NCBI RefSeq assembly: GCF_013249065.1
Contig: NZ_JABRWQ010000003.1
Coordinates: 434,001-498,000 of the forward strand
DNA length: 64,000 nt
DNA from: Winogradskyella litoriviva
GTDB taxonomy: Bacteria > Bacteroidota > Bacteroidia > Flavobacteriales > Flavobacteriaceae
Reading direction: 5' to 3'
Shown here piece by piece: positions 1 through 64,000 of the stretch. Positions within the stretch are counted from its first letter, which is position 1. Every line of letters starts with the position of its first letter. A program made the translations under genes and the position numbers. The notes below the pieces were generated by a model. The model saw nothing but the letters and a program-made list of their open reading frames with translations. It was not told the origin of the DNA and searched no databases.

Positions 1-1275
1 AAATGCCCATCCTATTTTTTTAGTTTCATTAAGTTCTAGGTTGTGCAAAAACAAACGGATTGTATTGAGTTGTTTTTCATCTGAAAACTTATTTATTTGA
101 GGAACATATTTCCCTAAATGATGTTGTTTTTTGGCCTCATAAATTGACTTCAACACCTTTGCCATTGTGTTATAATAATAATCTGAAGTGATTTGCTGAT
201 TTTGAAACCTTTCTATTAACTGATAAATGGCCAAGTCTAATAACTTTAAATCAATAGCACTTTTTATACTTTGAGGATTTGCAATCTTTTTAATTTTGTT
301 GATTTCAGTTTGCGTATCGGTAACCAATTCATCTTTGATGCTAAAATCTTCTCTTAGCTTATTTATTCTAAATTCAATTTCTGGATGGGTTTTTAATGTA
401 TCTGAAGTAAGTTTAAATTCATTTATTTTTTCTTCCGAATCAAAAATGGAGACCGTCTCTTTTAACCAATATTTTTTAAAAGGATAAGATTCAAAATTAA
501 ATACACTATCAATGTTTACATGGTGATTTAAAAACATATCGTCATCATCCGCCTTTAATTTATCTAAAGAACTTAACGCTTTAGTTTTAGAATATTTAGT
601 CTTAGAAAAAAACACAAATCCTAATGAATCTGCTTCTGCTTCAACCTCTTTAGAATGGTCTAAAATATCAATACTTAAATTATCTATAACAGACATTGCA
701 GCCCTTGTTTGTCCGTATTTCTGCCTTTTTATTTCCTTAACTTTCTTTTTGGTATCTTCAGAATTAATTGTTGCAATAACATTTGAAACATTTTTTAAAG
801 AATGTTCTAAATATTTATGCGCTATCTCGTGGCAAATAACAAATGCCAATTCGTCATCAGACTCTAATGTGGTAAACAAACCTAAGTTAATTTGAAACAT
901 ACCATCACCATAGCAGGCAGCATTTGGTAACATGGAGTGATTAATAAAAAAACTAAAATCCGTAGTATCTATTTCAGGGTTGGCGCTATAAATATTTGAA
1001 AGTATAACACGTAAATGTTCCTTTATTTCTGGTATAAATACGTAACTACTATCCTCTATAGATTTTAAGACTTTTTCATCTCTATCTTTAAAGACTTTCT
1101 TAACTTTTGACGAAAACGGACCATCAATTTTATCTATAAAATTAGAATTTATCCTTTTAAGATAATTCTCTATTTTATCAATATCTTCTGGTATATACTC
1201 ATTAACTTTTTCTTGAGCATAATTTAATTGATAAAGCAGTATAAACAGTAAGACCTTGAAATATTTAGAATACAT
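1..1275 (-). CDS. M48-type zinc metalloprotease, secreted (3' end cut by window)
   Basis: The reading frame opens at an ATG at 1275 and stays open through 425 codons to the left edge, so the C-terminus is missing. The first 20 residues form a signal peptide ending in YAQ. The zinc-binding motif HEIAH lies at residues 149-153. A second acidic motif, EVEAEADSLG, follows with E212 and D216 in the ExxxD spacing typical of M48 peptidases, so E212 is the likely third zinc ligand. By family it should be a periplasmic or outer-membrane-associated endopeptidase (BepA/HtpX relatives). The rest is charged and contains no other recognised domain. The substrate is unknown. Confidence 0.8.
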   Translation of the reverse strand, partial: MYSKYFKVLLFILLYQLNYAQEKVNEYIPEDIDKIENYLKRINSNFIDKIDGPFSSKVKKVFKDRDEKVLKSIEDSSYVFIPEIKEHLRVILSNIYSANPEIDTTDFSFFINHSMLPNAACYGDGMFQINLGLFTTLESDDELAFVICHEIAHKYLEHSLKNVSNVIATINSEDTKKKVKEIKRQKYGQTRAAMSVIDNLSIDILDHSKEVEAEADSLGFVFFSKTKYSKTKALSSLDKLKADDDDMFLNHHVNIDSVFNFESYPFKKYWLKETVSIFDSEEKINEFKLTSDTLKTHPEIEFRINKLREDFSIKDELVTDTQTEINKIKKIANPQSIKSAIDLKLLDLAIYQLIERFQNQQITSDYYYNTMAKVLKSIYEAKKQHHLGKYVPQINKFSDEKQLNTIRLFLHNLELNETKKIGWAF

Positions 1276-1400
1276 TAATAAGTAATTTCTTATTAACTCA
1301 AAAATAACTTATTTATTCAACCTTCAAAATATATTTCACTATAAAACCTTTCTTTTAGATAAACTACGTATAAGTAGATATTGCTTCAATCTTATTTTTA

Positions 1401-2036
1401 TCAATTTCTAATAGCTTTAATTGGCTCCAAACGTTTATCATCTGCTATGATATTTACAATATAAATTCCCGTAGAATATTCTGACAAATCTATATCTATT
1501 TTGCTTCCAAATTTTTGAAATGTCGAACTTTGAATAATTCGTCCAGACATATTTGCTATCGCGATTTTTACCTCTTCATAATCTTCAACTAATTTTAATT
1601 GAAAAATACCACTAGATGAAGGGTTCGGGAAGAGTTTGTTTGCTTTAATTAGTTTATTTTTTAGTTGAAATACTTCAACACTGTATCCTCCACACGCAGC
1701 TTTATACCATATTTTAGTAGCATTTTGATATCCAATAACAACAACCTCATCAAAACTATCCTCTTCAAGCTTAATCTCAATTTGTTCTGTTTTGTATATA
1801 ACAAACTCTTGAGATTTATAACCTAAATATGAAACCGATAATGTGTCTCCTTTTGTAGCTTCAAGTTTAAATTCACCCTTACTATTAGTCGCAATTCCTT
1901 TAGTAGAATTTTTAATAAATACGTTTGCCGATTCTAGAGGAATGGAATCGTTAGTTACAATTCCTGTTACTGAAATTTGCGCCATTGCTATTAAATTATA
2001 ACATAGTGCAATGGTAAATAAAGTCATTTTTTTCAT
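1401..2036 (-). CDS. Small CarboxypepD_reg-like protein with T9SS sorting domain
   Basis: This 211-residue protein has a signal peptide (1-20, ending AMAQ) and one CarboxypepD_reg-like beta-sandwich at about 22-92. The sequence EVVVIGYQ at 97-104 resembles the start of a SusC/TonB-receptor plug. After a short linker with a Cys there is a C-terminal type IX secretion signal at about 132-211, beginning LFPNPSSSG (PNP at 137-139). It should be secreted by T9SS and cell-surface attached. The arrangement looks like the front end of an outer membrane receptor joined to a sorting tail. Its function is unknown. It stands alone between the protease gene and the nrf operon. Confidence 0.75.
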   Translation of the reverse strand: MKKMTLFTIALCYNLIAMAQISVTGIVTNDSIPLESANVFIKNSTKGIATNSKGEFKLEATKGDTLSVSYLGYKSQEFVIYKTEQIEIKLEEDSFDEVVVIGYQNATKIWYKAACGGYSVEVFQLKNKLIKANKLFPNPSSSGIFQLKLVEDYEEVKIAIANMSGRIIQSSTFQKFGSKIDIDLSEYSTGIYIVNIIADDKRLEPIKAIRN

Positions 2037-2150
2037 GAGTAATTGGTTTTGGTTAATACATCAAACCTACCCAGAAAATTCATTTCTATAAATCAATAAT
2101 GAGTAAACACGGCATTTCGCTTAGTTAACACACCTTTACAGAAAATTTAA

Positions 2151-5100
2151 TTATACTGACTTTTTAAATCTTCTGTTAAAATAATAAGCAATAATAGCTA
2201 CAACGATAACTATAGCAGTAAGCACATAGATAAATGTTGGGATTGGCAATGGGTCTCCTGCCGCATAACTATGTAAACCAGATAAGTAATAGTTAACTCC
2301 AAAAGACGTCATAATTATAGACGAAAAAGCAAAAACACTAGCAACATTTAATACATAACGACTTTTTAGTGCAGGTATAAAACGCAAATGCAATACAATT
2401 GCATAGACAATTACACTAATTAATGCCCAAGTTTCTTTAGGGTCCCAAGCCCAATATCTTCCCCAAGATTCGTTTGCCCAAATACCGCCTAAAAATGTAC
2501 CTACAGCTAATACAAATAGACCAATTGTCATTGAAATTTCATTAATGTATGTGATTTCTTTAATACGAAGATTAATGGCTTCTTTAGTCGACTCTGTTCT
2601 TATAATCATTAATAACAATGCCATAAAACCTAAAATAGCAGATAAGGCTAAAGGTGCATAACTACTCACAATAGTGGCAACATGTATTTTAAGCCAATAT
2701 GATTTTAAAACTGGCATTAAATTAGTAATCTCAGGACTTAACCAATCTAGGTAACTCACAAACAATAAAGCTCCCGAAAATAAGGTTGCTAATGGTAATG
2801 AAAAGTCCGATTTTCTAAACGTCATTAAACCACACATCAATAATACCCAAGCCACAAAAACTAACATTTCATAACCGTTACTCCAAGGTGCATGTTGTGC
2901 TATATACCAACGTAGAATAATATTACCTGTAAAAAGTAGAAAACTGATTAATGTTAGTAGAATTAAAACATTCCAAAAAATATCAATACCTTTTTTCTGT
3001 GTAAAAATTCTAACAATAGATAATACTAACAATAAACCACCAAGTACAAAAAACACTTGAAATAACCAGAAATTCAGATTCAACTGATTGTACCATAACT
3101 CTGCCTCTATACGTTTTCTACTCGGAATAATTTCTTCTCCTAAAACATCTTGAAACGTTTTTATGTATTGAAGTTTTTCACTTGCTGCTTCCCAATTTTT
3201 AGAATTAACATCTTTGAAATACGTAGGAATAATATGCTTAGCAAATTCACCATCTTCACTAGGAAAATCGTTAAAATGATGTGTATAACTGTGCCAAGTA
3301 TTATTGTCGTCATTTCCGTTTGGAAAAATCTTTAAATAGTTACCAGAAAACACATTGAACAAAATATTAAATCGCTCATCTACTTTAAGAACTTCTTTGT
3401 CAAACTCATTACGTTCAGCAGGCTTTTTTTGATTGGCTTCTTCAACAACTTTGGATAATACATATTTTCCTGAATCGTCTAACATACCTGTGAATGATAC
3501 TAAGCCATCTTCCGAAATATCAAAACCTTTAAATAATTCACCTCCTTTAGTTTCATCTACTTTTATAATAGGAATAAACTGCCATAAATTTGAAGCGGAT
3601 TGCATGGCTAAAAATGCCTGATTAGCATTAAAACGAACAGATTCTCCACCTTCAGAATATATAAAATAAGACTTACGAGATAGCTTTCTAAGAAATTCTG
3701 ATGCTAATGTATTAATAGGCTTTATTCTTCCGTCTAAATCCTGAACCATTATACGTCCAAACATTTCGGCATGCTGCTCGTCTACACGCTGCTGTTCTAC
3801 AGTTTGTAAATTTATAGTGGGTTCTTTTGGTGCTTCTGTCTGCGCATAAGTACTAAAAGAAAGTCCTAAAAAGAGTAATAATATTGCTGTATTTTTTAAC
3901 TTTTTTAATTTCTTATTGATTAAAGTAAAACGCGATGATTTTCCGAATAGTGTAAAAAACATACCTATCATCATTAAGAAATAACCCAAGTAAGTCACAT
4001 TTGTACCTAAAGCATCATGGTTTACAGCTAAAACTGTGCCTTGTTCGTCTGTATCATAGCTTGCTTGAAAGAAACGGTAACCACCATAATCTAAAACATT
4101 ATTCATAAAAATACGATGTGGCATTTGCTTGTCTCCATCAATCACAGTCACTTCACTTGCATAAGACGAAGGACTTGTAGAACCAGGATAACGCTCTAAT
4201 TGAAAATCATTAAGTTTAATAGAAAAAGGTATTGTAATAGGCTCTGCTCCATAAGACAAAAACACATCTACATTATTAATTTTAACTTTATGATTAGTTG
4301 GCAAAAAGCCTTGTCTGTAAAGCAAAGTGACCGATTCTGTAACATCGCCAACAGTGACGTCTACAACAAGAGCATCGTCTTTTTGCTCATCATTATCTTT
4401 AGGTTTTTCGGCTTCACTAACTAATTTAATTTGCCCTTTTGGATGGTAAGACATGGGTACAAAAGACGCATCTCCATCGCGATACAAAGTTCTTAATTGT
4501 ATAGTATGCAAAGTGTCTTTCTTTAATGAACTCGCTGTTTCCGTTGCCATTACAAACGAACTAACATCACGTGGTGAATACATACTAAACACACCATCTT
4601 TCTCCGTTATATTAATAACATCTTCTGCAATGACATCAAAACCTACTTTGTGTTTATGTGCTCCAATAGCTTCAACTTCTCCTTTTTCTAAAAAAACCGT
4701 TTCTCTACCATTTCCTGCTGAAACTACCATTAAAATCATAGGTTTTCCGTCAGCTTGATCATCAACAATTTGAGGAACAGCATCTGCCACAAATTCGTTA
4801 TATGAAATTTTAACAGGTAGATTATTAAAATCAGTTGAAATACTAAAATCATTATTAGTTAATGGTGAGAAGCTTAAATTCTTCTTTACCACTTTATTGT
4901 TGTCTCCTTTAGAAAAGTGCGCATGCAAATAGTTAGCGTCTGAAATAATGGTATTAGAAGTTGCACCTTCTCTTACACGCATAACACCTCCATAAGAAAC
5001 ATAGCGTGTAATCCCAGCGCCTAATAAAACAATAATGAAAGACAAATGAAACATTAAAATCGCCCATTTATTTAGTCGCCAAAGTTTGTATTTGAAGGTA

Positions 5101-5291
5101 TTTGCTAAAAATGAAATAGCTAAACCAACCATAACCAACTCAAACCACCAAGCATCGTAAATGAGTTTCCATGATGTAGAAATTCCGAAGTCATTTTCAA
5201 TAAATGTTGCAACTGCCATTGAAACAGCAAAAACAAACAATAATAATACGGCTAAACTAGGTGAGGCAAAGAAGCGAAATAATTTCTTCAT
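2151..5291 (-). CDS. ccsBA: Cytochrome c biogenesis protein, fused ResB-CcsA (CcsBA)
   Basis: This 1046-residue membrane protein carries a ResB-like N-terminal half (transmembrane segments near 10-30 and 50-100, a long periplasmic region, another membrane segment near 435-480). Its CcsA-like C-terminal half has many membrane spans. The WWD haem-handling signature WGRYWAWDPKETW lies at residues 943-955. System II synthases of this kind export haem and attach it to CxxCH motifs. Being directly downstream of nrfA, it probably serves the multihaem cytochromes NrfA and NrfH, including the special CxxCK haem site. A strong hairpin separates it from nrfA, so its expression may be lower than that of nrfAH. 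Confidence 0.93.
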   Translation of the reverse strand: MKKLFRFFASPSLAVLLLFVFAVSMAVATFIENDFGISTSWKLIYDAWWFELVMVGLAISFLANTFKYKLWRLNKWAILMFHLSFIIVLLGAGITRYVSYGGVMRVREGATSNTIISDANYLHAHFSKGDNNKVVKKNLSFSPLTNNDFSISTDFNNLPVKISYNEFVADAVPQIVDDQADGKPMILMVVSAGNGRETVFLEKGEVEAIGAHKHKVGFDVIAEDVINITEKDGVFSMYSPRDVSSFVMATETASSLKKDTLHTIQLRTLYRDGDASFVPMSYHPKGQIKLVSEAEKPKDNDEQKDDALVVDVTVGDVTESVTLLYRQGFLPTNHKVKINNVDVFLSYGAEPITIPFSIKLNDFQLERYPGSTSPSSYASEVTVIDGDKQMPHRIFMNNVLDYGGYRFFQASYDTDEQGTVLAVNHDALGTNVTYLGYFLMMIGMFFTLFGKSSRFTLINKKLKKLKNTAILLLFLGLSFSTYAQTEAPKEPTINLQTVEQQRVDEQHAEMFGRIMVQDLDGRIKPINTLASEFLRKLSRKSYFIYSEGGESVRFNANQAFLAMQSASNLWQFIPIIKVDETKGGELFKGFDISEDGLVSFTGMLDDSGKYVLSKVVEEANQKKPAERNEFDKEVLKVDERFNILFNVFSGNYLKIFPNGNDDNNTWHSYTHHFNDFPSEDGEFAKHIIPTYFKDVNSKNWEAASEKLQYIKTFQDVLGEEIIPSRKRIEAELWYNQLNLNFWLFQVFFVLGGLLLVLSIVRIFTQKKGIDIFWNVLILLTLISFLLFTGNIILRWYIAQHAPWSNGYEMLVFVAWVLLMCGLMTFRKSDFSLPLATLFSGALLFVSYLDWLSPEITNLMPVLKSYWLKIHVATIVSSYAPLALSAILGFMALLLMIIRTESTKEAINLRIKEITYINEISMTIGLFVLAVGTFLGGIWANESWGRYWAWDPKETWALISVIVYAIVLHLRFIPALKSRYVLNVASVFAFSSIIMTSFGVNYYLSGLHSYAAGDPLPIPTFIYVLTAIVIVVAIIAYYFNRRFKKSV

Positions 5292-5315
5292 TTATAAAGT
5301 ATGTATTAAGTAAAA

Positions 5316-5357
5316 AGGTTGTTTAAAAAATTGAATCATCATTTTTCTAAACAACCT
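5316..5357 (-). terminator. Hairpin with U-run after nrfA
   Basis: On the minus strand a 10-bp perfect stem (AGGTTGTTTA/TAAACAACCT) continues as five A-T pairs past one bulged base, with an 11-nt loop. A run of T follows on the transcribed strand. It lies just after the nrfA stop and before ccsBA, so it probably terminates part of the transcription or protects the nrfHA mRNA end. Confidence 0.7.
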
Positions 5358-5389
5358 CAATGACATGAAGTCTTTTTAATTTTGGTAAT

Positions 5390-6892
5390 CTATTTTTTAT
5401 CCGAAGACACAACAGTTTTAAGGTCTAATTTAGCTTCACGAGCTTTAGCTTCTTCTAACCATTTTGGCAATAAATTCTTTTTAAACTCAGCTTTTTCTGC
5501 TTTTAGTTTTTCAACATCTAGACCAATATATTCTTGTGCTTTTTCCTTTGTAGAAATATCTGGCATGTCAATTGGTTTGTTATGACCTAATTCTGCCAGC
5601 ATACGTGCCAATTTAACACGCGCTTCTTGAGCAATTACTAGTCCACTACCGATAACTCTACCAATTTCTACTGGTGAGTGAAAAGATGCTCCGTGTGAAG
5701 CGGCAGAATAATCCCAACGCCATTGTGCATGACGAATATCTGTTAAGATAGGTTTCATTTGCTCTTCTGTAGCTCCTAAGTCCCAACATTTTTTTGCTTC
5801 TAAATGGGCACTTACTAAAAGTGTTTCTAGTTTTATTCTATTCTCAGTTGCCTTACGTTGTCTTTCATAAACATTCTGAATTAACTTATCTGACTCTTCT
5901 CTATGACAAACCTGACAAGCATTAGATGTGTTATTTAAAGGCGATTGAATATGGTGATCTGTGAATTTTTGTCCACCTTCACTTTTATATGGCATATGGC
6001 AATCTGCACAAGAAACTCCACGATCTGCATGCACACCTGTTTTGAAAGTTTCATAACCTGGATGCTGTGCTTTTAGCATTGGTGTTTTACTAATTTTATG
6101 TGTCCAATCTGAAAATTCCATTTCATCATAATAGTTTTCCATATCTTCTACAGTCATACCATCTTTCCATGGGAATGTTAAATATGGTACACCTTCTTTT
6201 CCTGGTTTTTTCTTATCAAAGTAATATTCAACATGACATTGTGCACAAACTAATGAACGCATTTCGTTATGTGTAGCTTGGTTAATATCTTCTCCCATAG
6301 CATCAAAAGCTTCAACCAATGCTGGTCTTGTAATACGAAGCTTCATACTTTTTGGATCATGACAATCTGCACATCCAATAGGGTTTACAATTTCTGATAC
6401 TTTACCTGCCCATTTTCCACTGTAAAATTCAGCAACACCAATTTCATTCATTAATCTTGGTACGTCAGGACTTTTACAGGTCCAGCATGTTGCTGGCATA
6501 GGACCATCATCTTTTCCTGTTGGTGCACCTGTTCTTAAAGTATTGTGAATATCTTCAATAGCATAAGCATGTCCTCTTCCTTGATTATAATCTTTAGAAA
6601 AACCGTAACCAGCAAACAAAATTACTAAACGAGGATCTTCTTCTAAAACATCTCTCATTGCAGAACCTCCTTGGTAAGATGCAAAAGTTGTATCGAGTGT
6701 TTGTAATGAAGATTGATACTCTAAAGGAAAGTTTTCTCCCCAAACCTCATTACGTGGTTCGTTCTCTGCAATATTTACCTTAGGCACGTATTCGTACTTA
6801 GCTTCGGATTTTCTGTTTATTATACTAGAAGCTAAAAGCCCTAATAAGAAAACTACAATAATAGTTACAACAAATAATACTTTATTTTTCAT
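5390..6892 (-). CDS. nrfA: Ammonia-forming cytochrome c nitrite reductase, catalytic subunit
   Basis: Five haem-binding motifs are visible. The catalytic CWTCK (136-140) has lysine as proximal ligand and is diagnostic for NrfA. Four ordinary CxxCH motifs follow: CADCH 174-178, CAQCH 216-220, CADCH 295-299 and CQVCH 326-330. An N-terminal hydrophobic segment (5-25) is a signal or anchor. The length of 500 residues fits the family. It reduces nitrite to ammonium with six electrons in the periplasm, receiving electrons from the quinol pool through NrfH. nrfH lies 14 bp upstream in the same operon. Confidence 0.97.
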   Translation of the reverse strand: MKNKVLFVVTIIVVFLLGLLASSIINRKSEAKYEYVPKVNIAENEPRNEVWGENFPLEYQSSLQTLDTTFASYQGGSAMRDVLEEDPRLVILFAGYGFSKDYNQGRGHAYAIEDIHNTLRTGAPTGKDDGPMPATCWTCKSPDVPRLMNEIGVAEFYSGKWAGKVSEIVNPIGCADCHDPKSMKLRITRPALVEAFDAMGEDINQATHNEMRSLVCAQCHVEYYFDKKKPGKEGVPYLTFPWKDGMTVEDMENYYDEMEFSDWTHKISKTPMLKAQHPGYETFKTGVHADRGVSCADCHMPYKSEGGQKFTDHHIQSPLNNTSNACQVCHREESDKLIQNVYERQRKATENRIKLETLLVSAHLEAKKCWDLGATEEQMKPILTDIRHAQWRWDYSAASHGASFHSPVEIGRVIGSGLVIAQEARVKLARMLAELGHNKPIDMPDISTKEKAQEYIGLDVEKLKAEKAEFKKNLLPKWLEEAKAREAKLDLKTVVSSDKK

Positions 6893-6906
6893 ATTCTAGA
6901 TATGTT

Positions 6907-7500
6907 TTACTTTTTAATTTCTTTTTCTAACCAAGCAGGTATAACAGCCTCTTCCTTATCTGTAGGTAGTGGTGCTACATTAAACTTTATAGTGGATAAA
7001 CCATGAACTTTACCATGTGGTATTTGCTTATGGCAACTCCAACATTGACGACCAGTTCTATTTTCTCTATGACCTTTTATCCAACCGTCATATTTTACTT
7101 GAGTTACCTGCTGTAAATGACAGCGTATACAGTTATTCTGAACCACTTCTTGCGAAGCTTCTTTCATTTCTATAACATCTGGTTCTGCTCTAGCCGTAAA
7201 AACTGAGGCATGGTACAAACCATCCTTAGCTTTAAAATAATACTTGTTTATAATATTATCATGTGGCACATGGCAATCGTTACAATTAGCCCATTCACGG
7301 TGCGAACTATGCATCCAACTATTATAAACAGGCGTCATAACATGGCAGTTAACACAAGCCTGAGGATCGTCTGACAAATAAGATGTTATCTTAGACTCTT
7401 TAGCCATAAACGCACCCATACCCAATACCACAGCTATGAAAAACAAAGCTGTTTTTCGCCATCTAGAATCTTTTGGTAATATTTTAAATTTGAAACCCAA
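6907..7500 (-). CDS. nrfH: Cytochrome c nitrite reductase, small tetrahaem subunit (quinol dehydrogenase)
   Basis: This 197-residue NapC/NirT-family protein has one N-terminal membrane anchor (about 17-34). It carries four CxxCH haem motifs: CVNCH 49-53, CNDCH 73-77, CIRCH 124-128 and CWSCH 153-157. It should oxidise menaquinol at the membrane and pass electrons to NrfA. It precedes nrfA by 14 bp, the usual nrfHA order. Confidence 0.95.
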   Translation of the reverse strand: MGFKFKILPKDSRWRKTALFFIAVVLGMGAFMAKESKITSYLSDDPQACVNCHVMTPVYNSWMHSSHREWANCNDCHVPHDNIINKYYFKAKDGLYHASVFTARAEPDVIEMKEASQEVVQNNCIRCHLQQVTQVKYDGWIKGHRENRTGRQCWSCHKQIPHGKVHGLSTIKFNVAPLPTDKEEAVIPAWLEKEIKK

Positions 7501-7573
7501 TTCTTAATTTTATGTTAACGAAAATAATCTTTTTTACGTTGTTTACACTACAAGTTATATAATAATTATATTC

Positions 7574-8839
7574 TTAATCCTTTTTACTTGTAAATAAAGT
7601 TGGTTTAATAGTTAATTGAACCCATGCCCAATTATTAGTATTATCTTCTGGTCTGCCTCCTTTTACTAAACTCATACTTTCTGATGCGAACATTTGTGAA
7701 TATCCAAGATTCAACTTAACATCTTTTGTAAGATTTTGTGTAAAAACAAGATCAACTTCTGTACCTAAATATGAATCTTCGTTATTGCTTAATTCTGCGT
7801 TTGCGCCAAAATAATGAACCTTAGCTAATAAGTTTGATTTTTCACCAGTAGTAAAAACTGCTTTTGCATAAAGGTCGTTTAATCCAACAGTATTGGCATG
7901 GTTACCAACATAAAAATAATCCATAAATCCGTTAAATTTATGATTAGTTCCGTAAAGAGGGAAGAATGATTTATTTTTTGAATCACCATCTTGATCTGTA
8001 CCACTCAGCATTTCAAATCCTAAACCAAATAATGTTTTGCCTGGTTTATAATTTGCTTCTAATGCAACATTATATGCACTAAGATCTGTTGTTTCTTTAG
8101 ACTTACCTGTTTGATAATAAGCAGAACCCATAAGTTTTACATTGTTAATAGGAAATATAACATGAGAACCTATGGTTTGCATATAATATACTCCATCTGG
8201 ATCATTATTAATACCAGAGAAATTCTGAAAACCCGTATTTAAAACCAGAAAACTTGCTGTTGTTTTTTCCCAGCTCTTTTTTAGATAAGCATACTGCATA
8301 GCTTTATATGTATAAGCGCCTTGCAAATAAAAAGCATTGCCTTCTTTAGCTTGGCTTTCTTGACTAAAAGCAAAACCCAAATCTGCCATAAAAGTTCCTT
8401 TATTATATTTTAATAAAGCTGCATCATGAAAACGTCCTTGCATTGCCCAGTCTAGACCTCCGAAGATTCTTTGATCATCATATGAAATAACCTGACGTCC
8501 AAGTTTAGTAGACCAATTTTCATTTAATTTATAATCTACCCAAGCCTGAAATAAAGAAAAGGAATTATTACTATCTGTAGCATCAATTTGTTTTGTGTCT
8601 CCCCAAACACTAACATCTTGGACACTTAGCATCATCGTTAAATTATCTAGCTTATAATTAAAATTTAAGCGAGTTCGTTGCACCACAAAAGCAGCAGGCT
8701 CTGTATCGTCTGGAAATAGGTTGCCAAATCCATGTCGATACTCAAAACGTGGTCTAACATCTGCATCAATTTTTAATTGTGCATTTGCACTTACAACATA
8801 TAATAATGTAAAAACTACTAAAATTTTATTTAGTGACAT
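7574..8839 (-). CDS. Alginate-export-type outer membrane porin of the nrf operon
   Basis: This is a 421-residue protein with a signal peptide (1-20, ending ANAQ) and alternating amphipathic strands typical of an outer membrane beta-barrel. The segments QRTRLNFNYKL and KLGRQVISYDDQRIFGG match the alginate_exp family pattern. It is the first gene of the nrf operon, 73 bp before nrfH, and follows the FNR-like box and promoter. In this context it is more likely a channel for nitrite or another small anion than an alginate exporter; that is inference from the neighbourhood only. Confidence 0.8.
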   Translation of the reverse strand: MSLNKILVVFTLLYVVSANAQLKIDADVRPRFEYRHGFGNLFPDDTEPAAFVVQRTRLNFNYKLDNLTMMLSVQDVSVWGDTKQIDATDSNNSFSLFQAWVDYKLNENWSTKLGRQVISYDDQRIFGGLDWAMQGRFHDAALLKYNKGTFMADLGFAFSQESQAKEGNAFYLQGAYTYKAMQYAYLKKSWEKTTASFLVLNTGFQNFSGINNDPDGVYYMQTIGSHVIFPINNVKLMGSAYYQTGKSKETTDLSAYNVALEANYKPGKTLFGLGFEMLSGTDQDGDSKNKSFFPLYGTNHKFNGFMDYFYVGNHANTVGLNDLYAKAVFTTGEKSNLLAKVHYFGANAELSNNEDSYLGTEVDLVFTQNLTKDVKLNLGYSQMFASESMSLVKGGRPEDNTNNWAWVQLTIKPTLFTSKKD

Positions 8840-8861
8840 AATGGTTGGTTTTTAATATCGG

Positions 8862-8869
8862 CAAAACTA
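8862..8869 (-). promoter_or_regulatory. -7 promoter box of the nrf operon
   Basis: The minus strand reads TAGTTTTG, an exact match to the Bacteroidota -7 consensus TAnnTTTG. No TTG-type -33 element is seen at the right distance, which fits a promoter that needs an activator. The predicted start is near 8858, about 20 nt before the porin ATG. Confidence 0.6.
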
Positions 8870-8892
8870 TACCTTAACAAATTGTAAAAAGA

Positions 8893-8904
8893 TGATAAAT
8901 ATCA
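8893..8904. promoter_or_regulatory. FNR/CRP-like operator upstream of nrf
   Basis: The sequence TGATAAATATCA is a perfect TGAT-N4-ATCA palindrome, the core of the FNR/CRP-family recognition site. Its centre (8898.5) is about 41 nt before the predicted start near 8858, the classic position for a class II activator. This would give anaerobic or nitrite-responsive control of nrf. The protein that binds it is not in the window. Confidence 0.55.
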
Positions 8905-8946
8905 TATAAAAAATGCCAGGATTTCCTAGCATTTTTTATATGATAT
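8899..8946 (-). terminator. Terminator of the aromatic amino acid operon
   Basis: A perfect 18-bp stem (8899-8916 with 8929-8946) is extended by three more inner pairs. It starts directly after the stop of the DAHP synthase gene, and AT-rich arms provide the U-run on the minus strand. Its distal arm overlaps half of the FNR-like box of the next operon. Confidence 0.85.
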
Positions 8947-8948
8947 AT

Positions 8949-10031
8949 TTAACCATTAATAATCTTTTCTTGGCGGTTAATAGATTCTTGGTGAACCGCT
9001 TTGAACATGCGTAAAATAAACTCTTCACTTAAACCTCTTTCTTCACCTTCTAAAACCATTTTACCTAAAATCTCGTTCCAACGTTTGCTTTGTAAAACAG
9101 CAACATTCTTTTGTTTTTTAAGTCCTCCTATTCCGTCAGCAACTTTCATTCGTTTGCCTAATAAATCTAGAATTTGGTTATCTACAACATCAATCTGTGC
9201 TCTTAAATTATTTAGCTCAGAATTGTATTGGGCTTCTGAGTCTGTTTCTTTTCTAATTTTTAAATCATTCATAATCTGTATTAAGCTACTTGGTGTAACC
9301 TGCTGTGCAGCATCACTCCATGCATTTTCTGGGTCAAAATGTGTTTCAATCATTAAGCCGTCAAAATTAAGATCTAGCGCAGTCTGAGATACATCAAAAA
9401 TCATTTCTCTGTTACCTGTAATATGCGATGGATCATTAATTAATGGTAAATCTGGAAATTTATTCTGAAACTCAATAGCGACTTGCCATTCTGGTATATT
9501 TCTATATTTAGATTTTTCGTATGTAGAAAATCCTCTATGAATTGCGCCTAAGTTTTTTACACCTGCAGAATACAATCGCTCAATACCACCTAACCATAAT
9601 GATAAATCTGGGTTTACAGGATTCTTAACTAAAACAATTTTGTCAGTCCCTTCTAATGCATCAGCAATTTCTTGCATAATAAATGGACTTACAGTAGAAC
9701 GTGCACCAATCCATAATAAATCTACATCATGCTCTAAGGCTAATTTTACGTGAGCTGCATTAGCAACTTCCGTACAGGTTTTCATTCCTGTTTCTTCTTT
9801 TACTTTCTGTAACCACTTTAAACCTAATGCACCAACACCTTCAAAATTTCCTGGTCTTGTTCTTGGTTTCCAAATACCTGCTCTAAAGTAATTAACATCT
9901 GTATCTTTTAGCTCGTGTGCTATTTTTAATACTTGCTCTTCTGTTTCAGCGCTACATGGTCCGGCTATTACTAGTGGATGATTTAATTTCATATCATCTA
10001 ACCATGTTCTCATTTCTTTTTTGTTTTCCAT
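8949..10031 (-). CDS. Bifunctional DAHP synthase / chorismate mutase type II
   Basis: This 360-residue enzyme has an N-terminal KDO8P-synthase-like DAHP synthase domain, with GPCSAET at 24-30 and the KPRTRPGNFEGVG phosphoenolpyruvate/metal-site segment. An AroQ-type chorismate mutase follows at about 271-360 (NNLRAQIDVVDNQILDLLG, then KxxKN and QSKRW). It joins the first step of aromatic synthesis to the branch towards prephenate. The C-terminal mutase probably also mediates feedback inhibition by prephenate, as in related fused enzymes. It is the last gene of the pheA-aminotransferase-tyrA operon, which carries the attenuator upstream. Confidence 0.93.
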   Translation of the reverse strand: MENKKEMRTWLDDMKLNHPLVIAGPCSAETEEQVLKIAHELKDTDVNYFRAGIWKPRTRPGNFEGVGALGLKWLQKVKEETGMKTCTEVANAAHVKLALEHDVDLLWIGARSTVSPFIMQEIADALEGTDKIVLVKNPVNPDLSLWLGGIERLYSAGVKNLGAIHRGFSTYEKSKYRNIPEWQVAIEFQNKFPDLPLINDPSHITGNREMIFDVSQTALDLNFDGLMIETHFDPENAWSDAAQQVTPSSLIQIMNDLKIRKETDSEAQYNSELNNLRAQIDVVDNQILDLLGKRMKVADGIGGLKKQKNVAVLQSKRWNEILGKMVLEGEERGLSEEFILRMFKAVHQESINRQEKIING

Positions 10032-10060
10032 TTTGCTTATTAATCTATTAATTTGTTATT

Positions 10061-10086
10061 TCTACAAGGTTTTGGAAACTTGTAGA
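10061..10086 (-). other. Intercistronic hairpin tyrA / DAHP synthase
   Basis: An 8-bp inverted repeat (TCTACAAG/CTTGTAGA) encloses a 10-nt loop in the 62-bp gap between tyrA and the DAHP synthase gene. No U-run follows on the minus strand, so it is more likely an mRNA stability or processing element than a terminator. Confidence 0.4.
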
Positions 10087-10093
10087 CTGTTAA

Positions 10094-10945
10094 TTACTGT
10101 ATTCCGTTTAATATTTCTTTTATATAATTTGTAGATTCCATTTCGTTATAAACCGCTTCAAAATTATCTTCTTGCATTAGTTTTTTAAAATGATTTAAGT
10201 TAGAAATATATTCATCTAACGTCTCAATTACATTGGTTTTATTTTGTTGAAAAATTGGTGTCCACATGGCTGGCGAACTTTTAGCCAAACGCACTGTACT
10301 TTCAAATCCACTACCTGCCATATCAAAAATATCGCGTTCGTTTTTCTCTTTATCAATTACTGTTTTACCAAGCATAAAAGCGCTAATGTGAGATAAATGA
10401 GAAACATAAGCGATGTGCTTATCATGTGCTTTTGGGTTCATATAACGTATTCTCATTCCTAAATCTGAAAATAGTTTTAATGCCTTTTCTTGAAGTTTAA
10501 AAGCCGTTTCTTCTACCTCACAAATAATATTTGTTTTGTTATTATACAAACCTTGAAGCGCTGCTTTAGGCCCTGAATATTCCGTACCTGCTATAGGGTG
10601 TGCAGCTAAATAATTTCTTCGTTTAGGATGGTTTTTTACTTTGACACAAATATCTTCTTTAGTAGAACCAACATCAAACACAATTGCGTTATCAGAAACT
10701 TGATCTAACACCTTAGGTAAAACGTTAATGGCTGAATCTACAGGAATTGCTAATATTACTAAATCTGCTTTTTGTAAATCTTTAAATTCTGCCGCTTTAT
10801 CTATAACATTAAGTGTTTTTGCTTCTGCCAAATGTGCTTCACTATTATCTATACCATAAATGGTAGAGTCTGGATGCAATTTTTTGATATCTAATGCAAA
10901 GCTTCCGCCAATTAACCCAACTCCTATTATAAAAATATTCTTCAT
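10094..10945 (-). CDS. tyrA: Prephenate dehydrogenase
   Basis: This 283-residue protein has a Rossmann GxGLIG motif at 8-13 for NAD(P), and AAHPIAGTE around H116, the catalytic histidine region of TyrA. A second conserved segment, DKHIAYVSHLSH, comes later. It converts prephenate to 4-hydroxyphenylpyruvate for tyrosine. No ACT or chorismate mutase domain is attached; the mutase is on the DAHP synthase. It follows the aminotransferase gene by 5 bp in the same operon. Confidence 0.94.
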   Translation of the reverse strand: MKNIFIIGVGLIGGSFALDIKKLHPDSTIYGIDNSEAHLAEAKTLNVIDKAAEFKDLQKADLVILAIPVDSAINVLPKVLDQVSDNAIVFDVGSTKEDICVKVKNHPKRRNYLAAHPIAGTEYSGPKAALQGLYNNKTNIICEVEETAFKLQEKALKLFSDLGMRIRYMNPKAHDKHIAYVSHLSHISAFMLGKTVIDKEKNERDIFDMAGSGFESTVRLAKSSPAMWTPIFQQNKTNVIETLDEYISNLNHFKKLMQEDNFEAVYNEMESTNYIKEILNGIQ

Positions 10946-10950
10946 TCTAA

Positions 10951-12093
10951 CTAAACTCTTGCTATTGCTTCTTTAATAATTTCTACTGTGGCACATAATG
11001 AAAAACGAACGTAACCTTCACCATTTTTACCAAAAACAGTTCCTGGTGTTATAAATATCGAATATTCCTTTAAAACCATATCTGTAAAATCTTCAGATTT
11101 AATTTTTGGCGGCAATTTTGCCCAAACAAATAAACCAGATGCATCTTTATCATAGGTACAATTAAGGCTTTCTGCTAATTTCCAAATTAAATCTCGTCTG
11201 GTTTGGTAGACGCTATTTAAACTTTGAAACCACATATCTGAACATTTTAAGGCTTCAATAGCTCCTTTCTGTATGCCATAAAACATACCAGAATCCATAT
11301 TACTTTTTACACGTAATACAGCACTTATAAAATCGTAATTACCAGTTAACATACCAACTCGCCAACCAGCCATATTAAATGTTTTACTTAATGAATTTAA
11401 CTCTAAGCAAACATGTTTTGCATCTTTATATCTGAGAATACTATTTGGTTTATCGTTGAGAATAAAGCTATACGGATTGTCATTTACTATTAAAATATCG
11501 TGACGTTTTCCAAAAGCAATTACTTTGTCATAAAACTTATTATCTGCATTACTACCAGTTGGCATATGTGGATAATTAATCCACATTATTTTTACACGCT
11601 TTAAATCTAAGCGTTCTAATTTTTTAAAATCTGGCTGCCAATTATTTTCCTCTTTTAAATCGTAATAAATTGGTTTTGCTTCTAACAATTTTGTTACAGA
11701 AGCATAAGTTGGATAACCAGGATTTGGTATTAAGACCTTATCACCTTTATTTAAAAAAGCCATTGAAATATGCATAATACCTTCCTTGCTTCCCATTAAA
11801 GGCAATACTTCTGTATGTGCACTTAGGTTGACCTTGTAATGCCTTTTATAGAAGTTTGCTATTTCTTCTCTTAATTCTGGCAACCCTTGGTAACTTTGAT
11901 ATTGGTGTGCTTTCTCTTCTACCAAACTATCTTGAAGCGTCATAGATGCCTTAAAAGGTGGCTCCAAATCTGGGCTACCAATCCCTAAATTAATAATAGG
12001 TTTTCCTTGTGCTTTTAATAGCGCAACTTCCCTTAATTTTTTAGAGAAGTAATATTCTTCTACATTTTGTAAACGTTTTGCAACTTCTATCAT
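10951..12093 (-). CDS. Class I/II pyridoxal-phosphate aminotransferase of aromatic amino acid synthesis
   Basis: This 380-residue fold-type I aminotransferase carries the PLP lysine in SLSKTFNMAGWR (K237) and the conserved NPGYPTY segment (124-130). Its start overlaps the stop of pheA by 4 bp (ATGA), which suggests translational coupling. Set between prephenate dehydratase and prephenate dehydrogenase, it should transaminate phenylpyruvate and 4-hydroxyphenylpyruvate (or prephenate). An ancestral aspartate or LL-DAP aminotransferase activity cannot be excluded. Confidence 0.88.
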   Translation of the reverse strand: MIEVAKRLQNVEEYYFSKKLREVALLKAQGKPIINLGIGSPDLEPPFKASMTLQDSLVEEKAHQYQSYQGLPELREEIANFYKRHYKVNLSAHTEVLPLMGSKEGIMHISMAFLNKGDKVLIPNPGYPTYASVTKLLEAKPIYYDLKEENNWQPDFKKLERLDLKRVKIMWINYPHMPTGSNADNKFYDKVIAFGKRHDILIVNDNPYSFILNDKPNSILRYKDAKHVCLELNSLSKTFNMAGWRVGMLTGNYDFISAVLRVKSNMDSGMFYGIQKGAIEALKCSDMWFQSLNSVYQTRRDLIWKLAESLNCTYDKDASGLFVWAKLPPKIKSEDFTDMVLKEYSIFITPGTVFGKNGEGYVRFSLCATVEIIKEAIARV

Positions 12094-12917
12094 CGTCTTG
12101 CATTTTTATATTCGCCCAAAATTTTAAAATTCTCCGCCATTAAATTTAAAATTGACACGGCTTTTTCGTAATCTTTATAAGCTTCAAATGTAACATCTAC
12201 AAAGAAAGCATACTTCCATGGTGTTTCAATTTTTGGTAACGATTGTATTTTTGTTAAGTTTAGTTTGCAATCACTCAATACATTTAAAATAGCTGCTAAG
12301 CTTCCTCGTTTGTGATCTAATTCAAACTTTAAAGAGGCTTTATTAATTGTACTTATGTCTTTTTGACTATTGTCTCGCTTTACAATTACAAAACGTGTTT
12401 CGTTATGTTTTATAGTCTGAATACTTTCTGCTAACAAATTTATACCATATAATTCCGCTGCATTTTTACTTGCAATGGCTGCAATTCCTTTCATATTTTT
12501 CTCTGAAATTTGTTTCGCAACATCTGCAGTATCCTTAGCTTCTACTAATTTTATATGTGGATAATTTTTAAAGAATACTTTGCATTGCAATAATGCCATT
12601 GGATGAGAATGCACTTCCTCTATATCTTCAATAGTCTGGCCGTTTAAAGCCATTAAGCAATGCTCAATACCTAAATAATATTCGCCAACAATACTTAAGT
12701 TATAATTATCAATAAGTGCATAATTAGGTATTATTGAACCTGCTATAGAATTCTCTAAAGCCATAACAACCTCATCGGTTTTATTTTCTAACAGTGAATT
12801 TACAACACCATCAAAAGACATACATTCTACGACCTCAGAATCTATATTAAAATAATTCTGAACCACTAGATGATGAAATGACCCTTTAATTCCTTGTATA
12901 GCAATTGGTTTCTTCAA
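12090..12917 (-). CDS. pheA: Prephenate dehydratase with ACT domain
   Basis: This 275-residue protein is organised as a periplasmic-binding-protein-like dehydratase domain (1-180) followed by an ACT regulatory domain (about 195-275). The catalytic TRF motif is visible in HNETRFVIV. The ACT segment includes LKFELDHKRGSLAAIL and IQSLPKIETPWKY, where phenylalanine is expected to bind for feedback control. It makes phenylpyruvate from prephenate. First structural gene of the operon, it lies 29 nt downstream of the leader terminator, so transcription should be set by attenuation. Confidence 0.94.
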   Translation of the reverse strand: MKKPIAIQGIKGSFHHLVVQNYFNIDSEVVECMSFDGVVNSLLENKTDEVVMALENSIAGSIIPNYALIDNYNLSIVGEYYLGIEHCLMALNGQTIEDIEEVHSHPMALLQCKVFFKNYPHIKLVEAKDTADVAKQISEKNMKGIAAIASKNAAELYGINLLAESIQTIKHNETRFVIVKRDNSQKDISTINKASLKFELDHKRGSLAAILNVLSDCKLNLTKIQSLPKIETPWKYAFFVDVTFEAYKDYEKAVSILNLMAENFKILGEYKNARR

Positions 12918-12946
12918 TTTTTATAGTCTTAATTATTGCACAAAAA

Positions 12947-12971
12947 AAAGTCTCAATTAAATTGAGACTTT
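12947..12971 (-). terminator. Attenuator terminator of the pheA operon
   Basis: A 10-bp perfect stem (AAAGTCTCAA/TTGAGACTTT) with a 5-nt loop is followed on the minus strand by eight T. It sits between the leader peptide and pheA, not after a gene. An upstream element GAGACT (plus strand 13000-13005) can pair with AGTCTC in the first arm and so form a competing antiterminator. Confidence 0.8.
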
Positions 12972-13011
12972 ATAATTTATATTTAAATAATACATATTCA
13001 GTCTCGTTCCT

Positions 13012-13062
13012 TTAGCTAAAAAAGAAATAAAACCAGTTATAATATGCTTTAGATATGTTCAT
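13012..13062 (-). CDS. Aromatic leader peptide of the pheA operon attenuator
   Basis: A 16-codon ORF encodes MNISKAYYNWFYFFFS. Eight of the last ten residues are aromatic: three Tyr, one Trp and four Phe. The stop codon lies 7-12 nt before the GAGACT antiterminator element, so a ribosome that reaches the stop would cover it and allow the terminator at 12947-12971 to form. Stalling on the Phe/Tyr codons would leave it free. The operon makes exactly these amino acids. No Shine-Dalgarno is visible, which is normal here. I found no confident promoter upstream. Confidence 0.8.
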   Translation of the reverse strand: MNISKAYYNWFYFFFS

Positions 13063-13188
13063 TGTTGTAATTATATCGCTAATGTAATTATTATTTTTAC
13101 AAATCAAAATTGTTGAATTGTTTTTTTAAAGAATTTTACAAAGTTTTAAAGATTTAATAAAATAAGTGGTTCAATATTCTGATTTACC

Positions 13189-13196
13189 TATTTTTG
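13189..13196 (+). promoter_or_regulatory. -7 promoter box of gldA
   Basis: TATTTTTG matches TAnnTTTG exactly and lies 15 nt before the gldA ATG at 13212, so the predicted leader is only about 12 nt. It also shows that the in-frame TTG at 13194, inside the box, is not the start. Confidence 0.55.
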
Positions 13197-13211
13197 ACTA
13201 AATTTATTTTT

Positions 13212-14105
13212 ATGGCTATAGAAGTTAAAAACATCACTAAACAATATAAAGACCAAAAAGCACTTAACGATGTTTCTTTTAAAGTTAAAGATGCTGAAAT
13301 AGTTGGTTTTTTAGGCCCAAATGGCGCAGGAAAATCGACAATGATGAAAATCTTAACTACCTATATTGAGGCAACAGAAGGTTCTGCTATTGTTAATGGT
13401 TTTGATGTTACTTCAAATAAAAAAAATGTACAAAGTAGTGTTGGGTACTTACCAGAACACAACCCATTATACTCAGACTTATATGTAAGAGAGTATTTAA
13501 ATTTTAATGCTAATGTTTATGGCACACCAAAATCTAGAATTGAAGAAGTTATAGAATTAACCGGTTTAACACCAGAAGCACATAAAAAAATTAGTCAACT
13601 CTCTAAAGGTTATAGACAGCGCGTTGGTTTAGCCAATGCTATGCTACATAATCCAGAAGTTTTAATTTTAGACGAACCAACAACAGGTTTAGACCCAAAT
13701 CAGTTAGTAGATATAAGAAATCTTATAAAAACCATTGGAAAAGAAAAAACAGTATTTCTTTCTACGCATATTATGCAAGAAGTTGAAGCCATGTGCGACC
13801 GTGTAATTATTATTAATAAAGGAGAGGTGGTAGCCGATAAATATTTGAAGGATTTAAGAGCTGGACAAGAACAAATTGTTATTGTTGAGTTTGACTATAG
13901 AGTTGAAGATGCTTTTCTTTTAAAATTACCAAAAGTAACTGCCGTAAAAAACACGCATAGTTTTGTTTATGAAATTACGTTTTCTACAAAAGAAGATATG
14001 CGTTCTCATGTATTTGACTTTGCTCATGATAATGAATTAAAAATTCTACAACTAAATCAGAAAAATGCTAGTTTAGAGAGTTTGTTTAGGGAAATGACGA
14101 GTTAA
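13212..14105 (+). CDS. gldA: Gliding motility ABC transporter ATP-binding subunit GldA
   Basis: This 297-residue ABC ATPase has Walker A GPNGAGKST (35-43), signature LSKGYRQR (130-137), Walker B LILDEP (151-156) and the H-loop histidine H186. The start MAIEVKNITK is ATG at 13212, just after the promoter. The protein closely follows the GldA pattern of gliding flavobacteria, including GFLGPNGAGKSTMMKILTTYI-type wording and the C-terminal ~70-residue extension. GldA acts with the permeases GldF and GldG, which are not in this window; in known gliders gldA is also unlinked from gldFG. Confidence 0.88.
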   Translation: MAIEVKNITKQYKDQKALNDVSFKVKDAEIVGFLGPNGAGKSTMMKILTTYIEATEGSAIVNGFDVTSNKKNVQSSVGYLPEHNPLYSDLYVREYLNFNANVYGTPKSRIEEVIELTGLTPEAHKKISQLSKGYRQRVGLANAMLHNPEVLILDEPTTGLDPNQLVDIRNLIKTIGKEKTVFLSTHIMQEVEAMCDRVIIINKGEVVADKYLKDLRAGQEQIVIVEFDYRVEDAFLLKLPKVTAVKNTHSFVYEITFSTKEDMRSHVFDFAHDNELKILQLNQKNASLESLFREMTS

Positions 14106-14109
14106 AATA

Positions 14110-14304
14110 ATGGGTGAATTTTTAGCTGAAGTTATTTTTACAGGAATATTTGAATCCATCCCAAAATTATTAGGAACTATAATTCGTTGGTGTTTTTACT
14201 TAGGAAAAAGACCTTTTAAAACTGTGTTTAAAGAAGACTGGAATAGACGAGTAGGTTTTCTTGCTATTGCTTTAATTATTTCCATTATCATATTAATTTA
14301 TTAA
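14110..14304 (+). CDS. Small membrane protein downstream of gldA
   Basis: A 64-residue ORF starts 4 bp after the gldA stop and is probably co-transcribed. It has an amphipathic N-terminus, a basic middle (LGKRPFKTVFKEDWNRR) and a C-terminal transmembrane helix (about 47-63, LAIALIISIIILIY). Its stop overlaps by 4 bp the convergent stop of the next gene. I recognise no family. The tight spacing and clean topology support a real gene. Confidence 0.65.
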   Translation: MGEFLAEVIFTGIFESIPKLLGTIIRWCFYLGKRPFKTVFKEDWNRRVGFLAIALIISIIILIY

Positions 14305-15044
14305 TCAAAAATTAATTCGCCAGTATAAAAACGCTCAATATCAACATTTGGTGGTTGGTTTACCGATATTAAATTTCCTACTCCTCTCAACTCTCCTGTT
14401 AAGGACTGTTGCGGATTTACAACCATATCGTTACTACTACGATGAAATACATTAACGTTTTGAGAAATAAGATTTTCGCCTTCAAAGCGTCCAGCACCAG
14501 AATACAAGCCTACTGATAAATTTTCAACTATTCCATCTATATAAAAGAAGGATAAATTATTTGAAATTACATTAAGATTATTTGAATGTACTGTAAGTCT
14601 AAAATCGCCAATTGTAAATTCGCTTCCGCCATTATAATCTTCAGATAATAAGGTAAGTGAATCATAGTTTAAAACACCAATAGAAGAAATTGTGTATTGC
14701 GAAGATGTTCTTAATTCTGTAAGATTTGGTGCTTCAACATAAACCTTTGTAATTCCTATATCTCTAACATAATTACAAGTATTATTGTCTGTTAAAACCA
14801 ATTGGTTATCAATAACCTCAGCACTTACATCGCTTATTAAATTTTTGCCTGTTTCTACTGCAACTTTATAATTTGGAGCTGATTTTACAATTAATTCAAT
14901 ATCTCTATTGACTAGAATGCGATTGAAATCTGAAACTACAATTTCTTTTTCTATTATTTCTCCTGAAGTTTGAAAACAATCATTAGCATCCTCGCTATTA
15001 CAAGCCAAGAGCAATAAAACAAATAAGTAAACAATTCTTTTCAT
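14301..15044 (-). CDS. GIN-domain (DUF2807) lipoprotein
   Basis: This 247-residue protein starts with a lipoprotein signal peptide (LLLLACNSED, lipidated Cys at about 15). It continues with the repetitive short beta-strands of the head GIN domain, for example VSDFNRILVNRDIELIVK near the start and the later LTELRTSSQY and LSVGLYSGAGRFEGENL. Such proteins form right-handed beta-helices at the cell surface or periplasm; their function is not known. It is 2 bp from the downstream end of the PagL-like gene and likely co-transcribed with it. Confidence 0.75.
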   Translation of the reverse strand: MKRIVYLFVLLLLACNSEDANDCFQTSGEIIEKEIVVSDFNRILVNRDIELIVKSAPNYKVAVETGKNLISDVSAEVIDNQLVLTDNNTCNYVRDIGITKVYVEAPNLTELRTSSQYTISSIGVLNYDSLTLLSEDYNGGSEFTIGDFRLTVHSNNLNVISNNLSFFYIDGIVENLSVGLYSGAGRFEGENLISQNVNVFHRSSNDMVVNPQQSLTGELRGVGNLISVNQPPNVDIERFYTGELIFD

Positions 15045-15046
15045 TT

Positions 15047-16138
15047 TTATAATCTAACACCAACTCCAAATGCAACAGATTCGGCTTTTGCACCATGAGA
15101 TTTTAAGGTTACTGCTCCAAAGAATTTCTCACCAAAATAACGTTTTAGACCAACTCTAATATACGTTCGTCCTTCAAAATCATATGGATAATACACATAA
15201 TAACCCAATTGCGATTCAACTGAGATTTTATTGATAAACAATTCATGGCCAACAAAAAGTCCAACGCGTTTATAATCTTCATCACCACTGACGTCTTCCT
15301 CCGGAAATGCAACCAATTTATAATATATTAACTCTTTTAAAAAATTAGAAAAAAATACATCTGTTCCAAATTGAATTGCACTAACATGGCTTAGACGTTT
15401 ATCTACATAACCAGATATTATATAAAATGGAAATTGACCACTACCAATGATATCACTTTGGTTAATTCCGGATCTAAAAGCCAAATTAAATTTAACCTTT
15501 TCTGTGAATTTTTCTTCATTAAGGTTATCTATAAATTCTTGATTTTCGTTGTCTAAATTGTATGTTAACCCAACATTTAACGTTATTGTATTTACACTTG
15601 TATTAGGTGCTTTTACATTAGCATTAGAGTAATGTGTTAAGGTTAAACCACCTTGCAATCCAAACCTATTAAAAAGTCGTTCTTTTTTATAGTTAAACAA
15701 TAAATAAGTTGCACTTAATATATCTGAACCAAAGGCTATATTTTTTGGATTTACTATTTTATCATAAGGATTGGTATTATACGCTAATCCTTGACCAATA
15801 CGCAACATTACATTACGTTTAAAAAAATAGAAATTATAGTGTGCATACAATGCATAATTATCGCCTAAAATTTCATTCTTTAAATCTTGATATATAAATG
15901 AAAGTCCATAATCTGGATAACCAAAGCGTTGTTCCCAAGTTTTTTTTCCGAATGTTTTTTTGTTATAACTTAGAATAAAACCTTCTGGATGACCTTTAAT
16001 TAAATGAAGAATATCATTATTATGAAGTGCTATATTACCTCCAAAATAATTAAAATCTAAATACGCATTATTCATTTCTTTTTGAGCACAGACTGCAATA
16101 GAAGAAAGTAATAAAAATGAAATAAAATAATTTCGCAT
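15047..16138 (-). CDS. PagL-like acyloxyacyl hydrolase / lipid A deacylase
   Basis: I chose the ATG at 16138 because MRNYFISFLLLSSIAVCAQ is then a clean signal peptide; an upstream in-frame start would add ten residues before it. The product has 363 residues with beta-barrel character. The motif HYSNANVKAPNTSVN matches the PagL active-site pattern (His-x-Ser-Asn, with PN and N downstream), where His and Ser are catalytic. It should act in the outer membrane on lipid A or related acylated lipids. It pairs with the following GIN-domain lipoprotein gene (2-bp gap). Confidence 0.72.
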   Translation of the reverse strand: MRNYFISFLLLSSIAVCAQKEMNNAYLDFNYFGGNIALHNNDILHLIKGHPEGFILSYNKKTFGKKTWEQRFGYPDYGLSFIYQDLKNEILGDNYALYAHYNFYFFKRNVMLRIGQGLAYNTNPYDKIVNPKNIAFGSDILSATYLLFNYKKERLFNRFGLQGGLTLTHYSNANVKAPNTSVNTITLNVGLTYNLDNENQEFIDNLNEEKFTEKVKFNLAFRSGINQSDIIGSGQFPFYIISGYVDKRLSHVSAIQFGTDVFFSNFLKELIYYKLVAFPEEDVSGDEDYKRVGLFVGHELFINKISVESQLGYYVYYPYDFEGRTYIRVGLKRYFGEKFFGAVTLKSHGAKAESVAFGVGVRL

Positions 16139-16202
16139 TTGTAAATATTGAGCAGTAAAAATAGTCAATAATTACAATTAATTGAGCTATGCGAAAAATA
16201 GT

Positions 16203-16301
16203 CTATTTTACAAAAAATGCGATAACTAAAGAAATAACGGTTAGCAGTAAAATCTGTGTAAAAAATTTAAAATCTGACTTATACTTTTTAAGCAATTTCA
16301 T
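16203..16301 (-). CDS. Possible 32-residue membrane peptide
   Basis: A short ORF between cysM and the PagL-like gene encodes a basic N-terminus (MKLLKKYKSDFKFF) and one hydrophobic helix (ILLLTVISLVIAFFV) before its stop. The layout is that of a single-pass small protein with the positive end inside. There is no homology evidence here, and an AT-rich region can give such ORFs by chance. Confidence 0.35.
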   Translation of the reverse strand: MKLLKKYKSDFKFFTQILLLTVISLVIAFFVK

Positions 16302-16381
16302 GTTTTTTGGGTTTTAAATTATGAAGCTAATTACCAACTTTTAAATTACTACTGTGTTAACTGAAATCCAACAAATTGTTA

Positions 16382-17269
16382 TTATACAATCTCATCAAAA
16401 AGGGTTGAAGACAAGTATCGATCGCCTCTATCGCAAATAATAGCCACAACAACACCTTTCTCTATAGTTTCAATTAATTTTAAAGCTGTAGCTACAGAAC
16501 CACCACTACTCATACCTGCAAAAACACCTTCTTCTTTTGCTAATCTTTGAGTCGTTGCTCTTGCTAATTGTTCATTGACCTCTATAACTTGATCAACTTT
16601 TGCGCTATTAAAAATACTTGGCACATACTCTGGCGACCATTTTCTAATACCTGGAATACGAGAACCATCTTCTGGCTGTGCACCAATAATCTGAATGTCT
16701 TTATTTTGTTCTTTTAAAAACGTGGAAGTTCCCATGATGGTTCCTGTTGTTCCCATTGCAGAAACAAAATGCGTTACTTCTCCATTAGTATCTCTCCAGA
16801 TTTCTGGGCCTGTAGTTTTGTAATGTGCTCGCCAATTGTCATCGTTTTCAAACTGATTTAGTAAAGTATACCCTTCAGTATCTCGCATATTAAAAGCAAT
16901 ATCTCTAGAACCTTCTATACCTTTATCTGCTGATGTTAATATAACCTCAGCACCATAAGCTCGCATTGTTTTTACACGTTCTTCTGTAGAGTTTTCTGGC
17001 ATTACTAAAGCCATTTTTAAACCAAAAGATTGCGCTACATAAGCCAGAGCAATTCCTGTATTACCACTAGTTGCCTCAACTAAGCGGTCCCCTTTTTTAA
17101 TGTCACCTCTTTTTATAGCTTCAGAAATCATATTTAAAGCTGGTCTATCTTTTACACTTCCACCAGGATTATTTCCTTCTAACTTTAAAAGCAATTTTAC
17201 ATTGGGATTGGTTATTAAATTTTTAGCCTCTACTAAGGGTGTATTGCCTATATGTTTTAATATGCTCAT
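16382..17269 (-). CDS. cysM: Cysteine synthase B (O-acetylserine sulfhydrylase)
   Basis: This 295-residue PLP enzyme of fold type II has the lysine K40 in GGSVKDRP, the substrate loop TSGNTG near 68-73, and the phosphate-binding loop GTTGT near 173. The compact length and VKDRPALNMI favour the CysM type. It combines O-acetylserine with sulfide (or thiosulfate) to make cysteine. It overlaps the stop of cysE by 4 bp (ATGA), so the two are translationally coupled, and it lies downstream of the sulfate reduction operon. Confidence 0.93.
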   Translation of the reverse strand: MSILKHIGNTPLVEAKNLITNPNVKLLLKLEGNNPGGSVKDRPALNMISEAIKRGDIKKGDRLVEATSGNTGIALAYVAQSFGLKMALVMPENSTEERVKTMRAYGAEVILTSADKGIEGSRDIAFNMRDTEGYTLLNQFENDDNWRAHYKTTGPEIWRDTNGEVTHFVSAMGTTGTIMGTSTFLKEQNKDIQIIGAQPEDGSRIPGIRKWSPEYVPSIFNSAKVDQVIEVNEQLARATTQRLAKEEGVFAGMSSGGSVATALKLIETIEKGVVVAIICDRGDRYLSSTLFDEIV

Positions 17270-18012
17270 TCTTTTTCTTTTTTAGAAATTCTTATATCCG
17301 ATTTATAGGTCACTATTGAATCTTCTGGTATGGATTGCGTAATCCATACATTTGCTCCGATTGTACTATTTTTTCCAATTACAACGTCACCTCCTAATAT
17401 TGTAGCATTAGCATATATAGTAACGTTATCCATAATTGTTGGGTGACGTTTTATACCTTTCAATGCTTTTTCAACTTTAATTCCTCCTAAAGTTACACCT
17501 TGATAAATGGTAACATTATTATGAATCACAGCCGTTTCACCTATAACTACTCCTGTGGCATGATCTATAAAAAATGAATTACCTATTTCTGCGCCTGGAT
17601 GAATATCTGTACCTGTAACGCTATGTGCATATTCACTTATCATTCTTGGTAAAACAGGTATATCTAGATCCCATAAAACATGGCTAATGCGATACATTGT
17701 TATAGCATAAAAACCAGGATAAGCTAAGTAAACTTCCCTCACACTTTTTGCCGCTGGATCATTATTAAAAGCAGCCTCAGCATCTAAACGTAATATTGAT
17801 CGTAATGTTTTTAACCCTACTTTAAATTGTGACCATTTAGTATCACAAATACCACATTGTAAACCTTCAGAAATTTTAAAAAATGAATCCTTTAATAACT
17901 CTAACTGTACATCTTGATTAACTTCTGTTTCTACAACTAAGTAGAATAAATCTTTCGCTAAATCTTCTACGTCCTCTTTAAATCTTTTAGGTATATGCAA
18001 AGCTGCATCCAT
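17266..18012 (-). CDS. cysE: Serine O-acetyltransferase
   Basis: This 248-residue protein has an N-terminal helical domain and a C-terminal left-handed beta-helix with hexapeptide repeats, including DIHPGAEIGNSFFIDHATGVVIGE and GVTLGGI in short form (catalytic His/Asp in the HPGAxIG and DHATG segments). It is of the EpsC/NifP type. It activates serine to O-acetylserine for CysM, encoded just downstream with a 4-bp overlap. A CTAGTAATT motif lies upstream at 18070-18078 (minus strand sense), similar to one in the cys operon promoter. Confidence 0.92.
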   Translation of the reverse strand: MDAALHIPKRFKEDVEDLAKDLFYLVVETEVNQDVQLELLKDSFFKISEGLQCGICDTKWSQFKVGLKTLRSILRLDAEAAFNNDPAAKSVREVYLAYPGFYAITMYRISHVLWDLDIPVLPRMISEYAHSVTGTDIHPGAEIGNSFFIDHATGVVIGETAVIHNNVTIYQGVTLGGIKVEKALKGIKRHPTIMDNVTIYANATILGGDVVIGKNSTIGANVWITQSIPEDSIVTYKSDIRISKKEKE

Positions 18013-18069
18013 ATTTTTTTGTCTCGTTTATATTTTTTGATGTTAACTATGTCGATAATTATACTAATA

Positions 18070-18078
18070 AATTACTAG
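18070..18078 (-). promoter_or_regulatory. CTAGTwAwT motif upstream of cysE
   Basis: The minus strand reads CTAGTAATT 58 bp upstream of the cysE ATG, within an ATACTA...TAGTAT inverted repeat. Related copies occur in the promoter regions of the cys operon (23967-23975) and the Rrf2 gene (24475-24483). A shared operator is possible but not proven. Confidence 0.3.
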
Positions 18079-18145
18079 TATCATTTATAGAACGATTAAT
18101 TAATATGTAAAAATAAATAATACTCTAGAATGGTAAATCAAAAAA

Positions 18146-18178
18146 AGCCAGTATATCATTTTAATGTGATTACTGGCT
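18146..18178 (-). terminator. Terminator of the sulfate assimilation operon
   Basis: AGCCAGTA/TACTGGCT forms an 8-bp stem, extended by ATCA/TGAT-like inner pairs. A run of T follows on the minus strand. It lies 22 bp after the ferredoxin stop and before the cysE promoter region. Confidence 0.8.
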
Positions 18179-18200
18179 AAACATAATATGTAAAAGTAAA

Positions 18201-18530
18201 TTATACGTCTGGTGCCAATTCAATTTCTAAACCGTTTAGGGCTTCTGTAATTGGAATTTGACAACTTAACCTACTGTTTTCTTTTACATTAAAAGCTTCA
18301 GACAACATGGCGTCTTCATCGTCTTCCATAGTATTTAATTCAGTATTAGAATTGACATAACATTGACAAGACGCACACATTGCCATACCTCCACAGACTC
18401 CAATGGAACCTTCAGGAGCTAACTCATAAGAGCGTACAACTTCCATTAAATTCATTGCCATGTCAGTTGGTGCTAAAACAGTATGTTTCTCGCCTTCTCT
18501 ATCTGTAATATGTATGGTAACATCTTGCAT
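18201..18530 (-). CDS. [2Fe-2S] ferredoxin
   Basis: This is a 109-residue ferredoxin with cluster cysteines C46, C52, C55 and C90 in the plant/adrenodoxin-type spacing (CGGMAMCASC ... LSC). It is the last gene of the sulfate assimilation operon; its ATG shares one base with the stop of the reductase gene (TAATG). It probably carries electrons from the FNR-like flavoprotein to the sulfite reductase encoded upstream. Confidence 0.9.
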   Translation of the reverse strand: MQDVTIHITDREGEKHTVLAPTDMAMNLMEVVRSYELAPEGSIGVCGGMAMCASCQCYVNSNTELNTMEDDEDAMLSEAFNVKENSRLSCQIPITEALNGLEIELAPDV

Positions 18531-19579
18531 TATACTATTGCTTTTACAACTGCCTTAGGAGACTCCTTTCTACTACCATCAAAACCATCTATACCGCTCA
18601 CAGTTGTGTATTTTAATACAAATTTCTTGCCGGGATTTAATCGTTTGTAAGCAGATTGACACATTAATGTTGCTTCATGAAAACCACAAAGAATTAATTT
18701 TAATTTTCCTTCGTAGGTATTAACATCTCCAATGGCATATATACCAGGAATGTTAGTGGAATAATCAAAAGTATTTACTTTTATAGCATTCTTTTCTATC
18801 TCTAGTCCCCAATCTCCAATTGGTCCTAACTTTGGCGATAATCCAAAAAGTGGAATAAATTCATCTGCCTCTATTATTTCTGTATGTCCATCTTTAGTTA
18901 CTGAAACACCTTGCAAATAATCATCACCATGTAAGTCTGTAATTTCTGCTGGTGTGATTAAATTAATTTTATTTAGCAACTTTAATTCTTGTACTTTTTC
19001 TACAGAATCTAACGCACCTCTAAACTCATTTCTTCTATGTACTAAAGTAACTTCAGAAGCAACATCTGCTAAGAAAATACTCCAATCTAATGCAGAATCT
19101 CCTCCACCTGCAATGACCACTTTTTTATTGCGATACACTTCTGGGTCTTTAATAAAATAAGCTACACCTTTGTCTTCATATTTTTCAATGCCCTCTAATT
19201 TTGGTTTCCTTGGCTCAAAACTTCCTAAACCACCTGCAATTGCAATAATTGGTGCATGATGCTGAGTTCCTTTATTTGTTGTAACAATAAAACTACCGTC
19301 TTCTGTTTTCTCTATAGTTTCTGCACGTTCTCCCAAAGTAAAACCAGGCTGAAACTGTTTGCCTTGTTCTAGTAAATTAGAGGTTAAATCACCAGCTAGT
19401 ACCTCTGGAAATCCAGGAATATCATAAATTGGTTTTTTGGGATATAATTCAGAACACTGACCTCCAGGTTGAGGTAATGCGTCAATTAAATGGCACTTTA
19501 ATTTTAACAAGCCAGCTTCAAATACTGTAAATAAACCTGTTGGTCCTGCTCCTATTATAAGTATATCTGTTTTTATCAT
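18530..19579 (-). CDS. Ferredoxin--NADP reductase, thioredoxin-reductase-like type
   Basis: The start is ATG at 19579 (MIKTDILIIGAGPTGL), 4 bp after the previous stop; an alternative start six codons earlier would overlap that gene. The 349-residue flavoprotein has the FAD GxGxxG at the N-terminus, the PGGQC segment and a second dinucleotide site (VVIAGGGDSALDW). The redox CxxC of thioredoxin reductase is absent. Proteins of this type are bacterial FNRs that reduce ferredoxin. Co-transcription with a ferredoxin and sulfite reductase supports that role. Confidence 0.87.
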   Translation of the reverse strand: MIKTDILIIGAGPTGLFTVFEAGLLKLKCHLIDALPQPGGQCSELYPKKPIYDIPGFPEVLAGDLTSNLLEQGKQFQPGFTLGERAETIEKTEDGSFIVTTNKGTQHHAPIIAIAGGLGSFEPRKPKLEGIEKYEDKGVAYFIKDPEVYRNKKVVIAGGGDSALDWSIFLADVASEVTLVHRRNEFRGALDSVEKVQELKLLNKINLITPAEITDLHGDDYLQGVSVTKDGHTEIIEADEFIPLFGLSPKLGPIGDWGLEIEKNAIKVNTFDYSTNIPGIYAIGDVNTYEGKLKLILCGFHEATLMCQSAYKRLNPGKKFVLKYTTVSGIDGFDGSRKESPKAVVKAIV

Positions 19580-19583
19580 GGTT

Positions 19584-20162
19584 CTATAATTTTTCAACTA
19601 AGCCCTTAGTGAATTCGTTTAATTTTTCTACTTTCTCTTCAAAATCTCCTTTAATTGTTTTTTTATAAACATTAAGATTTTTTACTAAATCATCTATATT
19701 TTCTGGTATCACGTCTTCGAAAAACTGACGCAATCGTTTTGCCGTTGTTGGCGATTTTCCATTTGTAGAAATCGCTACTTTTACATTGCCTTTTGTAACA
19801 ATTCCTCCCATATAAAAATCACAATATGGTGGATTATCCGCAACATTGACTAGCTTATTTTGCTTACGACAATCTTTATAAATTTTAATATTTACTTCTG
19901 GTTGATTTGTTGTGGCAATCACCATATGATTACTTTGTAAATAATCCTCTTTATAAATATCATCTACCAGGTTAACGTTACTTGTTTTAGCTATTTTTAG
20001 TGTTCCTTCTCTGTATTCTGGAGACACCATTGTTACATTTGCATCTGGACTAGATTTTAAAAGAAAGGTTAACTTTTCTTCTGCTACAAAACCTCCTCCT
20101 ACAATTAATACATTTAGGTTTTTAGCTTTCAGAAAAATTGGATACAAATTATTTCTTTCCAT
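19584..20162 (-). CDS. Precorrin-2 dehydrogenase / sirohydrochlorin ferrochelatase
   Basis: This 192-residue protein of the Met8/SirC/CysG-N family carries the NAD site in VLIVGGGFVAEEK and the later conserved segments DNPPYCDFYMGG and STNGKSPTTAKRLR. It oxidises precorrin-2 and inserts iron to give sirohaem. With CobA (2 bp upstream) it makes the cofactor for the sulfite reductase of this operon. Confidence 0.92.
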   Translation of the reverse strand: MERNNLYPIFLKAKNLNVLIVGGGFVAEEKLTFLLKSSPDANVTMVSPEYREGTLKIAKTSNVNLVDDIYKEDYLQSNHMVIATTNQPEVNIKIYKDCRKQNKLVNVADNPPYCDFYMGGIVTKGNVKVAISTNGKSPTTAKRLRQFFEDVIPENIDDLVKNLNVYKKTIKGDFEEKVEKLNEFTKGLVEKL

Positions 20163-20164
20163 TT

Positions 20165-20944
20165 CTATGCAATTTTTTTTCTATACTTTTCAAAAGCTAA
20201 ATCTGCTTTAGTATATATATTTGATAAATCCACACGCTCATTTACCACTTCTCCAATGATTATGATTGCTGGATTAGATAGTTCCTTTTCTTTAACTATA
20301 GATTCTATATTTGATATGGTACCAATACCAGATTTTTCGTTTGCTCTAGTACCATTTTGAATAATGGCTACGGCTGTTTCAGATTTTCCTTCTCTTTTAA
20401 AAATTTGAACAATTTCTGATAGCTTACCCATACCCATTAAAATCACAACCGTTGCGGTAGATTTTGCAGCTAGAGCAATATCGTCTGAAATTTTATGAGA
20501 CTTAGTAGTTCCTGTAATTACCCAAAAACTTTCGGCAGTATTTCGTTTTGTTAATGGAATACCTTGAGATGCTGGCACAGCTGCTGATGAAGAAATACCA
20601 GGAACTACAGCCACTTCTATAGCATATTCTTTAGCATATTCTATCTCTTCAGCACCACGACCAAATATAAATGGGTCACCTCCTTTTAAACGCACTACGT
20701 GTCCAAATTTTAATGCACGCTCAACAATTAACTCATTAATTTGGTTTTGATGATAGGCATAACACCCTTTTCGTTTTCCTACAAAAATCAATTCTGCTTT
20801 TGGCGAAGCATATTCCAACAGTTCTACATTAACAAGAGCATCGTATAAAATAACATTTGCTGATTTTATTGCCTTAATTGCTTTAACGGTAATTAAATCT
20901 ACATCTCCTGGTCCTGCGCCAACAATGGTTAATCTTGGTATCAT
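20165..20944 (-). CDS. cobA: Uroporphyrinogen-III C-methyltransferase
   Basis: A 259-residue SAM-dependent methyltransferase with VGAGPGDVDLITVKA at the N-terminus, LKGGDPFIFGRGAEE and VPGISSSAAVPA, all hallmarks of the SUMT family. It methylates uroporphyrinogen III to precorrin-2, the first step to sirohaem. It lies 6 bp after the sulfite reductase and 2 bp before the next sirohaem gene. Confidence 0.95.
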   Translation of the reverse strand: MIPRLTIVGAGPGDVDLITVKAIKAIKSANVILYDALVNVELLEYASPKAELIFVGKRKGCYAYHQNQINELIVERALKFGHVVRLKGGDPFIFGRGAEEIEYAKEYAIEVAVVPGISSSAAVPASQGIPLTKRNTAESFWVITGTTKSHKISDDIALAAKSTATVVILMGMGKLSEIVQIFKREGKSETAVAIIQNGTRANEKSGIGTISNIESIVKEKELSNPAIIIIGEVVNERVDLSNIYTKADLAFEKYRKKIA

Positions 20945-20950
20945 CTTATT

Positions 20951-23044
20951 TTAATTATTTACAGCGATTTCTTTTTCTCTAAAATTTCTTACAATGTCTA
21001 AAAATTGTTGTGCTGATTTTATATAATTACTTGCAAACTCTTTAGTTGGAGCAGAAACTTTTATTTGATAAATAATATCTGCAAATGTGTTCCCTAAATC
21101 AATTCGTTTTGTTTCTACAAAGAGCTCATCAAATTGTTTTATGATACCTGCTTGTGTGTTTGTCTTAATGTTTTCAGAAAGCAAAATAGCCTTTGCTGAA
21201 TTTACCATAGATCGATACGCTTCGTAAATTGCACCAGAATAGACCTTATTATTAAAAGCTTCTTTTGCTTCTTCAATTTTCTCATCACTTTCTAAAAATA
21301 ATGTTGCAATTAAATCGATAACAACACCAGCACACTCTCCTACACCAATGGCTTTAACATATTGTTCTTCTGTTCCCCAATCAATAAAATCTTCTTGAGT
21401 AAGATTTTCTATATCTGATAAATCGGTTAATAATTGATAAAAGTACTTTTCCCCTTTTTCTTTATAATAGTCAACAAACAATTTACCATCTGCATTCTCC
21501 TCAAAATCATTTAATATTCTTCTTAGTGCTTCTGGCCCTCTTCTACTAGGTATTTTCACTACTTTATCAGCAAAGTAAGCGTTTCCATCACCTAGATTTC
21601 CTCCACCTAACAATACTTGTAACGCTGGAGCAACCAATTTATCTTTGGTACGAACAGACATGCCTTGAAAACCAATATTTGCCATATTGTGTTGTCCACA
21701 AGCATTCATACAACCACTAATTTTAATCACTAAATCTGTATTTTCTAGATACTGAGGATACTCGGCTTTGATAACACGTTCTAATTCTTCTGCAATTCCT
21801 GTACTACTAGCAATACCAAGATTACAAGTATCTGTTCCTGGACAAGCAGTTATATCTACAGCTTTATTATAACCAGCTTCTACAAAGCCTAATTTCTCTA
21901 ATTCTTTATAGAAAAACGGTAATAATTCTTCCTTTACGAAGGGAATTAAAATATTCTGACGTAAACTTAATCGTATTTCACCTGCTGCATATTTCTCAGC
22001 TAAATCTGCCAATAATCGGGCTTTATCAGTGTAGAAATCACCAAGTAAAACTTTAATTCCGATAGCAACAAATCCTTCTTGTTTTTGAGGAATAACATTA
22101 GTCGATTTCCATAAGTTATAAGCTTCAACATCTTTAATTTCTACTTTTGGTGCTAACACAGTAACTGGCGTTGAAGCCTTATAATTGGCTTCATCTATAG
22201 TAACCGTTTTAAACTCTATAGCATTTTGCTCTTCTTCCACTAATTGTTTAAAAGCCTCTAAACCTATATCTTTTAACAAGAATTTAAGACGTGCTTTGGC
22301 TCTACTTTTACGTTCACCATAACGGTCAAAAACTCTTAAAACACCTTCCATTAAAGGAATTATTTTATCTGAAGGCAGAAACTCATAAAACACATCTGCA
22401 TGTCTTGGTTGAGAACCTAAGCCACCTGCAAGCATCACTTTAAAGCCTTTTACACCATCTTTTATTTTTGCAATAAAACCTAGATCGTGCATGTAAGACA
22501 AGCCAGTATCTTCATCTGTAGCAGAAAAAGACACTTTAAATTTTCTGCCCATTTCTTGGCAAATAGGATTTCTTAAAAAGAATTTATAAAGTGCATCTGC
22601 ATAAGGTGATACATCAAAGGGCTCGTTAACATCTATACCTGCTGTTTCACTTGCAGTGACATTTCTTACTGTATTACCACAAGCTTCTCTAAGGGTAACA
22701 TTATCGCGTTCTAATTCTGCCCAAAGTTCTGGAGTTCTATTTAAATCCACATAATGAATTTGAATATCTTGACGAGTAGTTATGTGCAAACGACTTCTAG
22801 AATATTCATCTGAGACTTCAGAAATACGTCGCAACTGATGACTCAAAACCTTTCCATAAGGTAATTTGATTCTAATCATTTGAACACCATCTTGACGCTG
22901 ACCATAAACACCTCTAGCTAAACGAAGACTTCTAAATTTTTCTTCGTCTATTTTACCTTTATGAAAAAGCTCAATCTTATTAGCTAATTCAATAATATCC
23001 TTTTCTACTACCGGATTTTCTAATTCTGTTCTAAAACTTTGCAT
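20951..23044 (-). CDS. Sirohaem sulfite/nitrite reductase fused to a HEPN-like domain
   Basis: Residues 1-540 form a two-repeat sirohaem reductase: the N-terminal repeats, a substrate-binding region rich in Arg and Lys (for example RLHITTRQDIQIH at 85-97), and the [4Fe-4S]/sirohaem cysteines C401, C407, C445 and C449 (TACPGTDTC and GCMNAC). Residues about 585-690 add a helical bundle (EEAKEAFNNKVYSGAIYEAYRSM type) that looks like a HEPN domain. In this operon the enzyme should reduce sulfite to sulfide with ferredoxin electrons. The length of 697 greatly exceeds ordinary ferredoxin-sulfite reductases. What the HEPN-like tail does is unknown. Confidence 0.88.
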   Translation of the reverse strand: MQSFRTELENPVVEKDIIELANKIELFHKGKIDEEKFRSLRLARGVYGQRQDGVQMIRIKLPYGKVLSHQLRRISEVSDEYSRSRLHITTRQDIQIHYVDLNRTPELWAELERDNVTLREACGNTVRNVTASETAGIDVNEPFDVSPYADALYKFFLRNPICQEMGRKFKVSFSATDEDTGLSYMHDLGFIAKIKDGVKGFKVMLAGGLGSQPRHADVFYEFLPSDKIIPLMEGVLRVFDRYGERKSRAKARLKFLLKDIGLEAFKQLVEEEQNAIEFKTVTIDEANYKASTPVTVLAPKVEIKDVEAYNLWKSTNVIPQKQEGFVAIGIKVLLGDFYTDKARLLADLAEKYAAGEIRLSLRQNILIPFVKEELLPFFYKELEKLGFVEAGYNKAVDITACPGTDTCNLGIASSTGIAEELERVIKAEYPQYLENTDLVIKISGCMNACGQHNMANIGFQGMSVRTKDKLVAPALQVLLGGGNLGDGNAYFADKVVKIPSRRGPEALRRILNDFEENADGKLFVDYYKEKGEKYFYQLLTDLSDIENLTQEDFIDWGTEEQYVKAIGVGECAGVVIDLIATLFLESDEKIEEAKEAFNNKVYSGAIYEAYRSMVNSAKAILLSENIKTNTQAGIIKQFDELFVETKRIDLGNTFADIIYQIKVSAPTKEFASNYIKSAQQFLDIVRNFREKEIAVNN

Positions 23045-23053
23045 CTGTTTTGT

Positions 23054-23674
23054 TTATTCAAAATGAATACCACACTCTCTATTTAAAAGTGCCTTTATTG
23101 GGTCGAAATAATTAACGTTTTTTTCTAATTGATTGTCTTCAATATATTTATCCAAGTCATCATCTGTCCAATAATAAAACGGACTCACTTTTAATATACC
23201 GTCCTTACTAAAACTTAAAATATCTTTGTTATCTCTATATTCCGTTTGTCTCACTCTAATATTAGTAAACCATATATCTGGACTCTGTTCCTTTAAGGCA
23301 CGTCTAAAAGGTTCTAATTTTACTGTTTCTGAAAAAATATCATGATTATCATCCTCTAAACTTGGCAATCCAATAGTTCTATCTATTTCTTCTTTTGTAA
23401 GCAGTGATTGATATTTTAAAATATTTAGGTTGTATTTTTTAATCAAATTATCTGCGTGTTTATAAGTACTTGGTTCGTTATACAAAGTATCGCACCAAAC
23501 CACTCTAATATCATTATCTAATTTTGATATTGTACTTAATAACACAGCAGAATAAATACCAAAACTTGTAGTAACAATTTTATTTTCTGATAATTTTAAA
23601 GCCCATTCTGCTATTTCAATAGGCGACTTATCCCTTAACTTTTTATTCCAAACGTCAATATCTATATCTATCAT
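23054..23674 (-). CDS. cysH: PAPS/APS reductase family protein
   Basis: I chose the ATG at 23674 because it overlaps the upstream stop as ATGA; two other in-frame starts lie up to 24 bases earlier. The 206-residue product has TTSFGIYSAV (P-loop-like nucleotide site), KLEPFRRALKE and the C-terminal catalytic RECGIH. The paired cysteines that bind [4Fe-4S] in APS reductases are absent (only two Cys in all). So it resembles the E. coli-type PAPS reductase. It gives sulfite to the next gene product. No ATP sulfurylase gene is in the cluster. Confidence 0.87.
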   Translation of the reverse strand: MIDIDIDVWNKKLRDKSPIEIAEWALKLSENKIVTTSFGIYSAVLLSTISKLDNDIRVVWCDTLYNEPSTYKHADNLIKKYNLNILKYQSLLTKEEIDRTIGLPSLEDDNHDIFSETVKLEPFRRALKEQSPDIWFTNIRVRQTEYRDNKDILSFSKDGILKVSPFYYWTDDDLDKYIEDNQLEKNVNYFDPIKALLNRECGIHFE

Positions 23675-23931
23675 TTTCCCCATTTTATATTTGTCCAAGC
23701 ACGTTCGTGAAAAAAGTAAAGCACCATTTTAGAAACAAGTTCTATTCCTCCTATTGAAAACGCAAGTGCCAAAGTACCCGTAATTAGATACGAAATAGTT
23801 ACTGTTGCTAACGTCCCAACAACACGCCAACTAATTGTTTTCACAATACTTCTTTTAATGTTTTCTTGAGATACTGTAGTAATATTATCCTTATTTTCTA
23901 AACTCAAATCTGTCTTCATTACACTTTCCAT
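23671..23931 (-). CDS. DUF2061 small membrane protein heading the cys operon
   Basis: This 86-residue protein has IKRSIVKTISWRVVGTLATV followed by two membrane segments and ends with FFHERAWTNIKWG, the DUF2061 pattern. ATG codons at 23931 and 23919 are both possible starts. DUF2061 genes often stand beside sulfate assimilation genes, suggesting a role in sulfate or sulfite transport or in membrane assembly, but the function is not known. It is the first gene of the operon and overlaps cysH by 4 bp. Confidence 0.85.
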   Translation of the reverse strand: MESVMKTDLSLENKDNITTVSQENIKRSIVKTISWRVVGTLATVTISYLITGTLALAFSIGGIELVSKMVLYFFHERAWTNIKWGK

Positions 23932-23966
23932 ACATACTATAAATTATTATTCCTTTTACCCTATCG

Positions 23967-23975
23967 ATTTACTAG
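23967..23975 (-). promoter_or_regulatory. CTAGTwAwT motif at the cys operon start
   Basis: The minus strand reads CTAGTAAAT inside the palindrome TTACTCTAGTAA (23969-23980), just downstream of the -7 box and covering the predicted transcription start. A protein bound here would repress. The Rrf2 regulator encoded next door is the obvious candidate. Confidence 0.35.
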
Positions 23976-23982
23976 AGTAATG

Positions 23983-23990
23983 CAAACATA
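23983..23990 (-). promoter_or_regulatory. -7 promoter box of the sulfate assimilation operon
   Basis: The minus strand reads TATGTTTG, an exact TAnnTTTG match, 51 bp upstream of the first ATG of the operon. No clear -33 element is seen. Confidence 0.5.
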
Positions 23991-24054
23991 TAAATTTATA
24001 TTTCTTTAGGAAGTATATATATCGAAAAAATTAAGGTGTAAAAATGAGAATATG

Positions 24055-24465
24055 CTAATTAGACAAATCAGCCAAAGTTGTATTTCTAAATATTTCTAAG
24101 GTATTATCACGGACTTTGAGCATTAATTTGTTAACCGCACAAACCTCTTCATCAGGGCAATCATCACACTTCTCATAAAAATTTAGACTCACACATGGTA
24201 CCATTGCAATTGGCCCTTCTAACAATCTCATTACATTTGTCATAGGAATATCCTTAGGGTCTTTTAGCAAATAATAACCACCTCCTTTTCCTTTTTTAGA
24301 ACCTAAAACACCGTTTTTCTTTAAAGTGAGTAATATACTTTCAAGAAATTTTTGAGAAATATTTTCAGATTTTGAAATCGTGGATATCTGAACAGGAATA
24401 CGATTTTCTTGTCTCGCTAAATGCACTAAGGCTTTTATACCGTATTTTGTTTTCTTTGAAAGCAT
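24055..24465 (-). CDS. Rrf2-family transcriptional regulator
   Basis: This 136-residue protein starts MLSKKTKYGIKALVHLA, the typical Rrf2 winged-helix opening, with the wing KKGKGGGYYLLKDP at about 58-70. Four cysteines (C91, C100, C103, C109) follow the IscR-like layout and could bind an Fe-S cluster. It lies directly upstream of the sulfate assimilation operon on the same strand and is a good candidate for its regulator, either sensing Fe-S status or, like CymR, cysteine supply. A CTAGTTATT motif occurs 10 bp upstream of its ATG, compatible with autoregulation. Confidence 0.9.
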   Translation of the reverse strand: MLSKKTKYGIKALVHLARQENRIPVQISTISKSENISQKFLESILLTLKKNGVLGSKKGKGGGYYLLKDPKDIPMTNVMRLLEGPIAMVPCVSLNFYEKCDDCPDEEVCAVNKLMLKVRDNTLEIFRNTTLADLSN

Positions 24466-24474
24466 AATGTAAAT

Positions 24475-24483
24475 CTAGTTATT
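24475..24483 (+). promoter_or_regulatory. CTAGTwAwT motif upstream of the Rrf2 gene
   Basis: CTAGTTATT on the plus strand, just upstream of the Rrf2 ATG (24465). It is inverted relative to the copies before cysE and the cys operon. Confidence 0.3.
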
Positions 24484-24627
24484 TTTTTGAAAATATACAT
24501 CAATCTAAAGATTAGCTTTAATAGGCATTTTACATACTTAAATCTCAATACTTCATTATGTAATAAAACTAAACGTGAATTAAATCATAAAAAAACTGAA
24601 TTGAATATACTTTCCATTTAATTTTTC

Positions 24628-24635
24628 TACTTTTG
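24628..24635 (+). promoter_or_regulatory. -7 promoter box of metK
   Basis: TACTTTTG matches TAnnTTTG. The transcript would start near 24639, just before the first strand of the riboswitch, leaving a leader of about 155 nt before metK. Confidence 0.6.
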
Positions 24636-24646
24636 TACTCTAAAAA

Positions 24647-24719
24647 TTAGAGGAAAAATTTGATCTGATTGCAACCTCTGACGCTGAATTTTCAGCTAAA
24701 ACAAAAAATGCTAAAGCAG
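24647..24719 (+). ncRNA. SAM-II-like riboswitch in the metK leader
   Basis: P1 is TTAGAGG/CCTCTGA (24647-24653 with 24675-24681) closing a loop that ends TGATTGCAA. Downstream come TAAAACAAAAAATGCTAAAGCAG, with CAAA able to pair with TTTG of the loop and CAG with CTG, in the order expected for the SAM-II pseudoknot. The terminal GCTAAAG is a SAM-II hallmark. A 6-bp hairpin (GCTGAA/TTCAGC) is inserted after P1. No terminator follows, so control is probably translational. The remainder of the 331-bp gap between the Rrf2 gene and metK is AT-rich promoter and spacer. Confidence 0.65.
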
Positions 24720-24796
24720 TAAGTTTAGGACTTCTTCTCTAGCGCACCCGCAATCTCAAATTTTTTATAATAACCATAACCTAAAACATAGGAATT

Positions 24797-26050
24797 ATGC
24801 CATATTTATTTACTTCGGAAAGTGTTTCTGAAGGACATCCAGACAAGGTAGCAGACCAAATAAGTGATGCTTTAATTGATAATTTTTTAGCCTTTGACCC
24901 AGAATCTAAGGTTGCTTGTGAAACATTAGTTACTACAGGACAAGTTGTTCTTGCTGGTGAGGTAAAATCTAACACCTATTTAGATGTACAAAAGATTGCA
25001 AGAGATACCATTAACAAAATTGGCTATACCAAAAGCGAATACATGTTTGATGGAAATTCTTGTGGTGTTTTTTCTGCTATACATGAGCAATCTGAAGAAA
25101 TTAATCGTGGTGTAGATAGAGCTACAAAAGAAGAACAAGGTGCTGGAGACCAAGGTATGATGTTTGGCTACGCAACTAATGAAACGGATAACTACATGCC
25201 TTTAGCTTTAGATTTATCTCACAGAATTTTAGTTGAATTGGCCGAGTTACGTCGCGAAAATAAAGATATTACGTATTTAAGACCAGACTCTAAAAGTCAG
25301 GTAACTATTGAATATAGTGATGACAATACACCTCAACGTATAGATTCTATTGTAGTTTCTACACAGCATGATGAGTTTGATGAAGACGAAATTATGCTTG
25401 CAAAAATTAGAAAAGATATAATTGAAATATTAATTCCGAGAGTTATTGCTAAGTTACCAGAACATATTCAAGCTTTATTTAATGACGATATTACCTACCA
25501 CATTAACCCAACTGGAAAATTTGTAATTGGAGGACCACATGGTGATACGGGTTTAACTGGACGTAAAATTATTGTAGACACCTACGGAGGAAAAGGAGCA
25601 CATGGTGGAGGCGCATTCTCTGGTAAAGACCCAAGTAAGGTAGACCGAAGTGCTGCATATGCTACAAGACATATTGCTAAAAATTTAGTAGCCGCAGGAG
25701 TTTGTGACGAAATTTTAGTACAAGTATCTTATGCAATTGGTGTTGTAGAACCTATGGCTATTTTTGTTGATACTTATGGAACTTGTCCTTTTAACTTAAC
25801 GGATGGGGAAATTGCTAAAAAGGTCGAAAAACTATTTGATATGAGACCTGCTTTCATTGAAAAACGTTTAAAACTACGTCAACCAATGTATAGCGAAACT
25901 GCTGCTTATGGACATATGGGAAGACAACACGAAGTGGTGAGTAAAACTTTTCAGCAGCCTAATGGAACTAAAATAGATATAGATGTAGAATTATTTACTT
26001 GGGAAAAATTAGATTATGTTGATAAAGTAAAAGCTGCCTTTGATATTTAA
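24797..26050 (+). CDS. metK: S-adenosylmethionine synthetase
   Basis: This 417-residue enzyme begins [21 protein letters not shown] (H14, D16, K17 at the ATP/metal site). It contains [11 protein letters not shown] and [19 protein letters not shown], the two family signatures. It makes SAM from methionine and ATP. A SAM-II-like riboswitch precedes it, giving product feedback, and a bidirectional terminator follows. SAM also feeds CobA of the neighbouring sulfur operon. Confidence 0.97.
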
Positions 26051-26082
26051 GAGATTTTTTTAAAGATAAAATTATATAATCT

Positions 26083-26118
26083 AAAACACCCTAACTAATT
26101 AAATAGTTAGGGTGTTTT
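26083..26118. terminator. Bidirectional terminator between metK and the ABC-M1 gene
   Basis: A perfect 15-bp stem (AAAACACCCTAACTA/TAGTTAGGGTGTTTT) with a 6-nt loop and A/T runs on both sides separates two convergent genes. Confidence 0.9.
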
Positions 26119-26141
26119 GGTTTTTACCACTTTTAGTATAA

Positions 26142-29100
26142 TTACTTTTCTAAACTTATACTTTTAATATTGTCTTTATAAACACGATCTATTAATATAT
26201 GTCTAGGGTCTATTGCTGCTTTTACTGGCAAAGAATCTAGCTGCATTGTAATTGACGTACTTTCTTTATTAAACTTTATACGCTTTTGAGAAAACAACCT
26301 TTCTTCATCATCATCCATAAAGAAACCAACATCAATCCAATCGTTAATATTGGCCTTGGTTTCATTACCAAGACTATCTGATTTAATTTTTGAACTTTCA
26401 ATTTCTAGAGTAACTTCATATTTACCATTATCCAATTTTTTATAATTAGCCTCTTTTAATCGGTTATCATATAAGGTGATTTCTTTAAACCAATCCGTTA
26501 CCAAGTATTTAAGTGAGTCTGGCACTTGTGGTTCTAAATGTCTTATAAAATCTAATGAAGTAGGATAAGGTGGCTTTTTATAACGATACTCTTCTAAGAA
26601 ATTTTTCATGGCTAAATTCACTTTAGCTTCACCAATATAATCTTGTAAAGCGTATAGAATTACACTACCTTTTCCGTAATGAATATACTGCTGATTCTCT
26701 ACTTTGTAAAGTGGCAATTCTTTTTCTCTTTCTCCACTTCGACCTCTTAAATAACGATCATGATCGTACTTTATAAATTCTCTCATTTTCATTGGATTCT
26801 CGGTCATATTCTTCATGGTCATTAATGATGAATATTCAGAAAAACTTTCGCTCATAAGCGTACTGCCTTGCATGTTTGCACCAATAACCTGATGTGCCCA
26901 CCACTGATGTGCCATTTCATGTGCAATAACAGCATCTACAACATTGTTTTCTGTTTCATCTTCAAGATTAATTATAAATCCTATAGCTTCAGAATAAGGC
27001 ATTGTACCTGGAAAAGCTTGGGCAAAAGAGGCATATCTAGGAAACTCAATAATTCTACATTGTTTATGAAAATATGGTCCAAAATTTTTGGTATAATACG
27101 CTAATGACCTTTCTACAGCATCTAGCATCATATCAACATTTTCAGGATGTTTTTCATCATAATAAACTTCAATATCAATTCCATTCCATTTACGTTTTTT
27201 TAATTCATAATCTGCAGACATAAAAGAGTAGAAATTTAAAGATGGCGTATCTGTTTTGTAATGGTAATAATCTCTTCCATTTTCTTCCCATTTCTTAATT
27301 AAAGAGCCAGGAGCAATTGCCGTTTGTTCTTTTACAGTAGATATTATAGTTTCAACATTAATAAAATCAGATTCACCGTTATTTATATAATTACGATTGT
27401 GCAATTCACTAAGTTCACTAGACAATTCTGGTGTACGTTCTTTAGGCTCTAAATCATATTTTTTACGTGTGTTATTATCCGAAATCTCATAATTATCATT
27501 ATAACCCATTGCTGGTAATATATCTCCATTATTAAAGAAAGTTCCATTATTAATAATCATGGTATTCCCAATACTGTTTTTAAATCCTTTGGTAATAAAT
27601 TTATTATCCAATTTCATTACTATCGACTGTCCTGGCTGTAAAGGTTTACTCAATTTGTAAATGGTATATAGATAAGTACTGTCTTTGTAAACTGGTTTTG
27701 CATTAGGAATATTAAGTTTTGTATCCCAACCTTCTTTATTAAAAAAGTGAAGCGAATCAATTGCTTGATTTGACTCGTTAGTTAACTTAATATCTGCCTT
27801 TACATGTATATCTCTTTTGTTTGGAAAAATGTCTATATAATATTTAGCATCTGTTACTTTTGGATGCACGGCTTCTTTATATTTTGAATATTTCTTTTCA
27901 AATTCTGCCATAAGTTGCTCCTCTGTATCATTAGAACGATATGGATTCAGTACTTGTGTGTTGTAATAAACAAAACCAGCAACACCAAGCCAAATTACCG
28001 ATAGAATAGCAATGAAACCTCTATAACTTTTAGGAACTTCCTTTCTGGCTGTTTTTATACGACTTAACAGTGAACTTTTAGAACCACGATTCCACAAAGC
28101 TCCTGCAATTAACAACCCTATAACAGATAATAAAATCCAATAAAGGTTAAACCACAAGGTACTTTTTAGACCTGGTCCAAAACCATTCATATCTGAATAG
28201 AATATTGAAGAACCACCTCCAATATCTAACATATTAGAATTAATATCCAAAATATTCAGAATAATCTCCCAAACTAATAATACTAAAACAGAGATAAAGT
28301 AGCCGATATATTTATTACTAGATAAGACTTGAATCATTATCATAATTCCACCAAAAACAATATATAACGCAAAGTTTTCGTAAAAGAAATCTAATAAATA
28401 AACATCTAATTCAATACGCGTAAAACCATTAAGTAATTGATAAATTATACCAATAAGAATAAAAAATAAATTTAAAATTGAAGTAATACATACTAATGAC
28501 AGAGCTTTTGCTGCCATAGAGATAAATGACGTATGTGAGGTTGCATCTACAACTTCATTAATTTTTGAATCTCTATCTCTCCAAATTAATTCACCACTAA
28601 AAAATATAAGTATAATAATGGTAAACAAATTAGTATTATCCTTAATGGAATCAATTAGTTTATAGGTTAGTGGATAAGATTGTAAACCCATAAACTCAAA
28701 TCCTTGACTTAAATCAACTACTAAAATTATAATACAGAAGAGGAATAATATTTTGAAAGTTACACTTTTAACAATGCTTAAAAAGTTAGTATAAAAAAAA
28801 CTTTTAAACTGAATCCAATTTGTAGCAGCATTAAATGTTGGATTCAAGTTTGGTAGCGCAAACACAGTTTCTTTATCGCTATTTTTAACTTTTTGTTTTT
28901 TTACTTTTTTATTTTTCGTTTTAAATGAAAAACTAAAATAAGATATCATTAAAATAATTGCTCCTACTGCAGTCCATAAAAGTCTATTCTTAAAAAGCAA
29001 ACCAGAAAACCCAGGGCTAATAGTATTTTTCTCTATTGGAGTAAAATATTTAGTTTCTAAAAAGTAAGTGTTAATTCCAAATATATCTGAAAGTGCAGCT

Positions 29101-29723
29101 ATGGTTTCGTTATCTACGTCAGACATTAGGGAACCAGACACTATATAAGCTACAATAATAACTAAGCCACCAACAAATGAAATAATAGTACTTTTCCACT
29201 TATTTGCCATCGCAAAAATCACTGATCCTGCTAAAAACATGTTGGGCAGAATAAATAACAAATAGTTATTAATAAAGGTTTCGAGATAAAAATCACCAAA
29301 GCGTTCGGTATCCATCCATCCAAAAATAGAATTCATATAAGTCCCTAAAAGCATCCCTATAAAAACACCTAACAAGGGTAATGTTGAAACCACTAATGCT
29401 CCCAAAAAGCGTCCGAAAAAATAACCAGGTTTGCTTAAAGGTGTTGTAAATAATATTTCATTAAATTCATTATTATGATCTCGTAAAGCTGCATTATTAA
29501 AAAAAGCGACAGCCATTAATAGACTAAAAACACAAAATACAGTGACATGAATAGTGATTGTATATGGCGAATTGCGATAAACGTTACCAATTGCGCCACC
29601 AACTTGAACATTATCACTAACGGTAGCAAAGAATTCCATCAATGCTAATATGAAGATAAAAATATACACCATCGGTTGCTTAAGCGTATATTTTAATTCT
29701 GATAAAAAGAATGTTTTAAACAT
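26142..29723 (-). CDS. ABC-2-type permease fused to an M1-family aminopeptidase
   Basis: This 1193-residue protein has two sets of about six transmembrane segments (roughly residues 18-270 and 315-600), as in a duplicated ABC-2 permease. A large M1 metallopeptidase region follows from about 640 on. The zinc motif is HEMAHQWWAHQ (H935-H939), followed by the third ligand Glu in SESFSEY (E959); MPYSEAIGF replaces the usual GxMEN loop. The peptidase should face the periplasm. The ATPase gene lies 21 bp upstream and forms the operon partner. A coupled export-and-cleavage role is possible; the substrate is unknown. Confidence 0.88.
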   Translation of the reverse strand: MFKTFFLSELKYTLKQPMVYIFIFILALMEFFATVSDNVQVGGAIGNVYRNSPYTITIHVTVFCVFSLLMAVAFFNNAALRDHNNEFNEILFTTPLSKPGYFFGRFLGALVVSTLPLLGVFIGMLLGTYMNSIFGWMDTERFGDFYLETFINNYLLFILPNMFLAGSVIFAMANKWKSTIISFVGGLVIIVAYIVSGSLMSDVDNETIAALSDIFGINTYFLETKYFTPIEKNTISPGFSGLLFKNRLLWTAVGAIILMISYFSFSFKTKNKKVKKQKVKNSDKETVFALPNLNPTFNAATNWIQFKSFFYTNFLSIVKSVTFKILFLFCIIILVVDLSQGFEFMGLQSYPLTYKLIDSIKDNTNLFTIIILIFFSGELIWRDRDSKINEVVDATSHTSFISMAAKALSLVCITSILNLFFILIGIIYQLLNGFTRIELDVYLLDFFYENFALYIVFGGIMIMIQVLSSNKYIGYFISVLVLLVWEIILNILDINSNMLDIGGGSSIFYSDMNGFGPGLKSTLWFNLYWILLSVIGLLIAGALWNRGSKSSLLSRIKTARKEVPKSYRGFIAILSVIWLGVAGFVYYNTQVLNPYRSNDTEEQLMAEFEKKYSKYKEAVHPKVTDAKYYIDIFPNKRDIHVKADIKLTNESNQAIDSLHFFNKEGWDTKLNIPNAKPVYKDSTYLYTIYKLSKPLQPGQSIVMKLDNKFITKGFKNSIGNTMIINNGTFFNNGDILPAMGYNDNYEISDNNTRKKYDLEPKERTPELSSELSELHNRNYINNGESDFINVETIISTVKEQTAIAPGSLIKKWEENGRDYYHYKTDTPSLNFYSFMSADYELKKRKWNGIDIEVYYDEKHPENVDMMLDAVERSLAYYTKNFGPYFHKQCRIIEFPRYASFAQAFPGTMPYSEAIGFIINLEDETENNVVDAVIAHEMAHQWWAHQVIGANMQGSTLMSESFSEYSSLMTMKNMTENPMKMREFIKYDHDRYLRGRSGEREKELPLYKVENQQYIHYGKGSVILYALQDYIGEAKVNLAMKNFLEEYRYKKPPYPTSLDFIRHLEPQVPDSLKYLVTDWFKEITLYDNRLKEANYKKLDNGKYEVTLEIESSKIKSDSLGNETKANINDWIDVGFFMDDDEERLFSQKRIKFNKESTSITMQLDSLPVKAAIDPRHILIDRVYKDNIKSISLEK

Positions 29724-29744
29724 AATTAAAATGGTTAGATTAGA

Positions 29745-30629
29745 TTAAACAAGAACGTTTGATGTGTTTATTTTTGAAAAGAACACATCTTCTAAATTTG
29801 GAGCAACTTGCTCAAAACCATTTTGCGGATGTACTTCGCTAAAAACATGTATCAATGGTTGTCCTCCTACCATTTTATTTGAAATTACCTTATAATCATT
29901 GGCATAATTTTGTAAATCTTCTCTACTCACAATTTTCCGGAATACTTTATTCTCTAGATCATCAATAGCAGATTGTGGTGAACCATGGTAAACAATTTCC
30001 CCTAAATTCATTATTGCCATTTTGGTACACAACTCTCTAACATCGTCAACAATATGCGTAGAAAGTATGACTATTACCTCTTTACCAACATCTGCTAATA
30101 AATTATAAAAACGATTACGCTCTCCTGGATCTAAACCAGCAGTTGGCTCATCTACAATTATAAGTTTTGGGTTTCCTATTAAGGCTTGTGCAATACCAAC
30201 ACGCTGTTTCATTCCTCCAGAAAATCCTTTTACAGATTTGTTACGCTTTTCGTAGAGATTAACTTTATCTAATAAATAATTTACTAATTCTTTGCGCTCT
30301 TTAGCATTTGTAATACCCTTTAAAATTGCTAAATGAGTTAATAATTGTTCTGCTGTAATTCGTGGATATACACCAAACTCTTGAGGTAAATAACCTAATA
30401 CTTTTCGTAATTCAGCCGGATTGTTTAAAATATCAATATCATCTAATGTGGCCGTACCAGAATCAGCCTCTTGCAACGTAGCTAGGGTTCTCATTAAAGA
30501 TGATTTCCCAGCTCCATTTGGGCCTAAAAGTCCAAACATTCCATTTTCTAATTCAAGATTAACGTTATCTAAAGCTTTTACACCATTAGGATATGTTTTA
30601 GATAAATTAGTGATTTTTAACGTACTCAT
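29745..30629 (-). CDS. ABC transporter ATP-binding protein, partner of the permease-M1 fusion
   Basis: This 294-residue ABC ATPase has Walker A GPNGAGKSS at about 35-43, signature FSGGMKQRVG, Walker B LIIVDEPTAGLD and the H-loop STHIVDD. It resembles bacitracin/Nat-type exporter ATPases. It lies 21 bp before the permease-peptidase gene and surely energises that transporter. Confidence 0.92.
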   Translation of the reverse strand: MSTLKITNLSKTYPNGVKALDNVNLELENGMFGLLGPNGAGKSSLMRTLATLQEADSGTATLDDIDILNNPAELRKVLGYLPQEFGVYPRITAEQLLTHLAILKGITNAKERKELVNYLLDKVNLYEKRNKSVKGFSGGMKQRVGIAQALIGNPKLIIVDEPTAGLDPGERNRFYNLLADVGKEVIVILSTHIVDDVRELCTKMAIMNLGEIVYHGSPQSAIDDLENKVFRKIVSREDLQNYANDYKVISNKMVGGQPLIHVFSEVHPQNGFEQVAPNLEDVFFSKINTSNVLV

Positions 30630-30812
30630 AAATGAAGATTTTTTGATTGATTAATTATAAATTAGACGACATATTCTAAAAAGCGTTACAGAAAATTGCC
30701 GTATTCGCCTTTAACAAGGTAGTTATTTATATATAAAGACGTTAAAAATGGGCAAATGGTTGCCTACCCAATTGAAAAATTGAGATTAGTAGTTATAAAA
30801 AAGAATTATTTG

Positions 30813-31745
30813 TTATTTCTTTAAATATGTAATAAACGAAAATGCATAAGCATGCTTTTCATCGGCATCATGAGTTCTTCTACTAACTTCTTGCCATTTA
30901 CTATCATCAATGTCTGGAAAAAAGGTATCTGCATTTTCAAAAGTAGAATGTACACGGGTAATTTCTAACTTATCTGCTAAGGGTAACGCTTGTTTATAAA
31001 TTTCTCCACCACCAATAATAAATGGTTGCTTGTCACTTCTGGCTGCATCTAAAGCATCTTCAAGGTTATTAACTACAATAACACCACTCGGAACCTTGTA
31101 ATCTTTTTGTCTAGTTATAACCACATGAGTTCTATTTGGTAAAGGTTTTGGGAAACTTTCAAAAGTCTTTCTGCCCATTATTATATGGTGACCACTTGTT
31201 AAACTCTTAAAATGTTTTAAATCGTCACTAAGATGCCAAATGAGACTATTATCTTTACCTATGGCATTATCTTCACCTGCAGCAACAATAATAGTTAATT
31301 CAGAAGTCTTTTTTTTTTCTAATACTTTAGGATTTTCTTTAGCCTCAGTGTAGGCTTGAGACTGAGCAATTTTTGTTTCTTCTTTAAGAAAGTTCTGTTT
31401 CAACTTATCAATACGTGCTTGTTGTTGGTTTACTAATTTATCGAGTTGTTGTTTTTCCCAATCTTTGCTCATAAATTTATGAGTAATAAAAACAGTTATA
31501 AAGTGATAAATAAAAAGAAATAGCCATGCCAAAATAGCATATACAAACCAATCGATACCAGCTATTTTAAAGTCCTTACCAATACCTAAAACGGTATTTG
31601 CTAAAATTATAAAAACTGCACCAATTAAAAAGATGACAAAATGTATATATAAGCGTTTCTTTTGCTTAATACGTTTTTGAGCATTTTCTATTAATTCTAA
31701 TTGGTCTTTATCAATTGTTGATACTGTCTTTTTTTTGCCAAACAT
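30813..31745 (-). CDS. Dihydrofolate reductase fused to an N-terminal 2TM domain
   Basis: Residues 1-95 form a 2TM domain: a basic helix, then two membrane helices at about 33-53 and 65-88. A charged helical linker (95-145, KQQLDKLVNQQQARIDKLKQ) follows. From about 149 to 310 there is a complete DHFR: IVAAGEDNAIGKDNSLIWHL, HHIIMGRKTFESF and PFIIGGGEIYK. DHFR reduces dihydrofolate made by ThyA, whose gene is 1.5 kb away. The fusion would hold the enzyme at the inner membrane. Ordinary DHFR has about 165 residues, so this 310-residue form is unusual. Confidence 0.9.
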   Translation of the reverse strand: MFGKKKTVSTIDKDQLELIENAQKRIKQKKRLYIHFVIFLIGAVFIILANTVLGIGKDFKIAGIDWFVYAILAWLFLFIYHFITVFITHKFMSKDWEKQQLDKLVNQQQARIDKLKQNFLKEETKIAQSQAYTEAKENPKVLEKKKTSELTIIVAAGEDNAIGKDNSLIWHLSDDLKHFKSLTSGHHIIMGRKTFESFPKPLPNRTHVVITRQKDYKVPSGVIVVNNLEDALDAARSDKQPFIIGGGEIYKQALPLADKLEITRVHSTFENADTFFPDIDDSKWQEVSRRTHDADEKHAYAFSFITYLKK

Positions 31746-32032
31746 AGTAGTTATTTAATAAGTTAAATATACCTATTTTTTCAATAAATTAAGATTGTAA
31801 ATTCATGAGATTCTATAAATGATACTTTCGCAAACGATTTAGCTGAAAATCAGACATCAAGCATTTCATTACAGTGTTATCAATAAAATAAAATATATAA
31901 TCAAATATTACATTCTTAAATAAAATATATTAACAATATTAAGAAAATGATAATTCTTTAATTTTTAGGTTTTTAATCGATATTATATGACTATTTCTTT
32001 TATACTTTTGTATCATAATTAAATCTATTATT
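31746..32032. other. AT-rich intergenic region
   Basis: The 287-bp gap holds divergent promoter sequence. Two copies of AATAAAATATAT occur about 35 bp apart near 31884 and 31919, but nothing beyond AT-richness is needed to explain them. I see no RNA gene or hairpin of note besides the -7 box at 32003-32010. Confidence 0.5.
32003..32010 (+). promoter_or_regulatory. -7 promoter box of the glycogen-binding-like gene
   Basis: TACTTTTG matches TAnnTTTG exactly, 22 bp before the ATG at 32033. Confidence 0.55.
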
Positions 32033-32335
32033 ATGGCAATTAAAAAGCAGTATTTAAAAAGTAAGCCAGTTTGTAAGGTAACATTTTCTGTACCTGCAGA
32101 GGAGGCAAAAAGTGTAGTAGTTGTTGGAAGTTTCAATGAGTGGAATACTAAAAAAGCTACAAAATTAAAGAAATTAAAAAACGGTACTTTTAAAGGATCA
32201 TTAGATTTAGAGAAAGATAACTCTTATGAGTTTAGATACTTAATTGATGGTAAATCTTACGTTAACGATAATCAAGCAGATTCTTATGCTTGGAACGAAT
32301 TTGCAGGAGCAGATAATGGTGTTATCAATTTATAG
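32033..32335 (+). CDS. Small isoamylase-early-set (CBM48/AMPK-beta-like) protein
   Basis: All 100 residues form one early-set immunoglobulin-like domain: KVTFSVPAEEAKSVVVVGSFNEWN, in pieces, then a LKKLKNGTFKGSLDL strand pair and YEFRYLIDGK. This matches glycogen-binding CBM48/AMPK-beta domains. It has no signal peptide, so it acts in the cytoplasm. It may bind alpha-glucan or simply be a scaffold. It stands alone, with its own promoter box and a terminator shared with the next convergent gene. Confidence 0.85.
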   Translation: MAIKKQYLKSKPVCKVTFSVPAEEAKSVVVVGSFNEWNTKKATKLKKLKNGTFKGSLDLEKDNSYEFRYLIDGKSYVNDNQADSYAWNEFAGADNGVINL

Positions 32336-32366
32336 AAAATATTAAAAATAACATTCAAAATATATT

Positions 32367-32394
32367 AAAGCGTTTCGTTAAATCGAGACGCTTT
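32367..32394. terminator. Bidirectional terminator
   Basis: AAAGCGTTTCG/CGAGACGCTTT forms an 11-bp stem with one G-U pair and a 6-nt loop, followed by seven T. It separates the glycogen-binding-like gene from the convergent TonB-C-like gene. Confidence 0.85.
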
Positions 32395-32396
32395 TT

Positions 32397-33236
32397 TTAA
32401 TCTGTAATCCTAAATACTATAGGAATAGAAAAAGGCATTGTAACTGGTTTTTTACGATAAAAACCAGGACTTTTTAATTTAGGTATTTTACTTATAACCC
32501 GTATCGCTTCTTCTTCTAATTTTTTGTGTGGACCTCTCGCTCTAATATCTATAACCTTGCCGTCTTTATCTATTTTAAAATTAATAAAGATTCTAACTAC
32601 ACCATTAGGTAATCCTAGTTTACTTGCGAGTTTAGCATTAAATTTCTTTGAAATTAACTCACCAACTTTACCATTCATACAAGACACTAATTCTTTATTA
32701 CCCAAATTTTCATTACATCCTTTATATACAGGCACTTTCTCAATTATAGCAAAAGGCACTTCTGTAGGTTCAAATCCTAAAATAGGCACAATAGAATCTT
32801 TAGATTTATCAAGAAAATACCCAAATAAATTAGTCACTGTAGACGCAACACCATTATTATAAGTATCTAGCACTGGCTTTACTTTAGCAATGCTATCTAA
32901 TATTAAATTAAATTTGTTTTCTTCTGTTTCTAAGGCATAATTTGATATATGAGAATACTCTTTAACTATTGCTCCTTTTTCGTCGTATAGTATACTTGTT
33001 GAAACTGTTATAGTATCCTTCTTTGCTTTTATAAAAATAGAATCTTTAAATAGGGAATTATTAAGTTGTTTTCCTATTAATTCTTGAAGCTTAATATCAT
33101 AGCATTTTTCTTTATCGTTGGCATCACTGCAACCTTCAAAAATTACAAATTGTCTTTTATAGAACTCAGGATGTTTTTGTGACCAGCTTAGATTAACAAA
33201 TGCGAATAACGCTAATAAAAAAGTAAATAATTTCAT
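32397..33236 (-). CDS. Secreted protein with TonB C-terminal-like domain
   Basis: This 279-residue protein has a signal peptide (1-19) but no membrane anchor or proline-rich spacer. The C-terminal part (about 165-279) fits a TonB C-terminal fold: VRIFINFKIDKDGKVIDI, LEEEAIRVISKIPKL and PVTMPFSIPIVFRI. Both halves contain a similar block: GCSDANDKEKCYDIKLQEL near the start and GCNENLGNKELVSCMNGKV later, each with a Cys pair, which suggests an internal duplication. It is probably periplasmic and not a classical energy transducer. thyA lies 15 bp upstream, so the two are likely co-transcribed. Confidence 0.7.
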   Translation of the reverse strand: MKLFTFLLALFAFVNLSWSQKHPEFYKRQFVIFEGCSDANDKEKCYDIKLQELIGKQLNNSLFKDSIFIKAKKDTITVSTSILYDEKGAIVKEYSHISNYALETEENKFNLILDSIAKVKPVLDTYNNGVASTVTNLFGYFLDKSKDSIVPILGFEPTEVPFAIIEKVPVYKGCNENLGNKELVSCMNGKVGELISKKFNAKLASKLGLPNGVVRIFINFKIDKDGKVIDIRARGPHKKLEEEAIRVISKIPKLKSPGFYRKKPVTMPFSIPIVFRITD

Positions 33237-33251
33237 AAGTTATAATTAAAT

Positions 33252-34076
33252 CTATACAGCAACAATACCTTTAATATGTGGATGCGGATTATAATCTGTT
33301 AGAGTAAAATCTTCAAATTTAAAATCGAAAATATCTTTAATTTCTGGATTTAATATCATTTTTGGCAGTGGTCTAATCTCTCTAGAGAGCTGCAATTCTA
33401 GTTGTTCCATGTGATTGTTATAGATATGTGCATCACCAAATGTGTGAATAAAATCTCCAGCTTCAAAACCACAAACTTGAGCCATCATCATAGTAAATAA
33501 AGCATAAGACGCAATATTAAATGGAACGCCTAAAAAGATATCTGCACTACGCTGATAGAGCTGGCAAGATAGCTTACCATCAGCAACATAAAACTGAAAA
33601 AAGGCATGGCAAGGCGGCAAAGCCGCTTTTCCGTTGGCTACATTCTCAGAAAATGATTTGGACGTATCTGGTAAAACTGAAGGATTCCAAGCTGAAACTA
33701 ACATTCTTCGACTGTTCGGATTGTTTTTTAAAGTTGCTATAACTTCTTTAATTTGGTCAATATCTTCACTCGCCCAATTACGCCATTGATGACCATAAAC
33801 TGGACCTAAATCCCCATTTTCATCTGCCCATTCGTTCCAGATTCTAACGCCATTTTCAGTTAGATACTTTGTATTTGTATCCCCTTTTAAAAACCAAAGC
33901 AATTCATAGATTATAGATTTTAGATGCAACTTTTTAGTTGTTACCATTGGGAAACCTTCGCTTAAATCAAATCGCATTTGGTAACCGAAAACACTTGTTG
34001 TTCCTGTTCCTGTTCTATCTCCTTTTTTGTTTCCTTCTGCTAAAACGTGCTTTACTAAATCGTGATATTGTTTCAT
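33252..34076 (-). CDS. thyA: Thymidylate synthase
   Basis: This 274-residue ThyA has the catalytic cysteine C156 in [19 protein letters not shown] near the N-terminus, and the [17 protein letters not shown] and [10 protein letters not shown] segments. It methylates dUMP with methylene-THF and yields dihydrofolate for DHFR. Unusually for this phylum, a perfect Shine-Dalgarno sequence AGGAGG (34081-34086 on the minus strand) sits 4 nt before the ATG. Confidence 0.97.
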
Positions 34077-34080
34077 ATTA

Positions 34081-34086
34081 CCTCCT
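34081..34086 (-). promoter_or_regulatory. Perfect Shine-Dalgarno of thyA
   Basis: The minus strand reads AGGAGG, then TAAT, then ATG. Such a strong site is rare among the genes of this window. Confidence 0.6.
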
Positions 34087-34181
34087 GCAAAAGCAGAAAT
34101 ATCTTTAAATTAAACTTTGTTTTTATTTGAAATATAATGCCGAGAATTAACTCTACATGACCAGTAGCGAAAATACAAAAA

Positions 34182-34209
34182 AAGCATCAAAATTTAATAT
34201 CTGATGCTT
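34182..34209 (-). terminator. Terminator after the nucleoside transporter
   Basis: AAGCATCA/TGATGCTT is an 8-bp stem with a 12-nt loop and a seven-T run on the minus strand, 39 bp after the stop of the transporter gene and upstream of thyA. Confidence 0.8.
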
Positions 34210-34247
34210 CTCGATATATTTTAAGATTCTTTTTAATTGAATTTAGA

Positions 34248-35960
34248 TTACCCAATAATCATTCCTGCTATAGTAGCTGAAATTAGCGAAGCTATTGTAC
34301 CACCTATTAAAGCTTTCATTCCAAACTTAGATAACTGTGTACGTTGTCCTGGTGCTAAAGAACCTATGCCTCCAATTTGTATTCCTATAGAAGCAAAATT
34401 CGCAAAACCACAAAGCATATAGGTAGCCATAATAATAGACTTCTCATAAGTAAGGTGTGTTGCGTTTGCTGCATTTTTTAAATCAGCTAATTGAATATAA
34501 CCAACAAATTCACTTGCTGCTAATTTAATACCTAATAGCTGTCCCATTAATGCCATATCTTCCGATGCGACACCAATTAACCACATTAAAGGTGCAAAAA
34601 TGTAACCTAAAATAAACTCTAACGACAGACTATCATAAGCCGTATTTGCTGCAATAACATCATTAAGTGAAGTAAAACGCCAATCGATATTTAGAAACTC
34701 TATTGTAAAGCCATTAAAACTAGCAACACCTCCTAAAATTCCATTAACCATTGCTATAATTGCAACAAATACTAATAGCATTGCACCAACATTTACAGCT
34801 AATTTTAATCCTTCTGTAGTACCATTTGCAATGGCTTCTAAAATATTAGAACCAATTTTTTCTTGAGATACTGCAACATCTGTATTAACTTCTTCTGTCT
34901 GTGGAAATAATATTTTTGAAATCACAATTGCTCCTGGTGCAGCCATAACAGATGCAGCCAATAAATGCTTAGCGTAAAATAATTGTAATGCTTCATCTTC
35001 TCCTCCTAAAAACCCAATATATGCAGCTAAAACAGCACCTGCAACAGTTGCCATTCCACCTATCATTACAAGTAGAATTTCAGACTTATTCATTTTTTCT
35101 AAATAAGCCTTAATTAATAATGGTGCTTCCGTCTGCCCTAAGAAAATGTTACCAGCAACACTTAAACTTTCAGCTCCAGAAATACCTAAGACTTTAGAGA
35201 GCAACCAACCCATGCCTTTTACGACTTTCTGAATTAATCCTAAATAAAATAACACAGACGTAAAAGCAGAGAAAAATATAATAGTTGGTAATACCTGAAA
35301 AGCAAAAATGTACCCAAAAGAAGTTACATCTAACATGCCTCCAAATAAAAACTCACTACCAGCTTGTGTAAAGCCAAGAATGGCAATAAAACCTTGGCCT
35401 ACAAACTCAAAAGCCGACTTTACAAAATCAACTTTTAAAACACCTACTGCTATAATGAGTTGAAATAATAATCCTATTCCAACGGTTTTCCAATTAATAG
35501 CTCTGCGATTACTACTAAATAAAAAGGCAATAAAAATTAAGGATACCATACCTAATATTCCTCGCCATAAACTTGTTATTGAGAAGCCTTGATTTGGAAT
35601 AATTTGATCAACCATAGATTCTGTCTTAGCGACTATATCTTCCTTTTTTGAGACTAAATTAAAACGCATCTCCTTACCCGAAAAAACTAGAGTAGAATCT
35701 GTAAGTTCCGTTATTTTATACTTTTCAATGGAGTTGAGTGAATCGTTGTGATATAGTACCAACAACTTATTTTGATACATATAATCTCCTTGAAGATTAT
35801 TTTCTTTATCTGAAGAAAAATTAAACTCTCCTTTCTTAAACTCTAAAGATTTATAAACACTTTCAGGGACTGTAGACTCCCAAGTCTTTTCAAGTTCTTG
35901 TGCTGTAATTGATGAAATTCCAATAAATACTGCAAGTAAGGCTTTGAAAAAATTAGTCAT
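34248..35960 (-). CDS. CNT-family nucleoside transporter with N-terminal lipocalin-like domain
   Basis: The ATG at 35960 gives a good signal peptide (MTNFFKALLAVFIG...ITAQ) and lies 14 bp after the upstream stop; a start 12 codons earlier would overlap that gene. Residues about 20-105 form a small beta-rich periplasmic domain (YKITELTDSTLVFSG and GDYMYQNKLLVLYH) that looks lipocalin-like. From about 130 on come some ten membrane segments with NupC features: GQTEAPLLIKAYLEKMNKSE and CGFANFASIGIQIGG. It should import nucleosides with H+ or Na+. The extra domain is not part of the E. coli NupC. Confidence 0.88.
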   Translation of the reverse strand: MTNFFKALLAVFIGISSITAQELEKTWESTVPESVYKSLEFKKGEFNFSSDKENNLQGDYMYQNKLLVLYHNDSLNSIEKYKITELTDSTLVFSGKEMRFNLVSKKEDIVAKTESMVDQIIPNQGFSITSLWRGILGMVSLIFIAFLFSSNRRAINWKTVGIGLLFQLIIAVGVLKVDFVKSAFEFVGQGFIAILGFTQAGSEFLFGGMLDVTSFGYIFAFQVLPTIIFFSAFTSVLFYLGLIQKVVKGMGWLLSKVLGISGAESLSVAGNIFLGQTEAPLLIKAYLEKMNKSEILLVMIGGMATVAGAVLAAYIGFLGGEDEALQLFYAKHLLAASVMAAPGAIVISKILFPQTEEVNTDVAVSQEKIGSNILEAIANGTTEGLKLAVNVGAMLLVFVAIIAMVNGILGGVASFNGFTIEFLNIDWRFTSLNDVIAANTAYDSLSLEFILGYIFAPLMWLIGVASEDMALMGQLLGIKLAASEFVGYIQLADLKNAANATHLTYEKSIIMATYMLCGFANFASIGIQIGGIGSLAPGQRTQLSKFGMKALIGGTIASLISATIAGMIIG

Positions 35961-35973
35961 GAAGGGGAAGGTG

Positions 35974-36591
35974 TTAATTACGTTTTGAAATTTCATCTCT
36001 TATTTTAGCAGCAGTTTCATAATCTTCATTATTTACGGCTTCATCTAAGAGTTTATTAAGTTCTTCAAGAGATGTGTTTTTATAACCTTCTTGCTCAATT
36101 GAAGCAGCTTCAATTTCTTCCACAATAAGGTCGTCTACAAGAATGCTATCTTGTTCTTCGTCATCCTTTTTTGGGTTGACTTTAAGATAAATTCCTGCTT
36201 TATCTAAAATATTTTTATACGTGAATATTGGTGCCTGAAAACGTAATGCTAAAGCAATAGCATCACTTGTTCTGGCATCGATGATTTCTTCAATTTTATC
36301 TCGTTCGCAAATTAAACTCGAATAAAATACACCATCCACCAACTTATGAATAATGACTTGCTTTACAACAATATCAAAACGGTCTGCGAAATTTTTAAAT
36401 AAATCGTGAGTAAGTGGACGCGGTGGACGAATCTCTTTTTCTAAAGCTATTGCGATAGACTGAGCCTCAAAAGCACCAATTACTATTGGTAACTTTCTAT
36501 CACCATCTACTTCATTAAGTATTAAAGCGTAGGCACCATTTTGGGTTTGACTGTATGAAATTCCTTTGATATTTAAACGTACTAAACTCAT
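35974..36591 (-). CDS. Bifunctional nuclease family protein (DUF151) with UVR motif
   Basis: Residues 1-150 match the bifunctional nuclease/DUF151 fold: LPIVIGAFEAQSIAIALE, RPLTHDLF and DARTSDAIALALRF. The C-terminus (about 170-205) is a UvrB/UvrC-type helical hairpin (LEELNKLLDEAVNNEDYETA, then AKIRDEISK). The cellular role in bacteria is unclear; DNA and RNA cleavage have been reported for plant relatives. It precedes the nucleoside transporter by 14 bp, suggesting joint use in nucleic acid salvage. Confidence 0.88.
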   Translation of the reverse strand: MSLVRLNIKGISYSQTQNGAYALILNEVDGDRKLPIVIGAFEAQSIAIALEKEIRPPRPLTHDLFKNFADRFDIVVKQVIIHKLVDGVFYSSLICERDKIEEIIDARTSDAIALALRFQAPIFTYKNILDKAGIYLKVNPKKDDEEQDSILVDDLIVEEIEAASIEQEGYKNTSLEELNKLLDEAVNNEDYETAAKIRDEISKRN

Positions 36592-36610
36592 AATTTATAA
36601 AACACAAAGA

Positions 36611-36716
36611 ACTGTTTAAATTTGGACTTTACCAACTGCAATTTACAGATTTGGTTAATTTCTCCTATACTTTCCTTAAAATGTAAGAAATAGCTAGTAA
36701 TCTAAATTTAAACAGT
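36611..36716. other. Structured 106-bp intergenic element
   Basis: Perfect 13-bp inverted repeats (ACTGTTTAAATTT at 36611-36623, AAATTTAAACAGT at 36704-36716), extendable to 16 pairs, enclose about 80 bp that can fold into two hairpins (ACCAACTG/CAGATTTGGT; TTTCCTTA/TAAGAAA). The result would be a three-way junction. It lies between etfA and the nuclease gene. It may be an RNA element, a small MITE-like remnant or a pair of protein sites. Confidence 0.4.
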
Positions 36717-36778
36717 CCTTAATTAATACCTCGTCGTCTCTTCACCGAATTGGTATTCAATTTTACAAGGTAATAAAA

Positions 36779-37741
36779 TTATGCGTTTGCAGCTTTAAAA
36801 GCTTTTAATTTTTCGATTAACTTCGGCACAACTTCAAATGCATCACCTACTACTCCATAATCTGCTGCCTTAAAGAAAGGCGCTTCTGGATCTGTATTAA
36901 TTACCACTTTTACCTTAGATGAATTAATACCTGCTAAATGCTGTATTGCTCCAGATATACCTACAGCAATATATAAGTTAGACGCTACTGGCTTACCTGT
37001 TTGCCCAACATGCTCACTATGTGGTCTCCACCCTAAATCTGATACTGGTTTAGAACAAGCTGTTGCGGCTCCTAAAACATCTGCAAGCTCTTCAATCATT
37101 CCCCAATTCTCTGGTCCTTTTAAACCTCTTCCTCCAGAAACTACAATCTCTGCATCAGCTATACTTACTTTGTCAGTAGCTTTGTCAATAGACTCTACAT
37201 TTACTCCAGATTCTGGTAAAGATGGTGAGAAATCTTCAACTGAAGCACTTCCTCCAGATTCAACCAATCCGAATGAATTATTTGATAAACCAACAATTTT
37301 TACATCAGTCGTAATTTCTGTATTTGCAAAAGCTTTGTTTGTAAAGGTTGTACGTTTTACTGTAAATGGCGAAACACTAGAAGGTGCTTCAAAAACATTA
37401 GACACATAACCTGCATCTAAACTTACGGCTAATAAGGGTGCTAAATATTTACTATCTGCACTAGAACTAACGACCACTACTTTTGCGGCTTCGCTATTTG
37501 CCGCATTAGCAACTATCGCTGCATATTTTTTAGCATTAAATGCTTTTAAACTGTCATCTTTTACCAAAAGCACTTTTGATGCTCCGTAGTTCCCTAAAGT
37601 TTCTGCATTATCTGCATTAACGGCAACTGCAGTTACTGACGTACCCATTTGGTCAGCTATAGCTTTTGCGTAAGACACGACTTCTAAAGCCGCTTTTTTT
37701 AATTTTCCGTTTTCGGATTCTGTATATACTAGAATTGACAT
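36779..37741 (-). CDS. etfA: Electron transfer flavoprotein alpha subunit
   Basis: This 320-residue ETF alpha subunit has the FAD-binding C-terminal domain VSGGRGLKGPENWGM, LGWRPHSEHVGQTGKPVAS and YIAVGISGAIQHLAG. The segment ACSKPVSD has Lys where many homologues have Arg in SRPVVD. With EtfB it collects electrons from acyl-CoA and other dehydrogenases. It follows etfB by 84 bp. Confidence 0.95.
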   Translation of the reverse strand: MSILVYTESENGKLKKAALEVVSYAKAIADQMGTSVTAVAVNADNAETLGNYGASKVLLVKDDSLKAFNAKKYAAIVANAANSEAAKVVVVSSSADSKYLAPLLAVSLDAGYVSNVFEAPSSVSPFTVKRTTFTNKAFANTEITTDVKIVGLSNNSFGLVESGGSASVEDFSPSLPESGVNVESIDKATDKVSIADAEIVVSGGRGLKGPENWGMIEELADVLGAATACSKPVSDLGWRPHSEHVGQTGKPVASNLYIAVGISGAIQHLAGINSSKVKVVINTDPEAPFFKAADYGVVGDAFEVVPKLIEKLKAFKAANA

Positions 37742-37825
37742 AATTTTTTTAATTTTTAAACTTCAAATTCTAAACTCCTTTAATCTACATCTTAGAATTT
37801 AGATTTTTGAATGTTAGAATTTGTT

Positions 37826-38572
37826 TTAAATCACTTTAGCTTCGTTGTGAAGTAAGCTTACTAATTCATCTATATTATCTGCATCTACCAATTTAACGGC
37901 ACCTTTAGGTGCTGGTTTTTCAAAACTGACTACTTTAGTTTCTGCACTTGCATCTGTAGGCTCAACAACCGTTAATGGTTTTTTACGAGCCATCATAATA
38001 CCTCTCATATTAGGAATACGTAAGTCACTTTCTTCAACCAATCCTTTTTGGCCTCCAATAACTAAAGGTAAACTTGTACTTACTGTTTCTTTACCACCAT
38101 CGATTTCTCTAACAGCTTTTGCGTTAGTTCCATCAATTTCCAAACCAATACAGTTCGCAACAAAATTTGCATCAATCATACCAGCCAACATTCCAGGCAC
38201 CATTCCTCCATTGTAATCAATAGATTCTCTACCTGCAATAACCAAATCGTATCCACCATCATTAACTACTTTTGCTAATTGTTTTGCGACAGCAAAACCA
38301 TCCGTAGCTTCTGTATTAACTCTAATTGCAGAATCCGCACCAATAGCCAAAGCTTTTCTTAAGGTTGGCTCAGTTTCTGCTCCACCAACATTAACAACAT
38401 CTACACTTGCACCTTGTTTTTCTTTAAACCACATGGCACGCGTAAGACCAAATTCGTCATTAGGGTTAATTACAAACTGTACACCAGTTGTATCAAACTT
38501 AGTATCGCCTTCTGTAAAATTAATTTTTGAGGTTGTATCAGGTACATGACTAATACATACTAATATTTTCAT
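37826..38572 (-). CDS. etfB: Electron transfer flavoprotein beta subunit
   Basis: This 248-residue ETF beta subunit starts MKILVCISHVPDTTSKI and contains VINPNDEFGLTRA, DLVIAGRESIDYNGG and GQKGLVEESDLRIPNMRGIM in shorter pieces, all typical. It binds AMP and pairs with EtfA, encoded next. It is divergent from pdhB. Confidence 0.95.
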   Translation of the reverse strand: MKILVCISHVPDTTSKINFTEGDTKFDTTGVQFVINPNDEFGLTRAMWFKEKQGASVDVVNVGGAETEPTLRKALAIGADSAIRVNTEATDGFAVAKQLAKVVNDGGYDLVIAGRESIDYNGGMVPGMLAGMIDANFVANCIGLEIDGTNAKAVREIDGGKETVSTSLPLVIGGQKGLVEESDLRIPNMRGIMMARKKPLTVVEPTDASAETKVVSFEKPAPKGAVKLVDADNIDELVSLLHNEAKVI

Positions 38573-38903
38573 ATAAAAATTGATTTATTTTAAACGTCTA
38601 TTTTATTCAGGACGAATATAAATATAAATATTGAAATTTTACTATGCACGCATAATATATTTTGCGAAATGTCAGTTTTTATCGTTTAAACTATCAATTT
38701 TTCAATAAAAGACATCTTTTTTTATAGATAAGTTTATCTTTTGTTGTTTCTAGAAACATGAAATAATTTTTAATATTCCCTAAAACAATGGCATTATACA
38801 TTTTTAATAAAACATTATAATTATTTTCTCTTTTTCAACTTACATTTAATGTCAATATATAATCAATAATTATTATTTTTGCTATTCGAACAAAAATAAA
38901 AAC
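38573..38903. other. Divergent intergenic region etfB / pdhB
   Basis: This 331-bp AT-rich gap holds the pdhB promoter (-7 box at 38874-38881) and presumably that of etfB. I see no ORF, RNA gene or strong hairpin in it. Confidence 0.6.
38874..38881 (+). promoter_or_regulatory. -7 promoter box of pdhB
   Basis: TATTTTTG matches TAnnTTTG exactly, 22 bp before the ATG at 38904. Confidence 0.55.
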
Positions 38904-39881
38904 ATGAAGACAATTCAATTTAGAGAAGCTATTTGCGAGGCCATGAGCGAAGAAATGCGCAGAGATGAGAGCGTTTATCTTATGGGTGAAGAAGTAGCAG
39001 AATACAATGGTGCATACAAGGCATCAAAAGGGATGTTAGATGAGTTTGGAGCAAAACGTGTCATAGACACACCAATTGCAGAGCTTGGTTTTGCTGGTAT
39101 TGCAATTGGATCTACAATGACAGGTAATCGTCCAATAGTAGAGTATATGACATTCAACTTCTCTCTAGTTGGTATTGATCAGATTATAAATAATGCAGCT
39201 AAAATTAGACAAATGTCTGGTGGACAATTTAAATGTCCTATTGTATTTAGAGGGCCAACAGCTTCGGCAGGTCAACTGGGTGCAACGCATTCACAAGCTT
39301 TTGAAAACTGGTTTGCTAACACACCAGGTCTAAAAGTTATTGTACCTTCTAATCCTTATGATGCAAAAGGATTATTAAAAGCTGCAATTAGAGATGACGA
39401 TCCAGTTATTTTTATGGAAAGTGAGCAAATGTATGGAGACAAAGGCGAAGTGCCAGAAGGAGAATATACTGTACCAATTGGTGTTGCCGAAATTAAACGA
39501 GAAGGAACAGATGTAACCATAGTATCTTTTGGAAAAATTATTAAAGAAGCTTACAAAGCGGCAGACGAATTAGCTAAAGAAGGTATTTCTTGTGAAATTA
39601 TAGATTTACGTACAGTGCGCCCTTTAGATAGAGCAGCAATTGTAAAATCTGTTAAGAAAACAAATCGATTAGTAATATTAGAAGAAGCATGGCCATTTGG
39701 AAATGTAGCTACTGAAATTACTTATTTAGTGCAATCTGAAGCATTTGACTATTTAGATGCTCCTGTTATTAAAATAAACACTGCAGACACACCTGCACCT
39801 TATTCACCTGTATTATTAGCAGAGTGGTTACCTAATAGTGACTCTGTTATTAAAGCAGTAAAAAAAGTGATGTACAAATAA
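38904..39881 (+). CDS. pdhB: Pyruvate dehydrogenase E1 component, beta subunit
   Basis: This 325-residue transketolase-like E1-beta has YLMGEEVAEYNGAYKASKG, RVIDTPIAELGFAGIAIG, RGPTASAGQLGATHSQ and EEAWPFGNVATEI in separate segments, all conserved in PDH E1 beta. With E1 alpha (not in this window) it decarboxylates pyruvate using thiamine diphosphate. A large hairpin follows and ends just before the next gene. Confidence 0.94.
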   Translation: MKTIQFREAICEAMSEEMRRDESVYLMGEEVAEYNGAYKASKGMLDEFGAKRVIDTPIAELGFAGIAIGSTMTGNRPIVEYMTFNFSLVGIDQIINNAAKIRQMSGGQFKCPIVFRGPTASAGQLGATHSQAFENWFANTPGLKVIVPSNPYDAKGLLKAAIRDDDPVIFMESEQMYGDKGEVPEGEYTVPIGVAEIKREGTDVTIVSFGKIIKEAYKAADELAKEGISCEIIDLRTVRPLDRAAIVKSVKKTNRLVILEEAWPFGNVATEITYLVQSEAFDYLDAPVIKINTADTPAPYSPVLLAEWLPNSDSVIKAVKKVMYK

Positions 39882-39903
39882 ATTGCAGTTTTCTGCGTTT
39901 AGT

Positions 39904-39963
39904 AAACTTCATTAGCAACCTAAAAGTTAAGTTTAGCATGGTTGTTGATGAAGTTTGTTTTTT
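39904..39963 (+). terminator. Terminator of pdhB reaching into the next start region
   Basis: A 17-bp stem (39904-39920 with 39940-39956, two G-U pairs) with a 19-nt loop is followed by a T-run ending 3 nt before the next ATG at 39967. It leaves no room for a promoter for the DUF5686 gene, so that gene depends on read-through or on a promoter inside or upstream of the hairpin. Confidence 0.75.
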
Positions 39964-39966
39964 ATT

Positions 39967-42477
39967 ATGAAACTGAAACTATTCTTTCTTTTACTATTTC
40001 TAGGACTTTTTTCTGCCATTGCGCAAACAAAAGTAAGTGGGCACGTTTATGATGAAGGAAATACACCAATACCTTTTGCTAACGTTATGTTTAAAGGCTC
40101 TACAATAGGCACTATTACCAATGAAGATGGTAAATTTTATTTAGAGTCTGACGAAAACTGGGATACCTTAATAGTATCTTTTGTTGGATTTAAAACCATA
40201 GACGTACCATTAAACCAACGCATCAACTATAACTTATCTTTTACACTTAAAGAAGAAGAGTCTTCCTTAGACGAAGTTCTTATAGTAACAGGTAAACAAT
40301 CAAAAAAAGCTTCAGAAAACCCTGCAATAAAAATTCTAAAAAAGATTTGGGAACGTAAAAGAAGAAACGGTCTTAATCAATTTAATCAATACGAATACGA
40401 CCAATACGAAAAAGTAGAATTTGACCTCAATACTATTGATAGTGCATTAATTAAAAGCAAGCTTTTTAAAGGCATGGAATTTGTTTTTGAAGAAGTTGAC
40501 ACCTCTAGCGTAACAGGCAAAACGTATTTACCCATTTTCTTAAATGAATCTGTTAAGAAAATATCTGGCGATAATATTATTAATAAAGAACACGAAGAAT
40601 TAAAAGGAAACAAAAATTCTGGCTTCAGTAATAATCAAATTATCATTGATTTTATAGACGATTTATATTCTGAATATAGTGTCTATGATAATTACTTAAA
40701 GTTTTTTGACAAGAGTTTTATAAGCCCTTTGAGTAGAACAGGTGTTCAAACATATAACTACGTATTATCCGACAGTGCATTTATAGATAATAAATGGTGC
40801 TACAATATTATATACTATCCTCGAAGAAAAAACGAATTAACCTTTAAGGGCGATTTTTGGGTAAATGATTCTACTTATGCTATTAAAGAAATCAACTTAC
40901 AAGCATCAAAAAGTGCTAATATAAATTGGGTTAAAGAAATTTATATTGAGCAAGAATTTGAAGTATTAAACGATTCTGTTTTTCTAATTAAACGCGATTA
41001 TTTTCTTTCAGATTTCTCAATGAATAAAAAGGAGAAGTCTCGTGGAATTTACGGTAAACGAACAACCATTTACGATAATTATAAATTTAACCAGCCCAAA
41101 GACCCAAAGTTTTACGATAAGGTGGTTTATAATTATGAAGCTGATGTTTACAACCGAGAAGACGACTTTTGGCAAACCAATAGGCTAGAAGAATTGAGTA
41201 AAGACGAAAAAGGTGTTTACAAAATGTTAGATACATTAAAAACCGTCAAGAAATTTAAACGCATGTATAATTTAGGAAGTATACTTGCTTCTGGTTATAT
41301 AGAGTTCCCTAGTCTCAACTTAGATTATGGTCCTATTTTTTCAACCTTTGGATATAATGAAGTTGAAGGTGTAAGACTTAGAACTGGAGGACGAACTTAT
41401 TTTGGAACAAATGATTTATGGAGAATAGAAGGTTTTCTGGCCTATGGATTTAAAGACGATAAGTTTAAATACGGAATTTCTGGAAAATGGTTGCTAGATA
41501 AACGAAGCCGATTTACAATATTTGGAGGCAATAGACGCGATGTAGAACAAATTGGTGCTAGTTTAACAAGTTCTACGGATGTTTTAGGTCGTAGTTTGGC
41601 ATCTTCCTCAATTATTGGCACAGGTTCTAATGATAAGTTAACTAATATTAGTTTAACTAATTTTGGTATGTCTATTGAACCTGCTCGAAATTTTGAAGTT
41701 AGAATTGATGGCAGTTTCCGTAATCTTAGTTCTGCTTCGCCTACATTTAGTTTAGATTACAATGATGCAGAATCCCTTTCTGGTATTTCTTCAGAAATAA
41801 AACAATTTGAATCGAGATTATCACTTTCCTATTTTCCAAAAAGAGAAATGACTGGCTTTGGTGTAGAAAGAAGAGAAAAGAATGATAATTTTGCAAGGCT
41901 ATTTGCACAAATAAGTCGTGGTGATCGCAATTGGTTTAGTAGTGATTTTGATTATACCAAAGTACAATTCTCTTATATACAACCATGGCAGCTTGGTGGT
42001 TTTGGTCGTCTTACCACCTCAATAGAAGCTGGTAAAACTTTTGGAGAAGTACCATTAGCTTTATTAAATGTTGTTCCTGGTAATCAAACTTACTTCTCAA
42101 TATACAATACCTTTCCGCAATTAGATTTTTACGAATTTGTTACGGACACCTACAGTTCTGTTCATTTAGAGCATAATTTTAACGGTCGCATTTTCTCTCG
42201 TATTCCTTTTTTAAAGAAATACAATTTAAGAGCCATATTAGGATTAAGAGGTGTTTGGGGTGAATTATCTGAAGAGAATAGTGCATTAAGTAGTACTGGT
42301 AATCCTGTAGAATTTACATTGATTGCACCAGATACTCGTATGTATTACGAATATAGTTTTGGTGTGGCCAACATCTTTAAAGTCTTAAGACTAGATTTTA
42401 ATTTTAGAGGTAACTATTTAGACCATGCAGACGCAAGACGATTTGGTATCACTGGTAGTTTTGGTTTTTATTTTTAG
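39967..42477 (+). CDS. DUF5686 outer membrane protein with CarboxypepD_reg domain
   Basis: I chose ATG at 39967, which gives the signal peptide MKLKLFFLLLFLGLFSAIAQ; an upstream TTG would add four residues. A CarboxypepD_reg domain (about 22-100, GHVYDEGNTPIPFANVMFKG) is followed by a conserved alpha/beta region with KASENPAIKILKKIW. A long C-terminal beta-barrel, typical of DUF5686, ends in FGFYF. The 837-residue product should sit in the outer membrane. Function unknown. It lies just after the pdhB terminator. Confidence 0.85.
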   Translation: MKLKLFFLLLFLGLFSAIAQTKVSGHVYDEGNTPIPFANVMFKGSTIGTITNEDGKFYLESDENWDTLIVSFVGFKTIDVPLNQRINYNLSFTLKEEESSLDEVLIVTGKQSKKASENPAIKILKKIWERKRRNGLNQFNQYEYDQYEKVEFDLNTIDSALIKSKLFKGMEFVFEEVDTSSVTGKTYLPIFLNESVKKISGDNIINKEHEELKGNKNSGFSNNQIIIDFIDDLYSEYSVYDNYLKFFDKSFISPLSRTGVQTYNYVLSDSAFIDNKWCYNIIYYPRRKNELTFKGDFWVNDSTYAIKEINLQASKSANINWVKEIYIEQEFEVLNDSVFLIKRDYFLSDFSMNKKEKSRGIYGKRTTIYDNYKFNQPKDPKFYDKVVYNYEADVYNREDDFWQTNRLEELSKDEKGVYKMLDTLKTVKKFKRMYNLGSILASGYIEFPSLNLDYGPIFSTFGYNEVEGVRLRTGGRTYFGTNDLWRIEGFLAYGFKDDKFKYGISGKWLLDKRSRFTIFGGNRRDVEQIGASLTSSTDVLGRSLASSSIIGTGSNDKLTNISLTNFGMSIEPARNFEVRIDGSFRNLSSASPTFSLDYNDAESLSGISSEIKQFESRLSLSYFPKREMTGFGVERREKNDNFARLFAQISRGDRNWFSSDFDYTKVQFSYIQPWQLGGFGRLTTSIEAGKTFGEVPLALLNVVPGNQTYFSIYNTFPQLDFYEFVTDTYSSVHLEHNFNGRIFSRIPFLKKYNLRAILGLRGVWGELSEENSALSSTGNPVEFTLIAPDTRMYYEYSFGVANIFKVLRLDFNFRGNYLDHADARRFGITGSFGFYF

Positions 42478-42687
42478 ATTATTTTACTGTTTATCCTATT
42501 CTTTTTCAATTAATTCTCTATAATAATTTCATTTTCAGAACAACACAATCATTGTTCAAGTTTTTTAACTTCTAGTATGTCTCTATATTCTATTGCTAAA
42601 ATCAAACAATACGTTATATTTACAGTCACAAATATCATTAAAATAGTCAAGTGATATTTTTTTTTAGAAATTACAAAACAATTCAAC

Positions 42688-43218
42688 ATGTCAAAAAAAA
42701 AAGAAGATGTAACCTTTGATGTACTTATAGAAATTCCAAAAGGAAGTCGTAATAAATACGAATATGATTTTACACTACATAAAATTAGATTTGATCGTAT
42801 GCTATTTTCATCTATGATGTATCCTGGTGATTATGGCTTTGTGCCAGAAACATTAGCATTAGATAGTGACCCATTAGATGTATTAGTACTTGGACACCAA
42901 CCTACTTTCCCAATGGTGGTTATGGAAGTAAGACCTATTGGAGTGTTTCATATGACGGATGAAAAAGGACCTGATGAAAAAATCATTTGTGTACCTGTTT
43001 CCGACCCAATATGGAGTAACAACAAAGATGTTAGCGATTTAAATCCTCATAGATTAAAGGAAATAGAACACTTTTTTCAAGTATATAAAGATTTAGAAAA
43101 AAAGAAAGTTGATGTTGGTGGTTGGGGAAATGCAGAAGAAGCTGTAAAAATTTATAAAGAATGTGTAAAACGTTATGACGAAAGTGAGCATAAAAAGAAA
43201 CGTACATTTACCATATAG
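42688..43218 (+). CDS. ppa: Inorganic pyrophosphatase, family I
   Basis: This 176-residue enzyme carries the family I signature DSDPLDVLVL and the segments EIPKGSRNKYEYD, YPGDYGFVPETL and KKVDVGGWG. It hydrolyses cytoplasmic pyrophosphate. A terminator follows. The next gene is a membrane pyrophosphatase acting on the same substrate. Confidence 0.96.
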   Translation: MSKKKEDVTFDVLIEIPKGSRNKYEYDFTLHKIRFDRMLFSSMMYPGDYGFVPETLALDSDPLDVLVLGHQPTFPMVVMEVRPIGVFHMTDEKGPDEKIICVPVSDPIWSNNKDVSDLNPHRLKEIEHFFQVYKDLEKKKVDVGGWGNAEEAVKIYKECVKRYDESEHKKKRTFTI

Positions 43219-43551
43219 TAAATTTATAAACTCATTTATTATAACCCTTTAGTTTAAAAAAAACTAAAGGGTTATTTTTTTTAAAATATTTTATCTCGAT
43301 TATTATAATAAGACTTAAAAAATTGCAGACATAATATTTTTTTTAACTACTCAATAAACTTAAAAAACACATCAAAAAATCATAATTTAAAATTACGATA
43401 TTAACTACATCGTTTTCGAAATCACATTTTTTAAACAAATAAATAAATTATAAGCAATACCATGTATTTATTATTGCTTTTTTCGTAAAATTTGATTGAT
43501 TTTACTACTTTAGCAAAGGATTAAATTTTAACTAACCTAATTAAAAAACTT
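43219..43551. other. Intergenic region ppa / hppA
   Basis: This 333-bp AT-rich gap contains the ppa terminator (43243-43273) and the hppA promoter region. TACTTTAG at 43506-43513 is a near match (one mismatch) to the -7 consensus. Nothing else stands out. Confidence 0.5.
43243..43273 (+). terminator. Terminator of ppa
   Basis: AACCCTTTAGTTT/AAACTAAAGGGTT forms a perfect 13-bp stem with a 5-nt loop, followed by a run of T. Confidence 0.9.
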
Positions 43552-45936
43552 ATGGAATTTATTGTAAACTATTTGCCAGTATTTGGTGTATTAGCATTGT
43601 TGTTTGTCCTCTTAAAAAATATGTGGGTTTCAAAACAAGATGCTGGTGAAGATAAAATGGCAAAAATCGCAAAGAATATTGCAGTTGGTGCAATGTCCTT
43701 TTTAAAAGCCGAATACAAAGTATTGGCAATTTTTGTTGCTGCTGTAGCTGTCTTATTATTTTTTAAAGGCAGTAATGAAGAAGGCTCTAACGGAATGGTA
43801 GCTGTATCATTTATTGTAGGTGCTATTTGTTCTGCTTTGGCAGGATTTATTGGAATGCGAGTAGCTACCAAAGCAAATGTAAGAACAACTCAAGCAGCTA
43901 GACACTCACTAGGCAAAGCGTTAGAAGTAGCATTTGCTGGTGGAGCGGTAATGGGCTTAGGCGTTGTAGGCTTAGGTGTTTTAGGTCTTAGTGGACTCTT
44001 TATGATATATAGTGGTCAAGGATGGGAATTAAATGAAATTTTAAATGTATTATCAGGATTCTCATTAGGTGCATCTTCAATTGCATTATTTGCACGTGTT
44101 GGTGGAGGTATATATACAAAAGCTGCCGATGTTGGTGCAGACCTTGTAGGGAAAGTAGAAGCTGGTATCCCAGAGGATCACCCTCTGAATCCTGCTACAA
44201 TTGCAGATAACGTTGGTGATAATGTTGGTGATGTTGCTGGTATGGGAGCAGATTTATTTGAATCTTATGTAGGTTCAATTATTGGTACAATGGTACTAGG
44301 AGCAATTTATGCCACTTTACCAGAATTTCAAGGTGCATTTGACGGCTTAGGAGCAGTTTATTTGCCACTTGTACTTGCTGCTGTTGGTATTGTTATGTCA
44401 ATTATTGGAACTTTATTTGTTCGTGTTAAAGATGGAGGAAATCCGCAAACAGCATTAAATATTGGCGAATTTGGTTCTGCTGGTTTAATGTTAGTAGCAT
44501 CATATTTTATAATTCAGCAAATGTTACCTGAAACATGGGTAAATGGTGGAATAACTTATACTTCAATGGGAGTTTTTTGGGCAACCATTGCTGGTTTAGT
44601 AGCTGGATTATTAGTGGGTAAAGTAACAGAGTACTACACAGCAACAGGTAAAAAACCAGTATTATCTATTGTTAAACAATCTGAAACAGGATCAGCAACT
44701 AATATAATAGCAGGTTTAGGCGTAGGTATGATGTCTACAGCAATTCCAATTTTATTAATTGCCGCTGCAATTATAGTATCTCACCATTTTGCAGGTTTAT
44801 ATGGTATTGCAATTGCTGCTGTAGGAATGTTAGCAAATACAGGAATTCAGTTAGCAGTAGATGCTTATGGTCCTATTTGTGATAACGCTGGTGGTATTGC
44901 TGAAATGGCAGAATTACCAAGTGAAGTACGTGAGCGTACAGATAAATTGGATGCCGTTGGTAATACAACTGCAGCCGTAGGTAAAGGTTTTGCTATTGCT
45001 TCTGCTGCGTTAACTGCATTAGCTCTATTTGCTGCCTTTATGGAAACTGCTAATGTAAGTTCAATTGACGTGTCTAGACCAGATATAATGGCTGGATTAT
45101 TAATTGGTGGTATGTTACCATTTGTATTCTCCGCACTGTCTATGAATGCAGTTGGTAGAGCTGCAATGGCAATGATTGAAGAAGTACGTCGTCAGTTTAG
45201 AGATATACCAGAATTAAAAGCCGCATTAGGAATTATGCGTAAGTATGACTCTGATATGACAAAAGCTTCTGAAGCAGACAGAAAAATATTTGATGCAGCG
45301 GATGGTGTTGCTGATTATAGTAAATGTATTGATATTTCAACTAAAGCATCTATTAGAGAAATGGTATTACCAGGTCTATTAGCAATTGCTGTTCCTGTTG
45401 CTGTTGGTTTTATTGGTGGTGCAGAAATGCTTGGTGGCTTATTAGCAGGTGTTACCACATGTGGTGTTTTAATGGCTATTTTCCAATCTAATGCTGGTGG
45501 AGCATGGGATAATGCTAAGAAAACTATTGAAGAAGAAGGTCGCAAAGGAACAGATGCTCACAAAGCAGCGGTTGTTGGTGATACTGTTGGTGACCCATTT
45601 AAAGATACTTCAGGTCCTTCTTTAAATATCTTATTAAAATTAATGTCAGTTGTAGCATTAGTAATTGCGCCTAGTATTGCACTTACCTCTGAAACAGCAT
45701 TTGCAAGCAATGAAGAAGAAGTTTCTATTGAAATGACTGTAGACTCAATAGATTCTACTATTGCAACTGTAGATTATTCTATAATAAATGATGGAGAAAA
45801 AGTATCAGAAACTATCGTTTTTGAAGGTACTAAAGCAGAAGTTGAAAAAGAGTTAAAAGCTTTTGAAACAACTTTAACAGATGATTCTGGTAAAATTAAA
45901 AAAGTAATTGACAATATAGATATTTCTAAAGTTTAA
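43552..45936 (+). CDS. hppA: Membrane-bound ion-translocating pyrophosphatase
   Basis: This is a 794-residue, about 16-span protein with the catalytic block [19 protein letters not shown] and [29 protein letters not shown] has Ala and Gly at the two positions that mark the K+-dependent class (K in the independent class). It pumps H+ or Na+ using pyrophosphate; which ion cannot be told from sequence alone. After the last membrane segment there is an extra acidic C-terminal tail of about 75 residues ([12 protein letters not shown], then [12 protein letters not shown]) that most family members lack. A terminator follows. Confidence 0.95.
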
Positions 45937-45960
45937 CAACTTTTAGAAAATTAATTTAAA

Positions 45961-45991
45961 AACCCTCATGATTTAATTATGAGGGTTTTTT
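45961..45991 (+). terminator. Terminator of hppA
   Basis: AACCCTCAT/ATGAGGGTT makes a 9-bp stem with a 9-nt loop and a T-run. Confidence 0.88.
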
Positions 45992-46078
45992 GCTTTATAA
46001 ATAATTGACAACTGGTAGGTATTTTAGTTTTATAACTGTTCTATAAAAAAGCAAATAACCAAAATCAATACATTTAAT

Positions 46079-47911
46079 ATGACAACTATTAAAAGGCTTC
46101 CCAATTTTATACTAGTTTTTCTGTTTGCATTAATTACCATAACCTCTTGCGAAAAAGACGACGGTAATTCTAATAGTGAACAACAAGAAATTATCCCAGA
46201 TACTTTTTCTGAGTATTTTGGAAATGAGATATCAAGAGACTTCTTAGGAAACGTTATTGATATAAATAACAACCCTATTGAAGGTGTCACTATATCTGTT
46301 GGTAACAATACAGCAACAACAGACAGTAATGGAATTTTTATTATAAATGATGCTAACGTTAAAGAACGTTTTGGATTTATAAAAGCCGAAAAGTCTGGAT
46401 ATATAAATGGATCTCGTAGTGTAGTGCCTTCTAACGGAACAAATAAGGTAACCATAATGTTATTGCAAGCTACTGTTGCTGGCACTGTTAACAGTGGAGC
46501 ATCAGAAACAATTAATCTAGCTAATGGTAGTTCTGTTAGTTTTGACGGAAATTTTATAAAAGAAGATGGTACGGAATATACAGGCTCAGTAGATGTCATT
46601 ATGCACCATTTAGATCCTACAAACGATGCTATGGAAATGCAAATGCCAGGCATGTTATATGCTGAAAATGAAGATGGCGCCGAACGTATGCTTCAAACCT
46701 TAGGCATGTTGGCTGTAGAATTAAGAGGCAATAATGGTGAAGATTTAAATTTAGCCGAAGGTTCTACCTCTGAAATTAAAATACCTGTTGATGCTAGTTT
46801 ATTGAGTAATGCTCCTGCAACAATTCCGCTTTGGTATTTTGATGAAGTCAATGGGTATTGGAAACAAGAAGGCCAAGCCACCTTGCAAGGCAATACATAT
46901 GTTGGTACTGTTTCTCATTTTTCATTTTGGAATTTAGATGCGCAATTTCCTGCTGCGAACTTATGCATTACTTTAATTGATCAAGAAGGAAACCCGTTAA
47001 CAAACCAATCTATAACATTAACGCATTCTAATCCAGATTACTTATACCCAACATCCTCAGGCTATAGTAATGATATAGGCGAAGTGTGCGGTTTAATTCC
47101 TCTAGATGAAGTTCTAGAACTTAATGTTTATATGTATAGTTATTGTGGTAGCACACCTATTCATACTGAACAGATTGGACCTTTTAATGCCGATTCTAGC
47201 ATAACGGTTACCGTTGTTTATAATTCTGATGTGATTGAAGAAACGGTAATTGGAAACTTTAATACTTGTAATGATAACGCTGTAACAGATGGTTATGTGC
47301 AATTAAGGTATGGTTATCAAACATTCACAGATGTGGTAAGTGATGGAACTTTTGAAATTAACCTATTAAGATGTGAAGGAGACAATACCTTTGGAATAAA
47401 AGGGAGTGATTATGTTAATCTGCAAACTACAGATAGCATTAGTTATACATTTACAACACCTTTAACCAATATTGGTACGATCAGCGCATGTAATGCGGTA
47501 ACTGAATTTATTCAATATACCATTGATGATGACGAAACTGTGTTTATTATTGAAGATATTCAGTCTTGGTATTCTGAAGTATCAGATGCTGTTAGTGGAC
47601 CATCAATAAGTATTAGCGGATACGGAAACGGTACTGGCAATAACACCTGTTTTTATATGATGGGCGTATTAGATGCTTCTAATTTTGAAGGTACTTATGA
47701 TAATTTTGATTGGAATGATCCCAACGATACTGGTTTTAATATCCAAGAATGTATGGATATATCTAATTCTAATAACAATATAATATACAACTTAACCTCT
47801 TTTGGAGGCGTTGGAGAGTATATAGATATTAATTTTAGTGGAGATTATGAGGGGTATAATGGCAATTCACATACAATTAATGGTGTTATACATGTGTTAA
47901 GGGATAACTAA
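46079..47911 (+). CDS. Lipoprotein with carboxypeptidase-like regulatory domain (tandem copy 1)
   Basis: This 610-residue protein has a lipoprotein signal (ALITITSCEKDDG, lipidated Cys about 24) and a CarboxypepD_reg-like domain (FLGNVIDINNNPIEGVTISV) at about 58-130. A conserved domain ends with IPLWYFDEVNGYWKQEG and VGTVSHFSFWN (to about 290). Several beta-rich repeats follow in the C-terminal half, ending FGGVGEYIDINFSG. The next gene is a paralogue, nearly identical over residues 40-300 but diverged beyond. It is probably surface exposed. No enzyme motif is seen. Confidence 0.75.
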   Translation: MTTIKRLPNFILVFLFALITITSCEKDDGNSNSEQQEIIPDTFSEYFGNEISRDFLGNVIDINNNPIEGVTISVGNNTATTDSNGIFIINDANVKERFGFIKAEKSGYINGSRSVVPSNGTNKVTIMLLQATVAGTVNSGASETINLANGSSVSFDGNFIKEDGTEYTGSVDVIMHHLDPTNDAMEMQMPGMLYAENEDGAERMLQTLGMLAVELRGNNGEDLNLAEGSTSEIKIPVDASLLSNAPATIPLWYFDEVNGYWKQEGQATLQGNTYVGTVSHFSFWNLDAQFPAANLCITLIDQEGNPLTNQSITLTHSNPDYLYPTSSGYSNDIGEVCGLIPLDEVLELNVYMYSYCGSTPIHTEQIGPFNADSSITVTVVYNSDVIEETVIGNFNTCNDNAVTDGYVQLRYGYQTFTDVVSDGTFEINLLRCEGDNTFGIKGSDYVNLQTTDSISYTFTTPLTNIGTISACNAVTEFIQYTIDDDETVFIIEDIQSWYSEVSDAVSGPSISISGYGNGTGNNTCFYMMGVLDASNFEGTYDNFDWNDPNDTGFNIQECMDISNSNNNIIYNLTSFGGVGEYIDINFSGDYEGYNGNSHTINGVIHVLRDN

Positions 47912-47927
47912 TAGTATATATTTTAAT

Positions 47928-47967
47928 AAAAAGCCTTTCATTCTACCGCTGAAATGAAAGGCTTTTT
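47928..47967 (+). terminator. Terminator between the tandem lipoprotein genes
   Basis: AAAAAGCCTTTCAT/ATGAAAGGCTTTTT is a perfect 14-bp stem with a 12-nt loop. Confidence 0.88.
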
Positions 47968-48064
47968 ATTTAAAATTGTATTTGGGCAAAAAATTAATCA
48001 AATTTTTCAAGCAACCATTTTTTGATTTTTACATCTATAAAATATAATCATAAAATCAGCTGCT

Positions 48065-49879
48065 ATGAAATCGACCAAAATATTCTCATTATTTTTATTA
48101 ATCTTGTGCTTAGGTTTCACTTCTTGTAAAAAGGATGATAGTATTTCTGATGGTAATCAACAAATATTAATTCCAGACTCGTTTTCTGAATATTTTGGAA
48201 ATGAAATCTCAAGAGATTTTCTTGGAACCGTCATTGATAAAAACAATCTTCCAATTGAAGGTGTTACTATTACCATTGGTAATGAAACGGCTTTAACCGA
48301 CGGTAATGGTGTGTTTATTATTAGAGATGCTGATGTAAATCAACGCTTTGGCTACGTAAAGGCAGAGAAAGCAGGTTATATTCACGGTTCTCGCAGTATA
48401 GTTCCATCTGAAGGCACAAACAAAGTGAATATTATGCTATTAGAAGCCAATGTTATTGCTACCATAAACAGTGGTAATTCTGAAACCATTTCATTAACCA
48501 ATGGAAGCTCTGTAAGCTTTGACGGAAATTTTATTAAAGAAGATGGCTCTGCTTACTCTGGTTCGGTAGATGTTATAATGCATCATTTAGATCCTGCAGA
48601 TGATAATATGACTCAACAAATGCCAGGAATGTTATATGCGCAAAACACAGATGGTGCAGAACGTATGTTGCAAACGCTTGGTATGCTTGCAGTAGAATTA
48701 CGTGGCAATTCGGGAGAAGAATTAAATTTAGCTGAAGGTTCTACCTCTGAAATTAGAATGCCTGTTGACGCTAGTTTAATGTCTATTGCACCTGCAACTA
48801 TTCCGCTTTGGTATTTTGATGAAGTAAATGGCTATTGGAAAGAAGAAGGGCAAGCTACTTTACAAGGAAATATGTATGTTGGTACTGTATCTCATTTTAG
48901 TTTTTGGAATTGTGATATACCTGCGGAAGCGATATCACTTTGTATTACAGTTATAGATGAAGAGGGTAATGAATTAAGTGATATGAACGTTAAAATTACT
49001 AGTGCTACTTTTGGAACTACTAATGGCAATACCAATGAAAAAGGTGAAGTTTGTGGATACGTTCCAAGTAATGAAAGTTTAAGTGTTAACATCTATCTCA
49101 ATAATAATTGTAATAATACATCTTTATATACTGAAAATATAGGTCCTTTTTCTACAGATTCTAATATTACAATCGTAATACCAAACAATTCAGAAATAAT
49201 TCAGGAAACTGTTATTGGTACATTTAACACATGTGATGGAGACCCTGTATCAGACGGTTATGTTAAGTTAGCTTATAGTGGCAAAAACAATATAGGTTAT
49301 GTAACCGATGGTGAATTTGAAGTGAATTTAATTCGATGTGCCGACAATACTACCTTCAGTATAAAGGGAATTGATTACAACAACCTTCAATTCTCCCCAG
49401 AAATAAATTATACTTTTACATCTCCGATTACTAATATAGGAGTAATTAGTGCATGTAATTCAATTGAAGAATTTATTCAGTTTACAATTAACGGCAGTGA
49501 TGACTACATAGCAATCGATGACATTCTTTGCGTCTTTTATATTAATTGGGATGGGCGTCATACGCTATATATCCGTGATAATGAAACTAATGGAAATGCC
49601 TGTATAGAAATTACCGTAACACTAGACCAAGATTCTTATTTAGGAACCTATAACTATGGCAATATAAATAATCCAGGGTTTATTCCGTTAGGAGAATGTA
49701 TAGGTTCTAATGGCGATAGTAGTAACTCACCAATGACTCTTAATCTAACTTCATTTGGAGAGGTTGGTGAATATATTGATATTAACTTTTCTGGTTCCCT
49801 TATTAGGATTGAATCAGATGGTGATGGCTCAATAGAAGATTCAATTGTAGGTGTAGCTCATGTACTTAGAGATGAGTAG
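48065..49879 (+). CDS. Lipoprotein with carboxypeptidase-like regulatory domain (tandem copy 2)
   Basis: A 604-residue paralogue of the preceding gene. It has a lipoprotein signal (LCLGFTSCKKDDS, Cys about 21) and the same conserved N-terminal module (DSFSEYFGNEISRDFLG, IPLWYFDEVNGYWKEEG, VGTVSHFSFWN). Its C-terminal half diverges but ends in the same FGEVGEYIDINFSG and HVLRDE. Conservation in the first half and divergence in the second suggest that the tail binds different partners. It has its own promoter region after a terminator, so the two genes are separate transcription units. Confidence 0.75.
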   Translation: MKSTKIFSLFLLILCLGFTSCKKDDSISDGNQQILIPDSFSEYFGNEISRDFLGTVIDKNNLPIEGVTITIGNETALTDGNGVFIIRDADVNQRFGYVKAEKAGYIHGSRSIVPSEGTNKVNIMLLEANVIATINSGNSETISLTNGSSVSFDGNFIKEDGSAYSGSVDVIMHHLDPADDNMTQQMPGMLYAQNTDGAERMLQTLGMLAVELRGNSGEELNLAEGSTSEIRMPVDASLMSIAPATIPLWYFDEVNGYWKEEGQATLQGNMYVGTVSHFSFWNCDIPAEAISLCITVIDEEGNELSDMNVKITSATFGTTNGNTNEKGEVCGYVPSNESLSVNIYLNNNCNNTSLYTENIGPFSTDSNITIVIPNNSEIIQETVIGTFNTCDGDPVSDGYVKLAYSGKNNIGYVTDGEFEVNLIRCADNTTFSIKGIDYNNLQFSPEINYTFTSPITNIGVISACNSIEEFIQFTINGSDDYIAIDDILCVFYINWDGRHTLYIRDNETNGNACIEITVTLDQDSYLGTYNYGNINNPGFIPLGECIGSNGDSSNSPMTLNLTSFGEVGEYIDINFSGSLIRIESDGDGSIEDSIVGVAHVLRDE

Positions 49880-49923
49880 AATACAAAGAAGCCTTCTCAA
49901 TTGAGAAGGCTCCTTTGTATTCT
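49878..49923. terminator. Bidirectional terminator after tandem copy 2
   Basis: A 23-position stem (11 pairs, one A-C mismatch, 11 pairs; turn at CAATTG) overlaps the stop codon of copy 2 and separates it from the convergent barrel gene. Confidence 0.85.
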
Positions 49924-49934
49924 AATTGTTAATA

Positions 49935-52661
49935 CTACAACGTATAAGTCAACCTAAAAGTAATAAATCTAGGAAGAATAAAAGTCTCAGAACTATAAAC
50001 CGAAATATTGCTTGAGCCATTATTAACATTAGAATCAATATTTAATAAGTTACTCGCTTTAATTTGGTATTCCCATTTGGCATCTTGATCTTTTCTGTAG
50101 GCTAAACTAGCATTCCAAGTTTTAAACGATTCTGTAGGTCCAACATTACTACTTTGCTCTGTATATGCATAATCTGTTCTAAAGGTTAAAGAATCCCATA
50201 TGTAAGCATCAAATTCTACAGATGGAGCGCTTGTAGTATATTTTATATCATCACCTCCTTGATTAGTATCACTGATTCGATGACGGTATTTTAAAGTTAC
50301 GTTTGGCCATTCTCTAAAATTAGTACTCAACTCTGGTGTATAGGTTTGAGTAAAACTTTCATTAACAGATCTATTTCCTTGTACAAATTGATTAATCTTA
50401 CTGTAATTAAAATTAGCTCTAAGACTTGCCCTTAACTTTCCAAATGTACGTTGAATACGTCCAAAGGTAGAAACACTTTCATCCGCAAAATTAGAATTAA
50501 AATAAGTGCTTGTTCTAATCACATTATCAAAATCCGTGAGTGATCGTATCTGATCTATGTTTTTGTTATAATTGAAAAAAGCAAAAACATTAGTGTAATT
50601 AAAAAGGTTAAAACTAAAATAACGTAGACTTATATTATGCGAAAGTGCATTTTGTAATTCTGGCTCACCATACTGAATGCTATTATAATTATTTAAAACT
50701 AAACCTTCAGCCAAACTAGTCACATCCGTAAACGAATTTTGCATATTATAACTTAGAGTTAAACTTTCACTCTTTTTAAATTGAATTCTAGTTTCAAAAT
50801 CTGGTAATATTCTAAAGAAATCATCTTTATAAGTTACACCAAATTGTGTGTTTTTATTACCATATGCATGAAGAGAAAAACCAGGCGTAATTGTAAATTT
50901 ACCTGTTTTCACAGTGTAATGTGCACCTAAATAAACGTCACTAAAATTATATTCTGTATCATTTTCGTTTCTTAACAAATCACCATCAATTGTTGTTAAC
51001 GTTGCGGTTGGATCAAAGAATGAACCATCATCTAAAAACTGAAAAATATTAGAATTAAATTTTTGATTACTTAAAATAGTCCCTAAGGTAAAGTTGATAT
51101 TACTCTTTGAATTAAGGATATTATAGTAATCTAATTTAGCATCTAACTGATTAGATTTAATACGTCTCTCTTGATTTAAATTATAATTGGTTTGGTCAGT
51201 ATCTAAACCTAAAGCTTCTGCTGTAGTCTCAAAAGCATCTTCATCTTTTAAACCTGTAACATTGTAAAAAGGATCTTCGTCTTTAATTAAATGTTGTGCT
51301 TCAAAAGCAAAAATATTAGTCTCATTTAAAGTATAATAATAATTTACATTCTGATTAATACTAAATGGTTTTGCCTCATCAAGTTGATTAGTGTTACCAA
51401 CTACGTCCGAAAACACATTGTTAGTTTCAGAATCATCTGAAATACGACCAAGTATATCATAATTCAATTGATTATTTACATTTGGTTTATAGCTTGCACT
51501 TAACTTTGCTAAACCTTGATTAGTTGCTTCTCTACCTGTTTGTATAGTTTCTTCATCCGGAATTCCTAAATCTGAATCTGTATAACGTACAAAACTCTCT
51601 TGCCTTGTACTTAAACGATTACTATTATAAATTAAAAAACCACTTAAATCTAAAGCTTTATTTGGAGCATAACTAAAGTTAACCGCTGCCAATTTCGATT
51701 CTATTTTTTCTGCATCTCCAAGATCAGTTAAACCTCTTAACCCATTATCTCCAAGATTAATACTGGTTCCGCTATTGTTACTTGGTGGTCTAAAACCGCC
51801 TCCAAAATTTCTAATATCTCTACCAGTTAAAGCAACCTCACCAATATTATTTAAATCTCCTATAACATTAATACTGTATTTAGGGCTGTAATAAAATAAC
51901 TTTGGTTGAGCTAAATACAAATTATCATTTGGCGAAGGTGCAACACCGGCTCCAGCAGTAACATCACCAAACCAAAAGTTCTCTTTTCCTTCTTTTAATT
52001 TAATATTAATAGCCACATTATCTTGGTTATTCTGTACACCACTTAATTGACCAACTTCTGAATAATTGCGTAATACCTGTACCTTATCTACAGCATTAGA
52101 AGGGATATTTTTTGTCGCTAATTTAGAATCACCATCAAAAAAATCCTTTCCATTTACCATTAATTTATCTACTACTTTTCCTTCAACCTCAACTTGTCCG
52201 TCATCATTTATTTCTACACCAGGTAATTTTTTTAAGACATCTTCTAGCTTTCGTTCCGATCCATTTTTAAAAGAATCTGCATTATAAATTAAAGTATCTC
52301 CTTTAATAGTTACTGGCATCTCATAAGTTATCTCAACAGCATCAAGTTGAGTATCAGAAACCATATTAAAGTTTCTAGTTAAATCTACCTCTTTAGTCTG
52401 AATGGTTTCATCCACCGATTTTAAACCAATGTAACTAATTTGAATATTGTATAACGTATTCTTACTTAAAGACAATTTATATTTGCCATTAGCATCTGTT
52501 ATTCCATAAGATTCTAAAGAGTTAGAGTCTTTGTTTATAGCAATAACGTTTGCTAGTTCTAAAGGTTTACCAATACTATCCTTTACAACACCTTGAAGCT
52601 TAATTTGGGCAAAGGAACTACTTACTATTACTATAAATAATAGCGATAAAACATTCTTCAT
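49935..52661 (-). CDS. TonB-dependent-receptor-like outer membrane barrel with CarboxypepD_reg domain
   Basis: This 908-residue protein has a signal peptide (1-18), a CarboxypepD_reg domain (about 22-100, LQGVVKDSIGKPLELANVI) and a plug-like region with LEDVLKKLPGVEINDDG and VDKLMVNGKDFF. A long outer membrane beta-barrel of the OMP_b-brl_3 type ends in FITFRLTYTL. No TonB box is obvious. Two GLPGLI genes precede it on the same strand, a common partnership in flavobacteria. It may import or sense an unknown ligand together with them. Confidence 0.87.
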   Translation of the reverse strand: MKNVLSLLFIVIVSSSFAQIKLQGVVKDSIGKPLELANVIAINKDSNSLESYGITDANGKYKLSLSKNTLYNIQISYIGLKSVDETIQTKEVDLTRNFNMVSDTQLDAVEITYEMPVTIKGDTLIYNADSFKNGSERKLEDVLKKLPGVEINDDGQVEVEGKVVDKLMVNGKDFFDGDSKLATKNIPSNAVDKVQVLRNYSEVGQLSGVQNNQDNVAINIKLKEGKENFWFGDVTAGAGVAPSPNDNLYLAQPKLFYYSPKYSINVIGDLNNIGEVALTGRDIRNFGGGFRPPSNNSGTSINLGDNGLRGLTDLGDAEKIESKLAAVNFSYAPNKALDLSGFLIYNSNRLSTRQESFVRYTDSDLGIPDEETIQTGREATNQGLAKLSASYKPNVNNQLNYDILGRISDDSETNNVFSDVVGNTNQLDEAKPFSINQNVNYYYTLNETNIFAFEAQHLIKDEDPFYNVTGLKDEDAFETTAEALGLDTDQTNYNLNQERRIKSNQLDAKLDYYNILNSKSNINFTLGTILSNQKFNSNIFQFLDDGSFFDPTATLTTIDGDLLRNENDTEYNFSDVYLGAHYTVKTGKFTITPGFSLHAYGNKNTQFGVTYKDDFFRILPDFETRIQFKKSESLTLSYNMQNSFTDVTSLAEGLVLNNYNSIQYGEPELQNALSHNISLRYFSFNLFNYTNVFAFFNYNKNIDQIRSLTDFDNVIRTSTYFNSNFADESVSTFGRIQRTFGKLRASLRANFNYSKINQFVQGNRSVNESFTQTYTPELSTNFREWPNVTLKYRHRISDTNQGGDDIKYTTSAPSVEFDAYIWDSLTFRTDYAYTEQSSNVGPTESFKTWNASLAYRKDQDAKWEYQIKASNLLNIDSNVNNGSSNISVYSSETFILPRFITFRLTYTL

Positions 52662-52761
52662 ATAATTTGGTTGTGGTTGTTATTTTTATCTTTTGCTTAA
52701 ATCAAATATTTTAAAATCTTCAATTTAAAACGTGGTTGTGTAAATAAAAAAGAAAGACAGA

Positions 52762-53670
52762 CTAGTTACGTCCACGTCCTCCACCTCTACCGCCACGTCC
52801 TCGTCCATCATACATTTCTCTCATTTCTTCCATTTTTTTGGTAACAATTTCAGTGTATTCAGCCTGTGTAACTTCATCGCCTTTGGTAGGTTTTTCAATC
52901 TCTTCTTTTTCAGCAGGATTTAATACAATCTTTGTACATAATATTGTTGTACGATCTGCATTAACTTCTAATATTAGTCCTGGCAAACCCCAATAACCAT
53001 CTGGTCCTTGGTTTACAGGAATTTGCGGAGAATACCACGCTACAACTTCTATAGTTTTTGGTTCTTTAGTCTCTGGCTTATTATCTTTTTCCTTAGATTG
53101 GCTTTTTAAGCTATCTTTTTCTTTTTTACTTCCTTCCTTATCATTTCCTCGATCACTCGGTCTTCTAAAACTACTAAAATCAAATGCATCTGATGTTGTT
53201 ATTGCAGTAGCCTTAAAACAAGTATATTGACCAATTTGCTTAGTCTCAGTACCCATTTTCCATTCTAAATTTTTTAATTCATCAACTATTAAAAACTGTT
53301 TACCAAAAAATTCTTGGTCTGTAATAACTTCTTTTGTTTTTACATTTTTATATTTTGGACCACCAGATAAGCTAGAACCAAAACGTCCAAATCCTCGTCC
53401 TCCTCCAGGTGCTTCTAACTTCTCTTCTTCTTTATATACAGATTCAGCTTGGTTAAATGTTAATATATACTCTTTTTCTAAAAAGCTTTTCATACGTTCT
53501 TGGATTTGCTTTTTTCTTTCAGGACTCATATCTGGACCACCAAAATCATCCATGTTCATAGTGGTTTTAGATTGGTAATAAGCCTTTCCTTGAAAATCTT
53601 GAGCAAATGCAGTGAAACTTGTAAAAAATAATGTCAACAGTAACGCAATTTTTAATGGTAATTTCTTCAT
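52762..53670 (-). CDS. GLPGLI family protein with Arg/Gly-rich tail
   Basis: A 302-residue secreted protein (signal peptide 1-23, ending FAQ) with the family-naming motif YWGLPGLILEV at about residues 225-235 and the preceding AWYSPQIPVNQGP. The last 20 residues are extremely rich in Arg and Gly (DGRGRGGRGGGRGRN). The middle holds a Lys/Glu-rich low-complexity stretch. It lies 100 bp upstream of the barrel gene. The biochemical role of the GLPGLI family is unknown. Confidence 0.9.
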   Translation of the reverse strand: MKKLPLKIALLLTLFFTSFTAFAQDFQGKAYYQSKTTMNMDDFGGPDMSPERKKQIQERMKSFLEKEYILTFNQAESVYKEEEKLEAPGGGRGFGRFGSSLSGGPKYKNVKTKEVITDQEFFGKQFLIVDELKNLEWKMGTETKQIGQYTCFKATAITTSDAFDFSSFRRPSDRGNDKEGSKKEKDSLKSQSKEKDNKPETKEPKTIEVVAWYSPQIPVNQGPDGYWGLPGLILEVNADRTTILCTKIVLNPAEKEEIEKPTKGDEVTQAEYTEIVTKKMEEMREMYDGRGRGGRGGGRGRN

Positions 53671-53784
53671 GTTTTTATTGATGTTGTTTAAACTCCTAAA
53701 CGAATTTAGTTAATCTTACTTTAGCTAAGACTTCAGATATGAAGAAAAGTAAAACGCCACCTTGTTAAATTTATGTTAAGAAAA

Positions 53785-54639
53785 CTAACCACCAATTGTA
53801 ATACTAATGCTTTCACCATTAGAACCTTTGCGTGGAGCGTATCGCTCCATCATTTCTTTAGCCTTTTTATCCATAATCTCATCATACTCTACTTGACTAA
53901 CCTCTTTACCTTTTGTTGGTTCTTCTATTTCAACTTTCGATTCGGGATTAATAATTATTTGACTACAGACAATGGTTAATTTTCCATCGTGAATTTCTAA
54001 AATTAATCCTGGTAAACCTTGGTATTTGGCAGGTCCATTACTTATAGGTATTTGTGGCGTATACCAAGCTGTTATTGTACGCTCAGTCATTTCTGGCTCT
54101 TTTTCCTCTTCTTCAGCTTCATCTTTTTTATTAGAATTACTTGAAAAATCAAAATTTCTTTTAGGCACTAATTTTGTATAGGTAGCTTTAAAACACGTGT
54201 ATTCGCCAATGTACTTTGTTTCGGCCTCAAGTTTCCAATCTATGGAAGTTATTGAGTCTTTAATTAAAAACTTTTTACCCATAGTTTCCTTTTGGTCTAC
54301 ATAATTTTTGTCTTTTACGTTTTTATATAATATATCTGAGCCATCACTACTTACAATTACATTAAATCCATCACCTCCAACTTGTGGTTTATCTAATTCG
54401 GCTTCCTGCTTATATAAAGAAGCTGTTTTATTAAACGTTAAAATATAAGTTTTCTGAAATTGTTTTTTCATCATCTCCATCATTTTAGTTTGCATAGCAT
54501 CATTCATTTTTGTGCTATCCATTTTTATATCAATCTTTCTTTGGGTTTTGTAAGTTGCAACACCTTGAAAATCTTGAGCTAAAACTGAAGCGGTAATAAA
54601 TAGCAGCATCATTGAGAATAAAATTGAAAGCGTTTTCAT
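53785..54639 (-). CDS. GLPGLI family protein
   Basis: This 284-residue paralogue of the next gene has a signal peptide (1-22, ending LAQ), AWYTPQIPISNGP and YQGLPGLILEI at about 204-214. An acidic low-complexity stretch (DEAEEEEKEPE) interrupts the middle. It is the first gene of the GLPGLI-GLPGLI-barrel set and is divergent from the histidine kinase gene. The 125-bp region between them carries three 10-bp-spaced direct repeats. Confidence 0.9.
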   Translation of the reverse strand: MKTLSILFSMMLLFITASVLAQDFQGVATYKTQRKIDIKMDSTKMNDAMQTKMMEMMKKQFQKTYILTFNKTASLYKQEAELDKPQVGGDGFNVIVSSDGSDILYKNVKDKNYVDQKETMGKKFLIKDSITSIDWKLEAETKYIGEYTCFKATYTKLVPKRNFDFSSNSNKKDEAEEEEKEPEMTERTITAWYTPQIPISNGPAKYQGLPGLILEIHDGKLTIVCSQIIINPESKVEIEEPTKGKEVSQVEYDEIMDKKAKEMMERYAPRKGSNGESISITIGG

Positions 54640-54685
54640 AATTGTTTGTGTTTTTGATTAAGATATTACAATATTCTAAAAAATA

Positions 54686-54724
54686 GTTAATTACTTATGT
54701 TAACTAACGTTAATGAGTGTTAAC
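54686..54724. promoter_or_regulatory. GTTAA(C/T) direct repeats, likely response regulator site
   Basis: GTTAAC (54699), GTTAAT (54709) and GTTAAC (54719) lie at exact 10-bp steps, one helical turn apart. A fourth GTTAA occurs at 54686. OmpR/PhoB-type regulators bind tandem repeats at such spacing. The set lies in the divergent promoter region, its last copy about 40 nt before the expected start of the kinase gene. Confidence 0.5.
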
Positions 54725-54752
54725 CAATATGTAATTCTAAATTATTACTTTA

Positions 54753-54760
54753 TACATTTG
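54753..54760 (+). promoter_or_regulatory. -7 promoter box of the histidine kinase gene
   Basis: TACATTTG matches TAnnTTTG. It ends 4 nt before the ATG, so if used the mRNA would be leaderless or nearly so. Confidence 0.45.
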
Positions 54761-54764
54761 AAGC

Positions 54765-56276
54765 ATGAATAACAAACGATATATATGGATTTTATATACC
54801 ATTATTGCGGTAATACTTATTACAATTAGTATCCAAGTCTATTGGAATTATAAAAACTACCAAGCCAATAAACAGCAACTGATTAATGATGTTCAAGTTA
54901 GTTTAGATAAAGCTGTAGATGATTATTACACTGCTTTGGCTGAGCGCACTACTTTTAGTGTTTTTTTTGATAAAGACAGAAATTTAAATTCTTTAAAAGA
55001 AGACCAAAAACTATCTAGTATTCTCAAAAACCTAAATGAAACAGATAAAGAATTTACAAATCTCAATGAAATTGAAGCTAATTCCATAGATGGTATTACA
55101 ATTATTAAAGGCCTCAAAGCCGATTCTTTAATGCTTCAAAAAAGAATAAAAAATAATGAACACCTATTTTCGGAGCCACCAAAAACTGATAGCTTAAAAG
55201 CATTAAAAATAGAAATGTTAACCTCAAAGGTTATGTTTTCTATTAATAACGACAGTTTAGATTTAAAAAAAATTGACAGCTTACTATACAATGAATTAAA
55301 AAGAAAAAATATTAGTGTAGATTTTGAGTTACAGTTTGAAAACGGAACTATAACCGAAAATTTTATCTCTTCAAATTTATCAACAACCAACAATTCTGTT
55401 TTCAGTAATAATGAAATTTTATCCACCACTTCTAAATCTACCTTTTTACCAGATAATAGTGCTTTACATATTGGTTTTACAAACACCACCAAAGTCATTC
55501 TTAAACGTATTTTAGGAGGAATGCTAATTTCTACTCTTTTGATTCTTGCTGTTATTGGCTCATTATTTTACCTCTTAAAAATTATTAGAGACCAAAAACA
55601 ATTAGCCGAAATAAAAAACGACCTCATAAGTAATATTACCCACGAGTTTAAAACACCAATAGCAACAATAAGTGCGGCAATAGAGAGCATTAATAGTTTT
55701 AACGCCATAGACGATAAGAAAAAGACGAAAAAATATTTAAATATGTCTTCAGAACAATTAGGCAAGCTAAATATTATGGTTGAAAAAATACTAGAAACAG
55801 CAACCTTAGATAGTAATAATGTAGAATTGAAAAAAGAAAACTTCAATATTTCAGAATTACTATTAACATTAATAAATCGCTATAAAATTCAATTTTCAGA
55901 AAAGACATTTATTATAAATTTTCAACTAGAAAACGTAATAGTTAATGCTGATATTTTTCATATTGAAAATGCTATAAATAACATTTTAGATAATGCCGTA
56001 AAATATGGTGGAGACCTTATAACCGTGGATTTAATCTTTAATCAAAAGGATTCCACAATTCTAATTTCTGATGACGGAAACAGTTTAACCAAAGCAAATA
56101 AATCGCAAATTTTCAATAAATTTTATCGTGTACCAAAAGGCAATAGGCATGATGTAAAAGGATTTGGCATTGGGCTATATTACACTAAAACAATCCTTGT
56201 AAAACACAATGGTTCTATTGAACTAGAATTGAATAAAAATTTAACCACTTTTAAAATCACACTACCCAATGGCTAA
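54765..56276 (+). CDS. Sensor histidine kinase
   Basis: This 503-residue kinase has membrane helices at about 7-27 and 246-271 enclosing a roughly 215-residue periplasmic sensor. It has no HAMP domain visible; a HisKA domain follows with the phospho-acceptor H293 (ITHEFKTP). The ATPase domain contains the N-box NAINNILDNAVKYG and G-box FGIGLYYTK. It overlaps the response regulator gene by 8 bp. It is divergent from GLPGLI genes, whose products may report on the same envelope signal. Confidence 0.93.
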   Translation: MNNKRYIWILYTIIAVILITISIQVYWNYKNYQANKQQLINDVQVSLDKAVDDYYTALAERTTFSVFFDKDRNLNSLKEDQKLSSILKNLNETDKEFTNLNEIEANSIDGITIIKGLKADSLMLQKRIKNNEHLFSEPPKTDSLKALKIEMLTSKVMFSINNDSLDLKKIDSLLYNELKRKNISVDFELQFENGTITENFISSNLSTTNNSVFSNNEILSTTSKSTFLPDNSALHIGFTNTTKVILKRILGGMLISTLLILAVIGSLFYLLKIIRDQKQLAEIKNDLISNITHEFKTPIATISAAIESINSFNAIDDKKKTKKYLNMSSEQLGKLNIMVEKILETATLDSNNVELKKENFNISELLLTLINRYKIQFSEKTFIINFQLENVIVNADIFHIENAINNILDNAVKYGGDLITVDLIFNQKDSTILISDDGNSLTKANKSQIFNKFYRVPKGNRHDVKGFGIGLYYTKTILVKHNGSIELELNKNLTTFKITLPNG

Positions 56277-56952
56277 TAAAATAAAACTCTTATTAGCTGA
56301 AGACGAAACAGCTCTAGGACAAATCATTAAAGAAAGTCTTGAAACTCGCAATTTTAATGTTATCCTGTGTGAAAATGGAGAAAAAGCATTTGAAAAATAC
56401 AAAACGGAATCACCAGAAATTTTGGTGCTCGATGTAATGATGCCAAAAAAAGATGGCTTCACTTTAGCAAAAGAAATTAGAGCTATAGATCACACAATTC
56501 CTATAATATTTTTAACGGCAAAATCTCAAACTACAGATGTGGTTGAAGGGTTTTCTATTGGTGGAAACGATTATCTCAAAAAACCATTTAGTATGGAAGA
56601 ACTCATTGTTAGAGTACATAACTTGGTTGATAGAACAAAAACACAAAAAACATCTGAAGTCATTACATTGGGTAATTTTACATTTAATTTCCCCAAACAG
56701 CAATTACAGTTTAAAAACGATACATCTATACAACTTACTCATAGAGAAGCACATTTATTATTTCATCTAATTAAAAATAAAAATAAGGTTTTAGACCGTT
56801 CCTTAATATTAAATAAACTCTGGGGAACCGATGATTTTTTTACCGCAAGAAGCATGGATGTTTTTATCAGTAAACTGCGTAAAAAATTGAAGAAAGATGA
56901 AAACATTCAGATTATAAACGTTAGAGGATTTGGCTATAAATTAACGGAATAA
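56269..56952 (+). CDS. OmpR/PhoB-type response regulator
   Basis: This 227-residue regulator has a receiver domain (E11, D12, phospho-acceptor D55 in LVLDVMMPKKDG, K105 in LKKPF) and a C-terminal winged-helix DNA-binding domain (about 130-227, ending INVRGFGYKL). It overlaps the kinase gene, so the two are coupled. The 10-bp repeats upstream of the kinase are the likely target, giving autoregulation and control of the GLPGLI genes. Confidence 0.94.
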   Translation: MANKIKLLLAEDETALGQIIKESLETRNFNVILCENGEKAFEKYKTESPEILVLDVMMPKKDGFTLAKEIRAIDHTIPIIFLTAKSQTTDVVEGFSIGGNDYLKKPFSMEELIVRVHNLVDRTKTQKTSEVITLGNFTFNFPKQQLQFKNDTSIQLTHREAHLLFHLIKNKNKVLDRSLILNKLWGTDDFFTARSMDVFISKLRKKLKKDENIQIINVRGFGYKLTE

Positions 56953-57048
56953 AATCACTAAATCTAATCGATTTTAAAATTACTGTATTTCTTAAGCATT
57001 ATAAACTGTTACAATTTTGTATTTTTCAAGTCAATATTGCCAAATTCC

Positions 57049-57843
57049 ATGCAAAAGCTAATTTATTTGTTTCTTTTCTTCAGTTTGTTCTGCTTTTCAC
57101 AACAGGAAACTGAGAAGTATATTAGTGCTACATTAAAAGATTCCGTAAGCATTGAAGCAAAAAACATTTTTGGAGTAGATAACTTTAAAACACTGTATTA
57201 CACAACAAAAAACAATTCGTTTCATAAAAAAACAAAGGATACCATTATAACATATTCAAATTTTCAGCTAGGAGAAATCACTTCTGCAAACACCTTTAAT
57301 CCTTTAAAAATCAATCTTTTTTATAAAGATTTTAATTCCGTAGTAATTTTAGACAACCGCTTAACTGAAATTTCAAAAATTGACTTTTCTACTATTCAAC
57401 CTTATAAAAATGTATCGTTTGTAACTTCAGGATTTGATAATTCGATTTGGATATTTAACCAAGATTTTCAAATTTTAGAGTTGTACAATTATAAAACTAA
57501 GAAAATAAAATTGAAGACTGTACCTGTTCAATCTAACGTTTTAGATTTAAAAAGTGATTATAATTATTGTTACTTACTTACTGAAAACTATCTGTATATA
57601 TATAATTATTTTGGTAGTTTAATACGAAAAATAAAAAATACAGGTTATGAAAAATTAGCGTTTAATGAAGCTCATTTAGTCTTAAAGAAAGAAAACCAAC
57701 TTTTTTTACTTGAGAAAAACGAATCTGAAATTCAACCTATTGAACATCCAAAAATGTTAATAAAACAGTTTTTGGTAACCAACGAAACGGTGTATATTTA
57801 CGACGAAAAATTACTTCGATACTACCAATTAAAAATAGAATAG
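57049..57843 (+). CDS. Secreted protein of unknown function, propeller-like
   Basis: The start is ATG at 57049 (MQKLIYLFLFFSLFCFSQQ, a signal peptide); the in-frame TTG 12 bp earlier is less likely. The 264-residue product is rich in short beta strands with repeated aromatic pairs (FDNSIWIFNQDF, NYLYIYNYFG, ETVYIYDEKL), suggesting a beta-propeller or similar repeat fold. No known family recognised. It precedes the deoxynucleoside kinase gene by 3 bp and so is likely co-transcribed. Confidence 0.7.
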   Translation: MQKLIYLFLFFSLFCFSQQETEKYISATLKDSVSIEAKNIFGVDNFKTLYYTTKNNSFHKKTKDTIITYSNFQLGEITSANTFNPLKINLFYKDFNSVVILDNRLTEISKIDFSTIQPYKNVSFVTSGFDNSIWIFNQDFQILELYNYKTKKIKLKTVPVQSNVLDLKSDYNYCYLLTENYLYIYNYFGSLIRKIKNTGYEKLAFNEAHLVLKKENQLFLLEKNESEIQPIEHPKMLIKQFLVTNETVYIYDEKLLRYYQLKIE

Positions 57844-57846
57844 ATT

Positions 57847-58461
57847 ATGCATGTTGCTGTTGCAGGAAATATAGGAGCCGGAAAAACAACGCTCACAAAA
57901 TTACTCGCCAAACACTTTAAGTGGGAAGCACAATTGGAAGACGTTGTTGACAATCCTTACCTAGATGATTTTTACAATCAGATGGAACGTTGGAGTTTCA
58001 ATTTACAAGTGTATTTCTTAAACAGCAGATTCCGCCAAGTCAATCAAATTCACGATAGTGGCAAAGACATCATACAAGACCGTACCATATATGAAGATGC
58101 GCATATTTTTGCTCCCAATCTACACGCTATGGGCTTAATGACCAATCGTGATTTTGAAAATTACTCCTCTTTATTTGAATTAATGGAGTCTTTTGTAAAA
58201 GGTCCGGATTTATTAATTTACCTACGTAGTTCTATCCCTAACTTGGTCGCTCAAATTCATAAACGTGGTCGTGATTACGAAAACACTATTAGCATTGATT
58301 ATTTAAGTCGATTAAACGAGCGTTACGAAGCTTGGATTTCTAAATACAACAAAGGAAATTTATTAATTATTGATGTAGACAATATGGATTTTGTGGCAAA
58401 CCCTGAAGATTTAGGGGACATCATTAATAGAATTGATGCTGAAATTAACGGCTTGTTTTAA
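57847..58461 (+). CDS. Deoxynucleoside kinase
   Basis: A 204-residue P-loop kinase of the dNK family: Walker A GNIGAGKTT (7-15), ERWSFNLQVYFLNSRF, the DRTIYEDAHIFA motif and the LID region RGRDYE. It phosphorylates salvaged deoxynucleosides (dA/dG or dC type not decided). It lies in a run of three genes with tight spacing; ThyA and a nucleoside transporter are elsewhere in this window. Confidence 0.92.
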   Translation: MHVAVAGNIGAGKTTLTKLLAKHFKWEAQLEDVVDNPYLDDFYNQMERWSFNLQVYFLNSRFRQVNQIHDSGKDIIQDRTIYEDAHIFAPNLHAMGLMTNRDFENYSSLFELMESFVKGPDLLIYLRSSIPNLVAQIHKRGRDYENTISIDYLSRLNERYEAWISKYNKGNLLIIDVDNMDFVANPEDLGDIINRIDAEINGLF

Positions 58462-59319
58462 ATGTATAAAAGTTTATTCTGTAATGTACAATTCAGTTTT
58501 TATTTAATTGTTTTTGCATTATCATTTAATAGTATTACTCAAGCCCAAAACGACTCTCTAACAGGTGCTAAACGAATATGGAATACTGTAAAATATGATG
58601 GTATTTCAATTATAAAAGGTGTTGGCAATGCATACACGCAACCTCTAAGATGGCAAAAAAATGATTTTATATCTGCAGGTAGTTTTCTTGCAGGTACTGG
58701 TGTATTATACCTTTCAGATAACGAAGCCCAACGTTACTTTTCTAAACAAGGAGAAAATGCTCCAGGTGTTTTACAAGAATTTGGTTGGTATTTTGGTAGT
58801 CCTCAAAATTTCTTTATGGTTTCTACAGGAGTCTATGGTTTTGGCCTAATTACTAATAATGAAAAAGTAAGATATACAGGTGTTTTAATTCTATCATCAG
58901 CAGTAGCCACTGGATTATTTCAATCAATTACAAAAACAGCTGTTGGAAGAGCCAGACCAAGCTCAGGAAATCATAATACTTTTGATTTCTTTAGTAAGGA
59001 GTCTGGTTATCATTCTTTTCCTTCAGGTCATTCTATTTTATCGTTCTCCATGGCTCATGCAATAGCAAAACAATTTGATAGTTTTTGGGTCAAAGCTGGT
59101 ATCTATGTTGCAGGATCTATTGCTCCCATTTCTAGATTATGGAAAAATGCACATTGGATATCTGATGTAGGTTTTGGTATGGCCTTTAGTATTGTTGTTA
59201 CTGATGGTATTGATAATTTTATGAAACGCACAAAACGTTATGAATTTTCGAAACAAAAACAAATATCATGGCGATTAAATATGGGAGCAGGCACTATTGG
59301 AGTTGTTGGCACCTTTTAA
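58462..59319 (+). CDS. PAP2-family phosphatase
   Basis: This 285-residue membrane-linked acid phosphatase has all three PAP2 motifs: KTAVGRARP, SFPSGHSILSFS and SRLWKNAHWISD. The ATG directly follows the stop of the kinase gene. An N-terminal signal-like segment suggests the active site faces the periplasm. Substrates in the family are lipid phosphates or undecaprenyl pyrophosphate. Confidence 0.9.
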   Translation: MYKSLFCNVQFSFYLIVFALSFNSITQAQNDSLTGAKRIWNTVKYDGISIIKGVGNAYTQPLRWQKNDFISAGSFLAGTGVLYLSDNEAQRYFSKQGENAPGVLQEFGWYFGSPQNFFMVSTGVYGFGLITNNEKVRYTGVLILSSAVATGLFQSITKTAVGRARPSSGNHNTFDFFSKESGYHSFPSGHSILSFSMAHAIAKQFDSFWVKAGIYVAGSIAPISRLWKNAHWISDVGFGMAFSIVVTDGIDNFMKRTKRYEFSKQKQISWRLNMGAGTIGVVGTF

Positions 59320-59336
59320 TTTTCATTATTCTTACA

Positions 59337-60341
59337 CTATAATATAAACCCATTTTCTCTAGCGTGCTCTATAGCTTGTGCACTGCTTTCTACCATTAAA
59401 ACCTTAGTGGTCTTGTAGTTTTCTATTAAGTTTCTAACTCTTAGCATTTTCTTTTTATGCTGTACACTTCTGAGATAGATTGCTAAAATACGCCCTGGAT
59501 GTTCTTCTGCAATTTCTATATAAATATCAGGATCATGTTCTCCACTATCTCCAATTAATATAAATGGTAATTCAGGATATGTTTTTAAGAGATTGAGAAT
59601 TTCTTTTTGTTTCTGTGGCTTTTCGTCTTGAGGCTTCTTTTTTAAAAAATTACTTAAACTTCTTAATAAAATTGGCCCTTTAGGGAAGTTATTTTGTCTA
59701 AGAAAGAGCTCTAAGTAACGATACAAATTCCAAGGACTATGACTCACATAAAAAATAGGATTAGCATTTTTACCACAAGCACCTCTATGTAATTTATGAT
59801 AAAAATCTGCTGCACCTTCTAAGGGAATTCTATTTTTAGCATGCTTAAATATAGAATTATAAATTACTTTCCATTTTAAAGTAGAAACAACTCCTGTATG
59901 TAAAATAGTATCATCTATATCACTAGCTACACCAAATTTCGCCTTAGTTGAAGGTATTAAAAGTTCTCCAGGAAATCGGTTTTCATTCTGAATAGTGCGC
60001 TTTATTTTTAAATCATTATAAGACAATTCAAAAGACAACCAACCTTCTTCATTTGTAAGAGATTTTAAATTTTCTAAATTTTCTTCAAACTTATAATAAC
60101 CTTTATTGTCGGTTACACCTTTTAATATAGTATCATTTGGTAGCTGAATATTTAAGCCCACATTTTTAATTTCATCAGTTTCAAAACGCTTCCAAGTATT
60201 AACAATAAGATGCCAAATATGCTGTTCATCTAAATCAATAGATTCGTCCTCTAAAGCCCTTCCCCTAGCATAAAAATGAGAATCTGTTCCATAACCTTGA
60301 AAAGCAATAATCTGTATTGGGTCTTTTTTAAACCAGCTCAA
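59337..60341 (-). CDS. App1-type phosphatidate phosphatase (DUF2183)
   Basis: This 334-residue cytoplasmic protein ends convergently with the PAP2 gene. The C-terminal half (from about 145) carries a HAD-type catalytic motif ASDIDDTILHTG (DxDxT) and later FILIGDSGEHDPDIY, as in yeast App1 phosphatidate phosphatase. The N-terminal part is a beta-rich domain. It likely dephosphorylates phosphatidate, so two lipid phosphatases lie side by side. Confidence 0.88.
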   Translation of the reverse strand: MSWFKKDPIQIIAFQGYGTDSHFYARGRALEDESIDLDEQHIWHLIVNTWKRFETDEIKNVGLNIQLPNDTILKGVTDNKGYYKFEENLENLKSLTNEEGWLSFELSYNDLKIKRTIQNENRFPGELLIPSTKAKFGVASDIDDTILHTGVVSTLKWKVIYNSIFKHAKNRIPLEGAADFYHKLHRGACGKNANPIFYVSHSPWNLYRYLELFLRQNNFPKGPILLRSLSNFLKKKPQDEKPQKQKEILNLLKTYPELPFILIGDSGEHDPDIYIEIAEEHPGRILAIYLRSVQHKKKMLRVRNLIENYKTTKVLMVESSAQAIEHARENGFIL

Positions 60342-60466
60342 ATGAATATTATTTTAATAATTTTCAAGATAGTAAAATCTAAATTGCAAAAAAACCATCT
60401 CAATCATTTTATCTAATTTTTGATTGTTAAACTTTAAGTCATCATAATTATAATTAATTTCGCATT

Positions 60467-62020
60467 ATGATAAGAGCTTTACAATTACGTATTAATTTAC
60501 ATGAAGAAAAACAACCAGATGGATTGCTAAAAAAAGCAGCATTTGATTTGGGCATGAAACCTTCTGAAATTTCTGGAATTAAGGTTCTAAGAAAATCAAT
60601 TGATGCGCGGAAGCGTAATATTATGTTCAACTATAAAGTTGAAGTTTACATTAATGAACCCGTACCTAAAACCTCAGACTATCATTTTGATTATAAAGAT
60701 GTTACCAACTCTAAACCTATTCATATAATTGGCTTTGGGCCAGCAGGTATGTATGCTGCTTTACGCTGTATAGAACTTGGTTATAAACCTATTGTTTTAG
60801 AGCGAGGTAAAAACGTTAAAGACCGTAGAAGAGATTTAAAAGCTATAAATAGAGACCATCTTGTTAATGAAGATTCTAATTACTGCTTTGGTGAAGGTGG
60901 AGCTGGCACATATTCTGACGGAAAATTATATACTAGAAGCTTAAAACGTGGAGATGTACGACGCATATTTGAAAATCTTGTGTTTCATGGCGCTACGGAT
61001 CAAATTTTGGTAGATGCTCATCCACATATAGGTACCAATAAATTACCTAAAGTTGTTCAAAACATTAGAGAAACAATTCTTAAATATGGTGGCGAAGTAC
61101 ATTTTGAAACACGGGTTACAGATTTCACTATCAAAAATAATAAGATTGTAACCATTCTGCTAAAAAGCGGAAAAGAACTCAATGTTGAAAATGTAATTTT
61201 AGCTACAGGTCATTCTGCAAGAGATATATTTTATCTATTAAATGAAAAAAATATAGCCTTAAAAGCAAAATCATTTGCTATGGGAGTTCGTGTAGAACAT
61301 CCTCAAGATATTATTGACGGTATACAATACCATTGCAAAGGAGAACCAAGAGATGAGTTATTACCTCCAGCTGCGTATAGTTTAGTACAACAAGTTAATG
61401 ATAGAGGAGTGTATTCATTTTGCATGTGTCCTGGAGGATTTATCGTTCCGGCTGCAACAGCAAATGGAGAAGTGGTTGTTAATGGTATGTCACCATCTAA
61501 ACGAAATAATAAGTTCGCAAATTCTGGCATTGTAACAGAAATCAATGTAGATAAAGATTTGCGCAAATACGAACAATTTGGAGCATTAAAAGGATTAGAA
61601 TATCAAAAAAACCTAGAACGCTTAGCTTTTACCTCAGGAGGCAGAACGCAGTCTGCTCCTGCTCAACGTTTAACCGATTTCGTTGAAGGTAAATTATCTC
61701 TAAGTTTAAATGAAACGTCATATCAACCTGGTTTAAAATCTGCTCCATTGCATTCTTTACTACCAAAAATAATTGGAGGTTCATTACGAAAAGGGTTTAA
61801 AGCTTTTGGAGAAAAAATGAAAGGATATTATACAGAAGAAGCTAACGTTATTGGTGTAGAATCAAGAACCTCGTCCCCTGTAAATATCCCTAGGACGGAA
61901 ACATTAGCGCATCCAGAAATCACCAATTTATTTCCTTGTGGTGAAGGAGGTGGTTATGCAGGTGGCATTGTTTCTGCAGCTATGGATGGCGAACGTTGTG
62001 CAGAAGCCGCGTGCAAATAA
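60467..62020 (+). CDS. FAD-dependent oxidoreductase (COG2509-like)
   Basis: This 517-residue flavoprotein has an N-terminal alpha/beta region (1-95) and a dinucleotide fold IIGFGPAGMYAALR at about 95-110. NYCFGEGGAGTYSDGKLYTR and FPCGEGGGYAGGIVSAAMDG follow, matching uncharacterised FAD-dependent dehydrogenases of the COG2509 type. The substrate is unknown. It stands as a single gene between App1 and fabD. Confidence 0.88.
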   Translation: MIRALQLRINLHEEKQPDGLLKKAAFDLGMKPSEISGIKVLRKSIDARKRNIMFNYKVEVYINEPVPKTSDYHFDYKDVTNSKPIHIIGFGPAGMYAALRCIELGYKPIVLERGKNVKDRRRDLKAINRDHLVNEDSNYCFGEGGAGTYSDGKLYTRSLKRGDVRRIFENLVFHGATDQILVDAHPHIGTNKLPKVVQNIRETILKYGGEVHFETRVTDFTIKNNKIVTILLKSGKELNVENVILATGHSARDIFYLLNEKNIALKAKSFAMGVRVEHPQDIIDGIQYHCKGEPRDELLPPAAYSLVQQVNDRGVYSFCMCPGGFIVPAATANGEVVVNGMSPSKRNNKFANSGIVTEINVDKDLRKYEQFGALKGLEYQKNLERLAFTSGGRTQSAPAQRLTDFVEGKLSLSLNETSYQPGLKSAPLHSLLPKIIGGSLRKGFKAFGEKMKGYYTEEANVIGVESRTSSPVNIPRTETLAHPEITNLFPCGEGGGYAGGIVSAAMDGERCAEAACK

Positions 62021-62080
62021 TTGAATAATTGCTTTAATTCTATAATTAAACTCAAAAGAAAAATATAAATAATTAATTCT

Positions 62081-62088
62081 TACTTTTG
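62081..62088 (+). promoter_or_regulatory. -7 promoter box of fabD
   Basis: TACTTTTG matches TAnnTTTG, 20 bp before the fabD ATG at 62109. Confidence 0.55.
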
Positions 62089-62108
62089 CAGTACTAAAAT
62101 TACAACAA

Positions 62109-63002
62109 ATGAATGCATATATTTTTCCAGGTCAAGGTGCTCAGTTTTCAGGAATGGGATTAGACCTTTACGAGAACTCACCTTTAGCACAAGAATTATT
62201 TGAAAAAGCCAATGATATTTTAGGTTTTCATATTACAGACATTATGTTTGAAGGTTCTGCTGAAGACTTAAAAGAAACGAAAGTTACACAACCAGCAATA
62301 TTTTTACATTCAGTAATTTTAGCAAAAACACTTGGGGATAAAATAAAACCAGATATGGTTGCAGGTCATTCTCTTGGGGAATTTTCTGCATTAGTTGCAG
62401 CAGGAGCTTTAACTTTTGAAGATGGATTAAAATTAGTTTCGCAACGTGCACAAGCCATGCAAAAAGCATGCGAAATTCAACCTAGTACTATGGCTGCTGT
62501 TTTAGGTTTAGATGATGAAATAGTAGAAAAAGTATGTTCTCAAATTGATGGAGTTGTTGTTGCTGCAAATTATAATTGCCCTGGACAATTAGTGATTTCT
62601 GGTGATGTTGAAGCCATCAATAAAGCATGTGTAGCAATGAAAGATGCAGGCGCAAGACGCGCTTTAGTTTTACCAGTTGGTGGTGCTTTTCATTCATCTT
62701 TAATGGAACCTGCTCGCGAAGAGTTAGCAGCCGCTATTGAAAACACAACATTTAGTAAACCAAATTGCCCAATTTACCAGAATGTAACTGCTACTGCAAT
62801 TACAGATGAAAACGAGATTAAAGCCAATTTAATTTCGCAATTAACTGCTCCTGTACGTTGGACACAATCAGTGCAACAAATGGTTAAAGATGGCGCTACA
62901 TCCTTTACAGAAGTTGGTCCTGGTAAAGTATTACAAGGCTTAGTTAAAAAAATCCATAGAGAAGCAGAAACAGCTTCAGCTACTTTTGAAACTAATGCTT
63001 AA
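62109..63002 (+). CDS. fabD: Malonyl-CoA:ACP transacylase
   Basis: This 297-residue enzyme has the opening FPGQGAQFSGMG, the nucleophile serine in GHSLGEFSALVAAGA, and the later GGAFHSSLMEPAR with the catalytic His. It loads malonyl onto ACP for fatty acid synthesis. A promoter box precedes it. lspA follows 11 bp on. Confidence 0.96.
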   Translation: MNAYIFPGQGAQFSGMGLDLYENSPLAQELFEKANDILGFHITDIMFEGSAEDLKETKVTQPAIFLHSVILAKTLGDKIKPDMVAGHSLGEFSALVAAGALTFEDGLKLVSQRAQAMQKACEIQPSTMAAVLGLDDEIVEKVCSQIDGVVVAANYNCPGQLVISGDVEAINKACVAMKDAGARRALVLPVGGAFHSSLMEPAREELAAAIENTTFSKPNCPIYQNVTATAITDENEIKANLISQLTAPVRWTQSVQQMVKDGATSFTEVGPGKVLQGLVKKIHREAETASATFETNA

Positions 63003-63013
63003 AACTTACTGCT

Positions 63014-63517
63014 TTGAATAGAAATTTATTCATTACCCTACTTATTATATTTAATATCGCAATTGATCAAATCTCCAAAGTTATTGTTAGAATGACTATG
63101 ATTAAAGGCGGAAAAGGTCAAATCAATGTAATAAAAGATTATTTTCAATTAATTTGGGTTGAAAATAAAGGTGCTTTTTTAGGTATGGGTAGTGAAATGA
63201 ATTCTACACTTAGATTAATTTTCTTATTAATTCTTCCTACTGTAGTTTTATGCTATGTAGTTTATTACATTGTAAAAACTAAAACATTAGACAAATTAAG
63301 TCTAATAGCATTTTGTTGCATTATTGGAGGAGGTATTGCAAATGTTTTTGACCGTATTGTTTTCGGAGAAGTCACTGACTTTTTCTTTATTAATTTAGGT
63401 GGTATTTTTAAAACGGGCATCTTTAATGTTGCTGACCTTTCAGTAACAACCGGAATGGTGATGCTGCTATTCAGTGGGATTTTTACAAATAAGAAAAAAG
63501 AGAATATCTCGGCTTAA
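63014..63517 (+). CDS. lspA: Lipoprotein signal peptidase (signal peptidase II), TTG start
   Basis: This 167-residue, four-helix membrane protease has NIAIDQISK, VENKGAFLGMG, IIGGGIANVFDRI and FNVADLSVT, with catalytic Asp in the last two. The frame has no ATG before the first helix: a stop (TAA at 62993) lies just upstream, so TTG at 63014 is the probable start. It removes signal peptides from lipoproteins such as those at 14301 and 46079. Likely co-transcribed with fabD. Confidence 0.93.
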   Translation: MNRNLFITLLIIFNIAIDQISKVIVRMTMIKGGKGQINVIKDYFQLIWVENKGAFLGMGSEMNSTLRLIFLLILPTVVLCYVVYYIVKTKTLDKLSLIAFCCIIGGGIANVFDRIVFGEVTDFFFINLGGIFKTGIFNVADLSVTTGMVMLLFSGIFTNKKKENISA

Positions 63518-63705
63518 CGAGCCAAAATGCAATCCTCACAATCTTTAACTTCTCCGTAATACGTTTCTCTATACTTGTGAAGTGTTTTGTATGGTATACT
63601 TAAAAATTGTTTTTTAATGTAGGTGACATCCGTTAACAAAACACCCATTTTTTTCGTGAAGCGACCTTCTGTTTTGGTCTCTCTTTTAATACTTATCAAT
63701 TTCAT
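63514..63705 (-). CDS. Small conserved-looking protein of unknown function
   Basis: I chose ATG at 63705, giving 63 residues (MKLISIKRETKTEGRFTKK...). It is basic, contains YKTLHKYRETYYGE and ends with DCEDCILAR, where the CxxC pair could bind metal. Its stop overlaps the lspA stop convergently by 4 bp. There is no signal peptide. I cannot assign a function; the composition and convergence favour a real gene. Confidence 0.65.
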   Translation of the reverse strand: MKLISIKRETKTEGRFTKKMGVLLTDVTYIKKQFLSIPYKTLHKYRETYYGEVKDCEDCILAR

Positions 63706-63819
63706 GTTTCTCAATTATCATTCCATGCAAAGCAACAAAGATTGATAACCAACACCAAGTTAAAAACGTTAAAACCTAATTAAATCCTTAAGTATTATTA
63801 TATATTAAATCAATTCACC

Positions 63820-63852
63820 AATCACTTAACGTATAAGTAGTCTTAAGTGATT
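63820..63852. repeat. 10-bp inverted repeat downstream of the amidohydrolase gene
   Basis: AATCACTTAA (63820-63829) and TTAAGTGATT (63843-63852) can form a 10-bp stem with a 13-nt loop. There is no strong U-run, so it may be a weak terminator of the amidohydrolase gene or a protein site. Confidence 0.4.
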
Positions 63853-63882
63853 AAGATGAATATCTCCTAATGAGAAGAATAG

Positions 63883-64000
63883 TTACTTTTTATAAATTAC
63901 ACCTTCTTTCATTACAAAAGTGACATTTTCCATTGTAGAAATTGAAGTTATAGGGTTTTCATTTACCGCAATAATATCTGCGATATAACCCGATTTAATT
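63883..64000 (-). CDS. Amidohydrolase-family protein, C-terminal fragment
   Basis: The last 38 residues of a gene that enters from the right edge read GYIADIIAVNENPIT, then NVTFVMKEGVIYKK and a stop. This G-x-x-ADI-(I/V)-x-(N/D)-NP and FVMK-x-G pattern is the C-terminal beta-sandwich of imidazolonepropionase-like metal-dependent amidohydrolases. The metal-binding part lies outside the window. Confidence 0.7.
   Translation of the reverse strand, partial: IKSGYIADIIAVNENPITSISTMENVTFVMKEGVIYKK

Follow-up and report, generated by a model that had tools for sequence, protein, structure and literature searches.

A predicted ribosome-mediated attenuator before the pheA operon of Winogradskyella litoriviva, and its variation in leader content and stop position among relatives

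The aromatic amino acid operon in the 64,000-nucleotide stretch of Winogradskyella litoriviva DNA analysed here (the window) is, judging from its sequence and from fold modelling, very probably controlled by a ribosome-mediated transcription attenuator. The attenuator's sequence parts, their conservation among relatives, the covariation of its helices and its predicted folds are described below; where transcription starts, translation of the leader ORF, the sensing of tRNA charging and the outcome for expression are features that we infer from sequence and modelling. Across the loci compared, leader peptide content appears to change with the gene controlled, and the position of the leader stop codon relative to the RNA helices varies.

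Results

The locus in the window

A first-pass annotation, made from the sequence alone, had proposed an attenuator with an aromatic leader peptide upstream of pheA, and sequence inspection confirmed every part that it listed, in place and on the minus strand. The elements of the locus are as follows.

13105 to 13109, minus strand: TTTTG, -33-like box of a putative Bacteroidota promoter, its TTG ending 18 nt before the -7 box
13079 to 13086, minus strand: TACATTAG, -7-like box (consensus TAnnTTTG)
13012 to 13062, minus strand: leader peptide ORF MNISKAYYNWFYFFFS, from ATG at 13062 to TAA at 13012
13021 to 13027, minus strand: region 1, TTTCTTT, Phe codons that could form the 5' side of a 1:2 hairpin (weak support)
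13007 to 13013, minus strand: AAAGGAA, which would form the 3' side of the same hairpin (weak support)
13000 to 13005, minus strand: region 2, GAGACT, antiterminator partner of region 3
12961 to 12971, minus strand: region 3, AAAGTCTCAAT, first terminator arm, also able to pair with region 2
12947 to 12957, minus strand: region 4, ATTGAGACTTT, second terminator arm
12942 to 12949, minus strand: T8 tract of the intrinsic terminator
12090 to 12917, minus strand: pheA, prephenate dehydratase, TTG start at 12917 (PF00800, E 2.4e-56)
10951 to 12093, minus strand: class I/II aminotransferase of the operon (PF00155, E 1.3e-60)
10094 to 10945, minus strand: tyrA, prephenate dehydrogenase (PF02153 and PF20463)
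8949 to 10031, minus strand: DAHP synthase fused to chorismate mutase (PF00793 and PF01817)

Eight of the last ten residues of the leader peptide are aromatic, as had been claimed, and in 5000 rounds of dinucleotide shuffling the 276-nt intergenic stretch yielded a short ATG ORF with 8 aromatic residues in 10 codons only once. The annotated GAGACT does lie 7-12 nt past the leader stop (13005-13000) and is complementary to AGTCTC (12969-12964) within the first arm of the terminator, and the terminator with its eight T is likewise present before pheA as AAAGTCTCAAT-TTA-ATTGAGACTTT (12971-12947), a hairpin of 11 bp, 3 of them G-C, that runs into the T8 tract. When the 131-nt leader was folded, 1 of 200 shuffles was at least as good (z -3.37). 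The region 2 helix of the window has only 6 bp, and its complementarity to the first arm, assessed on the window sequence alone, reached a p of only about 0.035, so that the case for an attenuator rests on conservation. The -7 consensus used here is that quoted in the available text of PMC7366714. Pfam agrees with the annotation that the operon contains tyrA and a fused DAHP synthase, the fusion partner being chorismate mutase. The gene on the other side, which begins at about 13194 and is ABC-transporter-like by eye, diverges from pheA, and the terminator is therefore not needed by any upstream gene. Elsewhere in the window, positions 24644-24724 of the plus strand match a SAM-II riboswitch (SAM-II long loop, RF01726) at 56.6 bits.

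Conservation in the family

Of 68 genomes in the genus, 66 gave a pheA match, as did 360 of 397 in the family. We read 130 loci upstream of pheA, comprising 33 of the genus (the 30 best matches, the window's own included, and three more) and 97 spread over 94 other genera (two each for g52, g69 and g111); because these loci were drawn from the best-scoring places, distant members of the family are under-represented, apart from eight that were covered. The annotation had proposed that relatives be inspected for conserved aromatic codons and covarying stem arms, and the aromatic codons were found at every locus: all 130 have an ATG-started aromatic leader, each with at least three Phe and at least two Tyr codons. 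A terminator precedes pheA at all 130 as well, the start or the hairpin having been placed by hand at five loci (the automatic hairpin rule served for 128 of 130, L022 and L102 being hand-placed, and the hairpin that it chose at L073 was replaced by hand). The further suggestion that one leader could read Tyr, Trp and Phe needs a qualification: Phe and Tyr occur in every leader, and Trp is optional, being present in 101 of the 130 leaders and absent from 29.

Region 2 is complementary to the first arm at all loci except L073, where a convincing region 2 was not found, and the p value of this complementarity was below 0.05 in 113 of 128 scored loci (200 spacer shuffles each). A -7-like box (at least 5/6 positions, within 70 nt upstream of the leader) was present at 127 of 128 loci, compared with 81 +/- 5 for mononucleotide shuffles, and TTG stood 18 nt before it at 88 of 128. 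At two loci, L032 and L122, the leader and terminator lie about 520 and 240 nt ahead of pheA, respectively, and do not adjoin it.

Covariation of the two alternative helices

Covariation was scored in an alignment of 77 non-redundant leaders, with the proviso that related sequences inflate such counts, and covarying stem arms, the other proposed check, were found for both helices. In the terminator (3:4), 9 of 11 pairs vary on both sides and 92.6% of the cells are paired, and none of 500 shuffles equalled it on any measure. In the antiterminator (2:3), 6 of 7 pairs vary on both sides, a number reached by 16 of 500 shuffles; 80.9% of its cells are paired, against 24-44% in slid versions, and neither this paired fraction nor the covariation score of 0.226 was reached in any of 500 shuffles. 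Slid version -2 contains 28 cells with changes on both sides, compared with 24 in the real antiterminator helix, and the outermost U-A pair of the latter is formed in only 23 of the 77 leaders. Variants of regions 2 and 3 include CGAGACT/AGTCTCG, CGGGACT/AGTCCCG, TCGGAAC/GTTCCGA and GTCAGGATT/AATCCTGAT, and arm 4 follows these changes; the 2:3 and 3:4 pairings are mutually exclusive and covarying, L073 being without a convincing region 2. On the pheA tree, for which 68 of 70 rows were scored, no more than two changes of arm-3 type are needed, and covariation within the tree sample consequently rests on few events. Arm-3 types ATCCCGC and AAGCCTC were found in two other families of the order. 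RNAalifold, given the 77-row alignment, recovered the terminator alone.

The annotation had held that no separate pause hairpin is needed. This has to be qualified, since a 1:2 hairpin can form in most leaders, with 7 of 7 pairs in 110 of 117 YFFF leaders (as the best of 28 registers, without a control); its covariation support is weak, with 77.8% of cells paired against 52-72% in slid versions and with its number of covarying pairs reached in 219 of 500 shuffles.

Proposed mechanism and fold model

Transcription would start just upstream of the leader ORF, as the promoter match suggests, with a ribosome trailing RNA polymerase on the leader. When Phe-, Tyr- and Trp-tRNAs are charged, this ribosome would reach the stop codon, where its front edge would cover the GAGACT of region 2, leaving regions 3 and 4 to form the terminator and ending transcription before pheA. 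A stall on a Tyr, Trp or Phe codon would instead leave region 2 free to pair with region 3 as the antiterminator, and the pheA-aminotransferase-tyrA-DAHP synthase operon would be transcribed.

With a ribosome set on each codon in turn, we modelled the folding of the RNA left free beyond its front edge, as far as the point at which arm 3 is complete. With a footprint of A-site+11, the predicted probability of the antiterminator was above 0.5 for stalls at 422 of 422 Tyr, 101 of 101 Trp and 616 of 616 Phe positions, so that it dominated at all 1139 aromatic-codon stalls; the number was 1137 at +9 and +13. With the ribosome at the stop, all 130 loci had an antiterminator probability under 0.5 at A-site+11, and at +13 the antiterminator was likewise prevented in all 130; with the shorter A-site+9 footprint region 2 was uncovered at the stop in 29 loci, all of them early-stop loci and the window's among them. 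The switch that the annotation had envisaged, a terminator with the ribosome at the stop and an antiterminator with the ribosome stalled on aromatic codons, is therefore what the fold model predicts for all 130 loci at A-site+11. With no ribosome in the model, the antiterminator is the preferred fold in 93 of 130 loci (mean 0.66), and the equilibrium model thus fails to explain termination in the absence of translation.

Position of the leader stop codon

In 89 loci region 2 is contained within the leader ORF, in 11 it spans the stop codon, and in 30, the window's included, it comes after the stop. Most of these early-stop loci, the window's among them, have TAA where relatives have the Lys codon AAA. 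An early stop accounts for seven changes on the pheA tree, a quick tree of 70 proteins with SH-aLRT support only, and at least three of these are forced by well-supported branches; by this comparison of sequences, the leader stop has moved in front of region 2 repeatedly.

Distribution of the element

A covariance model, R1, was built from the family pheA leaders. The window's own genome gave one good match (E 3.3e-11) followed by a next match at 0.109, and its weaker matches (E 0.1-0.5) resemble ordinary terminators. In a comparison set of 16 genomes with pheA, all 16 had an R1 match at E 0.05, and the match was located at pheA in all nine pheA genomes compared (eight of the genus and G079). 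Across the order, 51 of 148 genomes had matches at E 0.1 or better, many of which are probably due to chance; 27 loci with an E of about 0.001 or lower were read, the window's included, and each lies directly before a pheA-like start as judged by eye, and two of three loci read at E 0.003-0.008 (L163 and L165) resemble ordinary terminators. Within the class, 30 of 119 genomes had matches at E 0.05. A second strong match was present in G484. When class loci were anchored on pheA, 17 of 29 (2 of the same family) had a short ORF with at least 7 aromatic residues in 10 codons within 450 nt, and 12 of 29 had no leader by this rule, which was applied without a shuffle control. A pattern taken from the leaders of one genus was also scanned against named genomes and gave at least 120 stretches. 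Among the 80 matches listed, 76 carried the name Flavobacterium in their title (F. johnsoniae once), and in 76 a pheA start lay within 420 nt; among these listed matches L225, L230, L237 and L238 had no pheA start within that distance, and F. psychrophilum did not appear.

Leader content and the gene controlled

Thirty-nine genomes were without a pheA match, and 16 of these were searched with R1, which gave a match at E 0.05 in nine. Two of them, of the same genus (L410 and L411), have leaders MNIFRAYYYSFYFFYS and MQTLKIYYTWFYFFYNKGSEA before aminotransferase-tyrA-DAHP synthase genes (identified by Pfam in the first), region 2 of L411 being modest (22 of 500 shuffles as good). At L409, MTNNNTWWSNSKFYLKR precedes DAHP synthase alone and combines WW with FY; its region 2 is weak (50 of 500 shuffles as good). 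Another pheA-less genome has MKNLNNTYYYYPILTRRIGQ before a Biopterin_H protein, which on its sequence is taken as phenylalanine hydroxylase, and in yet another the match is a his leader with HHHHFH. The match in G183 lies at a contig end, and those in G121, G122 and G145 look like chance terminators.

A search of 199 family genomes for Biopterin_H followed, and of the 30 best loci, which were read, seven have short frames. Three of these seven, from three genera (L405/L417, L415 and L420), have a Tyr-rich leader together with a terminator and a region 2, the last modest at L420 (9 of 500 shuffles as good); one leader contains YYYY, another starts with GTG and has YYYYY and a single Phe further on, and the remaining one has five Tyr besides a single Phe and a single Trp. 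No such leader was found at the short loci L414, L416, L418 and L419, and in a contrast set of long Biopterin_H genes (about 575-713 aa) the terminator rule applied gave a hairpin in 0 of 23. Two further leaders are present in the window's own genome. A trpE leader (L342, G000:C61), MKTNTNHTWWWNFSNVS, has WWW and a terminator and passes as Rfam Bacteroid-trp (64 bits, cut-off 49), and a region 2 search there had no positive result, 274 of 500 shuffles doing as well. A hisG leader (L344, G000:C44), MTFIQLHHHFHTSDQAR, has HHHFH, a terminator and a 7-bp region 2 match that 15 of 500 shuffles equalled, and scores 33.7 bits with His_leader, below the cut-off of 49. These sequences are the basis on which leader peptide content appears to change with the gene controlled.

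Discussion

Other explanations of the conserved leader have to be weighed against attenuation. It is very unlikely that the leader acts as a TnaC-like nascent peptide, arresting the ribosome in response to a free aromatic amino acid and not through slow decoding of codons. Across much of the family the leader core is strikingly conserved, and in 113 of 117 leaders the YFFF motif has TTC as its first Phe codon, both of which would suit such an arrest peptide; however, the order and number of aromatic residues vary between leaders (NNYFFF, FWNGFYFYFFF, WQGFYFYFYFF, FYYFYYFYF), the residues turn Tyr-rich or Trp-containing with the gene controlled, and TTC may instead serve the weakly supported 1:2 hairpin.

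A plain intrinsic terminator beside a chance ORF, without any regulation, would be consistent with the modest single-sequence statistics of region 2 noted above, but not with a leader and a terminator at all 130 loci, with two alternative helices that covary, or with an upstream gene that, being divergent, has no need of a terminator, and we regard it as extremely unlikely. The structured 5' element with a terminator could also be that of a metabolite-binding riboswitch or a T-box in place of a translated leader, yet the pheA leader region contains no Rfam family at cut-off, every locus has an ATG start, and the aromatic reading frame is retained while the nucleotides change, which together make such an element exceedingly improbable. 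Attenuation by a translated aromatic leader is the reading that we adopt in what follows.

Leader-peptide attenuation as such is textbook knowledge, and E. coli pheA is under this control, its pheL peptide being rich in Phe and devoid of Tyr. The window leader has its logic and target gene in common with pheL (Phe_leader, RF01859), and differs in that the flavobacterial leader contains both Phe and Tyr, and mostly Trp; RF01859 was the best of its weak Rfam matches, at 20.5 bits against a cut-off of 55. Bacteroid-trp (RF01692), listed in PMC2864571, is a leader-peptide element of the Bacteroidota with a Trp-rich peptide and a gene other than pheA, and the pheA leader scored below its cut-off and was absent among matches up to E 10. 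The closest precedent is in PMC9723704, which in its accessible part reports a structured 5' element upstream of pheA in F. psychrophilum, finds strong clues for leader-peptide attenuation before amino-acid operons, and notes pheA and hisG 5' elements without an Rfam hit in other Flavobacteriaceae genera. Gene and bacterial family are thus common to that element and the window leader; the same part of the text gives no pheA peptide, pairing or mechanism, and the overlap may be larger in the supplement. Leader-like short ORFs in B. thetaiotaomicron are mentioned in the portion of PMC7366714 available to us, and in 2010 the authors of PMC2965389 stated, in the excerpt available, that to their knowledge no leader-peptide system had been shown outside the Proteobacteria and Actinobacteria. 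The annotation's remark that such circuits are far less documented in the Bacteroidota is therefore true, but the field is not empty, given Bacteroid-trp in Rfam and the pheA and hisG elements of PMC9723704 as far as its text was available. Within the open-licence PMC literature, we found no paper giving the sequence of this pheA leader and no description of a Tyr leader before phenylalanine hydroxylase. Leader-peptide attenuation itself, Bacteroid-trp and the F. psychrophilum pheA 5' element, as reported in that part of PMC9723704, are not new; what is new here is that leader content appears to track the controlled gene, and that the stop has repeatedly moved before region 2.

The position of the stop may matter for the behaviour of the attenuator. 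According to the part of PMC1183508 available, the model of Elf and Ehrenberg for the E. coli trp and Salmonella his attenuators has the place of the stop relative to region II set basal read-through, a stop far downstream in region II lowering it; compared with that model, the pheA leaders show natural variation of the stop within one group.

We consider it somewhat more likely than not that the Bacteroidia run their aromatic metabolism through a set of leader-peptide attenuators whose codons are rewired with gene content, in which Phe and Tyr, mostly with Trp, serve pheA operons and are kept after loss of pheA, WW with FY serves DAHP synthase alone, and Tyr-rich leaders serve phenylalanine hydroxylase, and in which the recurrent stop before region 2 would be a natural dial of basal read-through. 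Classical attenuation would thereby be extended to the aromatic pathway of the flavobacteria and, at some of the loci examined, to that of other Bacteroidia, and R1 provides a covariance model for an element that is without a covering Rfam family here. The natural variants, with the stop before, across or after region 2, with Trp present or absent, and with Tyr-rich leaders on another gene, may serve for testing models of attenuator sensitivity and basal read-through.
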